From assembly GCA_013360675.1 (NCBI GenBank), contig JABWBB010000003.1, positions 1-64,000 on the forward strand: DNA of 64,000 bases, in the 5' to 3' direction. The notes below the pieces were generated by a model. That model made no database searches. It was not told the origin of the DNA and saw nothing but the letters and a program-made list of their open reading frames with translations. This DNA comes from Phycisphaerales bacterium. Lineage in GTDB: Bacteria > Planctomycetota > Phycisphaerae > Phycisphaerales > UBA1924. Position numbers and translations under genes: made by a program. This document shows, piece after piece, positions 1 to 64,000 of the stretch (positions are counted from its first letter, which is position 1; each line of letters opens with the position of its first letter).

Positions 1-4
1 GAGC

Positions 5-41
5 GAGGGCTTTCCTGGCTTGCAAGGAACAGAAAGCCCTC
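5..41. repeat. Perfect 10-bp inverted repeat
   Basis: GAGGGCTTTC at 5-14 pairs perfectly with GAAAGCCCTC at 32-41 across a 17-nt loop. It lies just beyond the stop of the leftward polyferredoxin gene, so it could be that unit's terminator. No T-run follows the stem inside the window on either strand, so the role is open. The rest of 1-119 shows nothing recognisable. Confidence 0.5.
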
Positions 42-119
42 CCTGACGGTCGGGCTGCATGTCACGGTCGACACCACGGCGCGCGACGACACGGCGGGCT
101 TCTGACAGAAGCGTGCGGC

Positions 120-2123
120 CTAATCGCCCGAATTCGTTTCGATCGCCTCGGCCTCGCGCACGCGTCCGACCTGGCGGAGCATCTGGCCCGCGAGGTGAAA
201 GAGATCTGCCCGTCGCACCGGGCGGGCCTTGGCCGCGGCTTTGAGCTCCGCGACCGCCTCGTCCACGCGTCCGCCCATGAAGATGGCGATGGCGTGATCG
301 CGCCGGATGCCCGCCTCGCGCGGGGCCTGGGCCGATGCCCGGGCGAGTTCGCGTTCGCCCTCGTCGATGCGTCCGATGCCCAGCAGCAGGCGCCCCAACC
401 CGGCCCGGGCCTTCACATCGGTATCGCGCGTCGCGAGCGCCGTCCGGTACAGCGCCTCGGCTTCGCCCGCACGCCCGCTCGTGGCGAAATAGGTCGCCAG
501 CGCATCGCGCGATTCGGCCCAGCGCGGGTGGTCTTGCAGGAGATGCTCCAGGATCGTCGCCCCCTCGAGCGCACGCCCCATCGCCCCCAGCAACTGGAAT
601 AACTGCACCGCGGTGGAATCGCCCGCGCGGCCGGCGGCGAGGTCGCTCTGCAACCGCTCCACCGCCGCGTCATGCCGCCCCAGCACCAGGTCGAGCCACG
701 GCACGCGGATGCCCAGGGAGGGCGTGGGCGCCAGCGCGATGCCCCCCTCGCCGATCGGCGCCGCCAATGTGTACCACCACAGGGCGCGGGCGGCGTCGGT
801 CCGCGTTTCTTCGCTGATGCCCTGGCGCGCGAGGGCCTGGGCGTAGGGCGTGGTAACGCGCTCGTCGTAGAGGCCCCCCACCACGATCGCCCCGCGCACC
901 ACCGCCGCGTGCGCCCACGCCAGCGTGACCAGCGCCACGCACGCGAGGTAGACACACCCGGCGCGGGTGATCGATCCCTGGCGTCGGAGCACGAAGGTGC
1001 TGATCCGCACGTTGGGCTCACGCGCCAGGCGCAACGCCTTCCACGCGAGATACGCCGCCAGTACACCCATCGGGGCGGCCATCAGCAGCGGGATCGATTC
1101 GTAGAGCCCTCGCATCACGAAGAAGACCGCACTGAAGACGCCGATGGCCAGGAACTCTTCGCCCCACGTCAGGTCGTAGACGCGGGCGGAGCCGCCCCGG
1201 GTCGAGGGGCGCGCCAGCATCGCCGGTTTGGCGAAGGTGAAGGTCAGGGCCTTCTTCGGGCAGATGCTGATGCAATCGAGCGAGCGGACACAGTTGCGGT
1301 CGAGCACCGAGCCGTACTGGCGGACCTCGTCGTGCACGCGCACGCCCGCGGTGCAGGTCGACGTGCACAGCCCGCACTGGTCGCAGGCGTCGGGGTCGAC
1401 CGCGACGCGTCCGATCGAGGCCTGCTCGGCGGGGAGCAGGAACCCGCCGTAGGGGCAGCCATAGCGGCACAACCCGCGGGCGCCCAGGAAATAGACGGTC
1501 GCAAAGGCGCACACCAGGATGAAGGGAATCGCCAGCACCAGCGAGGGGAGCCCGTCCCACATCGCGTCGGTCGTCAGGTCGGGCGAGAAGCCGGGGAAGG
1601 GCTGCACGCCCAGCGTCGCCGAGATGCCCGGCCACCCCTTCTCGAGCAGCGGCGCGACCGCCTCGCGCTTGAGCGTGGGCCAGACGAACATGTACAGCGC
1701 CATCGCGAGGGGCACATAGCCGAGCAGGCGCGAGCGGAACAGGTGCGGGCGCAGGTGGAGTTTGCGCAGAATCCACGCACACAGGTCCTGCATCGCCCCC
1801 ATGTGGCAGATCCACCCGCACATGAACCGCCCCAGCAGCGCGGTGGCGAGCAGGGCCGCCGCGAAGAGCAGGAAGCCCGGGTTGATCTCCCCCAGTTCCA
1901 GCGTCTTCATCGAGTCGGAGAGGACAAACCGCCCCACGCTGCTCCCCGTCCACCACCAGTGCAGCACGTGCCCGATCATCAGCAGGTGCACCACGATCAG
2001 CGCCGCCATCCGCCAGCGGGCGATGCGCGACCGGCGCGCCTCGGGCCGGGCCAGCCCGGGGCGTCGCGGCGTCAGCACCGGCAACCCGATGCGCCCGCCC
2101 GAACTGGCACGCCGCCCGAACAT
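120..2123 (-). CDS. Membrane polyferredoxin (NapH/NosR-like) with C-terminal TPR repeats
   Basis: The 667-aa product is probably an electron-transfer protein in the cytoplasmic membrane. Hydrophobic segments lie at about 40-57, 82-100, 135-148, 195-214, 325-365 and 388-412. A CGWIC pair (C102, C106) resembles the NapH/NosR CxxxCP motif but has His where Pro is usual. CRYGC (C219, C223), a canonical CxxCxxCxxxC ferredoxin cluster (C247, C250, C253, C257) and a less regular Cys group (C278, C284, C288) follow. Residues from about 470 to the end form TPR-like helical repeats. The ATG at 2123 was chosen because AGGGGAGGT lies just upstream; the frame stays open further 5' but that part overlaps tnaA. 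It starts 11 bp after the tnaA stop, so the two are probably cotranscribed. The redox partner is unknown. Confidence 0.85.
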   Translation of the reverse strand: MFGRRASSGGRIGLPVLTPRRPGLARPEARRSRIARWRMAALIVVHLLMIGHVLHWWWTGSSVGRFVLSDSMKTLELGEINPGFLLFAAALLATALLGRFMCGWICHMGAMQDLCAWILRKLHLRPHLFRSRLLGYVPLAMALYMFVWPTLKREAVAPLLEKGWPGISATLGVQPFPGFSPDLTTDAMWDGLPSLVLAIPFILVCAFATVYFLGARGLCRYGCPYGGFLLPAEQASIGRVAVDPDACDQCGLCTSTCTAGVRVHDEVRQYGSVLDRNCVRSLDCISICPKKALTFTFAKPAMLARPSTRGGSARVYDLTWGEEFLAIGVFSAVFFVMRGLYESIPLLMAAPMGVLAAYLAWKALRLAREPNVRISTFVLRRQGSITRAGCVYLACVALVTLAWAHAAVVRGAIVVGGLYDERVTTPYAQALARQGISEETRTDAARALWWYTLAAPIGEGGIALAPTPSLGIRVPWLDLVLGRHDAAVERLQSDLAAGRAGDSTAVQLFQLLGAMGRALEGATILEHLLQDHPRWAESRDALATYFATSGRAGEAEALYRTALATRDTDVKARAGLGRLLLGIGRIDEGERELARASAQAPREAGIRRDHAIAIFMGGRVDEAVAELKAAAKARPVRRADLFHLAGQMLRQVGRVREAEAIETNSGD

Positions 2124-2134
2124 GGACACCTCCC

Positions 2135-3511
2135 CTACGCCTCGATCTCCTCGAAGCGTGCGCTGAAGTGGCGCAGCACCGGCGGCGCCTCGACGATCCG
2201 CAGACCCCGCAGCGAATGCCTCTGCCTGAACACCTCGCCCGCGGCCTCGGCGACATAATCGATGTGGCTCTGCGTATAGACCCGGCGCGGGATCGCCAGG
2301 CGCACCAGTTCCATCGGCGGGGGTGTGCGACCCTCGCCCCCGAACATCACGCTGCCGATCTCGCACGCGCGGATCCCCCCCACGCGATACAGCGCGCACA
2401 CCACCGCCTGCCCGGGGAACTGCGCCGCCGGGATGTGCGGGCAGAGGCTCCTGGCGTCGATGTAGATCGCGTGCCCGCCCGGGGGCTCGACGATGGCGAT
2501 GCCGTGCGCCCGCAGACGCTCGCCCAGGTACTCGGTGCTGCGCAGGCGATAGGCGAGGTAGTCCTCGTCGAGCACCTCCTCAAAGCCCTGGGCCATGGCC
2601 TCCAGGTCGCGCCCCGCCAGCCCGCCGTACGTCACGTACCCCTCGGTCAGGATCAGCAGGTTGCAGGCCCTGCGGAAGAGGGCGGCGTCGCGGATGAGCA
2701 GCACGCCCCCGATGTTGACCATCCCGTCCTTCTTGGCCGAGATGGTGGCCCCGTCGGCCAGGTCGAACATCTCCCGCGCGATCTCGCGCACCGGGCGGTG
2801 CGATTGCCCGGGCTCTCGCTTCTTGATGAAGCAGGCGTTCTCTGCAAAGCGGCAGGCATCGATGAAGAAGGGCAGGTTGTGCCGGTCGCACACCGCCCGG
2901 ATCGCCCGCAGGTTCTCGAGGCTGACAGGCTGGCCCCCGCCGCTGTTGTTGGTCACGGTGCACATGACCAGCGGGAAGCGCGCGCGACCGTGCGATGCGA
3001 TCAGCGCCTCCAGGGCCGCGATGTCCATGTTCCCCTTGAAGGGATGCGGATTGGAGGGGTCGCTCGCTTCAGGCAGGCGCAGGTCGATCGCCTGCGCCCC
3101 GCTGTGCTCGACGTTGGCCCGGGTGGTGTCGAAGTGGGCGTTGCTCGGGACGATCAGCCCCTCGCCCCCCACCAGTTCAAAGAGGATGCGCTCGCTCGCC
3201 CGCCCCTGGTGCGTCGGCAGCACGTGCTCGAAGCCCGTGATCCCCCGCAGCGCGTCGCGAAAGCGGAAGAACGACGTCGCGCCGGCGTAGGACTCATCGG
3301 CCCGCATCACCCCCGCCCACTGCTCGCTGCTCATCGCCCCGGTGCCCGAGTCGGTCAGCAGATCGATCACGACATCAGACGCCGCGATCAGGAAGGGATT
3401 GAACCCGGCCCCGCACAGGATCGCCTCGCGCTGGGCGGGCGTGGTCATGCGGATGGGCTCGACCACCTTGATGCGGAAGGGCTCGATGATCGTTGTGAGC
3501 AATGCGGGCAC
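2135..3511 (-). CDS. tnaA: Tryptophanase (tryptophan indole-lyase)
   Basis: This PLP enzyme splits L-tryptophan into indole, pyruvate and ammonia. The 458-aa product aligns along its length with TnaA and tyrosine phenol-lyase. Diagnostic positions favour tryptophanase: FDTT with Asp128 (Thr in tyrosine phenol-lyase), EIGS where the phenol-lyase has its substrate Arg, and LRHF near the C-terminus with His448 (Phe in the phenol-lyase). The Schiff-base lysine is K261 in SAKKD. The start is the GTG at 3511, with AAGGACGGA before it. An in-frame TTG at 3553 lies inside the likely -10 box TATATT (3552-3557) and was rejected. No tnaC-like leader peptide is apparent in the short leader. It heads a two-gene unit with the polyferredoxin. 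Confidence 0.9.
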   Translation of the reverse strand: MPALLTTIIEPFRIKVVEPIRMTTPAQREAILCGAGFNPFLIAASDVVIDLLTDSGTGAMSSEQWAGVMRADESYAGATSFFRFRDALRGITGFEHVLPTHQGRASERILFELVGGEGLIVPSNAHFDTTRANVEHSGAQAIDLRLPEASDPSNPHPFKGNMDIAALEALIASHGRARFPLVMCTVTNNSGGGQPVSLENLRAIRAVCDRHNLPFFIDACRFAENACFIKKREPGQSHRPVREIAREMFDLADGATISAKKDGMVNIGGVLLIRDAALFRRACNLLILTEGYVTYGGLAGRDLEAMAQGFEEVLDEDYLAYRLRSTEYLGERLRAHGIAIVEPPGGHAIYIDARSLCPHIPAAQFPGQAVVCALYRVGGIRACEIGSVMFGGEGRTPPPMELVRLAIPRRVYTQSHIDYVAEAAGEVFRQRHSLRGLRIVEAPPVLRHFSARFEEIEA

Positions 3512-3551
3512 TCCGTCCTTGGACCGAATCCAATCCAGACATGGATATCCC

Positions 3552-3557
3552 AATATA
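3552..3557 (-). promoter_or_regulatory. Candidate -10 box of tnaA
   Basis: TATATT on the minus strand would place the transcript start near 3545, about 34 nt before the GTG at 3511. The -35 region is not clear. Confidence 0.45.
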
Positions 3558-3669
3558 GCCCCCGCGGGCCCTCGAGCCCAACGAACTGCGCCTTGCGTCT
3601 CGATCTATCGCCCGAAAAACGTTTTTCTCGCCGGGGTGACCCGGTAGGCCGGGAGTGGGAGAATGCACC

Positions 3670-4812
3670 ATGACCGATATCCAGGTACTCGGAAACTCCC
3701 TGACCATGTGGGGGGTAGCGATCGGTGTTGCGATCGTGCCCATGGCGACCCTCACGATCGCCCGGCGCGTGCTGGGTGGGCCCAAGCGACGCCCAGCGCC
3801 TCCGCTCGATGCCGAGTACCACAGCCTGATGACCGGGCTGGCGCGCACGTGGACGACACTGGGCAGCCTGTCGCTGGGCATCTTTGCCATGCTTGGCGTG
3901 CTCGATCTGCCCGCCAAGGCTCAGGTCTGGACGTGGCGGGTTGGGGTCGGGCTGCTCGCGATCCAGGGTTTGGTGTGGGGGCGGGTGCTGGCCGACTGGT
4001 TGATCCGGCGGTACCTCGATAAGCATCGCCTCTCCGACGGGCAGCCGGACCCGGCGGTGCAGGGGGTCTCGAGCACGCTGCGCTGGATCTCACTCTTTGT
4101 GCTCTACGCGGGCGTGCTGTTGCTGGCCCTAGACAACATGGGCGTGGACGTGACGGCCCTGGTGGCGGGGCTGGGCATCGGTGGCATCGCCGTCGCCCTT
4201 GCGCTGCAGAATGTCCTGTCGGACCTCTTTGCCTCGCTCTCGATCACGCTGGACAAGCCCTTCGTGGTGGGCGATTTCATCGTCGTGGGGACGGAACTGG
4301 GCACGATCGAGCGGATCGGGATCAAGACGACGCGGGTGCGCAGCCTGTCGGGCGAGCAACTGGTCTTTTCCAACAACGACCTGCTCACGGCCCGCATCCG
4401 CAACTTCAAGCGCATGCAGGAACGACGCATCGTCTTTCAGTTCGGCGTGACCTACCAGACCACGCCCGAGCAACTCGAGGCGATCACCCCGATGGTGCGC
4501 GCGGCGATCGCCAAGGTGCCCGGGACGCGCCTGGACCGCTGCCACTTCTTCCGCTTCGGGGCCTTCTCGCTCGACTTCGAGGTGGTCTATTTCGTGGCCA
4601 GCGCGGAGTACAACGCGTACATGGACGCGCAGCAGGCCATCAACCTGGCGATCGCGCGCGGGCTGGCCTCGATGAACGTCGAGTTCGCCTACCCCACGCA
4701 GACGCTGTTTCTGCGTCACGATGGGAATACTCCGGGCGACGCCCAGAGTGAGTCACGGGCGACGACCGACGGGTCGGCTCAGGCCTTCACGGGGGCACGG
4801 CCCACGCTGTAG
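3670..4812 (+). CDS. mscS: MscS-family mechanosensitive channel
   Basis: This small-conductance mechanosensitive channel of the inner membrane releases solutes on hypo-osmotic shock. The 380-aa product has hydrophobic N-terminal segments at about 10-28, 65-80 and 85-105. The glycine/alanine-rich pore helix follows (LVAGLGIGGIAVALALQN), then the conserved DLFASL and DKPF.VGDFI start of the beta domain, and VPN-like VFSNNDLL. The ATG at 3670 has GGGAG about 8 nt upstream; an in-frame GTG at 3655 would extend the protein by 5 residues but has weaker support. The 3' end overlaps the convergent ugd gene by 34 bp. The final 30 or so residues are polar and not conserved in the family. Confidence 0.93.
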   Translation: MTDIQVLGNSLTMWGVAIGVAIVPMATLTIARRVLGGPKRRPAPPLDAEYHSLMTGLARTWTTLGSLSLGIFAMLGVLDLPAKAQVWTWRVGVGLLAIQGLVWGRVLADWLIRRYLDKHRLSDGQPDPAVQGVSSTLRWISLFVLYAGVLLLALDNMGVDVTALVAGLGIGGIAVALALQNVLSDLFASLSITLDKPFVVGDFIVVGTELGTIERIGIKTTRVRSLSGEQLVFSNNDLLTARIRNFKRMQERRIVFQFGVTYQTTPEQLEAITPMVRAAIAKVPGTRLDRCHFFRFGAFSLDFEVVYFVASAEYNAYMDAQQAINLAIARGLASMNVEFAYPTQTLFLRHDGNTPGDAQSESRATTDGSAQAFTGARPTL

Positions 4813-6143
4813 TAAGTGAAGCCGGCCTCGCGCAGGACCGAGGGGCGGTAGAGGTTGCGGCCGTCGAAAATCAGCTTAGCCTTCATCAGCGAGGCCAGCT
4901 TGGCGAAGTCGGGGCTCTTGAACTCGTCCCAGTCGGTCGAGATGACGAGCGCGTCGGCATCCTTCACCGCCTCGTACATGTCGTTCACGATCGTCGCCGT
5001 CGGGCCAAGCTCGGCCCTTGCGTTGTCGGCGGCGACAGGGTCGAAGCCCACGCACGTCGCGCCATAGCCGGCGGCCTTGCGGATGAGGGTGAGGGCCGGC
5101 GCTTCGCGGATGTCGTCGGTGCGGGGCTTGAAGGCGATGCCCCAGAAGGCGATCTTCTTGCCCTGCAGGCCCGCGGCCCCGCCGCCCACGCCGGTCTTGC
5201 CGCCGAAGTGGGCGACGATCTTGTCGAAGAAGCGGTCGCGCTGCTTCTGGTTGACGCTGTGCACGCTCTTGGAAAGTATGGCCTCGATGCCGGCCTTATC
5301 GCCCATCATGATGCAGGCGAGGGTGTCCTTGGGGAAGCAGGACCCGCCGTAGCCCAGCCCGGGGTAGAGGAACTGGTTGCCGATGCGCTTGTCCGAACAC
5401 ATGCCCTCACGGACGCGGCTGATGTCGGCGCCATAGGCCTCGCACAGGTTGGCCATCTCATTGATGAACGAGATCTTGGTGGCGAGGAAGTTGTTCGAGG
5501 CGTACTTGACCATCTCGGCGGACAGGACGTCCATCAGGTAGATGGGGTGCCCGTTGCGGACAAAGGGGTCGTAGAGCTGGCGGAAGAGCTCGCCGGTCAT
5601 CTCGTCCTCGACGCCCACGACCACGCGGTCGGGCTTGTTGAAGTCGTTGATGGCATCGCCTTCCTTGAGGAACTCGGGGTTGTCCGAGACACGGAAGGGG
5701 ATGTCCGGGCCCACTCGCTCGCGGATGCGGTTGCGCACGGCGAACGTCGTTCCCACCGGCACGGTCGACTTCATCACAATCACCTTGGGTTTCTGCTTGG
5801 GGCCAAGGCTCTTGAGGACGTCGGCGATGTCGTCGGCGGCGGCGTTGATGTACTTGAGGTCGGTGTGCCCGCGCTCATCGCTGGGCGTGCCCACGCAGAT
5901 GAAGATCATGTCGGCGTCGCGATAGGCCGAGGCCTTGTCGAGCGTGAAGTGCAGGCGCCCGGCGGTCGTGTTGCGCTCCATCAGCTCGGTGAGACCCGGC
6001 TCATAGATGGGGCAGACGCCCTGCTTGAGTTTCTCGATCTTCGCGGGGTCAACATCCAGGCAGGTCACCTGGTTGCCCGTGTTGGAGAAGCAGACGCCCG
6101 TCACCAGGCCGACATATCCGGTTCCGACCATCGTCAGTCGCAT
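4779..6143 (-). CDS. ugd: UDP-glucose 6-dehydrogenase
   Basis: It oxidises UDP-glucose to UDP-glucuronate with two NAD+, supplying precursors for surface polysaccharide. The 454-aa product has the N-terminal Rossmann motif GTGYVG, CVGTPSD, STVPVGTT, the central EMVKYASN helix and the catalytic cysteine in YGGSCFPKDT. The C-terminal domain has FWGIAFKPRTDDIREAP, typical of the UDP-glucose/GDP-mannose dehydrogenase family. GGAG lies 8 nt before the ATG at 6143. It is transcribed alone, away from the methyltransferase gene, and probably serves the polysaccharide cluster 9 kb away. UDP-ManNAc dehydrogenase is a less likely alternative. Confidence 0.93.
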   Translation of the reverse strand: MRLTMVGTGYVGLVTGVCFSNTGNQVTCLDVDPAKIEKLKQGVCPIYEPGLTELMERNTTAGRLHFTLDKASAYRDADMIFICVGTPSDERGHTDLKYINAAADDIADVLKSLGPKQKPKVIVMKSTVPVGTTFAVRNRIRERVGPDIPFRVSDNPEFLKEGDAINDFNKPDRVVVGVEDEMTGELFRQLYDPFVRNGHPIYLMDVLSAEMVKYASNNFLATKISFINEMANLCEAYGADISRVREGMCSDKRIGNQFLYPGLGYGGSCFPKDTLACIMMGDKAGIEAILSKSVHSVNQKQRDRFFDKIVAHFGGKTGVGGGAAGLQGKKIAFWGIAFKPRTDDIREAPALTLIRKAAGYGATCVGFDPVAADNARAELGPTATIVNDMYEAVKDADALVISTDWDEFKSPDFAKLASLMKAKLIFDGRNLYRPSVLREAGFTYYSVGRAPVKA

Positions 6144-6221
6144 GACTCATCTCCACATGGGGGACGCGTTGCCCCCGCGCCGTTGGCGCAGTTCTCGGAC
6201 ACTGATGACTCGAAGGGCCGC

Positions 6222-6227
6222 ACTATA
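6222..6227 (-). promoter_or_regulatory. Candidate -10 box of ugd
   Basis: TATAGT on the minus strand lies about 79 nt before the ugd start codon, in the 205-bp divergent region shared with the methyltransferase promoter. No clear -35 is visible. Confidence 0.4.
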
Positions 6228-6312
6228 GACGGGCGTACCCCGTTCGCGTCTATCGGCACGCGGCGAGCGCGGAATGACGGGCAGATTGCAACTGGGCCCC
6301 TTCGGTGGCGGC

Positions 6313-6341
6313 GTGACAGCGCGTCGGGAAGGGGCCATAAT
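6313..6341 (+). promoter_or_regulatory. Promoter of the methyltransferase gene, probably leaderless
   Basis: GTGACA (6313-6318), a 17-nt spacer and CATAAT (6336-6341) form a good sigma70-type promoter. Only 7 nt separate the -10 from the ATG at 6349, so transcription should begin at or next to the start codon. Confidence 0.6.
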
Positions 6342-6348
6342 CCGCCCC

Positions 6349-7215
6349 ATGCCCAAGCGCATACGCACCCGTGCCCGTACTTCCTCCCGATCGAAGCCCC
6401 GCAAGGCCAAGCCGGCCCTGACGGCACGCAGCGCCGACCCTCGCCTGCTGTACGAAGCCGCGGTCCAGTGCCCCGAGGCGGAGATCGCCTTTGTCAATGG
6501 GTGGTTCCGCAAGGTCCGCCAACGCCCGGCGCGAAGAGTGCGTGAAGATTTTTGCGCGTCGGCCAAGGTGGCGTGCGAGTTCGTGCGGAGCCACCGCGAC
6601 AACACCGCCGTGGGGCTGGACCTGGACGCCCCGATCCTGGCGTGGGCCAAGGAACACTCGGTTGACGCGCTGCCCGAGGCGGCCCGCTCGCGCGTGACGC
6701 TGCTGCGGCGCAACGTCGCGAGCCCGGGCAAGGGAGCGGACAAGGGCTTTGACGCGGTGCTCGCGTTCAACTTCAGTTACTGGGTCTTCAAGACGCGTGC
6801 CACGCTGCTGGCCTACTTCAAGACAGTCCGCGCGTCGCTGGCGAAAGACGGCATCTTCTTCCTCGACATCTACGGAGGGTATGAGTCCTTCACCGCGCAG
6901 GAAGAACGCCGCCGGTGCAAGGGCTTCACCTACGTGTGGGACCAGGTGTCGTACGACCCGATCAGCGCGGCGTATCTCTGCCGCATTCATTTCGAGTTCC
7001 GCGACGGGACGAAGATCCGCAACGCCTTCGAGTATGACTGGCGGCTGTGGACGATCCCCGAGGTGCGCGAGTTGCTCGCCGAGGCGGGCTTCAAGGAATC
7101 GGTCGTGCACTGGGAAGGGGACACGGCCAAGGGCGAGGGGAACGGGATCTTCCGCCCATCGACCAAGGGCGAGGACTGCGCCTCGTTCATCGCGTACATC
7201 ACGGCGCACAAGTAA
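6349..7215 (+). CDS. Class I SAM-dependent methyltransferase
   Basis: The 288-aa product has a basic, low-complexity N-terminus of about 25 residues (R/K/S-rich) and then a class I methyltransferase fold. The SAM-binding region is the variant VREDFCASAKVACEFV, corresponding to the EDFCGTA form seen in one bacterial methyltransferase family, followed by VGLDLDAPILAWA (acidic ribose contact) and a FDAVLAFNFSYWVF strand. The C-terminal half contains RNAFEYDWRLWTIPEVRELL, common in methyltransferases of this fold. The substrate cannot be told from sequence. The ATG at 6349 was chosen because a -10 box ends 7 nt before it; upstream in-frame starts lie before the promoter. Confidence 0.8.
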   Translation: MPKRIRTRARTSSRSKPRKAKPALTARSADPRLLYEAAVQCPEAEIAFVNGWFRKVRQRPARRVREDFCASAKVACEFVRSHRDNTAVGLDLDAPILAWAKEHSVDALPEAARSRVTLLRRNVASPGKGADKGFDAVLAFNFSYWVFKTRATLLAYFKTVRASLAKDGIFFLDIYGGYESFTAQEERRRCKGFTYVWDQVSYDPISAAYLCRIHFEFRDGTKIRNAFEYDWRLWTIPEVRELLAEAGFKESVVHWEGDTAKGEGNGIFRPSTKGEDCASFIAYITAHK

Positions 7216-7236
7216 CGTCGTTCACCGCCACGCTGT

Positions 7237-8904
7237 TCAGATCAGCAGAGATCGCCCCGTCATCTCGCTGGGCTGGGCCAGGCCCATCATGGCCAGCGCG
7301 GTGGGAACGACGTCGGCCAGCCGCCCGCGCTGCGCGCGCTTGGCCGGGTCGAACCAGCCCGCCGAGTCGTTGTCGCCGCGGAGGGTTCTGCCCCGTACGC
7401 ACTCCCCCACCGCGACGAGGGGCACGTCGTAGACGGTGTGGGCGGTGTGGGGGGCGCTCGTGTCGGGGTCGAACATCTGCTCGGCGTTGCCGTGGTCGGC
7501 GAAGACCAGCAGCGAGCCGTGGCGCGCGAGCGTGGCCTTGACGATCTCGCCCACGCAGGCGTCGACGACTTCACAGGCCTTGACGGCGGCGTCGAGCGAG
7601 CCGGTGTGACCCACCATGTCGGCGTTGGCGAAGTTGACGACGATGAAGTCCTCGCAGTCTCCCGCGCTCAGGCGGGCGAGCACCGCGTCGCGCACGCCAA
7701 GGGCCGACATCTCGGGGGCGAGGTCGTAGGTGGCGACGCGCGGGCTCTGCACGATCTCGCGCCGCTCGTGCGGGAATGGGTCGTCGCGGTAATCGTTAAA
7801 GAAGAAGGTGACGTGCGGGTACTTCTCGGTCTCGGCGCAGCGGAACTGGCGCAGGCCCTGCGAGGCGATGAACTCGCCCGCGATGTTGATCATGCGCGGC
7901 GGCTTGGGGAACGCCACGCGGACGTACGGCGCGAGTTCCTCCCAGTAACTGGTCATCGTGACAAAGTGAACATCGGGGCGCGGGCCTCGGTCGAACCCGC
8001 GCGTGCCCGAATCGGGCGAGGGCTTCACGTCCGCCCAGCGTTCATCGGGAAAGAGGAATGCGGCGGAGAGTTCGCGCGGGCGATCGCCCCGGTAGTTGTA
8101 GAAGATCACGCTGTCGCCGGCCTTGATGCGCGATGCGGCGACCTGCGCGGGTGTGCCCAACGCCGTGGGCGTGACAAACTCGTCCCCCTTGAGCGTGGGG
8201 CCCGAGGGGTGCTCGTAGTAATGGTTGATGGCGGCGGCGGCGTCGGGCGCGGCCGGGAATTCACCCCGCCCGGTCAGGCAGTCGTAGGCCTGGCGCACGC
8301 GTTCCCAGCGGAAATCGCGGTCCATCGCGTAATAACGGCCCATCACCGAGGCGATGCGTCCCAGGCCGATGGCGTCGCAATACCCCTGCACCTGGGCGGC
8401 GAACGCCGCGCCGGTGAAGGGGCCCGTGTCGCGCCCGTCGGTGAAGAGATGGATAAAGACCCGCTCGGCGCCCAGGGCTTTGCACGCGCGCAGGATCGCC
8501 TCGAGGTGCTCGAGCAGCCCGTGCACGCCCGCATCCGAGTTGATCCCCATCAGGTGGACGCTCGCGCTGCGCTCGTGGGCGGCCTTGACCGCGCCGGCGA
8601 TCGCGGGGTTGGTCTCGAGCCCGTCGCGGCAGGCCCGGGTCATCACCAGCGATTCCTGCGGCACCACGCGCCCGGCCCCGATGTTCTGGTGCCCGACCTC
8701 GCTGTTGCCCATGGTGTCGGGGGGGAGGCCCACGTCCTCGCCGCTGGTCTTGATCAGCGTCCAAGGCCAGTCTCGCATCAGGGCGTCGGCGACGGGGGTG
8801 CGGGCGCGCCGCACGGCGTTGAAGGCGTCGTGCGCGGGGTTGGGGTTGAGCCCCCAGCCGTCACGGATCACCAATACACATGGCGCCATCAATGGGTTCT
8901 TCAT
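7237..8904 (-). CDS. gpmI: 2,3-bisphosphoglycerate-independent phosphoglycerate mutase
   Basis: This enzyme interconverts 3- and 2-phosphoglycerate in glycolysis with two metal ions and a phosphoserine intermediate. The 555-aa product has the family's usual size, an N-terminal metal-site motif LVIRDGWG and the catalytic serine in DTMGNSEVGHQNIGAGR. Phosphate-binding GRDTGPFTG, GRYYAMDR and the C-terminal metal ligands NFANADMVGHTG and FADHGNAEQM are also present. There is no Shine-Dalgarno site; TATCCT ends 8 nt before the start. It stands alone between convergent or divergent neighbours. Confidence 0.96.
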   Translation of the reverse strand: MKNPLMAPCVLVIRDGWGLNPNPAHDAFNAVRRARTPVADALMRDWPWTLIKTSGEDVGLPPDTMGNSEVGHQNIGAGRVVPQESLVMTRACRDGLETNPAIAGAVKAAHERSASVHLMGINSDAGVHGLLEHLEAILRACKALGAERVFIHLFTDGRDTGPFTGAAFAAQVQGYCDAIGLGRIASVMGRYYAMDRDFRWERVRQAYDCLTGRGEFPAAPDAAAAINHYYEHPSGPTLKGDEFVTPTALGTPAQVAASRIKAGDSVIFYNYRGDRPRELSAAFLFPDERWADVKPSPDSGTRGFDRGPRPDVHFVTMTSYWEELAPYVRVAFPKPPRMINIAGEFIASQGLRQFRCAETEKYPHVTFFFNDYRDDPFPHERREIVQSPRVATYDLAPEMSALGVRDAVLARLSAGDCEDFIVVNFANADMVGHTGSLDAAVKACEVVDACVGEIVKATLARHGSLLVFADHGNAEQMFDPDTSAPHTAHTVYDVPLVAVGECVRGRTLRGDNDSAGWFDPAKRAQRGRLADVVPTALAMMGLAQPSEMTGRSLLI

Positions 8905-8911
8905 CGTGCGC

Positions 8912-8917
8912 AGGATA
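8912..8917 (-). promoter_or_regulatory. -10 box of gpmI, leaderless type
   Basis: TATCCT on the minus strand is separated from the gpmI ATG by 7 nt, so transcription is expected to start at the start codon. Confidence 0.5.
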
Positions 8918-8955
8918 GCGACACGGGCTGGCGCAAAGCGTCGGTGTCACAGAGA

Positions 8956-9441
8956 TCAGATCTGCGCCGCGACCTGCTCCCAGTTCATCGCCTCACCCGG
9001 CGGGCGGGCCTGGACGAACTTGATCTTGCCCTGGCCCTGCGGGTCTTTGGCGATGACGACCGTGCCGCGGCTGGCGACATTCAGGTCGGCCCAGTAGAAC
9101 CCGTAGGCCTTGCAAACTTCGCGGTGCAGGTCGGAGAGGATGACGTGGGTGTACCCCTCGCGCTGGGCCCAGGCCTTGTTGGCGTGGTGCGAATCGCACG
9201 AGATGCCCACGACCTGGGCCCCCTTGGCCTGCCACGCGGCGATCTCGCTGCTGATGCACTTCATCTCGACCGAGCAGGTGCCGGTGAACGCGAAGGGGAA
9301 GAAGCAGAGGACGACATCGCCCTTGCGGACCTGCTCGGAGAGACGCCATTCGCCCTTGTCCTGGGTGAGCAGGGCAAAGTCGTGGGCGGGGCTGCCCACG
9401 CCGGGTGGGGTGGGGCTGGGGGTCAGGCTCGGGTTTCGCAT
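8956..9441 (-). CDS. Peroxiredoxin (AhpC/TSA, BCP/AhpE type)
   Basis: This thiol peroxidase probably reduces hydroperoxides in the cytoplasm. The 161-aa product has the thioredoxin fold with the peroxidatic cysteine in FAFTGTCSVEMK, matching the PxxxTxxC/E region of the family. A second Cys follows six residues later and a third sits in VGISCDS; which of them resolves the disulphide is not clear. LSDLHREVCKAYGFY and the late RGTVVI strand fit the BCP/AhpE branch. The ATG at 9441 was chosen because the family begins shortly after it and TACGAT lies 5 nt before it. No signal peptide is seen. Confidence 0.88.
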   Translation of the reverse strand: MRNPSLTPSPTPPGVGSPAHDFALLTQDKGEWRLSEQVRKGDVVLCFFPFAFTGTCSVEMKCISSEIAAWQAKGAQVVGISCDSHHANKAWAQREGYTHVILSDLHREVCKAYGFYWADLNVASRGTVVIAKDPQGQGKIKFVQARPPGEAMNWEQVAAQI

Positions 9442-9446
9442 GGGCG

Positions 9447-9452
9447 ATCGTA
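9447..9452 (-). promoter_or_regulatory. -10 box of the peroxiredoxin gene, leaderless type
   Basis: TACGAT on the minus strand lies 5 nt before the peroxiredoxin ATG, and there is no Shine-Dalgarno site. Confidence 0.5.
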
Positions 9453-9493
9453 AGCCCGGGCGGGGGTGCAAGGCCGCGGGGCGGCGTTTGGGA

Positions 9494-9499
9494 TATGCT
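9494..9499 (+). promoter_or_regulatory. Candidate -10 box of the YggS-family gene
   Basis: TATGCT would start a transcript near 9506. The short leader contains two GGAGG-like sites (about 9513 and 9523) before the ATG at 9540. Confidence 0.4.
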
Positions 9500-9539
9500 G
9501 GAGGAACACCGGGAGGATGCCCGGAGGAACGGGGCACGG

Positions 9540-10445
9540 ATGACGAGCATGACGTCGCAACGGACACAAGGCGACTCGCTGGAGGCCCGGTACGCGGACG
9601 TCTGCCGCCGGGTGGAGCAGGCCGCCATCAAGAGCGGTCGCACGCCCAATGACGTCATCCTGATCGCGGTGACAAAGAACGCCGACCCCGAGCAGATCCG
9701 CACGCTGATCCGCATGGGCCACAAGGACTTTGGCGAGAACAAGGTGCAGCAACTGCTGCACCGGGCGGCGATGGTCGAGGAACTGCTGGCCCGTCAGCGC
9801 CTGCACGCGAACACACGGCGCGGAGGTTCGCCCGGCGGCGGGCCCATGTTGTTTGGCGACGAGCGGGTGGTCGATGTCAAGCCGATGAACGCGGCCACCG
9901 GCTCGGCGGGCGTGCGCTGGCACATGATCGGGCATCTGCAGCGGAACAAGGCGCGCAAGATCGTCGAGTATGTGCGTCTGGTGCACAGCGTCGATTCGTT
10001 GCGCCTCGCGGAAGAACTCCAGGCCATCGCGCTCAAGCGCGACTGCGTGATCGAGATCCTGCTGCAGGTCAACTGCTCGGGCGAGGCGACCAAGTTCGGG
10101 TGCCCGCTGCCGGCGGCGATCCCGCTCGCCGAGCAGATCGACACGATGGTCAACATCCGCCTGCGCGGGCTGATGACCATGGCCCCCGAGAGCGACAACC
10201 CCGAGGACGCCCGCCCGACCTTCGTGCGCTGCCGCGAGTTGTTCGAGGAGATGCGCAAACTGGGGCTGACGGATTCGCCCCGGTTCAACCTGCTCTCGAT
10301 GGGCATGTCGGGCGATTACGAGGTGGCGATCTCGGAGGGGGCCAATCTTGTCCGCGTGGGCAGCGCGATCTTCGGCGACGCGCCCGCGGCTGAGATCCCC
10401 GATGAACTCCCCGAGCCCGAGGACGAGACCGAGGGAGAGATCTAG
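9540..10445 (+). CDS. YggS/PLPBP family pyridoxal-phosphate homeostasis protein
   Basis: This family binds PLP without known catalysis and helps keep vitamin B6 and amino acid pools balanced. The 301-aa product has the PLP lysine in LIAVTKNADPEQIR, followed by DFGENKVQ, WHMIGHLQRNK, VHSVDS, LRGLMTMAP and the C-terminal phosphate-binding LSMGMSGDYEVAI and VRVGSAIFG. It exceeds the usual 230 residues or so because of a loop of about 40 residues after the first helix (about 85-120) and an acidic C-terminal tail. The ATG at 9540 has GGAGG about 11 nt upstream; another ATG at 9549 is possible. Its stop abuts the stop of the convergent SlyX-like gene. Confidence 0.92.
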   Translation: MTSMTSQRTQGDSLEARYADVCRRVEQAAIKSGRTPNDVILIAVTKNADPEQIRTLIRMGHKDFGENKVQQLLHRAAMVEELLARQRLHANTRRGGSPGGGPMLFGDERVVDVKPMNAATGSAGVRWHMIGHLQRNKARKIVEYVRLVHSVDSLRLAEELQAIALKRDCVIEILLQVNCSGEATKFGCPLPAAIPLAEQIDTMVNIRLRGLMTMAPESDNPEDARPTFVRCRELFEEMRKLGLTDSPRFNLLSMGMSGDYEVAISEGANLVRVGSAIFGDAPAAEIPDELPEPEDETEGEI

Positions 10446-10682
10446 TTACACGCCGGGTTCATGAGGCGTATGGGGAGCATCGGCGTTGGTGTCGTCGCTC
10501 GCATCGCCGGGCGTTTCGTATGGGTTCGCCAGCGAGGTGAGACGGCCTTCGATCCGGGCCACTCGCTCGACGAGCGCCCGCAGGCGACGATCGAGATCGA
10601 CGATCTGCGCGAGGCTCTCTTCGGTCGACCGCTCGACGAAGGTCAGGTTTTCCTCGAGGCGTTCCAGGCGTTCTTGATTCAT
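10446..10682 (-). CDS. SlyX-like small coiled-coil protein
   Basis: The 78-aa product has an N-terminal coiled coil of about 45 residues with a leucine/valine heptad pattern (ERLERLEENLTFVERSTEES and onward) and a Pro/Asp/His-rich tail ending in TPHEPGV. Length, composition and the P/H-rich end match the SlyX family, whose role is unknown. It is divergent from the PagL-like gene with 54 bp between starts. Upstream GGGG is only a weak ribosome-binding site. Confidence 0.65.
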   Translation of the reverse strand: MNQERLERLEENLTFVERSTEESLAQIVDLDRRLRALVERVARIEGRLTSLANPYETPGDASDDTNADAPHTPHEPGV

Positions 10683-10723
10683 GGGAGTGATCCCCGCCGC
10701 ATGCCAAAGGGGCGACGGCCGGA

Positions 10724-10729
10724 TAGGCT
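10724..10729 (+). promoter_or_regulatory. -10 box of the PagL-like gene, leaderless type
   Basis: TAGGCT lies 7 nt before the ATG at 10737. The same hexamer occurs at the holB and giant-protein promoters in this window. Confidence 0.5.
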
Positions 10730-10736
10730 ATGCCCC

Positions 10737-11354
10737 ATGATCAGCACCCTGCTTGTTTGCCTGGTGGCGAGCGTCGATGCACACCCCGCCCCCGCCCGCG
10801 TTGACCTGAACGTGCAGCCCCCCGCCGAGACCGCGCCCGCGCCGAGTGCAACACTCGAGAGCAGACCCGCCATGGTGCGATTTGGCACGGAAGGAACGCG
10901 CTGGTGGACGATTGGGGCCGGCGCAGGCAAGGATCTGCACGACGCCCTCGATGTGAATGTCCACGCCGCGTTCAGCACGTTCATCGCGCAGGACTGGGAG
11001 TGGGCGATCGAAGGAGCGCTGTGGAACATCGCGCTGGATGGGAATGATGCGCAGGCGATCAACGCCACGATGATCTTCCGTTGGCACTTCCACAATGCGG
11101 AGAAATGGTCGGCCTATGTGGACGGCGGGATCGGGCTGCTCTTCTCGACCGACGACGTGCCCAATGACGGCACATCGTTGAACTTCACGCCGCGCGTTGG
11201 CCTGGGTGTCACGCGTCAGATCACCGATGCGGGCACTCGGCTGCAGGCTGGGGTGCGCTGGCATCACATCTCGAACGCACGGATCACCGGGGACGACAAC
11301 AACCCCTCGCGCGACGGGCTGATGCTCTACGCCGGAGTGATGATCCCGTTCTGA
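10737..11354 (+). CDS. PagL-like lipid A acyloxyacyl hydrolase (outer membrane)
   Basis: The 205-aa product has a short N-terminal signal-like segment (MISTLLVCLVASVDA), a proline-rich linker and then an eight-strand-barrel pattern of alternating residues. Near the C-terminus, RWHHISNARI matches the HxSN active-site motif of lipid A 3-O-deacylase PagL, with His and Ser as catalytic candidates, and NNPSRDG follows as in the family. The protein ends in aromatic-terminated VMIPF, typical of outer-membrane barrels. It would remove an acyl chain from lipid A. The activity is inferred; the family also has members without proven function. It starts 7 nt after TAGGCT without a Shine-Dalgarno site. 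Confidence 0.72.
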   Translation: MISTLLVCLVASVDAHPAPARVDLNVQPPAETAPAPSATLESRPAMVRFGTEGTRWWTIGAGAGKDLHDALDVNVHAAFSTFIAQDWEWAIEGALWNIALDGNDAQAINATMIFRWHFHNAEKWSAYVDGGIGLLFSTDDVPNDGTSLNFTPRVGLGVTRQITDAGTRLQAGVRWHHISNARITGDDNNPSRDGLMLYAGVMIPF

Positions 11355-11355
11355 C

Positions 11356-12312
11356 CTAGGCGGACTTGCGCGTCAGCGTGGTGATGCCCAGCGTGACATC
11401 GGTGGCGATGACGCGGTTGCGCCCCGAGCGTTTGGCCGCGTAGAGATTGCGATCGGCCGCCTCGACCCATTCGGCTTCGCTCACCTTGGTCGACCCCGAC
11501 GCCCCCGCAATACCGATCGAGATGGTGACGCGGTGTGTGGGGTGGCGAGGCCAGATCGCCTCTTCGACGGCGTGACGCACACGCTCGGCGAGGCGCGCGG
11601 CCTCCTCGGAATCGGTGTCGGGCAGCACCAGTACGAACTCCTCCCCGCCGAAGCGGCAGGCCAGATCGGTCTGGCGGCACTCCTGGCGGAGAATCCTGGC
11701 CACACCCTGGAGCACTTCATCTCCGGCGGGGTGCCCGAAGGTGTCGTTGACGGCCTTGAAGTGATCGATATCGAAGAGCGCGACAGAGAGCGCGTGCCCG
11801 TGCCTGACGCAACGGGCATATTCCTCCAGCCAGCGCTGGTCGAAGAAGGCCCGGTTCCACAGCCCTGTCAGCCCGTCGATCTGGGCCCGCTGCGAGAGCA
11901 TCTGCATCAGTCGTTGCAGACGCAGCGCCGAGCGCACCCTCACGCGCAGTTCGGTGAACTCGAAGGGCTTGCCGACGTAATCGACCGCGCCGAGATCGAA
12001 CGCGGCGACCTTGTCCTCGGAACTGCAGTTGCCCGAGAGCACGATAACCGGGATGGCCTGCGTCTTCGCGTCTTCCTTCAGGCGACGGAGCACCTCGAAG
12101 CCGTGCATGCCGGGCATGTCGAGATCGAGCAGAATCAATGCGGGGGGGTTGTCCTTTGCCGCGGCCAGGCCCGCGGGCCCGTCGAGCGAGGCGTCGAGGA
12201 TCAACTCTTCATTCTTCAGTCGCACGCGCAGCAGGCGATGCACATCCTCCGAGTCGTCGATGACGAGCACGCGGGGGTGAACCTCGGCGAGTTGTGGGGT
12301 GTGCTGGGTCAT
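11356..12312 (-). CDS. Response regulator with GGDEF diguanylate cyclase domain (PleD-like)
   Basis: The 318-aa product has an N-terminal receiver domain (about 12-130) with the acidic pair IDDSED, phospho-acceptor Asp in LLDLDMPG and the lysine in GKPFEF. A GGDEF domain (about 150-300) follows, with RFGGEEF as the active-site loop and DIDHFKAVND. It should make cyclic di-GMP when phosphorylated. It lies 41 bp behind the Hpt gene and the pair probably forms one phosphorelay unit. The ATG at 12312 was chosen; a TTG at 12351 would reduce the gap to 2 bp but has no ribosome-binding site. Confidence 0.92.
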   Translation of the reverse strand: MTQHTPQLAEVHPRVLVIDDSEDVHRLLRVRLKNEELILDASLDGPAGLAAAKDNPPALILLDLDMPGMHGFEVLRRLKEDAKTQAIPVIVLSGNCSSEDKVAAFDLGAVDYVGKPFEFTELRVRVRSALRLQRLMQMLSQRAQIDGLTGLWNRAFFDQRWLEEYARCVRHGHALSVALFDIDHFKAVNDTFGHPAGDEVLQGVARILRQECRQTDLACRFGGEEFVLVLPDTDSEEAARLAERVRHAVEEAIWPRHPTHRVTISIGIAGASGSTKVSEAEWVEAADRNLYAAKRSGRNRVIATDVTLGITTLTRKSA

Positions 12313-12353
12313 ACCTTGGCGTGGCCCGTTCGCTTCGCTGAGGTGAATCAAGG

Positions 12354-12698
12354 TCAGTGCGTACGCCCGAGTAGCGCCCGCTCGCAGAGGGTTTTGAGGT
12401 CAGCGATCGACCCGGCCATGCTGCTCAACTGGCTTTGTGATGCGTCGCCGCTGGCCTTGAGCAAGGCTTCGAGCGAGCCGGCGGCCTTACCGATGGGATC
12501 GAACCCATACCCCCCCGCCGCCCCCTTGAGCTGATGCGCGAGGCGGCGCAGCGTCTCGATGTCGCCGGTATCCACCGCCGTGGTCAGCACTGTCAGTCGC
12601 TGGGGGAGTTCTTCCAGGAACATGTCCACCAGTTCGGCCATGTCCGGATCGCCGGCGAGCGAGCTGCGCAGCGGAGTGTGTGGGGTGGGCGTTGTCAT
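12354..12698 (-). CDS. Histidine phosphotransfer (Hpt) protein
   Basis: This 114-aa single-domain phosphotransfer protein has the phospho-accepting His55 in RRLAHQLKGAAGGYGF, the classic Hpt motif. It is helical throughout. GGAGGT sits 5 nt before the ATG at 12698, one of the best ribosome-binding sites in the window. It probably passes phosphate between a hybrid kinase encoded elsewhere and the downstream receiver-GGDEF protein. No kinase gene is present here. Confidence 0.93.
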   Translation of the reverse strand: MTTPTPHTPLRSSLAGDPDMAELVDMFLEELPQRLTVLTTAVDTGDIETLRRLAHQLKGAAGGYGFDPIGKAAGSLEALLKASGDASQSQLSSMAGSIADLKTLCERALLGRTH

Positions 12699-12820
12699 CG
12701 TTGACCTCCGAGCAGACCCATCGACCCTGTCGCCCCGGCGATTGAGATTCAGATTGATGAACCGTGTTCGGCTGGGATTGGTGGGCCGCATGTAACGCAA
12801 GGTCGCGGGTTTTCGGACCG

Positions 12821-14020
12821 CTACCCCACCCTGATCAGGGCACGGCCCGCGACATGCTCGCCGATGGCCAGGCTCGCCGTGGCGGCGGGCGATGGGGCGT
12901 TGAGCACGTGCACGGCCTGATCGGTCTCTTCGATCAGGAAGTCGTCGACCATCGAGCCGTCGGGCAGGAGCGACTGGGCCCGCACGCCAGCGGGGGCGGG
13001 AACCAGATGCGACTCTTTGATGGCTGGGATCAGCCGCTGCAGGGCGCGCACAAAGGCGGCCTTGCTGATCGACCGCCACATCTCGCCCATCCCGGTGCGC
13101 CAATGTTTCCGGGCCATGCGCCAGAAGCCCGCGTAGGTCAGCGTTTCGAGCAGGTCGCCGGGATCGAGGGTGCCCAGGGTGTATCCCTCGCGCGCAAATG
13201 CAAGCACGGCGTTGGGACCGCACTCCACTCCGCCCCGCACCATGCGCGTGAAGTGCACGCCAAGGAAGGGGAAACTCGGATCGGGCACGGGATAGATCAG
13301 GTTCCGGCACAGCGCTTCAGCGCCAGGGACCAGTTCGAAGTACTCGCCACGGAATGGAACGATCTTGGCCGCGGGACGGGCTCCCTCTCGGGAGGCGATG
13401 CGATCGCAATGCAGTCCCGCGCAGTTGATGACAAGACGTGTTTCGACATCGCCCGTAGTCGTGCGCACCACCGTGGTTGATGGACACCGGTCAAACCCGA
13501 CGACCATGGCGCCCAGGCGCACTTCGCCCCCGCCCTGGCGGATCTGATGGGCGAGCCGTTCGCACATGCGCACGTAATCGACGATTCCAGACTCAGGGAC
13601 ATGGATCGCCCGCACGCCCGCGACGCTCGGCTCGAGTTCGTGCAATCTCTGGGCGTCGATGACCTCGCAGCGCACGCCGTTGGAGAGACCACGCTCGTGG
13701 ATGCGGGCGAGCGCGGGAATCTCACGGTCATCCACGGCGACGATGACCTTGCCGCAGGTCTCGAAGGGGACATCGTGCTCGCGGCAGAATGCTTCGAGCA
13801 GGACTTTGCCGCGCCGGCAGGTGGCGGCCTTCATCGAGCCGGGCTTGTAATAGATGCCCGAGTGGATGACGCCCGAGTTGCGTCCCGTCTGATGACTGGC
13901 GAGCGTCGATTCCTTTTCAAGTATGACCAGTCTCAGGGCGGGGCGAGCGCGTGCAATCTGGAATGCCGTGGCCAGCCCGACGATCCCGGCACCGATGATG
14001 ACGATGTCCGCTCGCTGCAT
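12821..14020 (-). CDS. lhgO: L-2-hydroxyglutarate oxidase (FAD-dependent)
   Basis: This FAD enzyme oxidises L-2-hydroxyglutarate to 2-oxoglutarate and passes electrons to the quinone pool. The 399-aa product starts with the dinucleotide fold IIGAGIVGLATAFQIA, followed by LEKE and HQTGRNSGVIHSGIYY, the LhgO signature. VINCAGLHCDRIA, PFRGEYFEL, YPVPDPSFPFLGVHFT and the C-terminal NAPSPAATASLAIG complete the family pattern. It begins 3 bp after the gmhA stop, so the two are cotranscribed although their pathways are not obviously linked. Confidence 0.92.
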   Translation of the reverse strand: MQRADIVIIGAGIVGLATAFQIARARPALRLVILEKESTLASHQTGRNSGVIHSGIYYKPGSMKAATCRRGKVLLEAFCREHDVPFETCGKVIVAVDDREIPALARIHERGLSNGVRCEVIDAQRLHELEPSVAGVRAIHVPESGIVDYVRMCERLAHQIRQGGGEVRLGAMVVGFDRCPSTTVVRTTTGDVETRLVINCAGLHCDRIASREGARPAAKIVPFRGEYFELVPGAEALCRNLIYPVPDPSFPFLGVHFTRMVRGGVECGPNAVLAFAREGYTLGTLDPGDLLETLTYAGFWRMARKHWRTGMGEMWRSISKAAFVRALQRLIPAIKESHLVPAPAGVRAQSLLPDGSMVDDFLIEETDQAVHVLNAPSPAATASLAIGEHVAGRALIRVG

Positions 14021-14023
14021 GCG

Positions 14024-14701
14024 TTACGAACGCACGGGGGCCGTGCCCTTGACCTCGGCCAGACCGCCTTCGGCGTTGATCCCGCCCGGGAAGAGGCAGC
14101 GTTCGACCGCGTTGATGAGCGTGTGGAGCAGGAGCATGTGAATCTCCTGGATACGGTCGGCGTAGATCTGGGCCGGGGCATTGGTTGCGGGATCGTCAAA
14201 GCCCGGAACGATCCACTCGTAGTCGGCCATGCCCTTCAGGCGGCCTCCACCCTTGCCCAGGAGGGCGACTGTGGTCATGTCGCGCCGGGCGGCGGACTCG
14301 ATGGCCCGTGCGATGTTCTCGCTGTTGCCGCTGGTGGAAAGGACAACGAGGCAATCGCCCGGTCGCCCCAGGCCATCGACCCAACGGGAAAAGACGGATT
14401 CATAGCCAAAGTCATTGGCGGTGCAGGTAATGTGACCCGCATCGCCGCATGCGATGGCGCCCAGGGCGGGGCGGTTGTGGCGGTAGCGACCGGTGAACTC
14501 TTCGGCGAAGTGGAGGGCGTCGCAGGCCGAGCCCCCATTGCCGCAGGCCATGACCTTGCCCCCGGTACGGAACATGTCGGCGAGGTGTCGCGCGAGTTTC
14601 TCGATGCGGGCGAGATTCTCGGGGTCGGCGCAGAAGGCGCTGAGGATCATCGAGGCGTGCCGGAAGTCATCGGCGATCGCGGCTTTGATGGAGTTCGACA
14701 T
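14024..14701 (-). CDS. gmhA: Sedoheptulose-7-phosphate isomerase (SIS domain)
   Basis: The 225-aa product is an SIS-domain protein of the GmhA/DiaA group. GmhA makes D-glycero-D-manno-heptose 7-phosphate for lipopolysaccharide core. Key features are the phosphosugar-binding GNGGSACDALHFAEEFTGR, LSTSGNSENI and the C-terminal EIHMLLLHTLINAVER helix. The position next to a polysaccharide export and glycosyltransferase cluster favours GmhA over the replication protein DiaA. TACACT lies 8 nt before the ATG and there is no Shine-Dalgarno site. Confidence 0.82.
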   Translation of the reverse strand: MSNSIKAAIADDFRHASMILSAFCADPENLARIEKLARHLADMFRTGGKVMACGNGGSACDALHFAEEFTGRYRHNRPALGAIACGDAGHITCTANDFGYESVFSRWVDGLGRPGDCLVVLSTSGNSENIARAIESAARRDMTTVALLGKGGGRLKGMADYEWIVPGFDDPATNAPAQIYADRIQEIHMLLLHTLINAVERCLFPGGINAEGGLAEVKGTAPVRS

Positions 14702-14709
14702 GGGCTTCT

Positions 14710-14715
14710 AGTGTA
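14710..14715 (-). promoter_or_regulatory. -10 box of gmhA-lhgO, leaderless type
   Basis: TACACT on the minus strand is 8 nt before the gmhA ATG. It shares a 172-bp divergent region with the ABC permease gene, for which TAGCCT at 14779-14784 is a weaker -10 candidate. Confidence 0.48.
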
Positions 14716-14873
14716 GGAACAAGGCGCATCGCGGGATGCGTGAGTTTGGCTGGGCTTGCCGCTTCGGTGAGCAATGGCTAGCCTACTCGGATGCCTGCTT
14801 CCATCACGCAGGGATCACAGGGCGATGTTTGGGGTTTGGTTTCTCGCCTGGTTATCGGAGAGGAGAACAGAGG

Positions 14874-15812
14874 ATGTCGGCGGGAACGGCCGCGTCAGGA
14901 ACAGACCCCGGCCCATGGCGACCGCCGATCCTCTCGCGCGAGTTTCATGGGTCGCTCGATGAGCCGCTGCTGAAGCGACTGTCGCCGGTGCGCCTGTGGC
15001 GGATGCTGCGCGATGACGCCCGGGAGTTGTCTTTCGGGCGGTATGTGATCGAACAGTTCGTGACCTCGGTGCTGCGGGTGCGCTATCAGAACAGCATGCT
15101 CGGGCTGCTGTGGACGCTGCTGCACCCGCTGCTGATGCTGACGGTGCTGAGCGTGGTGTTCAGCCGCCTGCTCAAGTACCCCATGGACCGTTTCAGCGTC
15201 TTCCTGTTCGCGGGGTTGCTGCCGTGGCAGTTTTTTCAGGCGTCGGTGGGCAACGCATCGGTGTCGCTGATCCGTCAGCAGGGGTTGATCCGCAAGATCA
15301 ACGTGAACCTGATGCTCTTCCCGGTGTCGGAGATCGCCACCGCCGCTACGCACATGCTCTTCGCGTTCGTGGCGATGTTCGTGATCATGCTGGGCTTTGG
15401 CGTGTTCGGGACGGAGCACGTGGGAGCGCAGTTGTCGGTGCACCTGGTGCTGGTCCCGCTGGGGCTGGTGCTGCTGTGGGTCTTTACGCTGGGGGCGTCG
15501 CTGGCGTTGATGACCTTGACCACGTTCTTCCGCGACATGGAGCACATCATCTCGGTGGCGCTGCAGGCGATGTACTTTGCGACGCCGATCTTCTACCCCG
15601 TCGAGGCCGTGGCCGGGTCGCGCTCGCTGACGCTGCTGATGTACGCCAACCCGCTGCGCTGGATCTTCGAGTTCTTCCACTGCGGGATCTATTACCACCG
15701 CTGGCCCGCAACCGAGGCGTGGGTCGTCGCTCCGTGCGCGGCGGTGGGCATGCTGCTTCTGGGGTATTCCATCTACAAGAGACACGAGCATGAGTTCATC
15801 TTCCGCCTCTGA
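14874..15812 (+). CDS. ABC-2 type polysaccharide export permease (Wzm/TagG/KpsM-like)
   Basis: The 312-aa product is the membrane subunit of an ABC exporter for a lipid-linked polysaccharide. A polar N-terminus of about 60 residues precedes FVTSVLRVRYQNSMLGLLWTLL, the amphipathic entry motif of this family. Six hydrophobic segments follow at roughly 85-105, 115-135, 165-190, 205-230, 235-260 and 280-300. YFATPIFYPVEAV and the PLRWIFEFFHCGIYY stretch are typical of TagG/Wzm permeases. GGAGAGGAG precedes the ATG at 14874. Its end overlaps the ATPase gene by 23 bp. Confidence 0.92.
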   Translation: MSAGTAASGTDPGPWRPPILSREFHGSLDEPLLKRLSPVRLWRMLRDDARELSFGRYVIEQFVTSVLRVRYQNSMLGLLWTLLHPLLMLTVLSVVFSRLLKYPMDRFSVFLFAGLLPWQFFQASVGNASVSLIRQQGLIRKINVNLMLFPVSEIATAATHMLFAFVAMFVIMLGFGVFGTEHVGAQLSVHLVLVPLGLVLLWVFTLGASLALMTLTTFFRDMEHIISVALQAMYFATPIFYPVEAVAGSRSLTLLMYANPLRWIFEFFHCGIYYHRWPATEAWVVAPCAAVGMLLLGYSIYKRHEHEFIFRL

Positions 15813-16617
15813 TCTGGCGGGCTACATCCGGGGTCAAGGCGCCGATCGGGATGCCCGCATCGAGTTCGCCGACGTGGGCCTGCGCTTCCGCAGCTTCGGC
15901 GACTCGCTGCCCAGCCTCAAGCAGACGGTCTTTCGCAAGCTCAGCGGCCAGACCTTCAAGGAAGATAGCTACCGCTGGCTCTACCGCGGGCTGGGGCTGA
16001 CCATCGAGCACGGGTGCCGTCTGGGCGTCGTGGGGCCCAACGGGGCGGGCAAGAGCACGCTGCTCAAGATGATCTGCGGGATCTATCGCCCCACCACGGG
16101 GACGATCAAGGTTCGCGGACAGATCGCGCCGCTGATTGAGCTTGGCGCGGGGATGGTCGCCGAACTCTCGGGCGAGGAGAACATCTACCTCAACGGCGCG
16201 CTCATGGGCTACAGCCGACGCGAGATGCGAGCCAAGATCGAGCGCATCTTCGACTTTGCCGGCCTGCAGGGCTTTCGCAAGGTGCCCATCAAGTATTACA
16301 GTTCGGGGATGATGCTCCGCCTGGCCTTCTCGACCGCGAGCGACCTGAACCCAGAGATCCTGCTGATCGACGAGATTTTCGCCGCGGGCGACGCCGAGTT
16401 TGTCCGCCGGGCCAGGGCCCGCATGGAAAGCCTGATCGACGCCTCGCACATCGTGGTGATCGTGAGCCACCAGCTCGAGCTGATCAAGCAGATGTGCAAC
16501 CGCGTCATCCATGTTGAGAACGGACGCGTGGTCGACGATGGCGACCCCGCCGAGGTCATCGCCCGCTATCTCGCGGGGGTCCAGGCGCAGACCGAGCCGG
16601 TCCGACTGGGAAGCTAG
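15790..16617 (+). CDS. ABC polysaccharide export ATPase (Wzt/TagH/KpsT-like)
   Basis: The 275-aa product is the ATPase partner of the preceding permease. It has Walker A GPNGAGKST, the Q-loop region, the signature region YYSSGMMLRLAFS (typical YSSGM variant of polysaccharide exporters), Walker B ILLIDEIFAAGD and switch HQLEL with the usual histidine. It ends soon after the nucleotide-binding domain, so it lacks the C-terminal carbohydrate-binding domain of long Wzt proteins. That suggests export of an undecorated or lipid-finished chain. Its start lies inside the permease gene, implying translational coupling. Confidence 0.94.
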   Translation: MSSSSASDLAGYIRGQGADRDARIEFADVGLRFRSFGDSLPSLKQTVFRKLSGQTFKEDSYRWLYRGLGLTIEHGCRLGVVGPNGAGKSTLLKMICGIYRPTTGTIKVRGQIAPLIELGAGMVAELSGEENIYLNGALMGYSRREMRAKIERIFDFAGLQGFRKVPIKYYSSGMMLRLAFSTASDLNPEILLIDEIFAAGDAEFVRRARARMESLIDASHIVVIVSHQLELIKQMCNRVIHVENGRVVDDGDPAEVIARYLAGVQAQTEPVRLGS

Positions 16618-16651
16618 CGACCCGTACACGTACCGGACCTAACTTCCGGAT

Positions 16652-16680
16652 TCGCAATGGAGACGGGTAGGGGCGATAAT
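16652..16680 (+). promoter_or_regulatory. Promoter of the glycosyltransferase operon
   Basis: TCGCAA (16652-16657), 17 nt, and GATAAT (16675-16680) form a reasonable sigma70-type promoter. The predicted leader of about 50 nt holds the GAGGGGTGAG ribosome-binding site before the ATG at 16736. Confidence 0.5.
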
Positions 16681-16735
16681 GCACCTAGAGCCCGGCGCCA
16701 ACCTCGCCTGGGCCATGAGGGGTGAGCGCACACGT

Positions 16736-18805
16736 ATGGCGAAGTTCGTCCTCATCGATCAGTCGATTACCGACGTCGGTGGGCATCATCATGAATACGC
16801 GGATCGGGTGCTCCGTGCGGCCAGCGCCGCCGGCTATGAGCCCGTCCTGGCGACTCACCGGTCCTATGAGCGCGATGCGGCGGACCCCTGGGCGGTGCAC
16901 CGGGACTATCGGTACGGCTTCTGGCAACAACCCCTGAAACGGCGGTGGTTCTTCCGCCCCGCCTCACGCGGGCGTTTGTGGTGGCACAAGACCAAGGTGC
17001 GCCTCTACTACTCCCCCGTGGGGTATCTATGGCAGTCGCGGCGGGAGGGGGCATCGCTGCTCTCGCGGCTTGGTCCCTCGGGACTGGGCCCGGTGAGCCT
17101 GGCGATGCTGGCGATCCCCGCGATCCTCGCGCTGGTGATCCTCAAGGGTTGGCGGCTGCTCTTGGGGCTGTTCCCCGCGGCCCTTCGCGCGTACAGCGTC
17201 AAGCTCGTGCGAGGTGTCCTGAAACTGCTGCTGCTCCCCTTCTTTCCCTTCGTTCTGGCGTATCGCAAGCGCGCGGGGATCATCAAGGCGCTTCGCACAC
17301 GGCTCAAGCGGCGGGCCTTTGGCCAGGACACCGCACGGCTGCTCCGGCGCATTCGCCCGTCACGTGGCGACATCATCTTCATCCCGACGATCAGCGAACT
17401 CGAGATGTCGGGCCTGGCCGGGGTGATGGCTCCGGGCGGTGTCGGCGCGGCGGCCTCGTGGCGTCTGCTGTTCCGCCGGAATCTCTACGCCGGACGCCCC
17501 GCGGATTACCCGTCGCAGGATGAATGGCTGCGCCCGGTACGCAACATGTTCCGCGAGTTGAGCGATGCGGCATCGGGGTGCGACCTGCGCTGCTACACCG
17601 ACACAGACGAACTCACCGCGCAGTGGAACCGCCTGGGCGCGATGTCGTTCGAAACGCTGCCGATCCCGGTGGACGAGGGGTATCACTCGCCGCGGGGGCG
17701 CAGGGGCGGGCCGCTCCATGCGGTCTATGCGGGCGACGCACGCGAGGAGAAGGGGTTTCACCTGCTGCCCGGGCTGGTGCGTGATCTGCAGGCGGACCTG
17801 TTCTCGACCGGGCGCGTGCGCCTGGTGGCGCAGGCGTATTACAACAGCGAGCCGGGCGAGCCGGGGGCACGCATTGCGCTGGGCGAGCTCGAGGAAAGAC
17901 CGCGCGAGCAAGTCACGCTGGTGCGGAAGGCATTGTCGGGGGGCGACTATCGAGCGCACGTGACGAGCGCGGACATCGCGCTGATCCCCTACCACCGCGA
18001 CAACTATTCGGCGCGGAGTTCGGGTATCTTTACCGAAGCCGCCGCCGCGGGGATTCCCACGCTCGTGCCCGCGGGCTCGTGGATGGCGATCCAGCTCGAG
18101 GGGCCCACGCACGCGGCCCATGCCCGGATCCTGGCCTCGACGCCAATCGTGCACACGCTCGAGGGAGAAGACCTGGGCTGGTTCATCGAGGGCGGACGCG
18201 GGGCCAACCCGATGCACGATGGGCGGCTGGTGCTGAGCGGGTCGCGCGATCGCTGCGTGAAGGTGATGGTTCCGCCGAGGGCCAGCCACGTGCATGTCGC
18301 GTTTGTCTGCCGCATGGATCAGGCCCGCGACTTTGTGGGCATTCGCGTGTCGCAGCCCGCGGGTGGTGCCCGGCACAAGCGTCAGGAACGCCTCATCAGC
18401 GCCGAGCACGCGGGGCGGCACTCGAGACTGATCAGGCTCGCCCCGGGCACACGCGACATCACGCTGGGCTTCTCGCCCGCATTCACCGACACCATGGGAA
18501 TCTTGTCGTCGGTGCGGCTGACATTCTTGTCCTCGGCCACGCCCCTGCCCCGGTTTGGCGCGGGGGTCATCTACGACGATGACCAGGCCATGGCCGAGGG
18601 TCTGCGTGAGATCGTCGAGCAAATCGAGCACTATCGAGCAACAGCTCGGGCGTTTGCGGATCAGTGGCGCGCATTGCACACGCCCGCGAGGCTTGTCGAA
18701 GCCCTGCGCTCACCGCGACGAGCACCACATGAGGACAAGCCGAACGCGACGATCGCGCCGACGCCCGAATCCCGTACGCATGCCAGCGCGGGGGGTGTGG
18801 CATGA
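16736..18805 (+). CDS. GT-B-like glycosyltransferase with membrane and beta insertions
   Basis: The 689-aa product is paralogous to the first part of the 1287-aa protein two genes downstream. They share the start FVLIDQSITDVGGHHHEYA, a CYTDTDELT segment, LPIPVDEG, GDAREEKGFHLLP and the donor-binding ARSSGIFTEAAAAGIPTLVPAG with its conserved Glu. Two insertions set it apart: hydrophobic segments at about 120-145 and 160-177 in the N-terminal domain, and about 150 beta-rich residues (nt about 18105-18555) placed after the donor motif and before GAGVIYDDD. GAGGGGTGAG supports the ATG at 16736 rather than 16679. It overlaps the next gene by ATGA. It probably adds sugar to the exported polysaccharide at the membrane; donor and acceptor are unknown. 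Confidence 0.78.
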   Translation: MAKFVLIDQSITDVGGHHHEYADRVLRAASAAGYEPVLATHRSYERDAADPWAVHRDYRYGFWQQPLKRRWFFRPASRGRLWWHKTKVRLYYSPVGYLWQSRREGASLLSRLGPSGLGPVSLAMLAIPAILALVILKGWRLLLGLFPAALRAYSVKLVRGVLKLLLLPFFPFVLAYRKRAGIIKALRTRLKRRAFGQDTARLLRRIRPSRGDIIFIPTISELEMSGLAGVMAPGGVGAAASWRLLFRRNLYAGRPADYPSQDEWLRPVRNMFRELSDAASGCDLRCYTDTDELTAQWNRLGAMSFETLPIPVDEGYHSPRGRRGGPLHAVYAGDAREEKGFHLLPGLVRDLQADLFSTGRVRLVAQAYYNSEPGEPGARIALGELEERPREQVTLVRKALSGGDYRAHVTSADIALIPYHRDNYSARSSGIFTEAAAAGIPTLVPAGSWMAIQLEGPTHAAHARILASTPIVHTLEGEDLGWFIEGGRGANPMHDGRLVLSGSRDRCVKVMVPPRASHVHVAFVCRMDQARDFVGIRVSQPAGGARHKRQERLISAEHAGRHSRLIRLAPGTRDITLGFSPAFTDTMGILSSVRLTFLSSATPLPRFGAGVIYDDDQAMAEGLREIVEQIEHYRATARAFADQWRALHTPARLVEALRSPRRAPHEDKPNATIAPTPESRTHASAGGVA

Positions 18806-19929
18806 GAACCCCCCTCGTCGCGGCCGTGTCGGACGTGAGCATCGGGTATGGAAGCCCACAGGTGCCCCGCCTACTTGAGTCATTGAGCGAGCACTATGCA
18901 CCGGCACGAGGGTTCATGCTCGAGCCGGACCAGTCGGAGCGCCCGCCGTTGGCGATGAACGCGTGGAGCTTTGAGCTCAAACGCGTGCATACGAGCGTGT
19001 CGCACTATGTGCGTTCGGGCACGATCGAGTACCTGGTGCACTGCGCCCGCGAACTGAACGAACGCCGCCCGGACGTCGTGGTCGTGTCGTCATCGCTGAC
19101 GCTGCCGGTTCTCTTCAAGTTGCGGTACCGGCCGAGGCTGGTCATCTATTACATGCTCGAGTCGCTCTCGTACTACGAGGGGGGCGGCGCGTGGCAGCGA
19201 TTCATGCTCGACACCAACCGTGCGGCGTCGGAGATGATCGATCTCATCATCTCGCCCGAGGAGAACCGCGCCCGGCTCGACGTCGAACGAGCCCGGATGC
19301 ACGGCCCGCGCGTGGCGATCATGGTCAACGCCGTCAATCCCCGAACCCCCGACCGCGAGCCCGTGCCCGCGAGCGAGCGAAACGGACGGTTGCTCGTCAG
19401 CGGCACCATCCAACGCGGCATGACCCTCGCCGAGTATTACCTGCGCCCCGAGATCGCCTCGATCCCCATCGACATGTATGGGTTGATCGAGGGCCCCGAC
19501 AAGCACGACCTTCGCGCCCAGTTCCTCGCAGGCGAGGGGCAGGTCTGCTATCGCGGGTATGTGCCCGGGCGTGAGCTGGCGCTGCTTCGCCGGCATTACA
19601 GCTACTCGCTCATCACATGGGCCGATACCTCCGAGCACCTGCGCTACGCCTGTCCCAACAAGTTTTTCGAGGCGATCGCCGACGGCGTGCCGCCGATCGT
19701 CACCCCCCACCCTCAGTGCCGCTCGATTGTCGATCGGTATGACTGCGGCATCGTGATGCGTGACTGGAGTTACAGCGCCTTCCGCGATGCCCTCTATGAG
19801 GCGTGGGACCTGCTGGGCACGCCGCGCTACGCACAGATGGTGCAGAACTGCAGGCACGCGGCGCACACCGAACTGAACTGGGACTCTGCATTCGCGAAGG
19901 TGGCCGCCGGGCTGCCCTCGCTCTCGTGA
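18802..19929 (+). CDS. Glycosyltransferase (GT4-like)
   Basis: The 375-aa product has an N-terminal half with RRPDVVVVSSSLTLPVLFKL and YYMLESLSYYEGG, and a C-terminal half with LLVSGTIQRG, VCYRGYVPGRELALL and HLRYACPNKFFEAIADGVPPIV. The last is the usual NK.(Y/F)E.ma.GvP donor-binding helix of GT-B enzymes. Its start codon overlaps the stop of the preceding gene (ATGA), and the next gene follows after 14 bp, so it belongs to the polysaccharide operon. Donor and linkage cannot be deduced. Confidence 0.8.
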   Translation: MRTPLVAAVSDVSIGYGSPQVPRLLESLSEHYAPARGFMLEPDQSERPPLAMNAWSFELKRVHTSVSHYVRSGTIEYLVHCARELNERRPDVVVVSSSLTLPVLFKLRYRPRLVIYYMLESLSYYEGGGAWQRFMLDTNRAASEMIDLIISPEENRARLDVERARMHGPRVAIMVNAVNPRTPDREPVPASERNGRLLVSGTIQRGMTLAEYYLRPEIASIPIDMYGLIEGPDKHDLRAQFLAGEGQVCYRGYVPGRELALLRRHYSYSLITWADTSEHLRYACPNKFFEAIADGVPPIVTPHPQCRSIVDRYDCGIVMRDWSYSAFRDALYEAWDLLGTPRYAQMVQNCRHAAHTELNWDSAFAKVAAGLPSLS

Positions 19930-19943
19930 GGAGATTCTCCGCT

Positions 19944-22900
19944 ATGGCGGCAGCACGACTTTTTCTCATCGACCAAGGGCTGATCACGCTGGGCGGACAC
20001 CACGCCGAGTACAACTTCTCGATCGCGCAGGCGGCCCGTGAGCAGGGGCTCGATCCCGTGCTCATTGTCAATCAGCGCTACACGCCCGTCGAAGAGGCCG
20101 ACTTTCCGATCTTCCCGATCTTCACCTATGCCTGGCACAACTTGCGTCGTCCGCAGCCCGTGGGCACGATCGACCCCGCAGCCAGCCCCGCGCCGTACCA
20201 CTTCCACAGCGAGCTTGACGCGGCGCTGCGACATTTCGACGCGGGCCCACAGGACCATGTCTTCATTCACTCGGTGGGCTTTCTCGAGGCCGAGGAGCTG
20301 ATCCAGTTCTTCCTGAACGAGCCCGCCGAGCATCTTCCTTTCTTCCATCTGCTGTTGCGCCGCGACGTTGATGAAGTGCGCGGCAATCCGCATGCCTACC
20401 AGGCCTTCATTCGCTCGATTGGCCGCTTGCGTGACCTTGGTGTCTCTCCGCGGGGCATCGCGTTCTACACGGACACCGATGAGCTGACCGCGTCGTATAC
20501 CAAGGAAACAGGGGTCGAGTTTCGCACGCTGCCGATCCCATTCCGCCACGGGTTGATCGATGCGGCGCGTGAACGTGTCGACGCCAAGGGTCCGCCCGAT
20601 GATCCCACCACGCGGCTGCTGTATCTGGGTGATGCACGCACCGAGAAGGGGTATCACCTGCTCCCCGCGCTGGCTCGGTCGCTGATGCTGGGCGACGACT
20701 CAGACACTCGCGCGAAAATCGTGGCGCAGTCCAACTTCAACTCGCCTGATGGCGAGCCCAAGCCCCGTGCGGCCCGCAATCAACTGATGGCCCTTCCCAG
20801 CGATGTGGTCACGCTGCACCTCGAGCCCCTTTCGCCCGATCGCTATTACGAACTGCTCTGCGAGAGCGACGTCGTGCTGATCCCGTATGACCAGGCCTGC
20901 TATGCCCGGCGGAGTTCGGGCATCTTCACCGAGGCCTTGGCCGCGGGCAAGCCGGTGGTCATTCCCGCGGGGACGTCGATGGCCAACGCGCTGCCCGAGG
21001 GGGCTGGGGTGGTGTATGAAGGCGAAGCGGATTTCGTTCGCGCATGCCGCGAGGCGACTTCTCGACTCGGCGAACTCACCCACGCCGCGCGCAAGGCCGC
21101 CTCTGCGTGGCGTGAGCACCATTCACCCTCGCGTCTGGTGCGGGGGCTGGTCGATACGGCCAACGCGGGTCGCAGCGCGTCACCCGACCAGCGTCCTCTG
21201 GTGCTGATGATCCTCGACGGCGAATCGCTCTACTACAAGATCGGCGCGGGCGAGACCAACCTGTCGCAACTGCGTTTCCTGCAGCGCAGCGGCTATCGCG
21301 TGGGCGTGCTGGCGCTGATTCACCACCATATCGATCAGCCCGACGGTGAGTTCTCGATGCGCGAGTGGATCGACCGCTGCAACACCGCGACCGATGGACT
21401 TGGCGTGGGCTATTGCTGGGTCGCCTCGTACGGCGTGGCGGTCGAGCGTGAGTCTGTCGGCCTGGTCGACGACCTGCAACGGCGCTCGACGCTGAGTATG
21501 CCCGCCAGCCTGCGCCGCTTCATCGGCGTGCACCGCCCCGGTTGCATCTATGTCAACTACGCGCAGAACATGCCCGCGGTCTGGAAGCTGGGTGTTCCCG
21601 ACATTCCCGTGGTCTGCGAGGCCCATGACATCCAGGCCTTCCAGTACGCGATCGCCCGCAAGCAACCCGTTGACTTGAACGAGCTGGCTCGGGAGTTTTC
21701 GCTGTACGAGCGGATGCACTCAGTCGTCTTTGTCAACGAGGCCGAGACGCGCCGAGCCCAGGAGATCGCACCGGGGATCAACGCGCTGACCGCGCGTCCG
21801 GTCAGTTACGACCTTCCCCTGGCGCCCCGCGACCTGGCCGGGCCCGTCGACGTGGCTGAACTACTCAGTTCATGCGGGAGCGAACTCGACGACGTGGATA
21901 TCGAGTCGGCGTGGCGAACGCGCAGCCTTGATCAGTTCAACCGCCTCATCAAGGAGGGTGGGATCGACCTGCTCTTCGTGGGGGCACACCACACGCCCAA
22001 CCGCCTCGCGCTCGACTGGTTCTTTCACCAGGTCTTTGTCCCTCACCTTGCCCCGCGCGGGGTGAACCTCGTCATCGGCGGCACCATCGCCACCCAGCGC
22101 GACGACTTCAAGCATCCCCGGGTGTACTGGACCGGCAAGGTCGGCACACTCCGACCGCTCTACGCCGCGGCCAAGGTTGTGGTGCTGCCCATCACCGAGG
22201 GCGCGGGTTTCAACATGAAGACCATGCAGGCCCTGGGTATGGGTAAGCCCGTGGTCACGACAAGCCTGGCGCTGCGCGGCATCGGCGCGGATGCCGCACA
22301 CATCGCCCCGTGCGACGACGCGGAGGAGTTTGCCCGACGCGCACTCGAACTGATCCGCTCTCCCGCGGCACGAAGCCAGGCGGTGGCGGCGTCCCTCACG
22401 GCAAGCCGTGCGATGCGCGATTTCGCCTCGCACGATGCCAGTCGCCGTGCCTCGCTTGTGGCCGCGCTGGGGGATCGCGCCCTGCCGTTGCCCAGGCCAC
22501 CGGCCATCGTTCCGCACGAATCGGTGGAATGGTCCGATTCGATCAAGTGCTGCAACGAGGTGATCCGTTTCCTGCTTCGCCGCCAGGCTGTTCCCGTCGC
22601 GCTCATGGCTCGTTTCGAGGCCCTGGCCGCTACGGAGCACGGGCGACGCTTGTGGATGCAGCTCGCCGAGGCCCTGCTGGTTCGACGCGACGCACCGATC
22701 CTCGCAACAGGCCAGAGCGTCTTCCAACCGCTTCGCTACTGGAACAGCTTTACCAGCGCGACCCAAGCCCTGGGCGCGCTGTGCCTTCGGGCGATGGAGC
22801 CCGCCGATTTCACGCCGCCGGCCTCTCCCGAGGCTTTTGCGGGGTGCCAGACGCTGGCCGAGGTGCTCAGCGCGTGCGGCTCCAGCCGCGTGGATGTTGA

Positions 22901-23807
22901 TATCGACCGTGCCTGGGCCGCGCAGTCGCTCGAACAGGTGCAGCGACTCGAACAGACGCAATCGCTCGATGTGGTCGCCTTCACCGATGGCTCAAACCCC
23001 TCCATGCGCGGGCTTGATCTCTTCTACCGTGAGGTATTCCTCAAGCACCTGGCGCCCTCGGGCATCAATCTGACGCTCGTTGGGCCAGCGAAGGACGGGC
23101 AGTACAAGCACCCGCTGGTATTCATGGCGGGCGCACTCAACACCCACTGGCCCTTGTCGAGCGCCGCCAGGGTGTTGGTGGTGCCCTTCGATGAGGGCGC
23201 CTCGTGCAGCCCACGCGCGGTGCGGCTTGCGACACCGCTCTTGGCAACGGGCAAGCCGGTGGTGGGCAATGCCTCGGCTTTCTGGCATCTCCCGCCCGAA
23301 GACGCCGCCCCGCTGTCGTGCGACAACCCGCCCGCCATGGCGCGTCGGATCCGTCAGCTGTTGACTTCCCCGGAGACGCGCCGGTTGCAGGCCGAGGCCA
23401 GCATGCGGGCGCTTCACGCCGTGCGGTCCATGCTGATGCTTTTCGGTGCCGAGACGGCGGGGCTGCGCCTTGAGCTGACCCGCACATCCGATCATGCCTC
23501 TATCCCGTGCGAGTGGAGCCCGGAGGATGCGTTCCTGGGACGGATGGTTCACAAGTCGCTGCTGCGGACACCCGTGCTCGACGCCGAGATCAAGAGCATG
23601 CGGGCGGGCATGAGCAAGGCCACGACGCGGGCCCGTTGGGAACGATCGCTCCGCTGTCTCTTCGACGATGTCTCGGCGCCGATCGTCAGCAGCGGGCACA
23701 CGGCCTTTGCACAGGTCGGGCAGGGGCTGACGGGGCGAGTCTCGACGCTCGAACAGTTCCTGGGCGTGCTCGAGCCTCTGCTCGACTCGTCGATAAAGCC
23801 CGACTGA
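19944..23807 (+). CDS. Large tandem glycosyltransferase with degenerate third module
   Basis: The 1287-aa product contains three related regions. Module 1 (about 1-405) matches the protein encoded at 16736-18805, with SSGIFTEALAAGKPVV as the donor-binding helix. Module 2 (about 420-860) is a second GT-B unit with CEAHDIQAFQ, GIDLLFVGAHHTPN, GKVGTLRPLYAAAKVVVLPI and TEGAGFNMKTMQALGMGKPVV. After a helical linker, module 3 (about 965-1150) repeats part of module 2 (SACGSSRVDVDIDRAW against SSCGSELDDVDIESAW, then VFLKHLAPSGINL against VFVPHLAPRGVNL). In it the donor motif has decayed to DEGASCSPRAVRLATPLLATGKPVV. GAGGAG precedes the ATG at 19944. It probably adds two sugars in polysaccharide assembly. 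Confidence 0.8.
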   Translation: MAAARLFLIDQGLITLGGHHAEYNFSIAQAAREQGLDPVLIVNQRYTPVEEADFPIFPIFTYAWHNLRRPQPVGTIDPAASPAPYHFHSELDAALRHFDAGPQDHVFIHSVGFLEAEELIQFFLNEPAEHLPFFHLLLRRDVDEVRGNPHAYQAFIRSIGRLRDLGVSPRGIAFYTDTDELTASYTKETGVEFRTLPIPFRHGLIDAARERVDAKGPPDDPTTRLLYLGDARTEKGYHLLPALARSLMLGDDSDTRAKIVAQSNFNSPDGEPKPRAARNQLMALPSDVVTLHLEPLSPDRYYELLCESDVVLIPYDQACYARRSSGIFTEALAAGKPVVIPAGTSMANALPEGAGVVYEGEADFVRACREATSRLGELTHAARKAASAWREHHSPSRLVRGLVDTANAGRSASPDQRPLVLMILDGESLYYKIGAGETNLSQLRFLQRSGYRVGVLALIHHHIDQPDGEFSMREWIDRCNTATDGLGVGYCWVASYGVAVERESVGLVDDLQRRSTLSMPASLRRFIGVHRPGCIYVNYAQNMPAVWKLGVPDIPVVCEAHDIQAFQYAIARKQPVDLNELAREFSLYERMHSVVFVNEAETRRAQEIAPGINALTARPVSYDLPLAPRDLAGPVDVAELLSSCGSELDDVDIESAWRTRSLDQFNRLIKEGGIDLLFVGAHHTPNRLALDWFFHQVFVPHLAPRGVNLVIGGTIATQRDDFKHPRVYWTGKVGTLRPLYAAAKVVVLPITEGAGFNMKTMQALGMGKPVVTTSLALRGIGADAAHIAPCDDAEEFARRALELIRSPAARSQAVAASLTASRAMRDFASHDASRRASLVAALGDRALPLPRPPAIVPHESVEWSDSIKCCNEVIRFLLRRQAVPVALMARFEALAATEHGRRLWMQLAEALLVRRDAPILATGQSVFQPLRYWNSFTSATQALGALCLRAMEPADFTPPASPEAFAGCQTLAEVLSACGSSRVDVDIDRAWAAQSLEQVQRLEQTQSLDVVAFTDGSNPSMRGLDLFYREVFLKHLAPSGINLTLVGPAKDGQYKHPLVFMAGALNTHWPLSSAARVLVVPFDEGASCSPRAVRLATPLLATGKPVVGNASAFWHLPPEDAAPLSCDNPPAMARRIRQLLTSPETRRLQAEASMRALHAVRSMLMLFGAETAGLRLELTRTSDHASIPCEWSPEDAFLGRMVHKSLLRTPVLDAEIKSMRAGMSKATTRARWERSLRCLFDDVSAPIVSSGHTAFAQVGQGLTGRVSTLEQFLGVLEPLLDSSIKPD

Positions 23808-23849
23808 CCGCACGTGTGATCCTACGATTCCAAAAGGAGGACCTCGCAC

Positions 23850-24800
23850 GTGTCAATCGAGATCGTGGTCACCGGCGCAACCGGATTCCTGGGCAGGCAC
23901 CTCGTGCCGATTCTGTCGCAGCGCTACGGCGAAGACAACGTCCGCGGTCTGAGCTCGCGCGACTATGACCTCATGGACCCCACACAGGCGCGGCGGATGA
24001 TCGCCGAACTGCGCCCGCGCGTGCTTGTCCACCTCGCCGCCTATTCGGGCGGGATCGGCGCCAACCGCAAGTTCCCCGCGGATTTCTACTATCGCAACAC
24101 CATGCTGACGGCGACGGTGTTCGAGGCCGCGGCCCGCGGTGGCGTGTCCAAACTCGTCTACACCATGGGCGGGTGTTCCTATCCCGCCAAGGCGACATCG
24201 CCGATCGATGAATCTCAGATGTGGTCGGGGTATCCGCAGCCCGAATCCGCCGGGTATTCCAGCGCGAAGAAGATGGGCATCGTCGCCAGCGAGTCCTACC
24301 GCACCCAGCACGGGTTCAACTCGGTCGTGCTGATCCCGGGCAACATGTACGGCGAGTACGACAACTTCCGCGAATCAGAGAGCCATGTCGTCCCCGCGAT
24401 GATCCGTCGCTACTACGAGGCCCGCCTGAAGAACCTGCCCGAGGTGGTGATGTGGGGCACGGGCGAGCCGGTGCGAGATTTCGTCTATGCGCGCGATGTC
24501 GCCGCGCTGATCCCCCACTTTATCGAGCACTACGACTCGAGCGAGCCGGTGAACATCTCGAGCGGAACGACCACGCCTATCCGCGAACTCGCCGAACAGA
24601 TCAAGGCCGCCACGGGCTACCAAGGCCGGATCACCTGGGACACGAGCAAGCCCAACGGACAGATGATCAAGATCTTCGATGTGAAGCGACTCAAGGGCCT
24701 GGGGCTCGCGTGCGACACGCCCCTGAGCGCGGGGCTTCGCAAGACCGTCGACTGGTTCGCGGGCAACTATGACGGCGCGACCGACGGCCTGCGTATTTGA
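23850..24800 (+). CDS. fcl: GDP-L-fucose synthase-like NAD-dependent epimerase/reductase
   Basis: The 316-aa extended-SDR product has the N-terminal GATGFLGRH nucleotide motif. GGCSYP and the catalytic YSSAKKMG (Tyr and Lys of YxxxK) follow, then IPGNMYGEYDNF, GTGEPVRDFVYARD and INISSG-like VNISSG. This order matches GDP-L-fucose synthase (Fcl/WcaG), which converts GDP-4-keto-6-deoxymannose to GDP-L-fucose. The start is a GTG at 23850 with an excellent AAAAGGAGG site 9 nt upstream. It closes the glycosyltransferase operon. Related sugar-nucleotide epimerases are possible alternatives, and no GDP-mannose dehydratase gene is seen here. Confidence 0.82.
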   Translation: MSIEIVVTGATGFLGRHLVPILSQRYGEDNVRGLSSRDYDLMDPTQARRMIAELRPRVLVHLAAYSGGIGANRKFPADFYYRNTMLTATVFEAAARGGVSKLVYTMGGCSYPAKATSPIDESQMWSGYPQPESAGYSSAKKMGIVASESYRTQHGFNSVVLIPGNMYGEYDNFRESESHVVPAMIRRYYEARLKNLPEVVMWGTGEPVRDFVYARDVAALIPHFIEHYDSSEPVNISSGTTTPIRELAEQIKAATGYQGRITWDTSKPNGQMIKIFDVKRLKGLGLACDTPLSAGLRKTVDWFAGNYDGATDGLRI

Positions 24801-24844
24801 CGCGCACGTCTGGGCGCTTCATGCGGCACCACGACGCCACCGAG

Positions 24845-26023
24845 TCAGGCCATCGCGGGTTGTGCGCTCTCGATCCACCCGCCACCGATCACCACGTCGG
24901 GCGCGACGATCTCGTACAGCACGACCGCCTGCCCGGGTGCGACGGCTTCCTGGGGCTCGTCGAACAGCACCTCGAACCGACCGCAGCGCCCCGAGGTCGT
25001 CGGCCCGGGTGAATCCTCCAGGCCCCGCACTCGCGCCGGTACGGCGTCTGAGTTGTACCGATACTGGGCCATGCAGGGCGTCCATTCCGTGCCCAGTGGC
25101 TTCGCGAGCCAGTTGGCCTCGCCCGCGACGCACCCGCTGCGGAGCAGCATCTCGCGCGGGCCCACCGACACGGTGTTGGTCGCCGCATCGCGCCCGGTGA
25201 CATAGATGCGATAACCCAGCGCAAGTTCGAGCCCCCGGCGCTGGCCGATGGTGAAATGGTGCTGCCCGGCGTGCTCGCCCACGACCTTGCCGGTGGGGTC
25301 GACGATCCGCCCCGCGCCGCTGCCGCGCCCGGTCCGTTCCACCAGCCCCGCATAGTCGTTGTCGGGGACGAAACAGATCTCCTGCGAATCAGGCTTGTCG
25401 CTCACGATCAACCCGCGCTCGCGCGCCATCTGTCGCAGGTGCGGCTTGCGGATCCCGCCCACGGGCAGCAGCATCGTCTCGAGGTGCTCGGGTGGCACGC
25501 CAAAGAGCACATACGACTGATCCCGGTCCTCATCGACGCCGCGCAGCAGTCTGGGCCTGCCGTCGATGAGTTCGACACGGGCGTAATGCCCGCTGGCAAC
25601 GAACGACGCGCCCAGTTGCTTCGCGTAGTCGTGCAGCTTGCCGAACTTGAGCCAGTCGTTGCAGCGCACGCAGGGGTTGGGCGTGCGGCCCTGGGCGTAT
25701 TCGTCCACAAAATAATCGATGATCCGCCCAAAGTCCTTCTTGAAGTTGCAGACGTAGAGCGGGATGCCCAGCGACGCCGCGACCTGCCTCGCATCGGCGG
25801 CGTCATTGATCGAGCAGCACCCCTGCTTGCCGATCCGCAGGGGCTTGGCGCCCGCGTCGCACGCCGCGTCGAGCACCGGCGCGTCGATCGCCTCGCCCGG
25901 CGAGCCCAGGCGCATGAAGCAGCCGATGACCTCGTAGCCCTGCTCGAGTAAAAGCGCAGCGGCCACCGACGAGTCCACCCCGCCCGACATCGCCACCAAG
26001 ACCTTGGGCTTCTTCGAGTTCAC
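24845..26023 (-). CDS. mnmA: tRNA-specific 2-thiouridylase MnmA
   Basis: It thiolates U34 in tRNAs for Lys, Glu and Gln. The 392-aa product has the PP-loop AMSGGVDSSVAAALL, the first catalytic cysteine in GRTPNPCVRCN, the second in EICFVPDNDY, and ASGHYAR. The late GQRRGLELALGYRIYV and the C-terminal beta domain agree with the family. The GTG start overlaps the upstream gene's TGA (GTGA), indicating translational coupling as the third gene of the purQ operon. Its 3' end faces fcl with 44 bp between stops. Confidence 0.95.
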   Translation of the reverse strand: MNSKKPKVLVAMSGGVDSSVAAALLLEQGYEVIGCFMRLGSPGEAIDAPVLDAACDAGAKPLRIGKQGCCSINDAADARQVAASLGIPLYVCNFKKDFGRIIDYFVDEYAQGRTPNPCVRCNDWLKFGKLHDYAKQLGASFVASGHYARVELIDGRPRLLRGVDEDRDQSYVLFGVPPEHLETMLLPVGGIRKPHLRQMARERGLIVSDKPDSQEICFVPDNDYAGLVERTGRGSGAGRIVDPTGKVVGEHAGQHHFTIGQRRGLELALGYRIYVTGRDAATNTVSVGPREMLLRSGCVAGEANWLAKPLGTEWTPCMAQYRYNSDAVPARVRGLEDSPGPTTSGRCGRFEVLFDEPQEAVAPGQAVVLYEIVAPDVVIGGGWIESAQPAMA

Positions 26024-27072
26024 CGCGGGGGAATGGTAGTGCCGTCGGCCCCGGGTTCCGCGACCCCGTACGTCTCGCCGCCGCCGCCCCCCTGAAAGTA
26101 GTTGCCCTGCGGCGTGTGAGGCGCGGGAGCGCGAGCCGCCTTTGGGGGCAACGGCTCGGGTTTGGCTTGACCGTCACGGATTCGTTCGAGAATCCGCTCG
26201 TGCTTTCGCAACTCGCTGTCGACCGCGGTCTCGGCATTGCGCCGGGCCCAGACCACGAGCATCGCGAACTGATAGAGCACGAGCGAGCCGTACGCCCACG
26301 CCGCGATGACCAACATCCACGCGATGCGAGCCACGATGAATGACGCGAATCCTCGTCCGGCGTTGGCTGTATAGAGCATCGCCCCGGCAAACGGCAACAG
26401 AGAGACAATCAGAATCCAGGGCAGCGCCCGGCATCGCCCGGTAAGCCCGTCGTCCTCGCTCCACGCCGCAAGCAATGACACATAAAAGAACAGCGCAAGC
26501 ACCCCCACGCCGCTGCCCAAAATAAAAAGCCAGGACCATGCCAACGTGTGATACGTAGGGATCGGTGCCGTCTGCATGCGTAGCCAGAGGTACGCATTCC
26601 AGAGCGCGAGCAGGGCCAGCGTTGTCCCGATCCGCACCGTCCATCGCAGCCAGCGCCATTCGCGGACAGGATCTTGTCCAACGGTCGCCACACCGAAAAC
26701 TCTCGGCCGCGTCACGCCCCATGCCCCAGCGATCAGAATCGCCGCTGGGATCGCCGCCACTACCACAAGCCAGGGCGAAGCCAGCCCGGCGGCCAGTTCG
26801 TAGATCAACAAGCCAAGAAACGCGATCCACAGGCTGGTATACCCCGCAAAGGCGCCCCATGCCGAGTACGCGAGCGGGGCCAGATACGAATCAGGGGCCT
26901 GTCCGAGCGTCCCCTCGCCGCGGCGTTTCGCAATCGTCGCTCCGCACTCGGGGCAGCGTCCGCCGACGCGCAGGCCCGTCAGGTCGTAGTTGCAGCGTGC
27001 ACATTGCCCGACCGCAGGAGCCGCTTCGAGCACCCCACGCGACAAGCCCGGTGGAAGAACCGCTTTCCCCAT
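26020..27072 (-). CDS. Polytopic membrane protein with N-terminal zinc ribbon
   Basis: The 350-aa product begins with a zinc ribbon (about 24-45): CARCNYDLTGL then GRCPECGA, four cysteines in two CxxC pairs. Six or so hydrophobic segments follow between about 70 and 285, then a charged helix (about 285-310) and a Pro/Gly-rich tail. A second membrane protein in the window (47804-48451) carries the same ribbon at its C-terminus. The function is unknown; the ribbon may bind zinc or a protein partner. It lies 8 bp after purQ and overlaps mnmA by GTGA, so it is cotranscribed with them. No Shine-Dalgarno site is seen. Confidence 0.8.
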   Translation of the reverse strand: MGKAVLPPGLSRGVLEAAPAVGQCARCNYDLTGLRVGGRCPECGATIAKRRGEGTLGQAPDSYLAPLAYSAWGAFAGYTSLWIAFLGLLIYELAAGLASPWLVVVAAIPAAILIAGAWGVTRPRVFGVATVGQDPVREWRWLRWTVRIGTTLALLALWNAYLWLRMQTAPIPTYHTLAWSWLFILGSGVGVLALFFYVSLLAAWSEDDGLTGRCRALPWILIVSLLPFAGAMLYTANAGRGFASFIVARIAWMLVIAAWAYGSLVLYQFAMLVVWARRNAETAVDSELRKHERILERIRDGQAKPEPLPPKAARAPAPHTPQGNYFQGGGGGETYGVAEPGADGTTIPPR

Positions 27073-27080
27073 GTGGCTGT

Positions 27081-27899
27081 CTACCGCGTGACGCCCGCAA
27101 CGGCTTCAACCGCGTTGCGGAACATCATCGCCCCGGGCGTTTCGCCGCCCCGAACGCCGGCCTCAAGCCGCGTCCAGTACGGGTGGCGGTGCCAATCCAG
27201 GAACCGATCCGGGTGCGGCATGAGCCCGAAGACCCGCCCCGTGGCGTCGCAGATCCCGGCGACCGCCCCCTCTGACCCGTTGTAGTTGTCGGTGTAACGC
27301 AGCGCCACTTGTCCACCCACTTCAATGGCTTTGAGCACGCTCGGCGAGGCGGTGACGAAGCGTCCCTCGCCGTGCGCGACGGGGAGCATCGACGCATCGC
27401 CGCCGGGGGCGATGGCGTCGCACGCCTCGGCCAGGCCGCGCGTCCAAACGCAGCGGCTCTGGGGCTCATACTTCACGCCGACCCAGCGGTCGCAGAACCT
27501 CGCGTCTTTGTTGTCGGTGAGCGAACAGACCTGCGCGGGGGGATATTCCTCGGGCCAGTCTTCGCCCGCATTGGGCCCGGGCAACAGCCCGATCTGCACC
27601 AGTACCTGAAATCCGTTGCAGACTCCGATGATCGGGCAGCCCCGAAGGACCGCCGACCGCAGGACGGGGTAGAGGCGTTCGCGGGCCTTCATGGCGAAGA
27701 TCCGTCCCGAGGCGACGTCGTCCCCATAGGAAAACCCGCCGGGGAAGCCAATCAGGTCAAACTCGTGCACGCGTGAGGGGTCGCGCACGAGCGCGTCGAG
27801 GTGTTCGAGGCGGACGCTCGCGCCCGCCCCGGCAAAGCCGCGGCAGAGTTCGGCGTCGCAGTTGGTCCCCGCCGACCGGATCACCAGTGCCCTGATCAT
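27081..27899 (-). CDS. purQ: Phosphoribosylformylglycinamidine synthase, glutaminase subunit
   Basis: This is the glutamine amidotransferase subunit of FGAM synthase in purine synthesis. The 272-aa product has RSAGTNCD, FPGGFSYGDD, the catalytic Cys in GVCNGFQVL and the His/Glu pair in GLMPHPDR. It is longer than typical PurQ (about 225 aa) because of extra loops in the middle and at the C-terminus. purL and purS are not next to it. The ATG at 27899 lies 5 nt after TACGCT with no Shine-Dalgarno site. It heads the purQ-zinc ribbon-mnmA operon. Confidence 0.94.
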   Translation of the reverse strand: MIRALVIRSAGTNCDAELCRGFAGAGASVRLEHLDALVRDPSRVHEFDLIGFPGGFSYGDDVASGRIFAMKARERLYPVLRSAVLRGCPIIGVCNGFQVLVQIGLLPGPNAGEDWPEEYPPAQVCSLTDNKDARFCDRWVGVKYEPQSRCVWTRGLAEACDAIAPGGDASMLPVAHGEGRFVTASPSVLKAIEVGGQVALRYTDNYNGSEGAVAGICDATGRVFGLMPHPDRFLDWHRHPYWTRLEAGVRGGETPGAMMFRNAVEAVAGVTR

Positions 27900-27904
27900 G
27901 CCCA

Positions 27905-27910
27905 AGCGTA
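27905..27910 (-). promoter_or_regulatory. -10 box of purQ, leaderless type
   Basis: TACGCT on the minus strand ends 5 nt before the purQ ATG. The opposing -10 of the DUF1015 gene is only 26 bp away, so the two promoters must overlap. Confidence 0.52.
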
Positions 27911-27936
27911 TGCGCCGCCGCCCCACCCTCGCCTTC

Positions 27937-27942
27937 TACACT
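27937..27942 (+). promoter_or_regulatory. -10 box of the DUF1015 gene, leaderless type
   Basis: TACACT ends 5 nt before the ATG at 27948. Its -35 region would fall on the purQ -10 box and start. Confidence 0.52.
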
Positions 27943-27947
27943 TGGCC

Positions 27948-29291
27948 ATGCCACACGTATACCCCTTCAACGCGATCCAGTTCCGCGCGGGCGACCTGAG
28001 CACTCACGTCGCGCCCCCCTACGACGTGCTTGATGCCGCCGCCAAGGCACGCCTGCAGGCGCGCAACAGCGCCAACATCGTCGCCATCGATCTGCCCCAC
28101 ACGCCCGCGAAGGAACTCGGCCCGCCCGAGGCCTACGCCGGGGCGGCGAGCACCCTGAAGAAGTGGCTGAGCGACGCGACCCTCACCCGGCGCTCAACCC
28201 CCGCGATGTTCGCCTATCGCCAGACCTTTCGTACAGGAGACAAGACCTTCCAGCGCAACGGCATGGCCTGCTGCGTCGACACCGTTCCCTTCGGCCCGCG
28301 CGATGGCGGCGGCATCCTCCCCCACGAAGAGACCTTTTCGGGTCCCAAAGAAGATCGCTTCGCCCTCATGAAGGCGACGGCGACCCAGCTCTCTCCCATC
28401 TTCGGACTGCACGCCGATGAACGCAGCCTGGCCACCAACCTCGTCCAGAGCGTGATGGCCAAATCCAATCCCGACATGACCGCCGACATGGGCGACGGCG
28501 TGCTGCACGAGGCATGGACGATCACCGACCCGGCGGTCATCAAGGCCTATGGCGATGCGCTCGCGGGCGAGGATGTCTTCATCGCCGACGGGCACCATCG
28601 CTACACCACGGGCCTCAACTATCTCAAGATGCTCGAAGCCGCGGGGACCGTACCCGCCGATCACCCCGCGCGCCGCTGCATGATGGTGCTCATCGGCATG
28701 CGCGACCCGGGGCTGGTGATCTGGCCCACGCACCGCGTGCTGGGCGGCATGAAGAACTATTCGCTCGACGCGCTCAAGGCCGCGTGCACGCCGCACTTCA
28801 ACCTGCAGCCGGCCCCGGGCGGCCTTGGTGCGATCGAGACGGCCATGGCCAAGGCGACGGCCGCGAGCGGTGCGACCTCCAACGTGCTGGGGTTCTACGA
28901 CTTTGCCTCGGGCCAGAGTTTCATCGCGACGCCCACCAGCGCCGACCCGCTGGCGGCCCGCTTCCCGGGCAAGCCCCGCGCCTGGCGCGAACTCGACGTG
29001 GCGATCATTCAGTACGTCGTCGTCGAACAGATCTGCCAGCCCTCGCTCAACGCGGGCAATCCGGTCAAGTGGGCCTTCCCGCACACGATCCACGAGGTGG
29101 AAGAGATCGGCAAGGGGGCCGAGACGGGCGCGGGAGGCGGGGCCAACTTCGCCCAGCTCGCGGTGATCGTGCGCCCCACGCCGCTGAGCGCGGTGCGCGA
29201 GGTCAGCCGCGCGGGCGAGTTGATGCCCCAGAAGAGCACGTTCTTCTTCCCCAAGCTGGCGACGGGGCTCTTCCTCAACCCGCTGGGCTAA
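27948..29291 (+). CDS. DUF1015 family protein
   Basis: The 447-aa product belongs to the DUF1015 family, of unknown biochemical function and cytoplasmic by sequence. Family features visible are the N-terminal FNAIQFRAGDLSTHVAPPYDV, ANIVAIDLP, MFAYRQTF, GILPHEETFSGPKEDR, the highly conserved FIADGHHRYTT and a C-terminal VKWAFPHTIHEV-PTPLSAVREV region ending MPQKSTFFFPKLATGLFL. The ATG at 27948 was chosen over upstream in-frame starts because it fits the family N-terminus and follows a -10 box. It is divergent from purQ. Confidence 0.9.
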   Translation: MPHVYPFNAIQFRAGDLSTHVAPPYDVLDAAAKARLQARNSANIVAIDLPHTPAKELGPPEAYAGAASTLKKWLSDATLTRRSTPAMFAYRQTFRTGDKTFQRNGMACCVDTVPFGPRDGGGILPHEETFSGPKEDRFALMKATATQLSPIFGLHADERSLATNLVQSVMAKSNPDMTADMGDGVLHEAWTITDPAVIKAYGDALAGEDVFIADGHHRYTTGLNYLKMLEAAGTVPADHPARRCMMVLIGMRDPGLVIWPTHRVLGGMKNYSLDALKAACTPHFNLQPAPGGLGAIETAMAKATAASGATSNVLGFYDFASGQSFIATPTSADPLAARFPGKPRAWRELDVAIIQYVVVEQICQPSLNAGNPVKWAFPHTIHEVEEIGKGAETGAGGGANFAQLAVIVRPTPLSAVREVSRAGELMPQKSTFFFPKLATGLFLNPLG

Positions 29292-29314
29292 GGACCAAGG
29301 GGCAGGAAAAGCGA

Positions 29315-30307
29315 TTACAGGTCGGCGATCTCGCCCGTCAGCGGCTCAATCAGGTCCTTGATCGTGACCAGGCCCACGGGGCGGCCGCTCGCGTCTTCGA
29401 CGATCGCCACGCCCGTACGCGCGCGGCGGATGGCCAGCAGCGCGTCGCGCGCGGGAGTCTGCGCCTTCACACGCACGGGCGGGGTCATCAACTGCGCCAC
29501 GCTCTGGTCGGGGCGCGTGTGCAGATCGGCCTGGTGCAGCACCCCCACGACCACCCCCGCCTTGTTCACCACCGGGATCCGGGCGTGAGAAACGGACCCG
29601 ATCGCCCGCATCGCCTGCACGCGCGAGCACTCCAGGGGCACGCTGCGCACCTTGGCCCAGCGCACCATCTCGTCCGACACCCGCACGCGCCCAAAGACCA
29701 GCGCCCGGTCCACCAGTGACACCTGTGCCTCCGACAGTTCTCCCTGTCCGGCCCCCTCCTTCAGCAGCGCGGCGACCCGCTGACGCGCGTCGCTGATGTG
29801 CTCGGCCTTCAGCCCCGCCGCCACCTCGATCGCCCGCGACATCATCCGCGCCAGCGGCAGCACGCCCGTCAGCGTCAGTACGATCCGCATGCCCGACAGC
29901 ACGCGCGCGAAGCGGTAGGTCAGCGAGTCGGCCTCGACCCGGAAGAGTTCCTTGGGCAGCGCCTCGCCAAAGACAAAGAGCACCGGCGTGAGCACGAGCG
30001 TCGTGATCACCGCGACCTCTCCGGGGGTGCGCCCGCCCGACTCGAGCAGCGTGGTCATCGCCAACGCGCCCACATAGTTGACGATGTTGTTCCCGATCAG
30101 CAGCGCAGCCAAGAGCCGGTCGGGCTGCTCGAGCTCGCGTTTGAGCACACGGGCCGCTCGATCGGGGCGCGACGTCCGCCCCGCGCGAAGGTCAAGCCGC
30201 ACGCGGTTGAGCGTGTAGCAACCGACCTCGACCCCGCTGAAGCACGAGCTCGCCGTGAGCGCGACGAGCATCAGCGTCCACCAAATGGCGAGTTCCATGG
30301 TGGTCAC
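29315..30307 (-). CDS. CNNM/DUF21-CBS membrane protein (short form)
   Basis: The 330-aa product has an N-terminal DUF21 (CNNM) membrane domain with about four hydrophobic segments (5-30, 60-85, 90-115, 125-150). Two CBS domains follow (about 205-320, with IPVVNKAGVVVGVLHQADL and GRPVGLVTIKDLIEPLTGEI). It lacks the CorC/HlyC C-terminal domain that its upstream neighbour has. Such proteins are linked to magnesium or cobalt transport. The GTG at 30307 overlaps the upstream TGA and has GGAGGT 6 nt before it; an ATG at 30298 is a second option. Confidence 0.85.
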   Translation of the reverse strand: MTTMELAIWWTLMLVALTASSCFSGVEVGCYTLNRVRLDLRAGRTSRPDRAARVLKRELEQPDRLLAALLIGNNIVNYVGALAMTTLLESGGRTPGEVAVITTLVLTPVLFVFGEALPKELFRVEADSLTYRFARVLSGMRIVLTLTGVLPLARMMSRAIEVAAGLKAEHISDARQRVAALLKEGAGQGELSEAQVSLVDRALVFGRVRVSDEMVRWAKVRSVPLECSRVQAMRAIGSVSHARIPVVNKAGVVVGVLHQADLHTRPDQSVAQLMTPPVRVKAQTPARDALLAIRRARTGVAIVEDASGRPVGLVTIKDLIEPLTGEIADL

Positions 30308-31614
30308 GCGCCCACCTCCCCCGCCGCGCCGGGCTCAACGCTCTTGATCAGCGTGACGCCCACACGCCCCACGCTCCGCCCGGACATCGACAGCACGCGC
30401 AGCCGCATGCCCGCCCGCTCCACCTCGTCGCCCGGTCGTGGCAGTCGCCCCAGCGCCGCGATGATGATCCCCCCCACCGTGCTGACGCGGGCCTGCCCGT
30501 CGCGTCGACCCAGCGAACCAAAGATCTCGCTCCAATCGTGCACGTTCATCGCCCCGGACACTTCCCACTGCCCCGGGGCAATGGTGCGCACCATCGCCCC
30601 GCCTTCGTCCCCTGTGTCGTTGCCACCCGCGATCAACTCGTCGACCAGATCTTCCATCCCGACCAGGCCTGTCACATCGCCCGATTCGCTCACGCACAGC
30701 GAGATGTCCGAACGCGTCGTGCGAAAATGCTCGAGCAGCTGATCCAATCTGGCCCGCTCAGGGACGAACCGTGGGGGCTCGATCCATCGCCCCAGGTGCT
30801 GCGATCGCACGACCTCGGGGTCGCGGTTGAGCGCGGGCAGGAGGCGCTGCGCGTTGATGAATCCCGTGGGAGGGCCTTCGTTCTCGTCGGCCCGCACCGG
30901 AAACTTGGTGTGCCCCGTGCGCTGGCAAAGGGCCAGCAGATCGGCGACGGTCGCGCCCGAGCCGATCCACGCCAGGCGCATGCGCGGCGTCATCACATCG
31001 CGCACACGCAGGGTGTGCAGGCTCACCACCTCGCCCAGGAGTCGCTGCTCGTCGCTTTCGAGCACGCCCTGCTTGGCCCCCATGGCCAGCAGCGACGAGA
31101 GTTCCTCGACCGTCAGAGGCGTGTGCTCGGCGGCCCCGGCCGGGCGGAAAAGCCTCGACAGCGGCGTCACGATCAGATCGCCCGCCACGTAACGCACTGG
31201 GGCGGCGATGCGATACACCGTCAGCAGCGGTCGCGCAAAGAGTGTGCAATACAGCACGCGATGACCCGTGGCCAGCGTCTTGGGCACGATCTCGCCCAGG
31301 GCGATCAGCAGCAGCACGCTCCCCACCGCAAAGCCCGCCGCCCACAACCCCGACAGCAGCGTGGTCACCACCGATGCGAGCGTGAAATACGCCGCGTTCA
31401 TGGCGGTGTTGCCCACGAGGATCATGACCAGCAGAGGCCTGGGCTGGACCAGAAGCGTCGCCACCGCGCCCGCCGCCTCGGGCGCGATCTTGCGCATGCG
31501 GAGCCTGTCTTCCTGGCGAAGACTGAACAACGCCGTCTCGGTGGCCGAGCAGAACGCCGAGCCGACCAGCATCGGGAGCATCAACAGGCTGAACATGAGC
31601 TCGAGCGCGGGCAT
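30304..31614 (-). CDS. CNNM/DUF21-CBS-CorC_HlyC membrane protein
   Basis: The 436-aa product has a DUF21 membrane domain (hydrophobic segments at about 4-22, 60-90, 95-120, 130-150) with the typical SATETALFSL start. Paired CBS domains occupy about 205-330 (TKFPVRADENEGPPTGFINA; GDVTGLVGMEDLVDELIAG), and a CorC_HlyC domain occupies about 345-425 (WEVSGAMNVHDW, TVGGIIIAALGRLPRPGDEV). It is likely a Mg2+/Co2+ efflux or transport-associated protein. The ATG at 31614 was chosen as the first before the membrane segment. It is the middle gene of a three-gene operon. Confidence 0.9.
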   Translation of the reverse strand: MPALELMFSLLMLPMLVGSAFCSATETALFSLRQEDRLRMRKIAPEAAGAVATLLVQPRPLLVMILVGNTAMNAAYFTLASVVTTLLSGLWAAGFAVGSVLLLIALGEIVPKTLATGHRVLYCTLFARPLLTVYRIAAPVRYVAGDLIVTPLSRLFRPAGAAEHTPLTVEELSSLLAMGAKQGVLESDEQRLLGEVVSLHTLRVRDVMTPRMRLAWIGSGATVADLLALCQRTGHTKFPVRADENEGPPTGFINAQRLLPALNRDPEVVRSQHLGRWIEPPRFVPERARLDQLLEHFRTTRSDISLCVSESGDVTGLVGMEDLVDELIAGGNDTGDEGGAMVRTIAPGQWEVSGAMNVHDWSEIFGSLGRRDGQARVSTVGGIIIAALGRLPRPGDEVERAGMRLRVLSMSGRSVGRVGVTLIKSVEPGAAGEVGA

Positions 31615-31621
31615 GCGTGCG

Positions 31622-32176
31622 TTAGTCCTGCGCCCGTCCGCTCGCGTCCTCACGGCCCGGGTCAACCTGTTCGATCAGGCGCTCAATGTAACGCCACGCG
31701 TTGAGTTCGCGTCGGATCTCTCCCAGGTGCTCGGGTGAAGGATCGGGCATCGCCGCCTTGAAATGTCGTGACAGTCGGGCGATATACCCCTCCCGCTCCT
31801 TGGCGGCCCACGCGTGCCAGCGCGGCCGTTCCTCCGGGACGCTCTCCTCGATCGCCTCGCGGGTCTGCATCATGTCCATGAGAAAGCCCGGAGGGAGCGA
31901 TTTATCCGCGTCCTTCTCCGCACCGCCCAGGCGTCGCAGCAGCGCCCCGGCTCGGGTCTCGGGATTGTCCAGCACCTCGCGGGCCTGATTCAGTCGGGCG
32001 GCACGCCGGGCGGCCTCGTCGTCACCCCGGGCCAGATCGGGGTGGATCCGAGCCATTTCTTCCAGGTATGTCGATCGAATCAGCCCGGGCTCAATGTCGA
32101 AGGTCGGGGCAAGCCCCAGCACGTCAAAAGGATCCGCGTGCATCTCTTCGAAGCGGATTGACGAACCTTCGCCCAT
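31622..32176 (-). CDS. hscB: HscB-like J-domain co-chaperone
   Basis: The 184-aa product resembles HscB, which delivers the scaffold IscU to HscA during iron-sulfur cluster assembly. The J-domain has DPFDVLGLAPTF, a helix with the invariant HPD in RIHPDLARGD, and LNQAREVLDNPETRAGALLRRLG. A three-helix C-terminal domain follows, as in HscB. No HscA or IscU gene is nearby. The ATG at 32176 is used because TATCGT lies 5 nt before it; the ATG at 32143 (MHADPF) fits the family length and is a real alternative. It heads the operon with the two CBS membrane proteins. Confidence 0.75.
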   Translation of the reverse strand: MGEGSSIRFEEMHADPFDVLGLAPTFDIEPGLIRSTYLEEMARIHPDLARGDDEAARRAARLNQAREVLDNPETRAGALLRRLGGAEKDADKSLPPGFLMDMMQTREAIEESVPEERPRWHAWAAKEREGYIARLSRHFKAAMPDPSPEHLGEIRRELNAWRYIERLIEQVDPGREDASGRAQD

Positions 32177-32181
32177 AATGG

Positions 32182-32187
32182 ACGATA
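32182..32187 (-). promoter_or_regulatory. -10 box of the hscB-like operon, leaderless type
   Basis: TATCGT on the minus strand lies 5 nt before the ATG at 32176. Confidence 0.42.
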
Positions 32188-32230
32188 GACAGCCGGACCG
32201 GCAGCGTGCCCGGCCGCGGGGAGTGCCCAC

Positions 32231-32932
32231 ATGCACCACATCGGGATCGTCGGCGTCAGCCCGGAGGGTGCGGCCCTCTTCTATCGCCAGCTCACACGCC
32301 ACGCCTCGAAGCTGCTGCCCGAGGGCGAGCAGCCTCGCGTCAGCGTGCACAACGAGCCCCTTCAGCAGTACATCGATGCCATCCGCTTTGACGACTGGCA
32401 CACGGTCGGACGACTGCTGCGCCGCTCGGCCGAGTTGCTGGCCCGATGCGGCGCCGAGTTCTGCCTGACCCCCGACAACGCCGTCCAGCATGCGATCCAG
32501 CTCGCCGAGGTCGGCAGCCCGATCCCCTGGCTGGCCACGACCGATCTGGTCGCCCAGGCCGTCGCCACCGATCAGCGGAAAATGGTTGGGCTGATCGGGA
32601 CCAAGCTGGTCATGCACTCTTCGACCTACCAGACTCCGCTCGGGCTGCGCGGCATCCGGGTCCTGCCCCCGGAGCCCGACGAGGCCGATGCCCTCGATCG
32701 CATCATTTACGGCGAGTTGATCTACGGGCACATCCGCCCCGACTCCAAGCGGTTCATGTTCGAGGTCCTGACACGACTCGCCGAGCGGGGCTGCGAGGGG
32801 ATCATCCTGGGATGCAGTGAGGCTCCGCTGGTGGTCACGGCCGAGAACTCCCCCCTGCCGGTCTATGACCCGGGCGAGATCCTGGCCCTGGCGGGGATCC
32901 GCCGGACGATCGCCCCGGCGGCGTCGGCCTGA
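32231..32932 (+). CDS. Asp/Glu racemase-like protein
   Basis: The 233-aa product has the Asp/Glu/hydantoin racemase fold: MHHIGIVGVSPEGAALFYRQL at the start, SVHNEPLQQYID, KMVGLIGTKLVMHSSTYQ, and the second catalytic cysteine in IILGCSEAPLV. The first catalytic position, normally CNT, reads TPDN at residues 80-83, so one of the two general acid/base cysteines is absent. A Thr/Cys pair is known in some amino acid racemases, so it may still be active, with altered specificity. GGGGAG precedes the ATG. It is monocistronic and divergent from hscB. Confidence 0.85.
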   Translation: MHHIGIVGVSPEGAALFYRQLTRHASKLLPEGEQPRVSVHNEPLQQYIDAIRFDDWHTVGRLLRRSAELLARCGAEFCLTPDNAVQHAIQLAEVGSPIPWLATTDLVAQAVATDQRKMVGLIGTKLVMHSSTYQTPLGLRGIRVLPPEPDEADALDRIIYGELIYGHIRPDSKRFMFEVLTRLAERGCEGIILGCSEAPLVVTAENSPLPVYDPGEILALAGIRRTIAPAASA

Positions 32933-33338
32933 GCATTCGGGGTCTGAATGGGCGGAACTGTCCGCCTCTCCCCGCGAATGGACCCGAGCGTGCCTATCGC
33001 CCTCGGACCCGGGCAAATACCGGCCCGCCTGTATACGCATCCACTTGGCCTCGCTGACTTGACGCTGGGTCGGGTGATCCGTTAGGCTGGGGTGACTGGG
33101 ACGCATCGGCGCGGCCGGGTGCTGCGCCGGATCCGACCGCGAGGCGAACTCTGAGCCATAATGGTTCAGGTTCGCCGGAGCCGGACGGAACGGCCGCCTC
33201 AGAGACGCCTGCGGTCGATGTCGCGTCCGCGCAAAGCACGGAACGCGGCCCAGCCCCCGGCTGAAGCCGGTGGTCTTGGACGGGCGAGGTCGGGCGTTAC
33301 TTTTGTTTGTGGAAGATCTGGTCTCGAAGGAGTTTGCG
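32933..33338. other. 406-bp intergenic region with leader of the giant gene
   Basis: No convincing gene lies here. It holds one strong promoter (33059-33088), a second weak -10-like CATAAT at 33157-33162, and a small hairpin CCGGC-TGAA-GCCGG at 33257-33270 in the predicted leader of about 245 nt. Confidence 0.6.
33059..33088 (+). promoter_or_regulatory. Promoter of the giant extracellular protein gene
   Basis: TTGACG (33059-33064), an 18-nt spacer and TAGGCT (33083-33088) form the best sigma70-type match in the window. The transcript would carry a leader of about 245 nt before the ATG at 33339. Confidence 0.65.
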
Positions 33339-36300
33339 ATGAGCAGATGGAACATGCGTTCTCTGTTCGCTCGGGCCTCTGTGAATCACACCCTTGCGCG
33401 CGACACGCGGACCGCCAGTGCGGGACTGCTGCGTGAGTTCGTGGGGCGTGCGCTCGGTCTGCGCGGCGGGCGGGTCGGCCCCGAGTGCCTCGGCTTCGAG
33501 CAACTCGAAGAACGCAAGCTGCTTGACGGCGACTTCAGCTCGGCCGTCGTCATCACGCTCGACGGCCAGAACCAGGGCTTCGCCGACGGCACCATCACGC
33601 CGACGGTCCCCAGCAGCAACAACGATTACTACCGCTTCCAGGCCCCCGCCAACGGGTTCGTCAGTGTGCTCGCCGACACCCGCTCGATCACCCCCGCCAG
33701 CACGCTCAACACGCGCGTGCAGGTCTTCAGCGAGAACGACCTCGTCAACCCCGTCGTCACGGGCACCAACAACGGCACGCTCACCACGGGCCTGGCGACC
33801 GACGGCTGGGCCGGGTTCATCGCCCAGAGCGGCGTGAACTACTTCGTCATCGTCAGCAACGACGGCTCGACGGGCAGCACCGCCCTGTCGTACCGCCTGC
33901 AGATCAACGCGCAGAATCTCGGGTTCGAGATGGCCACCGACACGGGCATCGCCCGCGAGCAGGGAAGCCCGCCCCCGGGTGTCCCCGTGCCGCCCCTGCG
34001 CCCGGTCTTGGGATCGCTGACCCGCCTCCAGCAGGACCACATCTACGCCTACACCGTGCCCAACCAGGCGAACTTCAACAGCTTGGCCTCGATCAACGCG
34101 ATCGTGACGCAGGCCAACCTCGCCATCCGTCTCGACTCGCGCGTCGAGGTCTACCGCGCCTCGGGCACCAGCGGGGCCGTCTCGCTCGTGGCCTCGGACA
34201 GCGATGCGGGACGCCTCAATGACGCCTTCACCACGCTCAAGACGACTCCCGGCGAGACCGTCTACATCCGCGTGCGTTCGGACGAGATCAACCCCGGACG
34301 TGAAGCCGTCGGCACCGGCTCGTACTTCCTCGTGCTCGACGGGTCCGCCGAGCAGCTCCCGCAGGCGATGAACCCCATCACACGCCGCGGCGGCGTGCCC
34401 GGCGGCGCGTTCGTTGGCTTCGGCGCACCCACCACGCCCCCCACGCCCAACGTTCCCAACCCCTCCTTCCAGACAGCGATGTTCCGCTTCATCGCGCAGG
34501 GCTCGGGCCTCACGATCATCACCGGCATCCCCACGGGCCTGGCACCTGTGGCCGACCCCGCGCTTCGCCTGTTCGATTCGAACGGCAACCTGCTCGCCTT
34601 CAACGACAACTTTGCCGGCGCCAGCGCGCAGATCGAGATGTCGCTCATCGGCGGGCGCGAGTATTACGTCATCCTCGACGGGTTTGAGATTAACAGCCAG
34701 GTCCAGTTCCAGCTCTGGATCGAGGCCAACCACACCTTCCAGCCCGCCGTCCCGCTCGACGACCACCTCTCCACCAACGATCTGGCTGGCCTCTCCGACA
34801 TCGCGCAACGCCGCCTGCTCGAGCAGGCCACGGGCATCGTCTTTAACGCCCCCTTCCCCACCCTCGACGGTAATCGGAACATCGTCCGCGATCGCGGGCT
34901 GCGCACCAACGGCACCGCCCAGGGGCGCATCCACAGCACCGGCGATACCGACATCTTCCAGTTCACCGCCCCGCGCGACATGCTGAGCGATTACGCAGGC
35001 GACAATGACGACCTGGGCACCTCGCTCTTCATCGGCGGGCGCTTCGACACCGCCGACCCCAACACCGTCTTCCCCGTCGGCTCGCGCAACCTCACCACGT
35101 GGGACGCGAACGACTACTGGTACACCGGCGCGCAGTTCTTCGACGCGGCCAACAACGTCACCTACGGCTTCAACGACAACCCCACCACCCCCGGCACCGA
35201 TGTCCCCGAGATCTACGCCCTGCTCAACTACGACCCGGGCACCCCCGCGTCCCCGCCCGCGGGCATGAACCGGCGCTGGCTCATCGTCGGCGGCGACTTT
35301 GATCTCATCGTCCCCAGCCCGCTGGGCCCGCAGACCTTCCGCAACCTCGCCGTCTGGTTCCAGAACTTCCAGACCGGCCAGTGGGGCTGGGGTTCGTTGG
35401 GCGATGTGGACGGCCCCGTCCACGCGCTCGCTTCCTATCTGCCCGATGCGCAGATGGAAGACCCCAACGACCCGTCGCAGCAGATCGATATCACACGCCC
35501 GCTCATCGGCGCAACACCCGTCCCCTACCTCGTGGTCGGCGGGGACTTCGGCGACGCCGGCGGTGCCGCGGCAAACAACATCGCCACCTTCGATGTCGTC
35601 AACGGCTGGCTGCCCATCGGCGGCGGTACCGACGGCCCGGTTCTGGCGTTGACCAACTACGACCCGCCCGATCCGAGCGATGAACGCCAGTGGACCGCGG
35701 CGGATGGAACAACCATCCCGCCGACGCCTGAACTGTTCTACGTCGCCAACACGCCCGACATTCCCAACTCGCTCATCATCGGCGGCAGTTTCACGAACGT
35801 CGACGGCCTCGCCGCGGGCAACATCGCGCTGTGGACCGGCGACGACGTCCGCAACTTGGCCTCGGGCCGCATCAATCCCATGCCCGGCGACCCGGGCACG
35901 CCACCCGGTGCCGGCTTCGGTGGCACCGAACCCACCAACTTCAACATCAACGGTCCCGTCCATGCGCTGACCGTCTTCGATCCTCCCGATCCTGACGGCA
36001 CCGGTCCCCTCGAAGATCCGGAACCCGTCCTGATCATCGGCGGCGATTTCACCAACGCCGGCGGCATCGCGGTCACCAGCCTCGTTGCCTGGGGCTTCAT
36101 TCAAGGTGAAACAGACGACACGGCTCAGGATTATGCGCCGTTCCTGGGCTGGGACGACCTGGGCTTCAACGCGGCGGGCGCTGTCATCCACGCCCTCACC
36201 ACCTTCAACCCGCCCGAACTCAACGGCGCACCCAACGTCGACTTCCGCTTCCTCATCGTCGGTGGCGAGTTCACCTTCGCCGGCCTCGACAACATCGTCG

Positions 36301-39300
36301 GCTCCGACGGCACCGCCTGGGGCTGGTTCTCGGATACGGCCGGCTTTGACGCCCCCGTCCGCTCGCTGACCACGCTCATCGATGAGCAGGAGCCGGGCAT
36401 CGCCACCAACCTGCGCCCCTCGGCTCAGATCCCCCAGGAAGTGCTCTACGTGGGCGGTGACTTCGCCCAGACCAACAACGGCCTGGCGGTGGTCAACGCC
36501 AGCCGCGTCGTCCAGTACTCCGCCATCCGCGGCGCGACCGCCGACGCCTTCGTCTGGAGTCGCATGGCGAACGGCGTTGACAACGCCGACCCGACCGCCG
36601 TGCCGCCGTCCAGCGTCTTTGCGTTGACCGCGTTCGACGACGGCAACCCCCTCGAATGGGACCGGCACGACCGCCCGGCGACACGCCTGGCGATCACGGT
36701 GAGCCCCTCCGAAGGATCGTTCATCAACTCGCGCGTCCGCGTCTTTGATTCGAACTTCCGCGTCGTGGCCCAGGGCGATCCGCAGGGCATGCTCTACGGC
36801 TTTGATCGCCCCGGCAGCGAGACGATCGCGCCGCCCTTCCCCGATCCTTCGGGCATGCTCGATCCCTCCCTCACCCCACCCCCCGGGGCCGGTGATCTGG
36901 CGGGCATCAAGCTCTGGGCCGGCGAGGTCTATTACATCGAAGTCTCGGGCACGGGCACGGGGCGCTACACCGTTTCGGTCACGGTCGACGCCAACCCGAT
37001 CGATCTCAACAACGACGGCATCCGCGACGATGTCAACGCGACCGTCCGCGAAGAGCCCGAGGAGGGCCGCTTCAACGCCGCCATCCGCATCAACACCACG
37101 CTGGCCAACGGCGACGGGACGAACTTCGTCGCGGCCAACACGCAGCCGCTGCACGGCAACGAGCTGCGCAACCAGAAGATCGCCCCCAAGACGCCCTCAC
37201 GCATCCAGCAGGTGCGTGACATCGGCGTGATCAGCGACATCGACGACACCGACCTGTGGACGTTCCGTGCCGAGTTCACCGGCACCGTCGAGATCCGTCT
37301 TTCCACCACCAATGTCGGCAACTCCTTCGCCGAGCAGATCACCGATCTGATCACCGGCGTGGCGGCCTTCCGTCCCGATACGAAGACCTATTCGAGCCAC
37401 CTCGACTCGGTGGTCCGCATCTTCCGCAACGACTTCGAGCAGATCGGCTACGGCGACACCAACACCGCGATCGTGGGCGACTTCCAGACCGTGCCCGTGG
37501 GCACGAATGCCGGCACGTTCATGCGGCGCGACCCGCGCGTGGTCTTCCACGTGGTGGCGGGCAACAACTATTTCATCCAGGTCGAGAGCGGGCAGAAGTG
37601 GAAGGTCGGCAAGCCGCAGCTCGCCGCCGACCGCACCGCCAACATCGATCGCGAGATCGACTGGCGCTACGCGACGGGCGTGTACCAGCTCTTCGTCAAC
37701 CAGATGCCCAACCCGATCACCGACATCGACAACGGGCAGGAAATCGTCGACGACCACCCGGACACGTCCGACCCCAACGCCCCGCTGGCCACGGTCATCC
37801 CCATCGGCGACGACCCGGCCGAGCCGAGCACCAACGGCATCGGCTCGATCCTGGGCAACATCAACAACACCCCCAATCACCTCGTCGACCTCGACGTCTT
37901 CATGTTCATCGCGCCCGCCAACGGCACGGGCACCATCACCGTCACCCCGCTGGGCAGCCCCGCGGGCCTGCGTCCGCAGCTGCAGATCTTCGACGAGACC
38001 GGCCAGCTGCTGGGCGACGGCCTGCCCCTGGGCAACAACGTCGTCGGCTTCACGCGGGCCTACACCGCGGGCCAGCGGATCTTCCTGCGTGTCTTTGGCG
38101 CGGGCAACACCGAGGGCGACTACCGCATCGACATCAACGGCCTGAACGTGGCCGACGATCAGCCCGAGGCGCACAAGCTGCCCTTCGCGGGCGATCTGCC
38201 CATCCGCGACTTCCTGGGCACGGGCACGATCACCGGGCGGCTGAACTCCGCCGGCGATACCGACATCTTCCGCTTCCGCACCGATCAGTTCCTGCTGATG
38301 ACCCTGACGGCCCGCGGGCTCGAAGCCACGATGGACCCGACGATTACGGTCTACGAGGTCAGCGAAGACCTCAGCGGCCGCCCGGTCATGATGCGTATCG
38401 GGCTCAATGACAACATCAACGCGGGCACGACCGATGCCCGCTCGACCTTCTCGGTCACGCCCAACCGCCGCCTCGATCCGCCGCTGGCCGATCCGGCGCG
38501 CGAGTACCCCTACTACTACGTCGTGGTCAGCGGGTCCAATCCGCAGACGCACTTTGGCAACTACGACCTCACCATCACCTTCCCCGCGACCGACGATCAC
38601 CCCGACGCCGACACCAACGCCGACGCCATCTACGACACGGGCGAGTTCTCCTTCGCCAGCGAGGTCCTGCTCGACACGACCACGGGCCTTGGCAACTCGT
38701 CGGGCAACCTCGAGCTCGCCACCGATACCGACCTCTTCTTCTTCACCGCCCCCGCGTCGGGCTCGGCGACCATCGTGCTCGCACGCGGCTCGATGGGCAC
38801 GCTCCGCGTCAAGCTCAGCGCGCTCGACGCCAGCGCCAATGTCCTGGCCACCAGCACCGCCGACGACACGCTGCTCGCGACCTCCACGAGCATCACCTTC
38901 ACCGTGACCCGCGGGACGCGCTACTACCTCGCCGTCGATCGAGGCACGCCCAACACCAACACCACCACCACCGGCACCTACACCTTGGCCGTCACCACGC
39001 CCCCGATCGACGACTACGCCAACATCGGCGAGTGGTCGCTGGCGGGCAACATCGCCATCAACCCCGCGACGGGCATCGGGCAGCTGGGCGGCAACGCCGG
39101 CGGCGACCCGAGCAACCCCGTCATCCGCCCCAACATCGACACCGACCTCTTCACCTTCCGCGTGCTCAACGCGGGCGATCAGACCATCACCGTCACGCCC
39201 TTCGCCACCGGGCTGGGCACGCTCGCCCCGCGCATCACGGTCTTCGCCTCAGCCGGCGGCGCCCTGATCGCCACGATCGACGCCTCGGCCCAGGGCCAGC

Positions 39301-41192
39301 CCGTCACCTTCACCATCACCGGCGCCAGCGTCAACGCCCAATACTGGATCCTCGTCGAGGCCCTGGGCAGCGGCGACGCCGAGGGCGAGTACAACATCAA
39401 CGTCACGGGCCCCGCGCCCATCACCCCGCCCCCGGTTGATGATCCGGCGGCGATCGACTTCAACGCCCCCACCGTCCTCACGCTCGATTCGCGCACGGGC
39501 GACGGGTCGCGCAATGATTCGATCAACGTCGTCAACGATCGCGATCTCTTCACCTTCACCACCACCGCCGCTGGCCGCACCTTCGTGCAGCTCGTCGCTC
39601 CCAATGGCTCATTGCTGCGGGCCTCGCTGCGGATCCTCTCCGCAGCGAACGAAGACCCCGGCTCAACGGTCGCCTTTGACGCCGACGGGCTCCCCGGGGC
39701 GATCGCCAACGTTTCGTTCACCGCGGCCGCGAACACCCAGTACTGGGTCATCGTCGATGGCTTGGGTGATTCAGTCGGGGCCTACACGATCCGCGTTAAC
39801 ACCCTGCCCGTCACGCAGCGCCTGTATTTCCCCGAGGGCTACACCAGCAACTCGATCCGCGAGTTTGTCTCAATCATCAACCCCAACCCGGTCGACGCGC
39901 AGTACTCGGTCATTCTCCGCTACGAGTTCGGCCAGCTCGAGACCGTCATCGCCAACGGCACAGTCCGCGCCAATGCCCGCGACGGCCTGACCATCAACGA
40001 TGCCACCTTCTATCGCTCGCCGGGCGTCGTCGCCGACGTCCCCTACTCGATCATCGTCGAGTCCAGCCTCCCGCTGGGCGCGACCCTGGCCCACTACGAC
40101 TTTGGCACCAGCATCGGCGACAGCTTCACCGAACGCCTCAGCAGCACCTGGCACTTCGCCCGCGTCGAGCGCGATCCGGGCAACATCCGCGACTTCGTCG
40201 TCTTCTATAACCCCAACAACTTCGGCGTCACTGTCACGCTGACCGCGTATCAGACGGGCGGCACCGCCGTCTCGCTGACCCGCGACTTTGGTGCGCTCCG
40301 CCGTGGCGGGTTCGCCATCAACGACATCGCCGAGTTCCCGATCGGGACCTTCAGCGTCGTCCTCACCGCCCGCGCGACCAACTCTTCCGACCAGGCCGCC
40401 TTCATGGGCGTGGTCGCGTCTCAGAGCCACTACGACACCGGTCGCGATGCCGGCTACGCCGCGATGGGCGATCCCGACGCTGGCGCCAAGCGCGGCGTGA
40501 TCACCAACCTCTCCAGCGGGACGGGCATCACATCGGAACTGGCCTTCTTCAACGCCACCGACACCCCCGCCACCATCAACCTCCAGGGCACGTTCGTCCG
40601 TTCGGGCCTGCCCCAGACCACCCGCGTCCTCTCCGTTGCACCACGCTCGCAGCTGGTCCTCAGCGGCACCACGCTGGGCATCGTCTCGGGCCAGCCCGTG
40701 GGCTTCACCTACACCTCCGATGTCGCCGTCTCCGCCCAGAGCTTCCAGATTCAGCTGGGCGATGGCGATGCCACGACCCCCGCGACCGAGGCCGCCCGTC
40801 GCTTCTACTTCGGCGACGCCTTCCTCGACACGACCAAGGCCGGCACCCTCTACTTCGAGACCCTCTACTTCCACAACCCCACGGCGGTCAACGCCAGCGT
40901 CGATATCCGCCTGGTCTTCCTCGATGGTGTCGAAGACCCCACCAACACCGACCCCCTCCGCAACCGCACGGTCACCATCAACATTCCCGCCCGCGGCTAC
41001 GCCGAGTTCAGGCTCCACGAGCGCCGCGAGATCCTCGATCGTCCCACCACTCTCAACTGGTTCGCGGTCGATACCTCATCCAACGTCCCCGTCATCGCCA
41101 CGATGACCCACTACGACCTCGTGCTGGGCGGCGGCTGGGCAACCAGCGGCGTGGCCTTCGGGTTCGAGACGCCCCTCCCGCTCATCCCCTGA
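33339..41192 (+). CDS. Giant extracellular multi-domain beta protein
   Basis: The 2617-aa product has no hydrophobic signal peptide but carries the planctomycete N-terminal motif FEQLEERKLL (53-62), associated with exported proteins. Most of the chain is a series of PPC-like beta domains, recognised by D-T-D-x-F-x-F strands (TDIFQFTAP, DTDLWTF, DLDVFMFIAP, TDIFRFR, TDLFFFTAP, TDLFTF, DRDLFTF). Seven propeller-like repeats (about aa 560-1105), each with an ALTxF strand and an IGGDF strand, interrupt one of these domains. The last 460 residues form four repeats with F-x-x-NP strands and HYD segments. AAGGAG supports the ATG at 33339. It is Asp/Asn/Gly/Thr-rich and nearly cysteine-free. It is likely a surface or matrix protein; ligand and function are unknown. 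Confidence 0.85.
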   Translation: MSRWNMRSLFARASVNHTLARDTRTASAGLLREFVGRALGLRGGRVGPECLGFEQLEERKLLDGDFSSAVVITLDGQNQGFADGTITPTVPSSNNDYYRFQAPANGFVSVLADTRSITPASTLNTRVQVFSENDLVNPVVTGTNNGTLTTGLATDGWAGFIAQSGVNYFVIVSNDGSTGSTALSYRLQINAQNLGFEMATDTGIAREQGSPPPGVPVPPLRPVLGSLTRLQQDHIYAYTVPNQANFNSLASINAIVTQANLAIRLDSRVEVYRASGTSGAVSLVASDSDAGRLNDAFTTLKTTPGETVYIRVRSDEINPGREAVGTGSYFLVLDGSAEQLPQAMNPITRRGGVPGGAFVGFGAPTTPPTPNVPNPSFQTAMFRFIAQGSGLTIITGIPTGLAPVADPALRLFDSNGNLLAFNDNFAGASAQIEMSLIGGREYYVILDGFEINSQVQFQLWIEANHTFQPAVPLDDHLSTNDLAGLSDIAQRRLLEQATGIVFNAPFPTLDGNRNIVRDRGLRTNGTAQGRIHSTGDTDIFQFTAPRDMLSDYAGDNDDLGTSLFIGGRFDTADPNTVFPVGSRNLTTWDANDYWYTGAQFFDAANNVTYGFNDNPTTPGTDVPEIYALLNYDPGTPASPPAGMNRRWLIVGGDFDLIVPSPLGPQTFRNLAVWFQNFQTGQWGWGSLGDVDGPVHALASYLPDAQMEDPNDPSQQIDITRPLIGATPVPYLVVGGDFGDAGGAAANNIATFDVVNGWLPIGGGTDGPVLALTNYDPPDPSDERQWTAADGTTIPPTPELFYVANTPDIPNSLIIGGSFTNVDGLAAGNIALWTGDDVRNLASGRINPMPGDPGTPPGAGFGGTEPTNFNINGPVHALTVFDPPDPDGTGPLEDPEPVLIIGGDFTNAGGIAVTSLVAWGFIQGETDDTAQDYAPFLGWDDLGFNAAGAVIHALTTFNPPELNGAPNVDFRFLIVGGEFTFAGLDNIVGSDGTAWGWFSDTAGFDAPVRSLTTLIDEQEPGIATNLRPSAQIPQEVLYVGGDFAQTNNGLAVVNASRVVQYSAIRGATADAFVWSRMANGVDNADPTAVPPSSVFALTAFDDGNPLEWDRHDRPATRLAITVSPSEGSFINSRVRVFDSNFRVVAQGDPQGMLYGFDRPGSETIAPPFPDPSGMLDPSLTPPPGAGDLAGIKLWAGEVYYIEVSGTGTGRYTVSVTVDANPIDLNNDGIRDDVNATVREEPEEGRFNAAIRINTTLANGDGTNFVAANTQPLHGNELRNQKIAPKTPSRIQQVRDIGVISDIDDTDLWTFRAEFTGTVEIRLSTTNVGNSFAEQITDLITGVAAFRPDTKTYSSHLDSVVRIFRNDFEQIGYGDTNTAIVGDFQTVPVGTNAGTFMRRDPRVVFHVVAGNNYFIQVESGQKWKVGKPQLAADRTANIDREIDWRYATGVYQLFVNQMPNPITDIDNGQEIVDDHPDTSDPNAPLATVIPIGDDPAEPSTNGIGSILGNINNTPNHLVDLDVFMFIAPANGTGTITVTPLGSPAGLRPQLQIFDETGQLLGDGLPLGNNVVGFTRAYTAGQRIFLRVFGAGNTEGDYRIDINGLNVADDQPEAHKLPFAGDLPIRDFLGTGTITGRLNSAGDTDIFRFRTDQFLLMTLTARGLEATMDPTITVYEVSEDLSGRPVMMRIGLNDNINAGTTDARSTFSVTPNRRLDPPLADPAREYPYYYVVVSGSNPQTHFGNYDLTITFPATDDHPDADTNADAIYDTGEFSFASEVLLDTTTGLGNSSGNLELATDTDLFFFTAPASGSATIVLARGSMGTLRVKLSALDASANVLATSTADDTLLATSTSITFTVTRGTRYYLAVDRGTPNTNTTTTGTYTLAVTTPPIDDYANIGEWSLAGNIAINPATGIGQLGGNAGGDPSNPVIRPNIDTDLFTFRVLNAGDQTITVTPFATGLGTLAPRITVFASAGGALIATIDASAQGQPVTFTITGASVNAQYWILVEALGSGDAEGEYNINVTGPAPITPPPVDDPAAIDFNAPTVLTLDSRTGDGSRNDSINVVNDRDLFTFTTTAAGRTFVQLVAPNGSLLRASLRILSAANEDPGSTVAFDADGLPGAIANVSFTAAANTQYWVIVDGLGDSVGAYTIRVNTLPVTQRLYFPEGYTSNSIREFVSIINPNPVDAQYSVILRYEFGQLETVIANGTVRANARDGLTINDATFYRSPGVVADVPYSIIVESSLPLGATLAHYDFGTSIGDSFTERLSSTWHFARVERDPGNIRDFVVFYNPNNFGVTVTLTAYQTGGTAVSLTRDFGALRRGGFAINDIAEFPIGTFSVVLTARATNSSDQAAFMGVVASQSHYDTGRDAGYAAMGDPDAGAKRGVITNLSSGTGITSELAFFNATDTPATINLQGTFVRSGLPQTTRVLSVAPRSQLVLSGTTLGIVSGQPVGFTYTSDVAVSAQSFQIQLGDGDATTPATEAARRFYFGDAFLDTTKAGTLYFETLYFHNPTAVNASVDIRLVFLDGVEDPTNTDPLRNRTVTINIPARGYAEFRLHERREILDRPTTLNWFAVDTSSNVPVIATMTHYDLVLGGGWATSGVAFGFETPLPLIP

Positions 41193-41217
41193 TCCTCGCA
41201 CCATCCTTGATGCGACA

Positions 41218-41250
41218 AGGCCCGGGTCCTGCGACCCGGGCCTTTTTTTC
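41218..41250 (+). terminator. Intrinsic terminator after the giant gene
   Basis: AGGCCCGGGTC and GACCCGGGCCT form an 11-bp perfect stem with a CTGC loop, followed by seven T. It ends the giant gene's transcript 25 bp after the stop. Confidence 0.93.
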
Positions 41251-41315
41251 GCTCTTTGCGTGGAGACGTCACGCGTTCTCGTGGTGAGCCTCTGCGTGGA
41301 TCACGTGTCGCCGGC

Positions 41316-41789
41316 CTAGTTCTTGGGCGGCTGGGAATCCGGGGCCGGTGCGTCGGCTTCGATCTCGCCCCCCAAGCGTCGCCATTCTTCCAAGCCGCCC
41401 GGGAAGTACCGCACCCCTTCATACCCGTTGGCCATGAGTCGCTTGGTCATCCCCTTGGCCACCGCGCTGGCGGGATTGTTGCCATAAACCAAGATAGTCC
41501 CGTACGACGAGATATCCGGGTTCCTTGGGGCCTTGAGGGGCACCTCGGGCAGGCTCAGGCTCCTCGCCCCGGGGATGCGTCCCGCGGCATATTCATCACG
41601 CGAGCGAGGATCGATGAAGATCACGACACGCTTGCTGGGGCTCTGAAGTGCGGCGGCCCGCAGCTTCTGAACGTCTCCGCCCGTCAACGCCTTGATATCC
41701 CGGTCGGTGGTCTTGCCCGTGCAACCGCCCAGCAGCATGGCACCCGCCGTCACGAGGCCCGCCGCACTGAAAAACCTGTGGTTCAGCAT
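41316..41789 (-). CDS. Rhodanese-domain lipoprotein lacking the catalytic cysteine
   Basis: The 157-aa product has a lipoprotein signal ending in the lipobox LLGGC (Cys about 21) and a single rhodanese domain with FIDPRSRDEYAAGRIPGARSLSL and GYEGVRYFPGGLEEW. The active-site loop reads VYGNNPASA instead of VYCxxGxRS, so the sulfur-carrying Cys is replaced and classic sulfurtransferase activity is unlikely. It is predicted to be anchored in the periplasm. The ATG at 41789 is preferred: TATGCT ends 6 nt before it, while the ATG at 41795 is directly next to that box. It is divergent from the DsbD-alpha-like lipoprotein. Confidence 0.82.
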   Translation of the reverse strand: MLNHRFFSAAGLVTAGAMLLGGCTGKTTDRDIKALTGGDVQKLRAAALQSPSKRVVIFIDPRSRDEYAAGRIPGARSLSLPEVPLKAPRNPDISSYGTILVYGNNPASAVAKGMTKRLMANGYEGVRYFPGGLEEWRRLGGEIEADAPAPDSQPPKN

Positions 41790-41795
41790 GCGCAT

Positions 41796-41801
41796 AGCAT
41801 A
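41796..41801 (-). promoter_or_regulatory. -10 box of the rhodanese lipoprotein gene, leaderless type
   Basis: TATGCT on the minus strand is 6 nt before the ATG at 41789. This hexamer decides between two in-frame ATGs. Confidence 0.48.
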
Positions 41802-41854
41802 CCCGGGCGATGGTCGGGGCATGTTCAGGCCCGTATGTCGCCAATCCAGCACGC

Positions 41855-42664
41855 ATGATCCACACCGCCCTGAGCATCCTTGCCTTGACCATGCTCCCCT
41901 CGTGTTCACCCCGGCAGGAAGAGCCGCACACGAAGTTGTCGGTCTTTCTCGACTCCACCCAACTCCAGCCAGGCCAGACCGCCCATCTGGGTGTCCACTT
42001 CGAGATCGAGAAGGGGTGGCACATCTACTGGGATGGCCTCAACGACACGGGCTTCCCGCCCAGCCTCGACATCACCCTTCCCGAAGGGTTCACCGCCGGC
42101 ACGCCCCTCTGGCCCGCTCCCAAGCGCTACGTCGCGCCCGGTGACATCCTCGATCATGTCTATGAAGATTCAGCAACGATCATCGTTCCCATACTGGTCC
42201 CGGCCACGGCATCTCCCGGTTCGTCCGTCACGATCCGAGTCGAGAGTTCCTGGCTCGTCTGCCAGGAGGCCTGCATCCCGGAAAAGGGCGCCACGAGTCT
42301 GACCGCCACGGTCCGAACGCCTGCCGATGGCCCTGCGACTCCAGCCAACACCGACCGATTCACCGCGGCGAGGGCACGGCTGCCGATCCCGTTCGACGCT
42401 GCCAAGCACCGCGTGAAGGTCAAGGTCGTCGCGGATCGACTCGAGATCACATCGCCCGATGCCGCACGTCTGGCGTTCTTCCCCGGCCCCGAGTGCACGC
42501 CACTGGTAGATCCGGTGCGAACCGCCGAATCCAAGGGCGCATCGCTCACGGTGCCGCTCGAATCCGCGGGCGCCCGCGTGCAGGGAATCATCGAAGTGTT
42601 GAACAAGGGCGCTACCAAGCCCGAGTGGTATCAGATCGATCTGCCGCCGCGCAAGGCGGAATGA
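41855..42664 (+). CDS. DsbD N-terminal (alpha) domain-like lipoprotein
   Basis: The 269-aa product has a short lipoprotein signal with lipobox LPSC (Cys at about 17), then one domain like the periplasmic alpha domain of DsbD. It shows HFEIEKGWHIYWDGLNDTGFPP and the redox pair in SSWLVCQEACIPEKG (CxxxC), the family signature. There is no membrane or thioredoxin part of full DsbD, so it would need a partner for electron supply. The thioredoxin-like gene 75 bp downstream is the obvious candidate. The ATG at 41855 was chosen because the signal begins there. Confidence 0.82.
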   Translation: MIHTALSILALTMLPSCSPRQEEPHTKLSVFLDSTQLQPGQTAHLGVHFEIEKGWHIYWDGLNDTGFPPSLDITLPEGFTAGTPLWPAPKRYVAPGDILDHVYEDSATIIVPILVPATASPGSSVTIRVESSWLVCQEACIPEKGATSLTATVRTPADGPATPANTDRFTAARARLPIPFDAAKHRVKVKVVADRLEITSPDAARLAFFPGPECTPLVDPVRTAESKGASLTVPLESAGARVQGIIEVLNKGATKPEWYQIDLPPRKAE

Positions 42665-42739
42665 ACACCGCGGGAACCGACGCCCGGCTTGTGCCCGGCG
42701 ACGACCCGCATGACCGACGGAGGCACCTGGAGGTCCTGC

Positions 42740-43516
42740 ATGAAAACGCTTTTCTCACATCTCGCACTCTCGACCATCATCGGCATCAGCGCCCTGGCGC
42801 TGACGTCGTCCCCCGTCCTCGCCCAAGACGCCCCTACCAAGCAGAAGGGGCACGAGAACGAAAAGGGCAAGCAGAAGGGCCACGACGACGGCAAGGGCGA
42901 GCACAAGGGGCATGACATGGATCAACCCGCCAAGGACAAGGGCAAGGACGCCGACAAGGGCAAGGACGCCGCCAAGAAGGGCGGCGTGGCTCCCGGCGAC
43001 GCCGCGCCCAACTTCACGCTGGTCGATACCGACGGCAAGGAACACAACCTCTCCAGCGCCACGCAGGAAGGCAAGATCGTCGTCATCCAGTGGTTCAACC
43101 CCGACTGCCCCTTCGTGGTGAAGCACTACGGCGCGAGCAAGACCTTCAATGACCTGGCCAAGAACTATGGCGACAAGGGCGTGGTCTTCTTCGCCATCAA
43201 CAGCGGCGCCAAGGGCAAGCAGGGCGCGGGCAAGGACCGCAACGTCAAGGCCAAGGCCGACTGGGAAATCCCCTACCCCATCCTCCTCGATGAGAATGGC
43301 GACACCGGCCGCGCCTACGGCGCCAAGCGCACCCCCGAGATGGTCGTCATCGGCAAGGACGGCCGCGTCGCCTACTTCGGCGCGATCGACGACGACGCCG
43401 GCGCCGACAAGCCCGGCAAGGTCAACTACGTGGCCAAGGCGCTGGACGAAATCCTCGCCGGCAAGCCCGTCTCCACCAGCTCAACCAAGGGCTACGGCTG
43501 CTCGGTCAAGTACTAA
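42740..43516 (+). CDS. Exported thioredoxin-like (redoxin) protein with Lys/His/Asp-rich linker
   Basis: The 258-aa product has a signal peptide (about 1-28, cut after VLAQ or nearby), then about 50 residues of low-complexity K/H/D/G repeats (KGHENEKGKQKGHDDGKGEH and onward). A redoxin domain (about 82-240) follows. The active site is FNPDCPFVVKHY with a single cysteine (CPFV), as in a planctomycete-rich redoxin group, and a second cysteine lies near the end in GYGCSVKY. GGAGGT is 6 nt before the ATG. It is probably a periplasmic thiol oxidoreductase or peroxidase. The linker could bind metal; that is speculation. Confidence 0.85.
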   Translation: MKTLFSHLALSTIIGISALALTSSPVLAQDAPTKQKGHENEKGKQKGHDDGKGEHKGHDMDQPAKDKGKDADKGKDAAKKGGVAPGDAAPNFTLVDTDGKEHNLSSATQEGKIVVIQWFNPDCPFVVKHYGASKTFNDLAKNYGDKGVVFFAINSGAKGKQGAGKDRNVKAKADWEIPYPILLDENGDTGRAYGAKRTPEMVVIGKDGRVAYFGAIDDDAGADKPGKVNYVAKALDEILAGKPVSTSSTKGYGCSVKY

Positions 43517-43544
43517 GCAACGCCGTCCGACACGTCTGAATCAG

Positions 43545-43574
43545 GCCCGGGGCACACCGCCCCGGGCTTTTTTT
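43545..43574 (+). terminator. Intrinsic terminator after the redoxin gene
   Basis: GCCCGGGGC and GCCCCGGGC form a 9-bp stem with an ACACC loop, followed by seven T, 28 bp after the stop codon. Confidence 0.92.
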
Positions 43575-43643
43575 CGCCCACGCCTCACAGCCGCCCCTAT
43601 GCGCTGACCGATTCACCTGATCCTGCTCCAGCGCGACGATCTC

Positions 43644-43654
43644 TAAACTAGGAT
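43644..43654 (+). promoter_or_regulatory. Candidate -10 region of rseP
   Basis: Overlapping hexamers TAAACT (43644-43649) and TAGGAT (43649-43654) lie 15-20 nt before the ATG at 43670. The leader would be very short and C-rich, without a Shine-Dalgarno site. Confidence 0.4.
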
Positions 43655-43669
43655 CACTCGAGACCCCCC

Positions 43670-45784
43670 ATGCTCAGCACCGCCTTTGATCTTCTGCTCG
43701 TGGTTGTCGGCTTTGGGCTGATCATCGTGATCCACGAACTGGGGCACTTCCTCGCCGCCCGCTGGGCTGGAATCCGGGTCCTGGCCTTCGCCGTCGGCTT
43801 TGGGCCGGCCCTATTCTCCTTCCGCAAAGGGCTGGGGTGGCGCACGGGTTCGAGCGAGCCCGAGATCCTCGCGATGCAGAACGCCGCCCTCGGCGATGCC
43901 GGCGGTCGCCGCGAGCAGGCCCGCTCCATGCTCTCCCGCGTGAGCCCCACCGAGTACCGGTTCAACCTGCTCCCCTTCGGCGGCTACGTCAAGATGCTCG
44001 GTCAGGACGACATCCGCCCTGAGGCCGTCTCCGACGCGCCCGACGGGTATCAATCGTGCGTCCCGTGGAAGCGGATGGTGGTGATCTCCGCGGGGGTGAT
44101 CTTCAACATCATCTCCGCCGCCGCCCTCTTCGTGCTGGTCTTCCTGATTGGGCTTCGAACCGAGCCGGCGAAGATCGGATGGGTCGCGCCGGGATCACCC
44201 GCGGCATTCGCGGCGTGCGACGACACCGCGCAGCCCCCGGGCCTGGCTCCCGGCGACGTCATCACGTCGATCAACGGACGCACGCCAAACTCATTCAACG
44301 ATCTCATTCTGGCCACCGCCATGGGTCAACGCGGCACGCCTCTGCGGGTCAGTGTCGATCGTCCGGGCGTCCCCGGCCCGCTCAACTTCAGCATCATCCC
44401 CGAAGAGAGCCGATTCACGGGCCTGCTCGAGATCGGCGTCGAGCCGGCGCGGACCGCCCGCGTCGTCACCTCGCGCAAGCTCGCCGAGCGCGAGGCGATC
44501 GCCACGCAACTGGGTGCCATCGGCCTTGTGGGCGTCGAACCCGGAATGCGGCTGAGCCGCGCTGGCGCGCACGCGAACATCCAGAGCGCTTCGGATTATC
44601 TCGACGCGCTCAACGCCAGCGACGGCACCCCCATCCCCCTCACGTTCACGGGGGACGATGCCCGCACCACCACAGTGAATATCACGCCCATCGCGCAACT
44701 GCAGATCGACGCCGTCGAATCGGGCCCCAACACTCGCGCCACGATCGAGCACCTGCTGGGCCTGACCCCCGTGATGAGCGTGCGTGAGGCCTCCGAGCGG
44801 GCACAGGCTCAGGGGCTTGTCGCGGGGGATGTTTTTCTTCGCATCGGCGAGACACCGTTTCCGAACATCGTCGAGGGGATGGCCGCGATCAAAGCCGCCG
44901 CGGGTAAGACGCTGCGCGTCGTCGTCGCCCGCCCAACGCCCGACGCGGGTCCCGAAACCATTGAACTCCCTTCGGTGAGCGTGGGGTCCGATGGGCGAAT
45001 CGGCTTCACCGTGGGCGACACCGCCGCCGACGCCGCGCTACTCGCGGCTCCGCCCGCCGAGATTATCACCTCGGGGGGTACGCGCACTCCCCCACCTGCC
45101 GCGTCGTTGGACAACCTTGCGGGGTGGCGGGTCACCCGCGTCAACGACACGTCGGTTGAAACATTCACGCACCTGCGTGCGGCCCTGCGCGCCGCAACCG
45201 CCGCCGCCCGTCAGACCAACACCCCCGCCACCCTCACGCTGACCCTGTCGCGCGAGGGTGAAGCCGATCGGACGCAGGAGTGGACGCTCGCGCCCGCCAG
45301 CGTCGCGCAGCTCCACGCCCTGGGCTGGTCCAGTCGCCTGGGTCCGGGCCTCTTCGAGCCCGAGCAAATCCTGCTCAAGGCCGACGGCCCGATGCACGCG
45401 CTCTCGATGGGGATCTCAGAAACACGCCGCGTCATGCTCATGACGTACGTCACGTTCCTCCGGCTCTTTCAGGGCACCGTCAAAGTCGAGCACCTCAAGG
45501 GCCCCGTCGGCATCGCGCACCTGGGCACGCTCGTCGCCGGCAAAGGCTTTATCTGGCTCCTCTTTTTCATGGGCCTCATCAGCGTCAACCTCGCCGTCAT
45601 CAACTTCCTGCCCCTGCCCATCGTCGACGGCGGGCAGTTCCTCTTCATCCTCTACGAGCAAGTCCGCGGGCGCCCCGTCCCTGTAAGCCTGCAGAACGCC
45701 GCCACGCTCGCGGGCCTCGCGCTCATTGGCGTGATGTTCCTCGTCGTCACCTTCAACGACATCCGCAACCTGATCGCTCCCTGA
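43670..45784 (+). CDS. rseP: RseP-family site-2 protease, enlarged
   Basis: This intramembrane zinc metalloprotease probably cleaves anti-sigma factors or signal peptides. The 704-aa product has the HELGH zinc motif in the first membrane segment (IIVIHELGHFLAARWAG), PFGGYVKMLGQDD, further membrane segments at about 140-163 and 625-650, and the third ligand region INFLPLPIVDGG near the C-terminus. E. coli RseP has 450 aa and two PDZ domains; here the central part is far longer and shows about four PDZ-like units (GLAPGDVITSINGR; VGVEPGMRLSRAG; GLVAGDVFLRIGE; LAGWRVTRVNDTSVE). It stands alone after a terminator. Confidence 0.92.
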   Translation: MLSTAFDLLLVVVGFGLIIVIHELGHFLAARWAGIRVLAFAVGFGPALFSFRKGLGWRTGSSEPEILAMQNAALGDAGGRREQARSMLSRVSPTEYRFNLLPFGGYVKMLGQDDIRPEAVSDAPDGYQSCVPWKRMVVISAGVIFNIISAAALFVLVFLIGLRTEPAKIGWVAPGSPAAFAACDDTAQPPGLAPGDVITSINGRTPNSFNDLILATAMGQRGTPLRVSVDRPGVPGPLNFSIIPEESRFTGLLEIGVEPARTARVVTSRKLAEREAIATQLGAIGLVGVEPGMRLSRAGAHANIQSASDYLDALNASDGTPIPLTFTGDDARTTTVNITPIAQLQIDAVESGPNTRATIEHLLGLTPVMSVREASERAQAQGLVAGDVFLRIGETPFPNIVEGMAAIKAAAGKTLRVVVARPTPDAGPETIELPSVSVGSDGRIGFTVGDTAADAALLAAPPAEIITSGGTRTPPPAASLDNLAGWRVTRVNDTSVETFTHLRAALRAATAAARQTNTPATLTLTLSREGEADRTQEWTLAPASVAQLHALGWSSRLGPGLFEPEQILLKADGPMHALSMGISETRRVMLMTYVTFLRLFQGTVKVEHLKGPVGIAHLGTLVAGKGFIWLLFFMGLISVNLAVINFLPLPIVDGGQFLFILYEQVRGRPVPVSLQNAATLAGLALIGVMFLVVTFNDIRNLIAP

Positions 45785-45826
45785 CCCACCGGTTCGCACC
45801 CCACGGCACGCGCGCCCACACGCCGC

Positions 45827-45832
45827 TACGCT
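45827..45832 (+). promoter_or_regulatory. -10 box of the alpha/beta hydrolase gene, leaderless type
   Basis: TACGCT lies 9 nt before the ATG at 45842; there is no Shine-Dalgarno site. Confidence 0.42.
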
Positions 45833-45841
45833 CGCCCCGGC

Positions 45842-46792
45842 ATGCTCGACGACGCCCTGCGCCTCCTCCTCTTGCTCTTGCTCGGCCTGATCGCCGCGTG
45901 GGGGGCGCTGATCGTCTACACATACCGGGCGCTCACTTCGCCCCCGCGTCGCACCTACGCCTCGGCCCTGGCCCGCGGCAGGCCGGGCGATCCTTCCCAA
46001 CTCCCCGCCTCTCCTCTCACCCCTGGCGGGCAGCGAGCCTTTGAAGCCTGGACATTTCCCTCGTCCGCCGGCCCCCTCCACGTCTGGGACATGCCCGGCG
46101 ACGACCCTACGGGCCCGGTGGTCGTGATGTGCCACGGCTGGGGAGATTCACGAATCGGCTCGCTCACCCGCGCTCCGGGCCTCCTTCCATGCTGTTCACG
46201 CCTCGTGATGTGGGACATGCCCGGGCATGGTGATTCCCCGGGCCGCTGTTCGCTAGGCCTTGGCGAAACCGACCACCTGCTCGACCTGATCTCGCACGTC
46301 GCCGACCAACGCCCGCTCGTGCTTTTCGGCTGGTCGCTGGGGGCGGGGGTCGCGATCGCCGCGGCGGTGCGCGCGCCAGAGCGCATTCACGCCGTCATCG
46401 CCGAGTCTCCCTACCGCCTCGCCCATACTCCGGCCCACAACGTCCTCACGCTCATGGGGATCCCCCATCGGCCCAACTTGCGCCCGGCGCTCTGGCTGGT
46501 ACGGTGGCTCTCGGGCAAAGGGGCAAACTTTGACGGGTTTGATCGCGCCGCGCTCGCGAAACATCTCAGCTGCCCGTTGCTGGTCATCCATGGCGAGCAG
46601 GACAACGTCAGCCCCGTCGCAGACGCCAGAGACATCGCCCACGCCGCACCCGATGCCACAATTCTGTGTCTTCCCGAAGCTGGGCACCATGGGTTGTGGA
46701 CCGATCCGGCCACGCTCGAAACCTGCGGCAACGCCGTACGAAAACTCCTCGCCCGCGTGCGTGCAACACCCGCATCGCCCGTCTCCTCCTAG
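45842..46792 (+). CDS. Membrane-anchored alpha/beta hydrolase
   Basis: The 316-aa product has one N-terminal membrane segment (about 7-27) and an alpha/beta hydrolase domain. VVVMCHGWGDS supplies the oxyanion loop, GWSLGAGVAI the nucleophilic serine, and HGEQDNVSP the likely acid. The catalytic histidine is in EAGHHGLW. It resembles the group of alpha/beta-fold serine hydrolases without assigned substrate. It precedes deoC by 10 bp, but deoC has its own TAGACT box. Confidence 0.85.
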   Translation: MLDDALRLLLLLLLGLIAAWGALIVYTYRALTSPPRRTYASALARGRPGDPSQLPASPLTPGGQRAFEAWTFPSSAGPLHVWDMPGDDPTGPVVVMCHGWGDSRIGSLTRAPGLLPCCSRLVMWDMPGHGDSPGRCSLGLGETDHLLDLISHVADQRPLVLFGWSLGAGVAIAAAVRAPERIHAVIAESPYRLAHTPAHNVLTLMGIPHRPNLRPALWLVRWLSGKGANFDGFDRAALAKHLSCPLLVIHGEQDNVSPVADARDIAHAAPDATILCLPEAGHHGLWTDPATLETCGNAVRKLLARVRATPASPVSS

Positions 46793-46795
46793 ACT
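46790..46795 (+). promoter_or_regulatory. -10 box of deoC, leaderless type
   Basis: TAGACT overlaps the stop codon of the hydrolase gene and ends 7 nt before the deoC ATG. Confidence 0.5.
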
Positions 46796-46802
46796 TGTCC
46801 CG

Positions 46803-47792
46803 ATGCTCCGCAGCCCCACAGTCGACGCGGTGATGGCCCAGGAACGGGCCGCATCGTTCACCAAGCGTTCGATCAAATCCAGCGCCAAACTCGCCGGCCT
46901 GCGCCTGGCCCTCTCGATGCTCGACCTGACGACGCTCGAGGGCAAGGACTCGCCCGAGAAGGCCCGCGCCCTCTGCCGCAAGGGTCTGCACCCCTTCGAA
47001 CGCGATGAGGCAATGCTGGGCGAGCGTCTGCCCAGCGTGGCGGCGATCTGCGTCTATCCCGCGCTCGTCGCCGCCTGCCGCGAGATCCTCGCGGGCACGG
47101 GGGTCAACATCGCCAGCGTGGCCACGGGCTTTCCCAGCGGGCAGTACCCGCTGTCGGTGCGCCTCGACGACGTGCGCAAAGCCGTGGGTGATGGGGCCGA
47201 CGAAATCGACATGGTCATCAACCGCGGGGCCTTCCTCGCAGGCCGCTACGACGAGATCGCGCAGGAGATCCGCGAGGTGAAGCGGGCCTGCCGTCGGCCC
47301 GACGGCGTCTTTGCTCATCTCAAGGTCATCCTCGAGACGGGCGAACTCGAAACGCTCGACAACGTGCGCCGGGCCAGCGACATCGCCATCCGCGCCATGG
47401 CCGAGGTCGACGCCGAGGCGGGCATCGATGCCCCCGGCACGCCCGACTTCATCAAGACCAGCACGGGCAAGGTGCAGCCCGCCGCCACCATGCCCGTCAC
47501 CCTTGTCATGCTCGAGGCCATCCGCGATTGGTACCTCGAGACCGGGCGTCTTGTGGGCATGAAGCCCGCGGGGGGCATCCGCACCGCCAAGCAGGCGCTC
47601 CATTACCTCGTCATGGTCAAGGAAACCATGAACCTCGACGTGCCGGGATTTGAGCATGTCGCCGGCAACCCGTGGCTCACGCCCCACTATTTCCGCTTTG
47701 GCGCGAGCACGCTCTGCAACGACATCCTGCGCCAGATCGCCTGGCTCAAAACCGGGCGCTACCAAGCCGGGTACGACTTCTCCGAGGCCTGA
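46803..47792 (+). CDS. deoC: Deoxyribose-phosphate aldolase
   Basis: It splits 2-deoxyribose 5-phosphate into glyceraldehyde 3-phosphate and acetaldehyde in deoxynucleoside use. The 329-aa product has the family's SIKSSAKLAGLRLALSMLDLT start (long-form DeoC), ICVYP, VATGFPSGQ, EIDMVINRGAFL, the Schiff-base lysine in FIKTSTGK and the second lysine in GMKPAGGIRT. The C-terminal FRFGASTLCNDI is also typical. Two aldehyde dehydrogenase-like genes follow after a small membrane gene and could oxidise the acetaldehyde. Confidence 0.95.
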   Translation: MLRSPTVDAVMAQERAASFTKRSIKSSAKLAGLRLALSMLDLTTLEGKDSPEKARALCRKGLHPFERDEAMLGERLPSVAAICVYPALVAACREILAGTGVNIASVATGFPSGQYPLSVRLDDVRKAVGDGADEIDMVINRGAFLAGRYDEIAQEIREVKRACRRPDGVFAHLKVILETGELETLDNVRRASDIAIRAMAEVDAEAGIDAPGTPDFIKTSTGKVQPAATMPVTLVMLEAIRDWYLETGRLVGMKPAGGIRTAKQALHYLVMVKETMNLDVPGFEHVAGNPWLTPHYFRFGASTLCNDILRQIAWLKTGRYQAGYDFSEA

Positions 47793-47803
47793 TCGGCACG
47801 CTC

Positions 47804-48451
47804 ATGCACGCCACCACCCGCGGCATACTCGCGCGCGCACTCCTCTCGCTCGGCCTCACGATCGCGCTCGCCTGGGCCGCGGCGCTTTTCGCCCCGCTCA
47901 CCTCGAGCAGTTTTCAGCCCGCTCCGTCCGGCGGCGACTGGCCCGCGGGCCGATTCCATATCCCCGCTGACTGGACCCCGCGCACCTGGCTGGTACGCAC
48001 CGGGCCGGGCCTCCGCCATGATCTGATCAGCGAAAGCCTGTGGATGGGCTCGACGCTGGGCATGAGCGATTCCACCGCGCCCAACCGCACCCGGATCCTC
48101 GTCAGTGTCGGCTGGCCCTTCCCGGCCCTTGCGTGGACCGTGTACCCGGTGCCGCCTGAGGGCAATGCCCTGGCACAGGCCTGGTCCGCAGGCCTACCGC
48201 TGCAGGGTCTCCTTGGCACGGGTGATCCGCGACGGCTTCCCATCCGTCCCTCCTGGGTCGGCCTTGCACTCAACCTCGTGATCTATTGGCTCGTCCTCAC
48301 CTGGGTAATGTCCATGCTGACTCGTCGACGTTTGCACCGGGCCATCGAGCACAATCGCTGCGTCCGTTGCGGGTATTCCCGCGATGGCATCACCCCTGCC
48401 ACCCCCTGCCCTGAATGCGCCGCCCCGGGGCCGCAAGCCCCCGCGGCATAG
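47804..48451 (+). CDS. Small membrane protein with C-terminal zinc ribbon
   Basis: The 215-aa product has a membrane segment near the N-terminus (about 10-30), a soluble middle of about 120 residues and a second segment (about 152-172). It ends in a zinc ribbon CVRCGYSRDG...CPEC (four cysteines in two CxxC pairs). The ribbon resembles that of the protein encoded at 26020-27072 but is at the other end. It lies 11 bp after deoC and 20 bp before the aldehyde dehydrogenase gene, so it is probably cotranscribed. The ATG at 47804 is the only good start after the deoC stop. Function unknown. Confidence 0.75.
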   Translation: MHATTRGILARALLSLGLTIALAWAAALFAPLTSSSFQPAPSGGDWPAGRFHIPADWTPRTWLVRTGPGLRHDLISESLWMGSTLGMSDSTAPNRTRILVSVGWPFPALAWTVYPVPPEGNALAQAWSAGLPLQGLLGTGDPRRLPIRPSWVGLALNLVIYWLVLTWVMSMLTRRRLHRAIEHNRCVRCGYSRDGITPATPCPECAAPGPQAPAA

Positions 48452-48471
48452 ACTGCCCTTCGGAGAATCTC

Positions 48472-49959
48472 ATGGCCAAGCCCGCCAACGGCACCACCAC
48501 GATCGCGTCACCTCCCGCCGCCGAGTTCGCCTCGGGCTGGACCTATGCCCCCGCGCCCGAATCGGTCAAGGTCCAGATCAAGCCGCGGTACACGCACTTC
48601 ATCAACGGCGTGTGGACCCGCGCCACGGGTGAGACATTTCCAACCCTCAACCCAGCAACCGAGCAGACCCTGTGCGAGATTTCACAGGCCACGGGCGGCG
48701 ACGTCGACAAGGCCGTGGCCGCCGCCGGTGCCGCCCAGCCCAAATGGGCCGCGCTCGCGCCGGGCGAGCGGGCGAAGTATCTCTTCCGCCTGGCGCGCCG
48801 GATCCAGGAACGGGCCCGCGAACTCTCGGTGCTCGAGACGATGGACTCAGGCAAGCCGATCAAGGAATCGCGCGACGTCGATATCCCGCTCGTCGCCGCA
48901 CACTTCTTCTATCACGCGGGCTGGGCCGACAAACTCGCTTACGCCTTCCCCGGACGCACGCCGCGCCCCGTCGGCGTCTGCGGGCAGATCATCCCGTGGA
49001 ACTTTCCGCTGCTCATGGCGGCGTGGAAACTCGCGCCGGCGCTGGCCTGCGGCAACTGCGTCGTCCTCAAGCCCGCCGAGACCACACCCCTCACCGCGCT
49101 GCGCCTGGCCGAGATCATCGAAGAGTGCGACTTCCCGCCGGGCGTGGTCAATGTCATCACGGGCGACGGACGCACCGGGGCCACGCTGGCCTCGCACCCG
49201 GGCGTGCACAAAGTCGCCTTCACGGGCTCGACCGAAGTGGGCAAGAAGATCGCCGCCGCCACCGCGGGCAGCGGCAAGCGTCTCACGCTCGAACTGGGCG
49301 GCAAGAGCCCGCACATCATCTTCGAGGACGCGAGCCTCGACCAGGCCATTGAAGGAATCATCGCGGGTATCTACTTCAACCAGGGCGAAGTCTGCTGCGC
49401 CGGTTCTCGCCTCTTCGTGCAGGAATCGATCCTCGACGATGTGACCTCGCGTCTGCGCCGACGCCTGAGCACGCTGCGCGTAGGCGACCCGCTCGACAAG
49501 AATACCGACGTGGGCGCCGTCAACAGCCGAGCCCAACTCGACACCATCCGAAACTACTTGCGCCTGGGCGCGGACGAGGGTGCGACGCTGCACGAGTGCG
49601 GCACCGCTCCGCTCCCCGCCAAGGGCTTCTGGTGCCGCCCCTCGTTCTTCACCGGCGTGCAGCCCAGCCACACCATCGCCCGCGAGGAGATCTTCGGGCC
49701 GGTGCTCAGCGTGCTGAGTTTCCGCACGCCCGACGAGGCCGTCGCCCGCGCGAACAACACACCCTACGGCTTGGCCGCGGGCGTCTGGACCGACAAGGGG
49801 GGCAAGATCTTCGACATCGCCCGCAAGCTCAAGGCGGGCGTGGTCTGGTGCAACACCTACAACAAGTTCGACCCCGCCAGCCCCTTTGGCGGGTACAAGG
49901 AATCCGGCTTCGGACGCGAGGGAGGGCTGCACGGCCTTCGCGCGTACGTCGACTTCTAA
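48472..49959 (+). CDS. Aldehyde dehydrogenase, catalytic (ALDH16-like first half)
   Basis: The 495-aa product is a complete NAD(P)-dependent aldehyde dehydrogenase. It has IIPWNFPLLM (catalytic Asn), VLKPAETTPL, FTGSTEVGKKI, the general base Glu in LELGGKSP and the nucleophilic Cys in FNQGEVCCAGSR, then EEIFGPVLSV and PFGGYKESGFGRE. The best GGAGAA ribosome-binding site is 4 nt before the ATG at 48472; TAGACT at about 48449 may be an extra -10. It likely oxidises acetaldehyde from the DeoC reaction. The following gene encodes a partial homologue, matching the two-domain ALDH16 arrangement but split. Confidence 0.92.
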   Translation: MAKPANGTTTIASPPAAEFASGWTYAPAPESVKVQIKPRYTHFINGVWTRATGETFPTLNPATEQTLCEISQATGGDVDKAVAAAGAAQPKWAALAPGERAKYLFRLARRIQERARELSVLETMDSGKPIKESRDVDIPLVAAHFFYHAGWADKLAYAFPGRTPRPVGVCGQIIPWNFPLLMAAWKLAPALACGNCVVLKPAETTPLTALRLAEIIEECDFPPGVVNVITGDGRTGATLASHPGVHKVAFTGSTEVGKKIAAATAGSGKRLTLELGGKSPHIIFEDASLDQAIEGIIAGIYFNQGEVCCAGSRLFVQESILDDVTSRLRRRLSTLRVGDPLDKNTDVGAVNSRAQLDTIRNYLRLGADEGATLHECGTAPLPAKGFWCRPSFFTGVQPSHTIAREEIFGPVLSVLSFRTPDEAVARANNTPYGLAAGVWTDKGGKIFDIARKLKAGVVWCNTYNKFDPASPFGGYKESGFGREGGLHGLRAYVDF

Positions 49960-49978
49960 GCCCGCACAGGAAACCGTC

Positions 49979-50881
49979 ATGCCCGACCGACTCGACGTGC
50001 TCAAGACCTACAAACTGTTCATCGACGGCAAGTTTCCGCGCACCGAGTCGGGGCGTTCATGGCCCCTGAACAGCGCCGCGGGCGAGCCCATCGCGCACCT
50101 TTCGCTGGCCTCACGCAAGGACCTGCGCGAAGGCGTTGAAGCCGCGCGACGCGCCCAGCCCGGCTGGGCCGGCGCCACGCCCTACAACCGCGGGCAGGTG
50201 CTCTATCGCATGGCCGAGATGCTCGAGGGCAAGCGCGACGAACTGGCCCAGGCCATCGCCTCGCTCGCGCCCGCTCGCAGCGCCAAGGGCAAGGGACGCC
50301 AAGCCACCGCCTCGCTCACGCCGCAGGATGAGGTCTCGCTGTCGATCGATCGGCTGGTCTGTTTCGCAGGCTGGGCCGACAAGTACGCGCAGGTGCTCGG
50401 ATGCAACAACCCCGTCGCGGGGCCCTTCTACAACTTCACCATCACCGAGCCCACGGGTGTGGTCGCGTGCATCGCTCCTGATTCCCCTTCGCTGCTGGGG
50501 CTGATATCGCTGCTCGCACCCCCGCTGTGCGCGGGCAACGCGGTCGTGGTTCTCTCGGGCGGCACCAACCCGATCCCCGCCGCCGTGCTGGGCGAGGTCT
50601 GCGCCACCAGCGATGTGCCCGCGGGGGTGGTCAACATCCTGACGGGCATGCGGGGCGAGTTGCTGGGCTTTGTCGCATCACACCGCGACATCGACGCGAT
50701 CCACGCCGCGGGCGTGAGCACCGATGAACGCGTCCTGGTCGAAAAGGGAATCGCGGAGAATCTCAAGCGCGTCAAGGTCCACGCCCAGACGCCTTGGACC
50801 GACGCCGCCGCCTGCCACTCACCCTGGTGGATCGAGCCCTTCATCGAGTTCAAGACGATCTGGCATCCCGCCTCGGTCTGA
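49979..50881 (+). CDS. Partial aldehyde dehydrogenase-like protein without catalytic cysteine
   Basis: The 300-aa product matches the N-terminal (coenzyme-binding) part of aldehyde dehydrogenases: YKLFIDGKFPRTESG, GWAGATPYNRGQVLYRMAEML, GVVACIAPDSPSLLGLISLL and VPAGVVNILTG. It stops before the catalytic Cys region, and the base Glu region is not recognisable. The conserved PWNF is replaced by APDSP. It is intact, starts 19 bp after the first ALDH gene and ends with a short unrelated tail (AACHSPWWIEPFIEFKTIW). This is the second, non-catalytic half of an ALDH16-type enzyme, here as a separate subunit. It is unlikely to be a decaying gene. Confidence 0.85.
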   Translation: MPDRLDVLKTYKLFIDGKFPRTESGRSWPLNSAAGEPIAHLSLASRKDLREGVEAARRAQPGWAGATPYNRGQVLYRMAEMLEGKRDELAQAIASLAPARSAKGKGRQATASLTPQDEVSLSIDRLVCFAGWADKYAQVLGCNNPVAGPFYNFTITEPTGVVACIAPDSPSLLGLISLLAPPLCAGNAVVVLSGGTNPIPAAVLGEVCATSDVPAGVVNILTGMRGELLGFVASHRDIDAIHAAGVSTDERVLVEKGIAENLKRVKVHAQTPWTDAAACHSPWWIEPFIEFKTIWHPASV

Positions 50882-50905
50882 CGCGTCGGTCCACGACAGG
50901 CAGGC

Positions 50906-51523
50906 TCAGCCTTGGGTGCGGCCGCATTCGAACGCGCGGATCGTGCAGTGCGCTGCCGCGCATAACGCCACCGCGCACACCACGCCAAGGACCGCCCAGG
51001 TCACTACGCCCAGGATACCCGGCAGCCCCGAGATCAGGTCTACCAGGCGCCCCCGATACAGCACCGCCGCCGCCCCCAGCACCCCCAGAGGCAGTGCGGC
51101 AATCGCCGCCCGCACCAGGTATCCCCACGACCGACGGTCACGCACAAGCACACACACGGCCCCGACAAGCGCCAGCAGTGCACCCGCGGCTACCCGCCCG
51201 GCCAGCCAGCCGTTCATCGATATCGATGAGTTCTTGAGAGGCAACTCGCCCCGGATGCTCACCCAGCCCAGGAACGACGCCACCGCAATCGTCCCGCCGA
51301 TGCTTGCCAGCGCCAGCCCTGGCCCCTCACGGAAGCGCCCACGACCCGCCTGAATGCCCAAAAGGCTCGCCAGCACCGTGACCACCTCAAACCCGAAAAG
51401 CATCCATGTCGGGCGGACGGTGGCCAGCAGCGAGGCGGCGGCCAAGACCAGCGCCGAGACCAGCACCACGTCGGATACCAGCAATACAAAGACCCGTGCG
51501 ATTCGTGGGGGCGCTTGATACAC
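50906..51523 (-). CDS. Polytopic membrane protein, unknown
   Basis: The 205-aa product has about five hydrophobic segments (10-35, 40-58, 68-88, 108-126, 140-158, 165-192 in part) and short polar loops. I recognise no family. The start is a GTG at 51523 with AGGAG 9 nt upstream, in a 265-bp region divergent from fliD. Its 3' end faces the partial ALDH gene. No link to flagella can be shown. Confidence 0.65.
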   Translation of the reverse strand: MYQAPPRIARVFVLLVSDVVLVSALVLAAASLLATVRPTWMLFGFEVVTVLASLLGIQAGRGRFREGPGLALASIGGTIAVASFLGWVSIRGELPLKNSSISMNGWLAGRVAAGALLALVGAVCVLVRDRRSWGYLVRAAIAALPLGVLGAAAVLYRGRLVDLISGLPGILGVVTWAVLGVVCAVALCAAAHCTIRAFECGRTQG

Positions 51524-51524
51524 G

Positions 51525-51540
51525 TGGCAAAGCTCCTGCC
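51525..51540 (+). promoter_or_regulatory. Weak sigma54-like element upstream of fliD
   Basis: TGGCAAAGCTCCTGCC has the GG-N10-GC spacing of sigma54 promoters (GG at 51526-51527, GC at 51538-51539). It would start a leader of about 240 nt to fliD. It also overlaps the ribosome-binding site of the opposite gene, so chance is possible. Confidence 0.25.
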
Positions 51541-51788
51541 TATACCGAACATTTACCGTTCAAAATACCGGGTCATCATAGAGATTCTGTCACAACGTTA
51601 TCGGCAGGAAGCGGGTTCGACGCGAGGCATGCCGCTCGCGTGGAAAACCTTGGCCTGTTGACCCCGATCGGGGGTTGAGTGTGGAGGGTCGGTTTCTCAA
51701 GAGCCGATCTCTAGGGAACGTGGAGGTATTTGCCGGGGCGCCGACACGCGGCGTCGGGCAAGGCCGCCGCGGGAAAGGGGGTACGAGC

Positions 51789-54665
51789 ATGTCAGGGATT
51801 TCCACGGGCGTTGGCATCTTCAGCGGCGTCGATTCACGGTCGCTGATCGACCAGTTGATGGCGCTCGAGGCCCGCCCGCGTCAAGCGGCCCAGGCCCGCA
51901 TCGCGCAACTGCAGCTTCAGCAGACCGCATATCTCGACATCAATACGCGCATGTCGGCGATGCGCTCGGCCGCCCAGGCCTTCCGTGTCAATACGACGTT
52001 CCAGGCACGCCGCGCGGTGTCATCGAACACGAGCGTGATGACGGCGACCGCATCGAACACCGCCCCGCCGGGCACCTATTCGTTCATCGTCGATCGCCTG
52101 GTCTCGACCCAGCAGCAGATGAGCCGCGGGTTCGCCAACTCGGACCAGACCGGGCTTGGCATCACCAGCCTGACGTTCGAATCGGCCCAGGCGCGCCTGG
52201 ACCGCGATGTGGCCCTGGCCGACCTCAACGACGGTCAGGGGGCCCAGCGCGGCCGGATCATCATCACCGACTCGGGCAACCGCAATACGACGGTCGATCT
52301 CTCGCGCACCACCACTATCGGCGAGGTGATCCAGGCCATCAACAGCAACGGCACATCGCAGGTCACCGCGAGCGTCTCTGGCGGTCGCCTGGTCGTACGC
52401 GACAACGCGGGCGGGGCGCTCACCATCGCTGATGCCTCGGGCTACACCACGGCGACGAGCCTGGGCATTGCCGGGTCGGGCACGGGTTCCATCACCGGGA
52501 GCGTGATCTATCGGCTCAACGCGAACACGTCGCTGGCCTCGCTCAACGATGGCGCAGGCGTTTCGATCAAGAGCATCGCGGGCACATCGCCCTCGAACTT
52601 CACGATCCAGGTCGTCGACGGCTCGACCATGACGACCAATGTCAATGTGTACCTCGGCGAGGTGCGCGACGATTCGGGTGCAGTCACCCAGGCCGCCGCC
52701 TCAACCGTGAACGACGTGCTCACGCGGATCAACGCCGCCCTCTCCGCCAGCGTCTCCGACATCACCGCCTCGATCGACGCGACCAACGGACGCCTGCTCA
52801 TCACCGACAGTTCCGGGCTGCAGACCCTCAGCGTGATCGAGGGGTCGGGCTCCACCGCGGCGGACCTTGGGCTGACGGCCACCCAGGTGGGCAACGCCAT
52901 CCCGGGTCGACGCATCCTGGCGGGGCTCAACACCACACTGGCCCGCGGGCTCAACGGGGCCGGGGGAATCTCAGGCGACGGTGTGCTCAACTTTACCGCT
53001 CGCGACGGGCACGCCTTCAGCGTGACCATCGATCGCACCGCCTCGCTGACCGATATCTTCGCCCAGATCCAGACCGCATCGGGCACTGGCGCCAACAACC
53101 AGCCGCGCATCAGCCTCTCCCTCGACACCAACGGCACGGGCATCCGCGTCACCGACAACACGGGCCTGACCACCAGCAATCTAATCATCACCGGCACTAG
53201 CGGCAGCAACAGCGCCGAATCACTGAAGATCTCGACAGGGGTTTCGGGCGTTGCGGCCGCGGTGAAGGAATCGGGCAATCTGCAGCGGCGTTACATGAGC
53301 CGCGCCACATCGCTGGCGGGGCTCAATGCCGGGCGAGGGATCGGCACGGGCACGGTGCGACTGACCGACGCCACAGGCGCGGTCGCCTCGTTCACCGTGG
53401 GCACAAACCAGAAAAACCTGGGCGACATCATCGACCAGATCAACTCCTCGGGCCTGCTGCTGATCGCCCGGATCAACACCAACGGCGACGGGATCGAGAT
53501 CGTCGAGAACACCTCTTCTTCTCCCGCCGGTCCCGTCAAGATCAAGGTCGAGGACGTCTCGGGCACGGTGGCCCAGTCGCTCAATCTCCGCGGCGAGGCC
53601 ACGGGCATCGGCGCGAGCAACACCATCAACGGCTCCTTCGAGCGCACCATCACCTTCAACGCAGGCGACACGCTCCAGCAGGTGGTCACCAAGATCAACG
53701 ACGGGCGGGCCGGGGCGACAGCCTCGATCGTCCGTGATGGCAACGGCGCCACACCCTTCCGTCTGAGCCTGACGAGCCGGCAGACGGGCGCAGGCGGTCG
53801 TTTCCTGGTCGATTCGGGGTCGTTCGATCTTTCCTGGAACACGCTCGATGTGGGGCGCGATTCCCGCGCGTTCTACGGCTCGACCGACGCCGCTCGCGGC
53901 ATCGTGCTGGGCGGGTCGAACAACTCGATCGACGGCGCGGTGCCGGGCATGCGACTCGACCTCCTCTCCGCCAGCGACTCGCCCGTCAGCGTCACCGTCT
54001 CCTCCGACACCCAGGCCATCGAGACGGCGATCGGCGCCTTCGTCAGCACACTCAACACCGCCATCGAGCGCATCAACTCCAACACCCGATACGACGCTGC
54101 GGCGCAGCGCGGCGGTCCTCTGCTGGGCGATTCCACCGCCCTCGAACTCAAGCAGGCCCTCTACACCATGCTCCAGTCCACGCCCACGGGGGTCTCGGGG
54201 CGCTATCAGCGTCTGTCCGACGTGGGCGTCCGCATCGGTCAGGGCGGCCGCATCGAGTTCAACCAGGACCAGTTTCGCACGGCGATGGCCCAGGACCCGG
54301 CGGCGGTCGAGGCCCTCTTCTCCGCCCGCGTCCAGGCCGACGACACCTTCATCGAGCTTGAGCCGGGCGTGCGCGTCCGCAACCCTCGCTCGGGCTCGTC
54401 CTTCAGCACCCTGGGCATGATGGGCCGCTTCGAGCAGCTCGCCACGCGTTACATCGATTCAACCGACGGCGTGCTCACTCGCCGCGGACGGGGGATCGAC
54501 GAGCAGATCCGCCTGCAGAACACGCGCATCACCACGATCACCGAGAGCCTCGATCGGCGGCGCGAGGTGCTCGAACGCAAGTTCGCCGCCATGGAAGTCG
54601 CAATCCAACGCATGCAGAGCCAGCAGAGCGCCCTGGGCTCGCTGGGCGGGCTGATCCGTCGCTGA
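51789..54665 (+). CDS. fliD: Flagellar hook-associated protein 2 (filament cap), enlarged
   Basis: FliD caps the growing flagellar filament and guides flagellin folding. The 958-aa product has the conserved N-terminus (GIFSGVDSRSLIDQLMALEARPRQ) and C-terminal FliD domain (LDLLSASDSPVSVTVSSD, LGMMGRFEQLATRYIDSTDGVL) with a final coiled coil. Between them at least four flagellin IN-like repeats occur (LADLNDGQGA, LASLNDGAGV, LARGLNGAGGI, LAGLNAGRGI, each with a following strand-turn-helix). The usual size is about 450 aa, so the central part is roughly doubled. AAAGGGGG lies 7 nt before the ATG at 51789. fliS follows after 43 bp. Confidence 0.94.
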   Translation: MSGISTGVGIFSGVDSRSLIDQLMALEARPRQAAQARIAQLQLQQTAYLDINTRMSAMRSAAQAFRVNTTFQARRAVSSNTSVMTATASNTAPPGTYSFIVDRLVSTQQQMSRGFANSDQTGLGITSLTFESAQARLDRDVALADLNDGQGAQRGRIIITDSGNRNTTVDLSRTTTIGEVIQAINSNGTSQVTASVSGGRLVVRDNAGGALTIADASGYTTATSLGIAGSGTGSITGSVIYRLNANTSLASLNDGAGVSIKSIAGTSPSNFTIQVVDGSTMTTNVNVYLGEVRDDSGAVTQAAASTVNDVLTRINAALSASVSDITASIDATNGRLLITDSSGLQTLSVIEGSGSTAADLGLTATQVGNAIPGRRILAGLNTTLARGLNGAGGISGDGVLNFTARDGHAFSVTIDRTASLTDIFAQIQTASGTGANNQPRISLSLDTNGTGIRVTDNTGLTTSNLIITGTSGSNSAESLKISTGVSGVAAAVKESGNLQRRYMSRATSLAGLNAGRGIGTGTVRLTDATGAVASFTVGTNQKNLGDIIDQINSSGLLLIARINTNGDGIEIVENTSSSPAGPVKIKVEDVSGTVAQSLNLRGEATGIGASNTINGSFERTITFNAGDTLQQVVTKINDGRAGATASIVRDGNGATPFRLSLTSRQTGAGGRFLVDSGSFDLSWNTLDVGRDSRAFYGSTDAARGIVLGGSNNSIDGAVPGMRLDLLSASDSPVSVTVSSDTQAIETAIGAFVSTLNTAIERINSNTRYDAAAQRGGPLLGDSTALELKQALYTMLQSTPTGVSGRYQRLSDVGVRIGQGGRIEFNQDQFRTAMAQDPAAVEALFSARVQADDTFIELEPGVRVRNPRSGSSFSTLGMMGRFEQLATRYIDSTDGVLTRRGRGIDEQIRLQNTRITTITESLDRRREVLERKFAAMEVAIQRMQSQQSALGSLGGLIRR

Positions 54666-54708
54666 TCACTCAAGTCGTCCGCCGCAAGGACCGATACTCC
54701 ACCACGCC

Positions 54709-55158
54709 ATGAGCCAGGCCACCTCCCAGACCCGTTCCGCCAACGAATACCTCAAGATGAAGGTCCTCTCGGCCAACCCGGAGGAGCTGCGGCTGATGCT
54801 GCTCGAGGGGGCCATCAAGTTCGGGCGGCAGGGGCGCGAGGCCATGGCCGTGAACAAGCACGAGGCCGCATTCCTGGGCATCTCGCAGTGCCGAAACATC
54901 GTCTTCGAACTGCTCACGACGATCCGCGAGGACATCGACCCCGAACTGGCGACCAACGCCAAGGCGCTCTACGCCTTCATGTACCGCGAGATCGTCGATG
55001 CCGGTTTCGAGCGCGACGTCAAGAAACTCGATCGCGTTCTCGAACTGCTCGAGTATGAGCGCGAGACCTGGGTCATGCTCATGGGCCAACTCTCGAAGGA
55101 GCGGGGCATCGCCCCAGCGCCCGCCGAGCGCAAGGGCCCCTTCAGCCTGCAGGGCTAA
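54709..55158 (+). CDS. fliS: Flagellar export chaperone FliS
   Basis: FliS binds the C-terminus of flagellin and prevents early polymerisation. The 149-aa helical product has the family's NEYLKMKVLSANPEELRLMLLEGAIKFGRQG start, LTTIREDIDPELATNAKALYAFMYREIVDA and a following long helix. It is slightly longer than usual owing to a Pro/Lys-rich tail. It lies directly behind fliD, the common fliD-fliS order. Its stop overlaps the stop of the convergent holB gene by 3 bp. Confidence 0.95.
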   Translation: MSQATSQTRSANEYLKMKVLSANPEELRLMLLEGAIKFGRQGREAMAVNKHEAAFLGISQCRNIVFELLTTIREDIDPELATNAKALYAFMYREIVDAGFERDVKKLDRVLELLEYERETWVMLMGQLSKERGIAPAPAERKGPFSLQG

Positions 55159-56291
55159 CTCGCCTCGCACGCGGCGAGTTCCGCCGCCAGGTGATCCATC
55201 ACGAACAACGCGTTGACGTTCGCTTCGAGCTCCGTCTCGGCGCGCCGAATGGCATCGATCGCGCGGGCATTTCGCTCCGCGCGCCCGCCCCCACGCCCAG
55301 CACGCATCCCGCGACGTTCGCGCTCGGCCAGCAGGCGAAAGAGCCATGCGGCCCCGGCGTGATTCGCCGCCTCCTTGCTCGCCTGAGGTCGCTCCTTCAC
55401 ATACGCCTCGGCCCATCCCTCCACGAGGTCGTGCATCGCAGGGCCCAGTTCGGGCGAGTACCGCCCCGCATCCCCCGCCGCCAGGAGCGGCTCCAAGCGC
55501 AACGCCCAATCGTGCAACGCTGACACATCGGCGGCCTCGTATACGCCCGGCGACCCGCACGCGAACTCGAGCAGCCACCGCGCCCGCTCCCCTTCGGCCT
55601 CGAGCCCGCGCCCGCGAATCCATGCACGCATCTCAGCCTCTGACAGCGGAGAGAATCCCACCATCTGGCTGCGGCTGCGGATCGTCGGCAGCAGCCGGTC
55701 CGGGCGCGATGTCACCAGGATCACCAGCGTGCCCGGGGGCGGCTCTTCGAGCGTCTTGAGCAGAGCATTCTGGGCCGCGTCGGCCATCAATTCGGCTTCG
55801 TCCACAATGAAGACCTTGGTGGCGCGCGCGCCCGGGGCGGCCATGGCGGTCTTCGCCGCCGGCTCGATCAGAAACTCGCGGATCACGTCGACGGGGATCA
55901 CCCGCTGTTTGCGCTTCTGCACGTCGGCATCCGCGCTAAAGCGGGCGAGTTCCTTGCGGACGACATGGAGGTCGGGGTGCGTGCCCGCCGCCAGCAGGCG
56001 CTGCACGGGGCTCTCGGGATCGGGGGCGATCGAGCCGTCGAGCCCGGGGGCCGAGGAGGGATCGATCAACAGGGCGGTGAAGGCCAGGGCCGTGGTCATT
56101 TTCCCCACGCCCATGGGCCCGTGAAAGACCCACGCGTGGTGCAGGCGGTCCGAGGCCAGGGCCGACGTGAGTACGCGCAGCGCGTGGGCCTGGCCGATCA
56201 CGCGGGCCAGCGGGATGGGGGCGTCGACGGGAAGCGCCGCGGCACGGGGCTCGTCGGCCTTGACCTTCTTGGGGGCGGGTTTGCGGGCCAC
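55155..56291 (-). CDS. holB: DNA polymerase III subunit delta prime
   Basis: This is the clamp-loader subunit. The 378-aa product has an N-terminal AAA+ domain with VIGQAHALRVLTSAL, HAWVFHGPMGVGKMTTALAF (Walker A present), VFIVDEAELMADAAQNALLKTLEEPP and SRPDRLLPTIRSRSQ. The zinc-binding cysteines of DnaX and of many delta prime proteins are missing. The C-terminal helices follow. The start is a GTG at 56291, 5 nt after TAGGCT; upstream in-frame codons overlap the preceding gene. A basic Lys/Pro stretch leads the protein. Confidence 0.9.
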   Translation of the reverse strand: MARKPAPKKVKADEPRAAALPVDAPIPLARVIGQAHALRVLTSALASDRLHHAWVFHGPMGVGKMTTALAFTALLIDPSSAPGLDGSIAPDPESPVQRLLAAGTHPDLHVVRKELARFSADADVQKRKQRVIPVDVIREFLIEPAAKTAMAAPGARATKVFIVDEAELMADAAQNALLKTLEEPPPGTLVILVTSRPDRLLPTIRSRSQMVGFSPLSEAEMRAWIRGRGLEAEGERARWLLEFACGSPGVYEAADVSALHDWALRLEPLLAAGDAGRYSPELGPAMHDLVEGWAEAYVKERPQASKEAANHAGAAWLFRLLAERERRGMRAGRGGGRAERNARAIDAIRRAETELEANVNALFVMDHLAAELAACEAS

Positions 56292-56296
56292 GGGGA

Positions 56297-56302
56297 AGCC
56301 TA
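56297..56302 (-). promoter_or_regulatory. -10 box of holB, leaderless type with GTG start
   Basis: TAGGCT on the minus strand lies 5 nt before the GTG at 56291, in the 16 bp between this gene and its upstream neighbour. Confidence 0.48.
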
Positions 56303-56307
56303 GGTGT

Positions 56308-56568
56308 CTATGAGCCCCGGTTGCGGAGCCGGTCAAGCCGGGCCGCGAGGATCGCGATCTGGAGTTCGAGTTTGCGTTTGCGAAGCACACGCAACTCGTC
56401 CTCGGCCTCCGTAATCCGGTCCCAACGAGGCTGATCCTTCGCCGCCTGACGTTCGCGCTTCCACTGCTCGAGTTTGATCATGAAGCCGAGAAAAGCGAAG
56501 ATGGAGATCAGTACACCGAGCAGGAGGTACGGTTCAACATCATGGAAGGACATCTCCGCAAGCGACAT
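56308..56568 (-). CDS. Small membrane-anchored coiled-coil protein
   Basis: The 86-aa product has one membrane segment (about 13-32), then a highly charged coiled coil (about 34-80, E/R/L/K-rich). I recognise no family. AGGAG lies 10 nt before the ATG at 56568. It follows sthA by 13 bp and precedes holB by 16 bp, so it is probably cotranscribed with sthA. The layout recalls small scaffold or division-type proteins, but there is no direct evidence. Confidence 0.65.
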   Translation of the reverse strand: MSLAEMSFHDVEPYLLLGVLISIFAFLGFMIKLEQWKRERQAAKDQPRWDRITEAEDELRVLRKRKLELQIAILAARLDRLRNRGS

Positions 56569-56581
56569 CGTTGATTGTCTC

Positions 56582-58000
56582 CTAGGTATGCCTCAACTTA
56601 TTCAGCCCGTTCAGCGCGGCGACCTTGTAGCACTCGGCCAGCGTGGGGTAGTTAAATACCGCGTCGATGAAGTACTCGACCGTCGCCTTGAAGGCGATGG
56701 CGCACTGCCCGATGTGGATGAGTTCGGTCGCCCCAGTGCCGATGACGTGCGCCCCCAGGATCGCGTGGCTCTCCTGGTGGATCAGTAGTTTGAGCATGCC
56801 GATCTCATCGCCCAGCAGTTGCCCGCGTGCGATCTCCTTGTACTGGGCCACGCCCGACTCGTAGGGGATCCCCTCGGCGGTCAGGCGTTCCTCGGTCCAC
56901 CCCACCGTCGAGATCTCGGGGATTGAATAGATGCCGTAGGGGATCAGTTCAGCCGCGCTCTCCTTGCGCTTGCCGAACATCGCGCAGGCGGCCAGGCGTC
57001 CCTGCTCCATGCTCGTCGAGGCGAGCGCGGGGAAGCCGATCACATCGCCCACGGCGTAGATATGCGGGACGCTTGTCTGGAAAAACTCGTTGACCTTGAC
57101 ACGTCCGCGCTCGTCGGCCCGTAGGCCCGCCGCCTCGAGGTTGAGCCCGTCGGTTGCGCCCTGGCGCCCGATGGCATACAGCAGGCAATCGGCGCGCAGT
57201 TGCTTGCCGCTCTCGAGCGTGGCCTCGACCAGCACCTTGTCCACCGAGCGTGCCCCCGGGGGAGCCTCGGTCCGTTTGATGCTGACGACTTTCTCGCCAA
57301 GACGCAGCGTGACTCCCGCTTGTCGCAGGTGGTACTGCAGGGCCTCGCAGATCTCGGCGTCGATGAAATCCAGCAGGCGGCTGCGCCCCTCCACCAGCGT
57401 GACCTTGACGCCAAGGGCCGCCAGCATCGAGGCGTACTCGGTCCCGATCACGCCGCCCCCGACCACGATCATCGAGTAGGGAAGGTGACGCAGGCCCAGC
57501 AGTTCGTCCGAGGTGATGATGTCGTCAGTCCCGAACTCGATCGCGGCCGGGCGCGCAGGTCGGGTTCCCACGGCGATGCAGATGTGATCAGCCTGCACGC
57601 TCTCGGTCGCATGCTTGCCGATGACGTCGATTGTATTGGCATCGCGGAACTGCCCACGCCCGGTGATGAGCGTGATGTCATTGCCCGCGAAATGCCCCCG
57701 CACCAGCTCGATCTCGGCCTTGATCACGTCCTGGCAACTCTGCCAGAGGCCCGACAAGGTTGCCTCGCGGGCGGCGGCGGCGAAGTCCGCCGATCGCGGC
57801 GCGACCGAGTGACACCCGCCCAGGTTCAGGATCGCCTCGCGAAGAGCCTTGGATGGGATGGTGCCGGTGTTGATCGCCGCCCCCCCCACGACCTCGGCGG
57901 CTTCCACCACGCAGACGGACTTGCCAAGCTTGGCCGCCTGGATCGCGGCCTTCTGCCCCCCGGGGCCCGAACCAATCACACAGAGATCAAAGTGGCGCAT
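56582..58000 (-). CDS. sthA: Soluble pyridine nucleotide transhydrogenase
   Basis: This flavoprotein moves reducing equivalents between NADPH and NAD+. The 472-aa product has IGSGPGGQKAAIQAAKLG, the segment GGAAINTGTIPSKALREAI, VGGGVIGTEYASML, YAIGRQGATDGL, VNEFFQTSVPHIYAVGDVIG and the C-terminal dimer domain with IGTGATELIHIGQ. The redox-active CxxxxC of lipoamide and glutathione reductases is absent and GTIPSK is kept, as in SthA. TACCAT lies 7 nt before the ATG; no Shine-Dalgarno site is present. Confidence 0.93.
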   Translation of the reverse strand: MRHFDLCVIGSGPGGQKAAIQAAKLGKSVCVVEAAEVVGGAAINTGTIPSKALREAILNLGGCHSVAPRSADFAAAAREATLSGLWQSCQDVIKAEIELVRGHFAGNDITLITGRGQFRDANTIDVIGKHATESVQADHICIAVGTRPARPAAIEFGTDDIITSDELLGLRHLPYSMIVVGGGVIGTEYASMLAALGVKVTLVEGRSRLLDFIDAEICEALQYHLRQAGVTLRLGEKVVSIKRTEAPPGARSVDKVLVEATLESGKQLRADCLLYAIGRQGATDGLNLEAAGLRADERGRVKVNEFFQTSVPHIYAVGDVIGFPALASTSMEQGRLAACAMFGKRKESAAELIPYGIYSIPEISTVGWTEERLTAEGIPYESGVAQYKEIARGQLLGDEIGMLKLLIHQESHAILGAHVIGTGATELIHIGQCAIAFKATVEYFIDAVFNYPTLAECYKVAALNGLNKLRHT

Positions 58001-58007
58001 CGGGTGG

Positions 58008-58013
58008 ATGGTA
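58008..58013 (-). promoter_or_regulatory. -10 box of sthA, leaderless type
   Basis: TACCAT on the minus strand is 7 nt before the sthA ATG. Confidence 0.48.
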
Positions 58014-58177
58014 GCGAAAAACGCCCCGCCGGACCGTTTTCAATCACCACAAGACATGGTCGATCCCAACTCGCCGGCCCTCCAGACGACCCCTCCACTG
58101 TCTTCAGGCTCGCCCACGGACATGGGGCAAGGAGGGCCATAACCTACCCCGACCGCGAGCCGCCACAGGAATCCCCC

Positions 58178-61066
58178 ATGCAATGGACTGCCGACCACGT
58201 CCGCAAGACCTTCATCGAGTTCTTCGCCAAGTCGAAGGCGCACACGTTCGTGCCCTCGTCACCCTGTGTGCCGCTCGAAGATCCCACCCTTCTCTTCACC
58301 AATGCGGGCATGAACCAGTTCAAGCCCATCTTTCTTGGGCAGGCCGACCCGGCCAGCGACCTGGGCAGACTCAAGAGGGCCGTCAACAGCCAGAAGTGCA
58401 TCCGCGCCGGCGGCAAACACAATGACCTCGACGATGTGGGGCGCGATACCTACCACCACACCTTCTTCGAGATGCTGGGGAACTGGTCCTTCGGCGACTA
58501 CTTCAAGAAGGAAGCTGTCGAGTGGTCGTGGGAGCTGCTGACGAAGGTTTACAAACTCCCCGAGGATCGGCTGTACGCCACCTACTTCGAGGGCAACCCG
58601 GCGACCGGGCTCGAGCCCGACCACGAGACGCGCGAACTCTGGCTCAGGTTCCTCCCGCCCGAGCGGGTCCTTCCCGGCAACATGAAGGACAACTTCTGGG
58701 AGATGGGCGACACGGGCCCCTGCGGGCCCTGCACCGAGATCCACTTCGACCGCATAGGTCCCAAGGCCCGTGGCAAGTTTGTCCCCGAACTTGTCAACGC
58801 CGGCGACAGCGATCTCATCGAGATCTGGAACAACGTCTTCATCCAGTACAACCGCGAGGAGGGTGGCACGCTCCGGCCGCTCCCGGCGCGCCACGTCGAC
58901 ACGGGCATGGGCCTCGAACGCCTGGTTTCGATCCTGCAGAACGTCCGTTCGAACTATGACACCGACGTCTTCGCGCCCATCTTCGCCCACATCGAGCAGC
59001 TCACCGGCGCTCACCCTTACATGGGCAAGCTCGGCGCCGCCGACGTGGGCAACGTCGATACCGCCTATCGCGTCATCGCCGACCACATCCGCACGCTCAC
59101 CTTCGCCATCACCGACGGGGCGCTTCCCTCCAACGTGGGGCGCGGCTATGTCCTGCGGCGCATCCTGCGCCGGGCCGTCCGTTATGGGCGTCAGGTGCTG
59201 GGGGCACGCACTGGCTTCTTCGCTCAGCTCGTCCCCACCGTGGTTGATCGCTTCGGCGAGACCTTCCCCGAACTGCGCAAAGACCCGACCCGCGTCGCCG
59301 GGGTGATCCTTGAAGAAGAAGAATCATTCGGTCGCACGCTCGACCGCGGGATCAAGCTCTTCGACGAGGTGGCCGCCCGCGGCGTGATCAGCGGCGAGGA
59401 CGCCTTCAAGCTCTACGACACCTTCGGCTTCCCCATCGATCTGACGGTTCAGATGGCCCAGGAACGCGGGCTGACCGTCAATACCGATGCCTTCGAAACC
59501 TGCATGGAGAAGGCCAAGGAGCGTTCCCGCGCGGTCGACGCCAAGAGCGAGGCCCGCTCGATCACGCTCGGGGCCGATGAGATTGCCCGCCTTCGCCGCC
59601 TGCACGTCGAAGCCACCGACGACACGGGCAAGCATGACGCACGCGATGTTCGCGCTCACGTCAAGGCGATCTGGAATGGTGACACGTTCGACGACCACGC
59701 GCGGGCCAGCGTCGTACAGTCCCGCCGCACGATCGGGTTGATCGTCGACCGGACCTCGTTCTACGCCGAGGCGGGCGGGCAGCAGGCCGACACGGGCAAG
59801 GTCCATGTCACCACCGAGGCCCGCTCCAACTCGCGCGACAGGCACGAGGGGGGCGAGTTTGTCGTTGAATCCGTTCAGGCCTTTGGCGAGTACATCCTGC
59901 ACCTGGGGCACGTGACCCACGGCGAGATCCGCGTGGGCGACAGCGTCTCGATGGAAGTCGACAAACGCCGGCGCGCACGCACCGCCTCGAACCACACCGC
60001 GACCCACCTGGCCAACTTCGCGCTGCGCCGCGTGCTGGGGAATCACGTCGAGCAGAAGGGCTCTCTCGTCGCGCCCGAGCGCCTCCGCTTCGACTTCGCC
60101 CACACCCAGCCCGTAACCGCGGATGAACTCGAGAAGATCGAAGAGATCGTCCGCTCACAGATCCGCCAGGACCTGACCGTCTACGCCGAGCCCGCCAGCC
60201 TGGCCAAGGCCAGGACGATCGCGGGCGTTCGCGCGGTCTTTGGCGAGCAGTATCCTGACCCCGTCCGCGTCGTCGCCATCGGCGAGCCCATCGCCGAACT
60301 CATCGACAATCCCGCGAATCCCGCGTGGACCGAGCTGTCGGTCGAGTTCTGCGGCGGGACCCACGCCACCACCACCGCCACCCTGGGCGCCTTCGCCCTG
60401 ATCAGCGAAGAGGCCGTTGCCAAGGGCGTGCGCCGCATCGCGGGGGTCACGGGGACCGACGCCTCAGAGGCCATCGCCAATGCCGACGCGATGGACGAGT
60501 CCATCCGCGCCGCCGCCGGCATGAGCGACGCCGATCTCATCAATCTTGTCCCCTCGCTGGCGCAGGAACTCGAGCAGCGGGTCATGCCCTCGGCCCGGCG
60601 TGTCCGATTGCGTGCCAAGATCGTCCAGCTGCAGGAGCGGCTCAAGGGTGCCGCCAAGGCGATCGCCGCCCAGCAGCGCGACGAGGCTGTCCGCCAGGCG
60701 CGGGTGCTGGCCGATCACGCCCTCATCGCCAATGACATGGTGATCGTGGCTTCGCTGGCGCTGGCCGACGACAAGCAATCGCTCCAGGCGGCGGTTCAGG
60801 CCATCCGTGATGTCTGCCCGCGTGCGGCGGTGCTCCTCTTCGGCGTCGACGAGAGCGCGGCCAAAGTAAGTGTCAACGCCAGCGTGCCCGAGTGGCTCGT
60901 CGCCAAGGGTCTCAAGGCCGGCGACTGGGTACGCGAGGCGTGCGGCGTCATCGGCGGCAAGGGGGGCGGACGCCCCGACGCCGCCCAGGGTGGTGGGACC
61001 AACATCGCGAAGACGCAGGACGCCATCGTCGCCTCACGCACCTGGGCGCTCAAGCTCGTAATGTAG
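58178..61066 (+). CDS. alaS: Alanyl-tRNA synthetase
   Basis: It charges tRNA-Ala and edits mischarged Ser and Gly. The 962-aa product has the class II catalytic core (FVPSSPCVPLEDPTLLFTNAGMNQFK; GMGLERLVSILQ), the editing domain with HTATHLANFALRRVLG and FCGGTHATTTATLGAF, and the C-terminal C-Ala domain (GGKGGGRPDAAQGGG). It is longer than the usual 875 aa, with extra sequence in the editing region. AGGA is 8 nt before the ATG at 58178, where the family N-terminus begins; the frame is open upstream for about 1 kb but this is only the antisense side of sthA. Confidence 0.97.
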   Translation: MQWTADHVRKTFIEFFAKSKAHTFVPSSPCVPLEDPTLLFTNAGMNQFKPIFLGQADPASDLGRLKRAVNSQKCIRAGGKHNDLDDVGRDTYHHTFFEMLGNWSFGDYFKKEAVEWSWELLTKVYKLPEDRLYATYFEGNPATGLEPDHETRELWLRFLPPERVLPGNMKDNFWEMGDTGPCGPCTEIHFDRIGPKARGKFVPELVNAGDSDLIEIWNNVFIQYNREEGGTLRPLPARHVDTGMGLERLVSILQNVRSNYDTDVFAPIFAHIEQLTGAHPYMGKLGAADVGNVDTAYRVIADHIRTLTFAITDGALPSNVGRGYVLRRILRRAVRYGRQVLGARTGFFAQLVPTVVDRFGETFPELRKDPTRVAGVILEEEESFGRTLDRGIKLFDEVAARGVISGEDAFKLYDTFGFPIDLTVQMAQERGLTVNTDAFETCMEKAKERSRAVDAKSEARSITLGADEIARLRRLHVEATDDTGKHDARDVRAHVKAIWNGDTFDDHARASVVQSRRTIGLIVDRTSFYAEAGGQQADTGKVHVTTEARSNSRDRHEGGEFVVESVQAFGEYILHLGHVTHGEIRVGDSVSMEVDKRRRARTASNHTATHLANFALRRVLGNHVEQKGSLVAPERLRFDFAHTQPVTADELEKIEEIVRSQIRQDLTVYAEPASLAKARTIAGVRAVFGEQYPDPVRVVAIGEPIAELIDNPANPAWTELSVEFCGGTHATTTATLGAFALISEEAVAKGVRRIAGVTGTDASEAIANADAMDESIRAAAGMSDADLINLVPSLAQELEQRVMPSARRVRLRAKIVQLQERLKGAAKAIAAQQRDEAVRQARVLADHALIANDMVIVASLALADDKQSLQAAVQAIRDVCPRAAVLLFGVDESAAKVSVNASVPEWLVAKGLKAGDWVREACGVIGGKGGGRPDAAQGGGTNIAKTQDAIVASRTWALKLVM

Positions 61067-61075
61067 CCGCGAGGG

Positions 61076-61243
61076 TCAGCGCGGCGTTTCCGCGGGTTGC
61101 TGCGCCGCCTTGTCGGGGTCGGCGTAAGCGCTGCGCGGCACGTCGGTCACCACGCGCAGTTTCAGCCAGAGGAGCATCGCCACCGCGCCCCCAATGGCCG
61201 CCACGATGACCGTCCTGCGTGATGTGCTGGATTTCTTGCTCAC
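61076..61243 (-). CDS. Small single-span membrane protein of the pseudopilin operon
   Basis: The 55-aa product has a basic N-terminus (SKKSSTSRR), one membrane segment (about 10-30) and a polar tail. The GTG at 61243 has GGGAG 8 nt before it. It begins 16 bp after the GspH-like gene, so it is the last gene of the pseudopilin operon. Its stop lies 9 bp from the alaS stop. Function unknown. Confidence 0.55.
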   Translation of the reverse strand: MSKKSSTSRRTVIVAAIGGAVAMLLWLKLRVVTDVPRSAYADPDKAAQQPAETPR

Positions 61244-61259
61244 CGGCGCTCTCCCTGAA

Positions 61260-61811
61260 TCATGAACCGCTCTCGCCACCCTCTTCGCCGCTGGGCGTCA
61301 CGTCGGCGACGGTGACACGCCCGGTATAGGCCTCGACGCTGATCCGGTAGGTCAGGCCCGATCCGCGAACTTCGATGAACCCGGTGCCCGCGGGTGTGGC
61401 ACTGCCGGGTGAATCGACGGGCCCGCCCAGGCCGTCAAAGACCACCTGGTTGCTCGCAAAACCGATGGCGCTGAACACGCACTCGCCAAACTCGCTCCCC
61501 GTCAGGCGGCGTTCGAGCACGCGGTCGAGATCGGGATCGAGACGATTCCCGCTGACTTCGGCCAATACATAGCGCGGGCCTGTCGGTTCGTCGTAGAAGA
61601 TGATGCCCATGCCGCGCTGAAACGCGACGGCGTCGGACTGGGCGCTGGTGATGTCAGAAACGATCATCCGCACCGCGCTCTGCACGCGCAGCACACCCGT
61701 CTGCGAGAAGGATGGCACGACCAGAGCGCCCGCGATCCCCATGATGACGATCACGATCAGCAGCTCGACAAGCGTGTAGCCTCTCGATGCATGATTTCCC
61801 CTCAACGCCAT
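61260..61811 (-). CDS. GspH/FimT-like pseudopilin
   Basis: The 183-aa product has a prepilin leader with the cleavage region SRGYTLVELLIVIVIMGIAG (Gly before Tyr, Glu at +5) and a hydrophobic helix, followed by SAVRMIVSDITSAQSDAVAFQRG. That start and the GspH-like core point to a minor pseudopilin of a type II secretion or type IV pilus system. It is third or fourth in the operon. It probably joins the tip of the pseudopilus; no secretin or ATPase gene is in the window. Confidence 0.85.
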   Translation of the reverse strand: MALRGNHASRGYTLVELLIVIVIMGIAGALVVPSFSQTGVLRVQSAVRMIVSDITSAQSDAVAFQRGMGIIFYDEPTGPRYVLAEVSGNRLDPDLDRVLERRLTGSEFGECVFSAIGFASNQVVFDGLGGPVDSPGSATPAGTGFIEVRGSGLTYRISVEAYTGRVTVADVTPSGEEGGESGS

Positions 61812-61828
61812 CCTCCCTCCACCACGCG

Positions 61829-62152
61829 CTACTTGCGCTCCGTCGGAATGACGATCTGCGGCATCTCCGTGACCTTCACGCTCAACCCTCGCTGCAGCAT
61901 CGCATCCATGCGATCAAGGCGAAGACTCAGTGATTTCAGCTCAGCGATGATCTGCTTGCGCTGATCCGCCGCGCTGACGCGCCCGCTGTCGTCCTCGGGC
62001 TGATCGGCAACCTGGGCGTTGGCCCGGCTGAGCAGATTGCCATCACGGGCACCGAACGTATTGATCGCCAGCAGGCCAGCGATCAGCGTGAGCGCCACGT
62101 TGGTGTACAGCCGCGGGCGGGTAGAGTCCGTCGTCGTTCGCGAGGGTTCCAT
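61829..62152 (-). CDS. Single-span membrane protein of the pseudopilin operon
   Basis: The 107-aa product has one N-terminal hydrophobic segment (about 18-33) that may act as a signal anchor, then a helical charged region (about 58-90: RKQIIAELKSLSLRLDRMDAML) and a short hydrophobic end. I recognise no family. AGGA lies 7 nt before the ATG at 62152. It sits between the second GspG-like pilin and the GspH-like gene. Confidence 0.6.
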   Translation of the reverse strand: MEPSRTTTDSTRPRLYTNVALTLIAGLLAINTFGARDGNLLSRANAQVADQPEDDSGRVSAADQRKQIIAELKSLSLRLDRMDAMLQRGLSVKVTEMPQIVIPTERK

Positions 62153-62243
62153 CGGTTGTCCTTCCTTGGCCCGGTGAGTGGGCCTCCTCACGATCGGCCG
62201 CCGAACCCGGTGCGATCAACAGACCCTCGCAAGTCCGCCAAAC

Positions 62244-62675
62244 TCAGGGGCGCGGGTACGGGTTATCCGAGACATCGAACCCGCCGGCCCACACCTCGCC
62301 CGTCAGCGGGTTGTAGATCCACCCGTGCGAGGTCTGGTAACCCGAATCTGCCGTCGTGCCGAACACCACCTGGCGGCTGACCCCGGCGGGCACCCAGCTG
62401 TTGATCGGAGCTTCCCGCATGAAGCCACCCGTGGTGCTTACGAGCGCACCCCAGGTGCCGTCGCCCGCCTGCACATCGGGATAGACGCCGCCATTGCGGA
62501 CGTAATACGCCGCAAGGGCTCTGCGTAGTTTCGTCAACTGGTCCTTCGCCGCGACCTGCGATGCATCATTGGTCGCGCTGGCGAACTGAGGCACGACGAT
62601 GGCGGCGAGGATCCCGAGGATCACCACCACGATCAGGATCTCGACAAGCGTGAACGCGGCCCGGTGTCGCATCAT
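62244..62675 (-). CDS. Type II secretion/type IV pilin-like protein (GspG-like) B
   Basis: The 143-aa product has a 7-residue leader, then FTLVEILIVVVILGILAAIV as the class III pilin helix (Phe at +1, Glu at +5). A GspG-like globular part with AKDQLTKLRRALAAYYVRNG and GWIYNPLTGEV follows. AGGGG lies 5 nt before the ATG at 62675 (ATGATG). It is the second gene of the operon and a paralogue of the first, with nearly identical N-terminal helix. Confidence 0.88.
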   Translation of the reverse strand: MMRHRAAFTLVEILIVVVILGILAAIVVPQFASATNDASQVAAKDQLTKLRRALAAYYVRNGGVYPDVQAGDGTWGALVSTTGGFMREAPINSWVPAGVSRQVVFGTTADSGYQTSHGWIYNPLTGEVWAGGFDVSDNPYPRP

Positions 62676-62777
62676 CAATCCCCTGAGGTTCCCGCATCGT
62701 CTCCCGTGAAACGCCCCGCCGGGGCTCTTCAGCCTCGGCGGGACAATGATCAGATCAGCCACACAGCGTGATGACAC

Positions 62778-63206
62778 TCAGGGGGTACCCGGGGTCAGCT
62801 CGCTCGTGGACTCGTCGAAATAGCAGGCGCCCAATTCACCCGTCGCGCGGGTGTAGTGCCAGCCGTTGCCTGCGGCAGCAGCCGCAGCCACCGTGGACGA
62901 GTTGTTGAAGGGGTTGCGGGGAGCTTCCTTGATGTACCCGTCGGTGATGTCGCCATCGCCGTTCGGGTCGATCATGACGTCCCAACCCGCGCCCACGAGA
63001 TCGGGATACTGCCCGTCCGTGGAGCGTGCCTTGAAGAGCTCAACCTGGTTCTGCAGGCTCTTGAGCTGGGCACGGATGTTGCCCACCTGCGCATCCTGCG
63101 TCGCGCTGGTGAACTGGGGGACGACGATCGCCGCCAGGATACCCAGGATCACCACGACGATGAGGATTTCAACGAGCGTAAAACCCTTACGAATCCGATT
63201 CCGCAT
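62778..63206 (-). CDS. Type II secretion/type IV pilin-like protein (GspG-like) A
   Basis: The 142-aa product begins MRNRIRKG and then the pilin helix FTLVEILIVVVILGILAAIV. NIRAQLKSLQNQVELFKARS and GWDVMIDPNGDGDITDGYIKEAPRNPF follow, close to the calcium-binding loop area of GspG. AAGGAG lies 8 nt before the ATG at 63206, and the gene heads the operon, so it is probably the major pseudopilin. Apart from a run of six alanines (about 112-117), the protein is ordinary for the family. Confidence 0.9.
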   Translation of the reverse strand: MRNRIRKGFTLVEILIVVVILGILAAIVVPQFTSATQDAQVGNIRAQLKSLQNQVELFKARSTDGQYPDLVGAGWDVMIDPNGDGDITDGYIKEAPRNPFNNSSTVAAAAAAGNGWHYTRATGELGACYFDESTSELTPGTP

Positions 63207-63719
63207 GCTACTGACTCCTTGCAAAGAGCACACATCAAACTTGCGAAGAGGACGCCTCTCCGCCGCGCGTCACCACTGCCTCGCAGGGCCCCGGGGCGTC
63301 TCCTCCACGCCCCCAAGGCCCGACGTATCGGTTCGAGGCGTGCGTGCCGCGTGGTGCGCGACCGCTCGCTCGAACAGACGCAGCATTCATCGTCGACGTA
63401 GGCGTGGGCGTTGACCCTCTTGGGGGAAGATCGCCCCGGCACCTTCCGCCTATGAGGCATGCGCGATGCACGCCATGCGCACCGTTCAAGCGCGGCGTCA
63501 GCACCCCGGCCCGCGGCCCTCTTATGGGGATCACGCCACGCGTCCGATCACGCCCGTTCCACCTGCGCGGCCTCATGCCCGACATGACAGCCGGGACTAC
63601 CCCGCGTTTCCCCCGCTTCCCCGCCCACTTTGGTGGGTTTCCCACCAGTTTTGCGTACTCTTTGGTGGGGAATACACGCCCGCCCGCGCCCAAAGTGCGG
63701 CCGGATTGGAGCGACACCA
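63207..63719. other. 513-bp divergent intergenic region
   Basis: No gene is convincing here. Near the right end it holds a repeated CTTTGGTGGG and overlapping inverted repeats (63624-63669). The left part must hold the promoter of the pilin operon but no clear boxes were found. Confidence 0.55.
63624..63669. repeat. Direct repeat CTTTGGTGGG with alternative hairpins
   Basis: CTTTGGTGGG occurs at 63628-63637 and 63660-63669, 32 bp apart. CCCAC (63624-63628) can pair with GTGGG (63633-63637), or TGGTGGG (63631-63637) can pair with CCCACCA (63641-63647). The two stems exclude each other. It lies 50-95 bp before the start of a secreted protein gene. Confidence 0.55.
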
Positions 63720-64000
63720 GTGACTCAGACACGCTTCTGGACGGCCTGCATGGCCTTGATTGGCGCCGCGTTTTTCAACGCTGCCCGCGCCGACACCGTC
63801 ACGCTCACTGCCAGCGCCGATAACAGCATGTACTCCGAATCCGGCCAGCTCAGCGATGCCCTGGGCGACGGGATCTTTGCGGGGACCAACGGCGTCGGGA
63901 ATGTCCGCCGCGCACTCCTCCGCTTCGATCTCAGCGCCATCCCCCCCGGCTCGACCATCACCGGCGTCTCGCTCAACCTCTACCTCTCGCGAACTCGTGC
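63720..64000 (+). CDS. Secreted DNRLRE-type protein, 5' part only
   Basis: The frame is open from a GTG at 63720 to the window edge (93 codons). The product begins with a signal peptide (about 1-24, cut near ARA) followed by VTLTASADNSMYSESG, GDGIFAGTNG, RRALLRFDLSAIPPGSTITGVSLNLYL. This is the start of a DNRLRE-type beta-sandwich domain common in secreted proteins. GGAG lies 8 nt before the GTG; an ATG at 63750 would shorten the signal. The rest is outside the window, so size and function are unknown. Confidence 0.78.
   Translation, partial: MTQTRFWTACMALIGAAFFNAARADTVTLTASADNSMYSESGQLSDALGDGIFAGTNGVGNVRRALLRFDLSAIPPGSTITGVSLNLYLSRTR

Follow-up and report, generated by a model that had tools for sequence, protein, structure and literature searches.

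The fourth of about ten PPC-type domains in a giant Phycisphaerales protein very likely holds a whole seven-bladed β-propeller in the loop that links core strands 2 and 3, a single early insertion followed by losses being the likeliest history. The protein is encoded in the window, i.e. the whole 64,000-nucleotide stretch of DNA that was analysed, and its features are collected in Table 1. Orthologues that carry the propeller are termed filled and those that have a short loop in its place are termed empty.

Gene and domain organization

The orthologues of the 2617-aa protein in related genomes comprise 2034-3022 aa, each in one open frame. Many of them retain the pattern LE.R.LL near the N-terminus. 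The corresponding LEERKLL of the giant protein has no NCBIfam match but resembles LEPR-XLL, an N-terminal motif of planctomycete secreted proteins. The giant protein is probably secreted or surface-exposed.

By profile, nine further domains of the same protein resemble the split domain (hhalign, E 4e-8 to 2e-18), which is thus the fourth of about ten PPC-type domains. For the sister domain at aa 1796-1867, Pfam PPC yields E 0.0019 and 19.4 bits, below the cut-off of 25.9; the profile match of this sister to the split domain has E 4e-16. Pfam does not recognise the C-terminal module of ~450 aa, a candidate for anchoring or sorting. It also occurs in S8-type peptidases that measure 1800-1900 aa and bear LEPR-like motifs, and in other proteins of the same genomes (L092-L105). 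No peptidase domain is seen in the giant protein. An aspartate-racemase-like gene (window 32231-32932) lies directly upstream of the giant gene, as it does in nearly all relatives, filled or empty.

Table 1 Features of the giant protein gene, with positions in the window.
Feature	Position	Strand	Remarks and basis
Giant protein gene	33339-41192	+	2617 aa, one uninterrupted frame, ATG start at 33339
LEERKLL motif	33504-33524	+	Read from the sequence
Three PPC-like domains ahead of the split one	33528-34736	+	aa 64-466; hhalign to split domain E 2e-15, 4e-8, 1e-10
N-terminal half of split PPC-type domain	34758-34973	+	aa 474-545; model strands E57-66, E72-78; homologous to empty orthologues
Left loop stump RDMLSDYAGDND	34974-35009	+	Consensus VDMLGxYxGDND, with or without insert; 65-orthologue alignment
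Propeller repeat 1	35025-35279	+	Sequence, shuffle test, blade HMM, model
Propeller repeat 2	35280-35528	+	Sequence, shuffle test, blade HMM, model
Propeller repeat 3	35529-35771	+	Sequence, shuffle test, blade HMM, model
Propeller repeat 4	35772-36029	+	Sequence, shuffle test, blade HMM, model
Propeller repeat 5	36030-36251	+	Sequence, shuffle test, blade HMM, model
Propeller repeat 6	36252-36443	+	Sequence, shuffle test, blade HMM, model
Propeller repeat 7	36444-36638	+	Sequence, blade HMM, model; pairwise similarity to other six weak
Right loop stump PLEWDRHDRPAT	36648-36683	+	W...YRPST in empty orthologues; 65-orthologue alignment
C-terminal half of split PPC-type domain	36684-36989	+	aa 1116-1217; model strands and homology to empty orthologues
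Six more PPC-like domains	37026-39833	+	aa 1230-2165; hhalign to split domain E 2e-12 to 2e-18
C-terminal module, ~450 aa	39834-41189	+	In common with S8-type peptidases of same genomes, BLASTP E to 5e-47

Propeller repeats and ring closure

A first-pass annotation of the window had proposed seven repeats, each with one hhhGGxF strand and one ALT-type strand. All fourteen strands are present in frame, within one ORF and in the order given, the hhhGGxF strands at aa 563-1042 and the ALT-type strands at aa 624-1099. The repeats, which span aa 563-1100, are degenerate and of unequal length (64-86 aa). When the repeats were compared with one another, 12 of the 21 blade pairs reached z ≥ 4 relative to shuffled sequences in one or both directions, a similarity beyond chance. 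Kinship is strongest among repeats 2 to 6, with a top score of z 14.5 for blades 4 and 5, and blade 7 is the most divergent in this test.

A blade HMM detects seven blades in nearly every one of the 44 orthologous inserts, the mean identity between which is 35%. Three members of one genus show six blades by HMM, and the remaining undetected stretch is long enough to accommodate a seventh. Searches of the window propeller against Pfam, NCBIfam and PDB sequences returned nothing above threshold. Pfam DUF5122 (PF17164), with a curated cut-off of 27 bits, scores 9.7 bits on the window repeats and 27.1 bits on orthologue L052. The insert of L061 (G089) has five blades, exactly two whole blades fewer than that of its close relative L029 (G008), and the break falls at a repeated GTNGPVYAL motif; the genome is 60% complete, and the two blades may either have been truly deleted or have collapsed during assembly.

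The AlphaFold2 model m16f2982d4a06 covers aa 466-1232 of the window protein (767 residues) and was calculated from an alignment of 42 sequences, with a mean pLDDT of 88.9 and pTM of 0.89. Foldseek alone found no usable whole-model match for these 767 residues; VIA-align resolved the fold. Among solved structures, the model aligns best with the designed seven-bladed propeller 7bid (Z 21.9, rmsd 3.6); the alignment covers 282 of the 286 residues of 7bid, corresponding to model residues 96-636. This coverage by a confident model indicates that the ring closes, as the first-pass annotation had supposed, and the repeats are predicted to form a closed seven-bladed β-propeller. The degeneracy and unequal length of the repeats, together with the five blades in one genome, could point to an open β array or an incomplete propeller, but the confident model, the full-length alignment to seven-bladed propellers and the conservation of the blade number among the inserts make this very improbable.

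Filled and empty orthologues

Of 163 genomes in the window's own family, 79 encode relatives of the C-terminal 578 residues, a few of these being paralogues only; a sample of 301 genomes of the order yielded none in other families. Within this sample, the architecture appears to be restricted to one family of Phycisphaerales. The named relatives are Phycisphaerales and other planctomycete records, all from metagenome-assembled or uncultured genomes. One record, QWIH01000010.1 (L125), is titled Leptolyngbya sp. PLA1 and encodes the Phycisphaerales protein; the title looks wrong.

Sixty-five near-complete orthologues were aligned, and both states were found at the same site. Between the DTD.FQF.AP strand and the R(L/V).I.V strand, 331-959 aa are present in 44 proteins and 27-46 aa in the other 21. 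The stumps of the loop are alike in both states: the left one reads VDMLGxYxGxxD and the right one W....RP(A/S)(T/S)R. The neighbourhood is also the same, comprising an aspartate-racemase gene upstream of nearly all filled and empty orthologues and, often, rhodanese and DsbD-like genes. Shared stumps and shared neighbours identify these proteins as true empty and filled versions of one locus. Assembly error was considered as a source of the empty loops and rejected, the empty state occurring in 21 genomes on contigs of up to 3.8 Mb.

The split PPC-type domain

The host domain begins near aa 474, upstream of the interval given in the first-pass annotation. Its N-terminal half contains core strands at aa 522-531 (34902-34931) and aa 537-543. 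DTDIFQFTAP (34944-34973), previously assigned as the first strand of a PPC domain, is a PPC strand as assigned, but the second core strand, the first being aa 522-531. Likewise, the propeller does reside in a PPC-domain loop, but between core strands 2 and 3 rather than after strand 1. Beyond the propeller, the sequences RLAITVSP (36684-36707), SRVRVFDSN (36729-36755) and the stretch that begins EVYYIEVSG (36924-36980) lie in the half for which the model has strands E653-658, E666-671, E706-709, E732-739 and E743-752.

The split domain gave no match above threshold in Pfam, NCBIfam or PDB sequence searches, and no viral relative of it was found. Profile comparison of the joined flanks of the filled proteins with the empty orthologues yielded a probability of 100 and E 5e-60 over 184 columns, and the two halves in the window have a sequence profile in common with the PPC-type domain of the empty orthologue. 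The empty orthologue L033, folded from its own alignment with moderate confidence (pLDDT 62, pTM 0.63), has strands E70-80, E86-91, E127-134, E142-147, E153-157, E207-210, E215-221 and E226-236 in the same order as the inserted model; the loop 92-126 is of low confidence. The top structural matches of the L033 model are the PPC domains of ColG, ColH, Tk-SP and a B. anthracis collagenase (Z 10.3-11.3), and the empty domain thus has a PPC fold. The proposal that a whole propeller occupies one loop of another domain is borne out by this fold together with the match of the joined flanks.

The natural empty orthologues, in which a short loop joins the two halves within one domain, as earlier surmised for the flanking strands, suggest that the halves of the filled protein pair within one sheet or sandwich. 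That the halves are instead separate domains strung like beads on either side of the propeller would fit the failure of Pfam to recognise either of them, but is scarcely credible given the 21 orthologues that join them in a single sandwich and the identical strand order of the empty and inserted models.

Inheritance of the insert

In the flank tree, from which the insert columns were removed, at least four changes of state occur, and the starred branches force all four. A single clade of inserted proteins is rejected by the AU test (p 3e-104). Since a sample of 301 genomes of the order contained no outgroup in other families, the tree of the C-terminal module was rooted on the S8-type paralogues, a distant paralogous module. 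The first split in that tree sets one inserted clade against all other proteins, and the tree requires six changes. The two trees disagree in places.

The inserts themselves retain a record of common descent in their blade order. Blade 1 is matched best by blade 1 of another clade in 47 of 49 comparisons, and blade 7 by blade 7 in 48 of 49, and between clades the unrotated blade register is always top-scoring. Distances between inserts also follow those between flanks (r 0.87; 0 of 999 permutations). The conserved blade order and the co-evolution of insert and host favour one insertion with at least four losses. One insertion followed by several in-frame losses is the simplest and most likely reading, with a rooting that rests on a distant paralogous module. 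The propeller would have entered once, early in this bacterial family, and would then have been inherited vertically; at least four in-frame losses would have left the loop stumps behind.

The trees could also be read with the empty form as ancestral and the propeller gained repeatedly at the same loop, or passed between lineages as orthologous genes recombined. Empty proteins lie in scattered parts of the tree, with at least four changes (six on the C-terminal tree), the AU test rejects a single inserted clade, and donor propellers are abundant. Nevertheless, the inserts have their register and blade-specific features in common, those of blades 1 and 7 above all, and they co-vary with the flanks, which diverse independent donors should not yield. 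Repeated gain or such spread is unlikely.

Putative function

The architecture suggests a putative surface or secreted stalk with a binding head. The PPC domains would make up the stalk, which the N- and C-terminal modules would hold in place, and the propeller would branch off from it, where present, to bind an extracellular ligand. In collagenases, PPC domains are collagen-binding (PMC6168687). An optional ligand-binding head on a PPC stalk is the most likely function. A less likely possibility is that, within the architecture described, the propeller serves as structural ballast and has no ligand of its own, its loss being neutral. The propeller was lost or is missing several times, and no conserved ligand site could be shown, as ballast would predict; against this, the number of seven blades and their register are kept at ~35% identity, which argues for selection on the fold at least.

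Relatives of the propeller

A profile of the window blades finds stand-alone Phycisphaerales GGxF propellers with E 1e-7 to 1e-10, and stand-alone proteins built on the same repeat abound across the order. The window's own genome encodes one such relative, L118, a protein of 518 aa with seven repeats discernible by eye and a dockerin-like tail. The stand-alone propellers (ALYAGGxFTTAGG repeats; DUF5122/kelch-like in L118) have the same GGxF, IAxWDG and WxxLG strands and the ALTxWDPDGxGP motif. In contrast to the 64-86-aa repeats of the insert, their blades measure ~50 aa and their array runs from the WxxLG strand; the insert is circularly permuted relative to them, starting with GGxF and ending with ALT, and is without a dockerin.

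As read from the sequences, both ends of the insert fall in the DPDG-type ALT-to-GGxF loop, the normal joint between repeats; in this position, as model and alignment show, the ring closes and the sandwich is left undisturbed. Splicing at the ALT-to-GGxF joint is a simple way to open the ring and tether it in a loop. The propeller belongs to a repeat family that in Phycisphaerales often occurs as secreted, stand-alone proteins. Two large reading frames that contain these repeats were considered as further insertions and rejected, being stand-alone propeller proteins. L157 (G018) and L036 (G026), of 1400-1800 aa, also stand alone; in each, some ten or more GGxF repeats are followed by other repeats and FG-GAP-like repeats, so that two propeller types are combined in one protein.

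A probable second propeller nested in the first

In the filled orthologue L052 (genome G147; L052:2236-5733), blades 3 and 4 are separated by an additional 404 aa, which again lie in the ALT-to-GGxF loop. This inner insertion is matched by Pfam FG-GAP_3 in five stretches (E 1.6e-16), and by eye it comprises six full repeats plus one that is split between both ends, as in a velcro-closed ring. The same inner insertion is present in L156 (genome G148, same genus), which argues against an assembly slip. The repeat pattern suggests that the inner insertion is a second, FG-GAP-type propeller, nested in a loop of the first in one genus. We would suggest only tentatively, and on balance doubt, that the PPC strand 2/3 loop and the propeller ALT-to-GGxF loop are recurrent landing sites for whole propellers, in a three-level nest with cleanly removable guests.

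Comparison with known systems

Propellers spliced into other domains and domains inserted into propellers are both known in principle. The open-access papers searched described neither a propeller within a PPC domain nor one propeller nested in another. In prolyl oligopeptidase a propeller is inserted in the hydrolase domain, and for the integrin alpha-I domain the propeller is the host. The giant protein resembles prolyl oligopeptidase in that a whole propeller is spliced into another domain with both propeller ends together. However, the host there is an alpha/beta-hydrolase enzyme, whereas here it is a small sandwich without known activity and the insert is optional. Unlike the integrin propeller, which hosts, that of the giant protein is a guest, although in one genus it also serves as a host. 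DPP IV is a two-domain relative of prolyl oligopeptidase (PMC5807507), and the integrin alpha-I domain is inserted into a surface protein in only some related proteins (PMC12422189).

The PPC domain (PF04151) of the clostridial collagenases ColG and ColH, which is collagen-binding (PMC6168687), has the same fold as the domain of the empty orthologue. ColG and ColH resemble the giant protein, which is probably secreted, in their tandem PPC copies. The giant protein differs in the peptidase domain, of which none is seen, in the long strand 2/3 loop that bears the propeller, and in a sequence below the Pfam cut-off.

Insertions of whole domains usually come to light only once they have happened, and the value of this locus lies in its matched empty and filled orthologues. 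Dozens of related genomes contain it in one state or the other, the stumps are conserved, the neighbours are the same, and the guest has stand-alone relatives. The two states provide a natural series for how a large closed domain enters or leaves a loop without destroying the host fold, and illustrate one way for giant planctomycete surface proteins to diversify. Across the series, the loop appears to tolerate from ~30 to ~960 residues.
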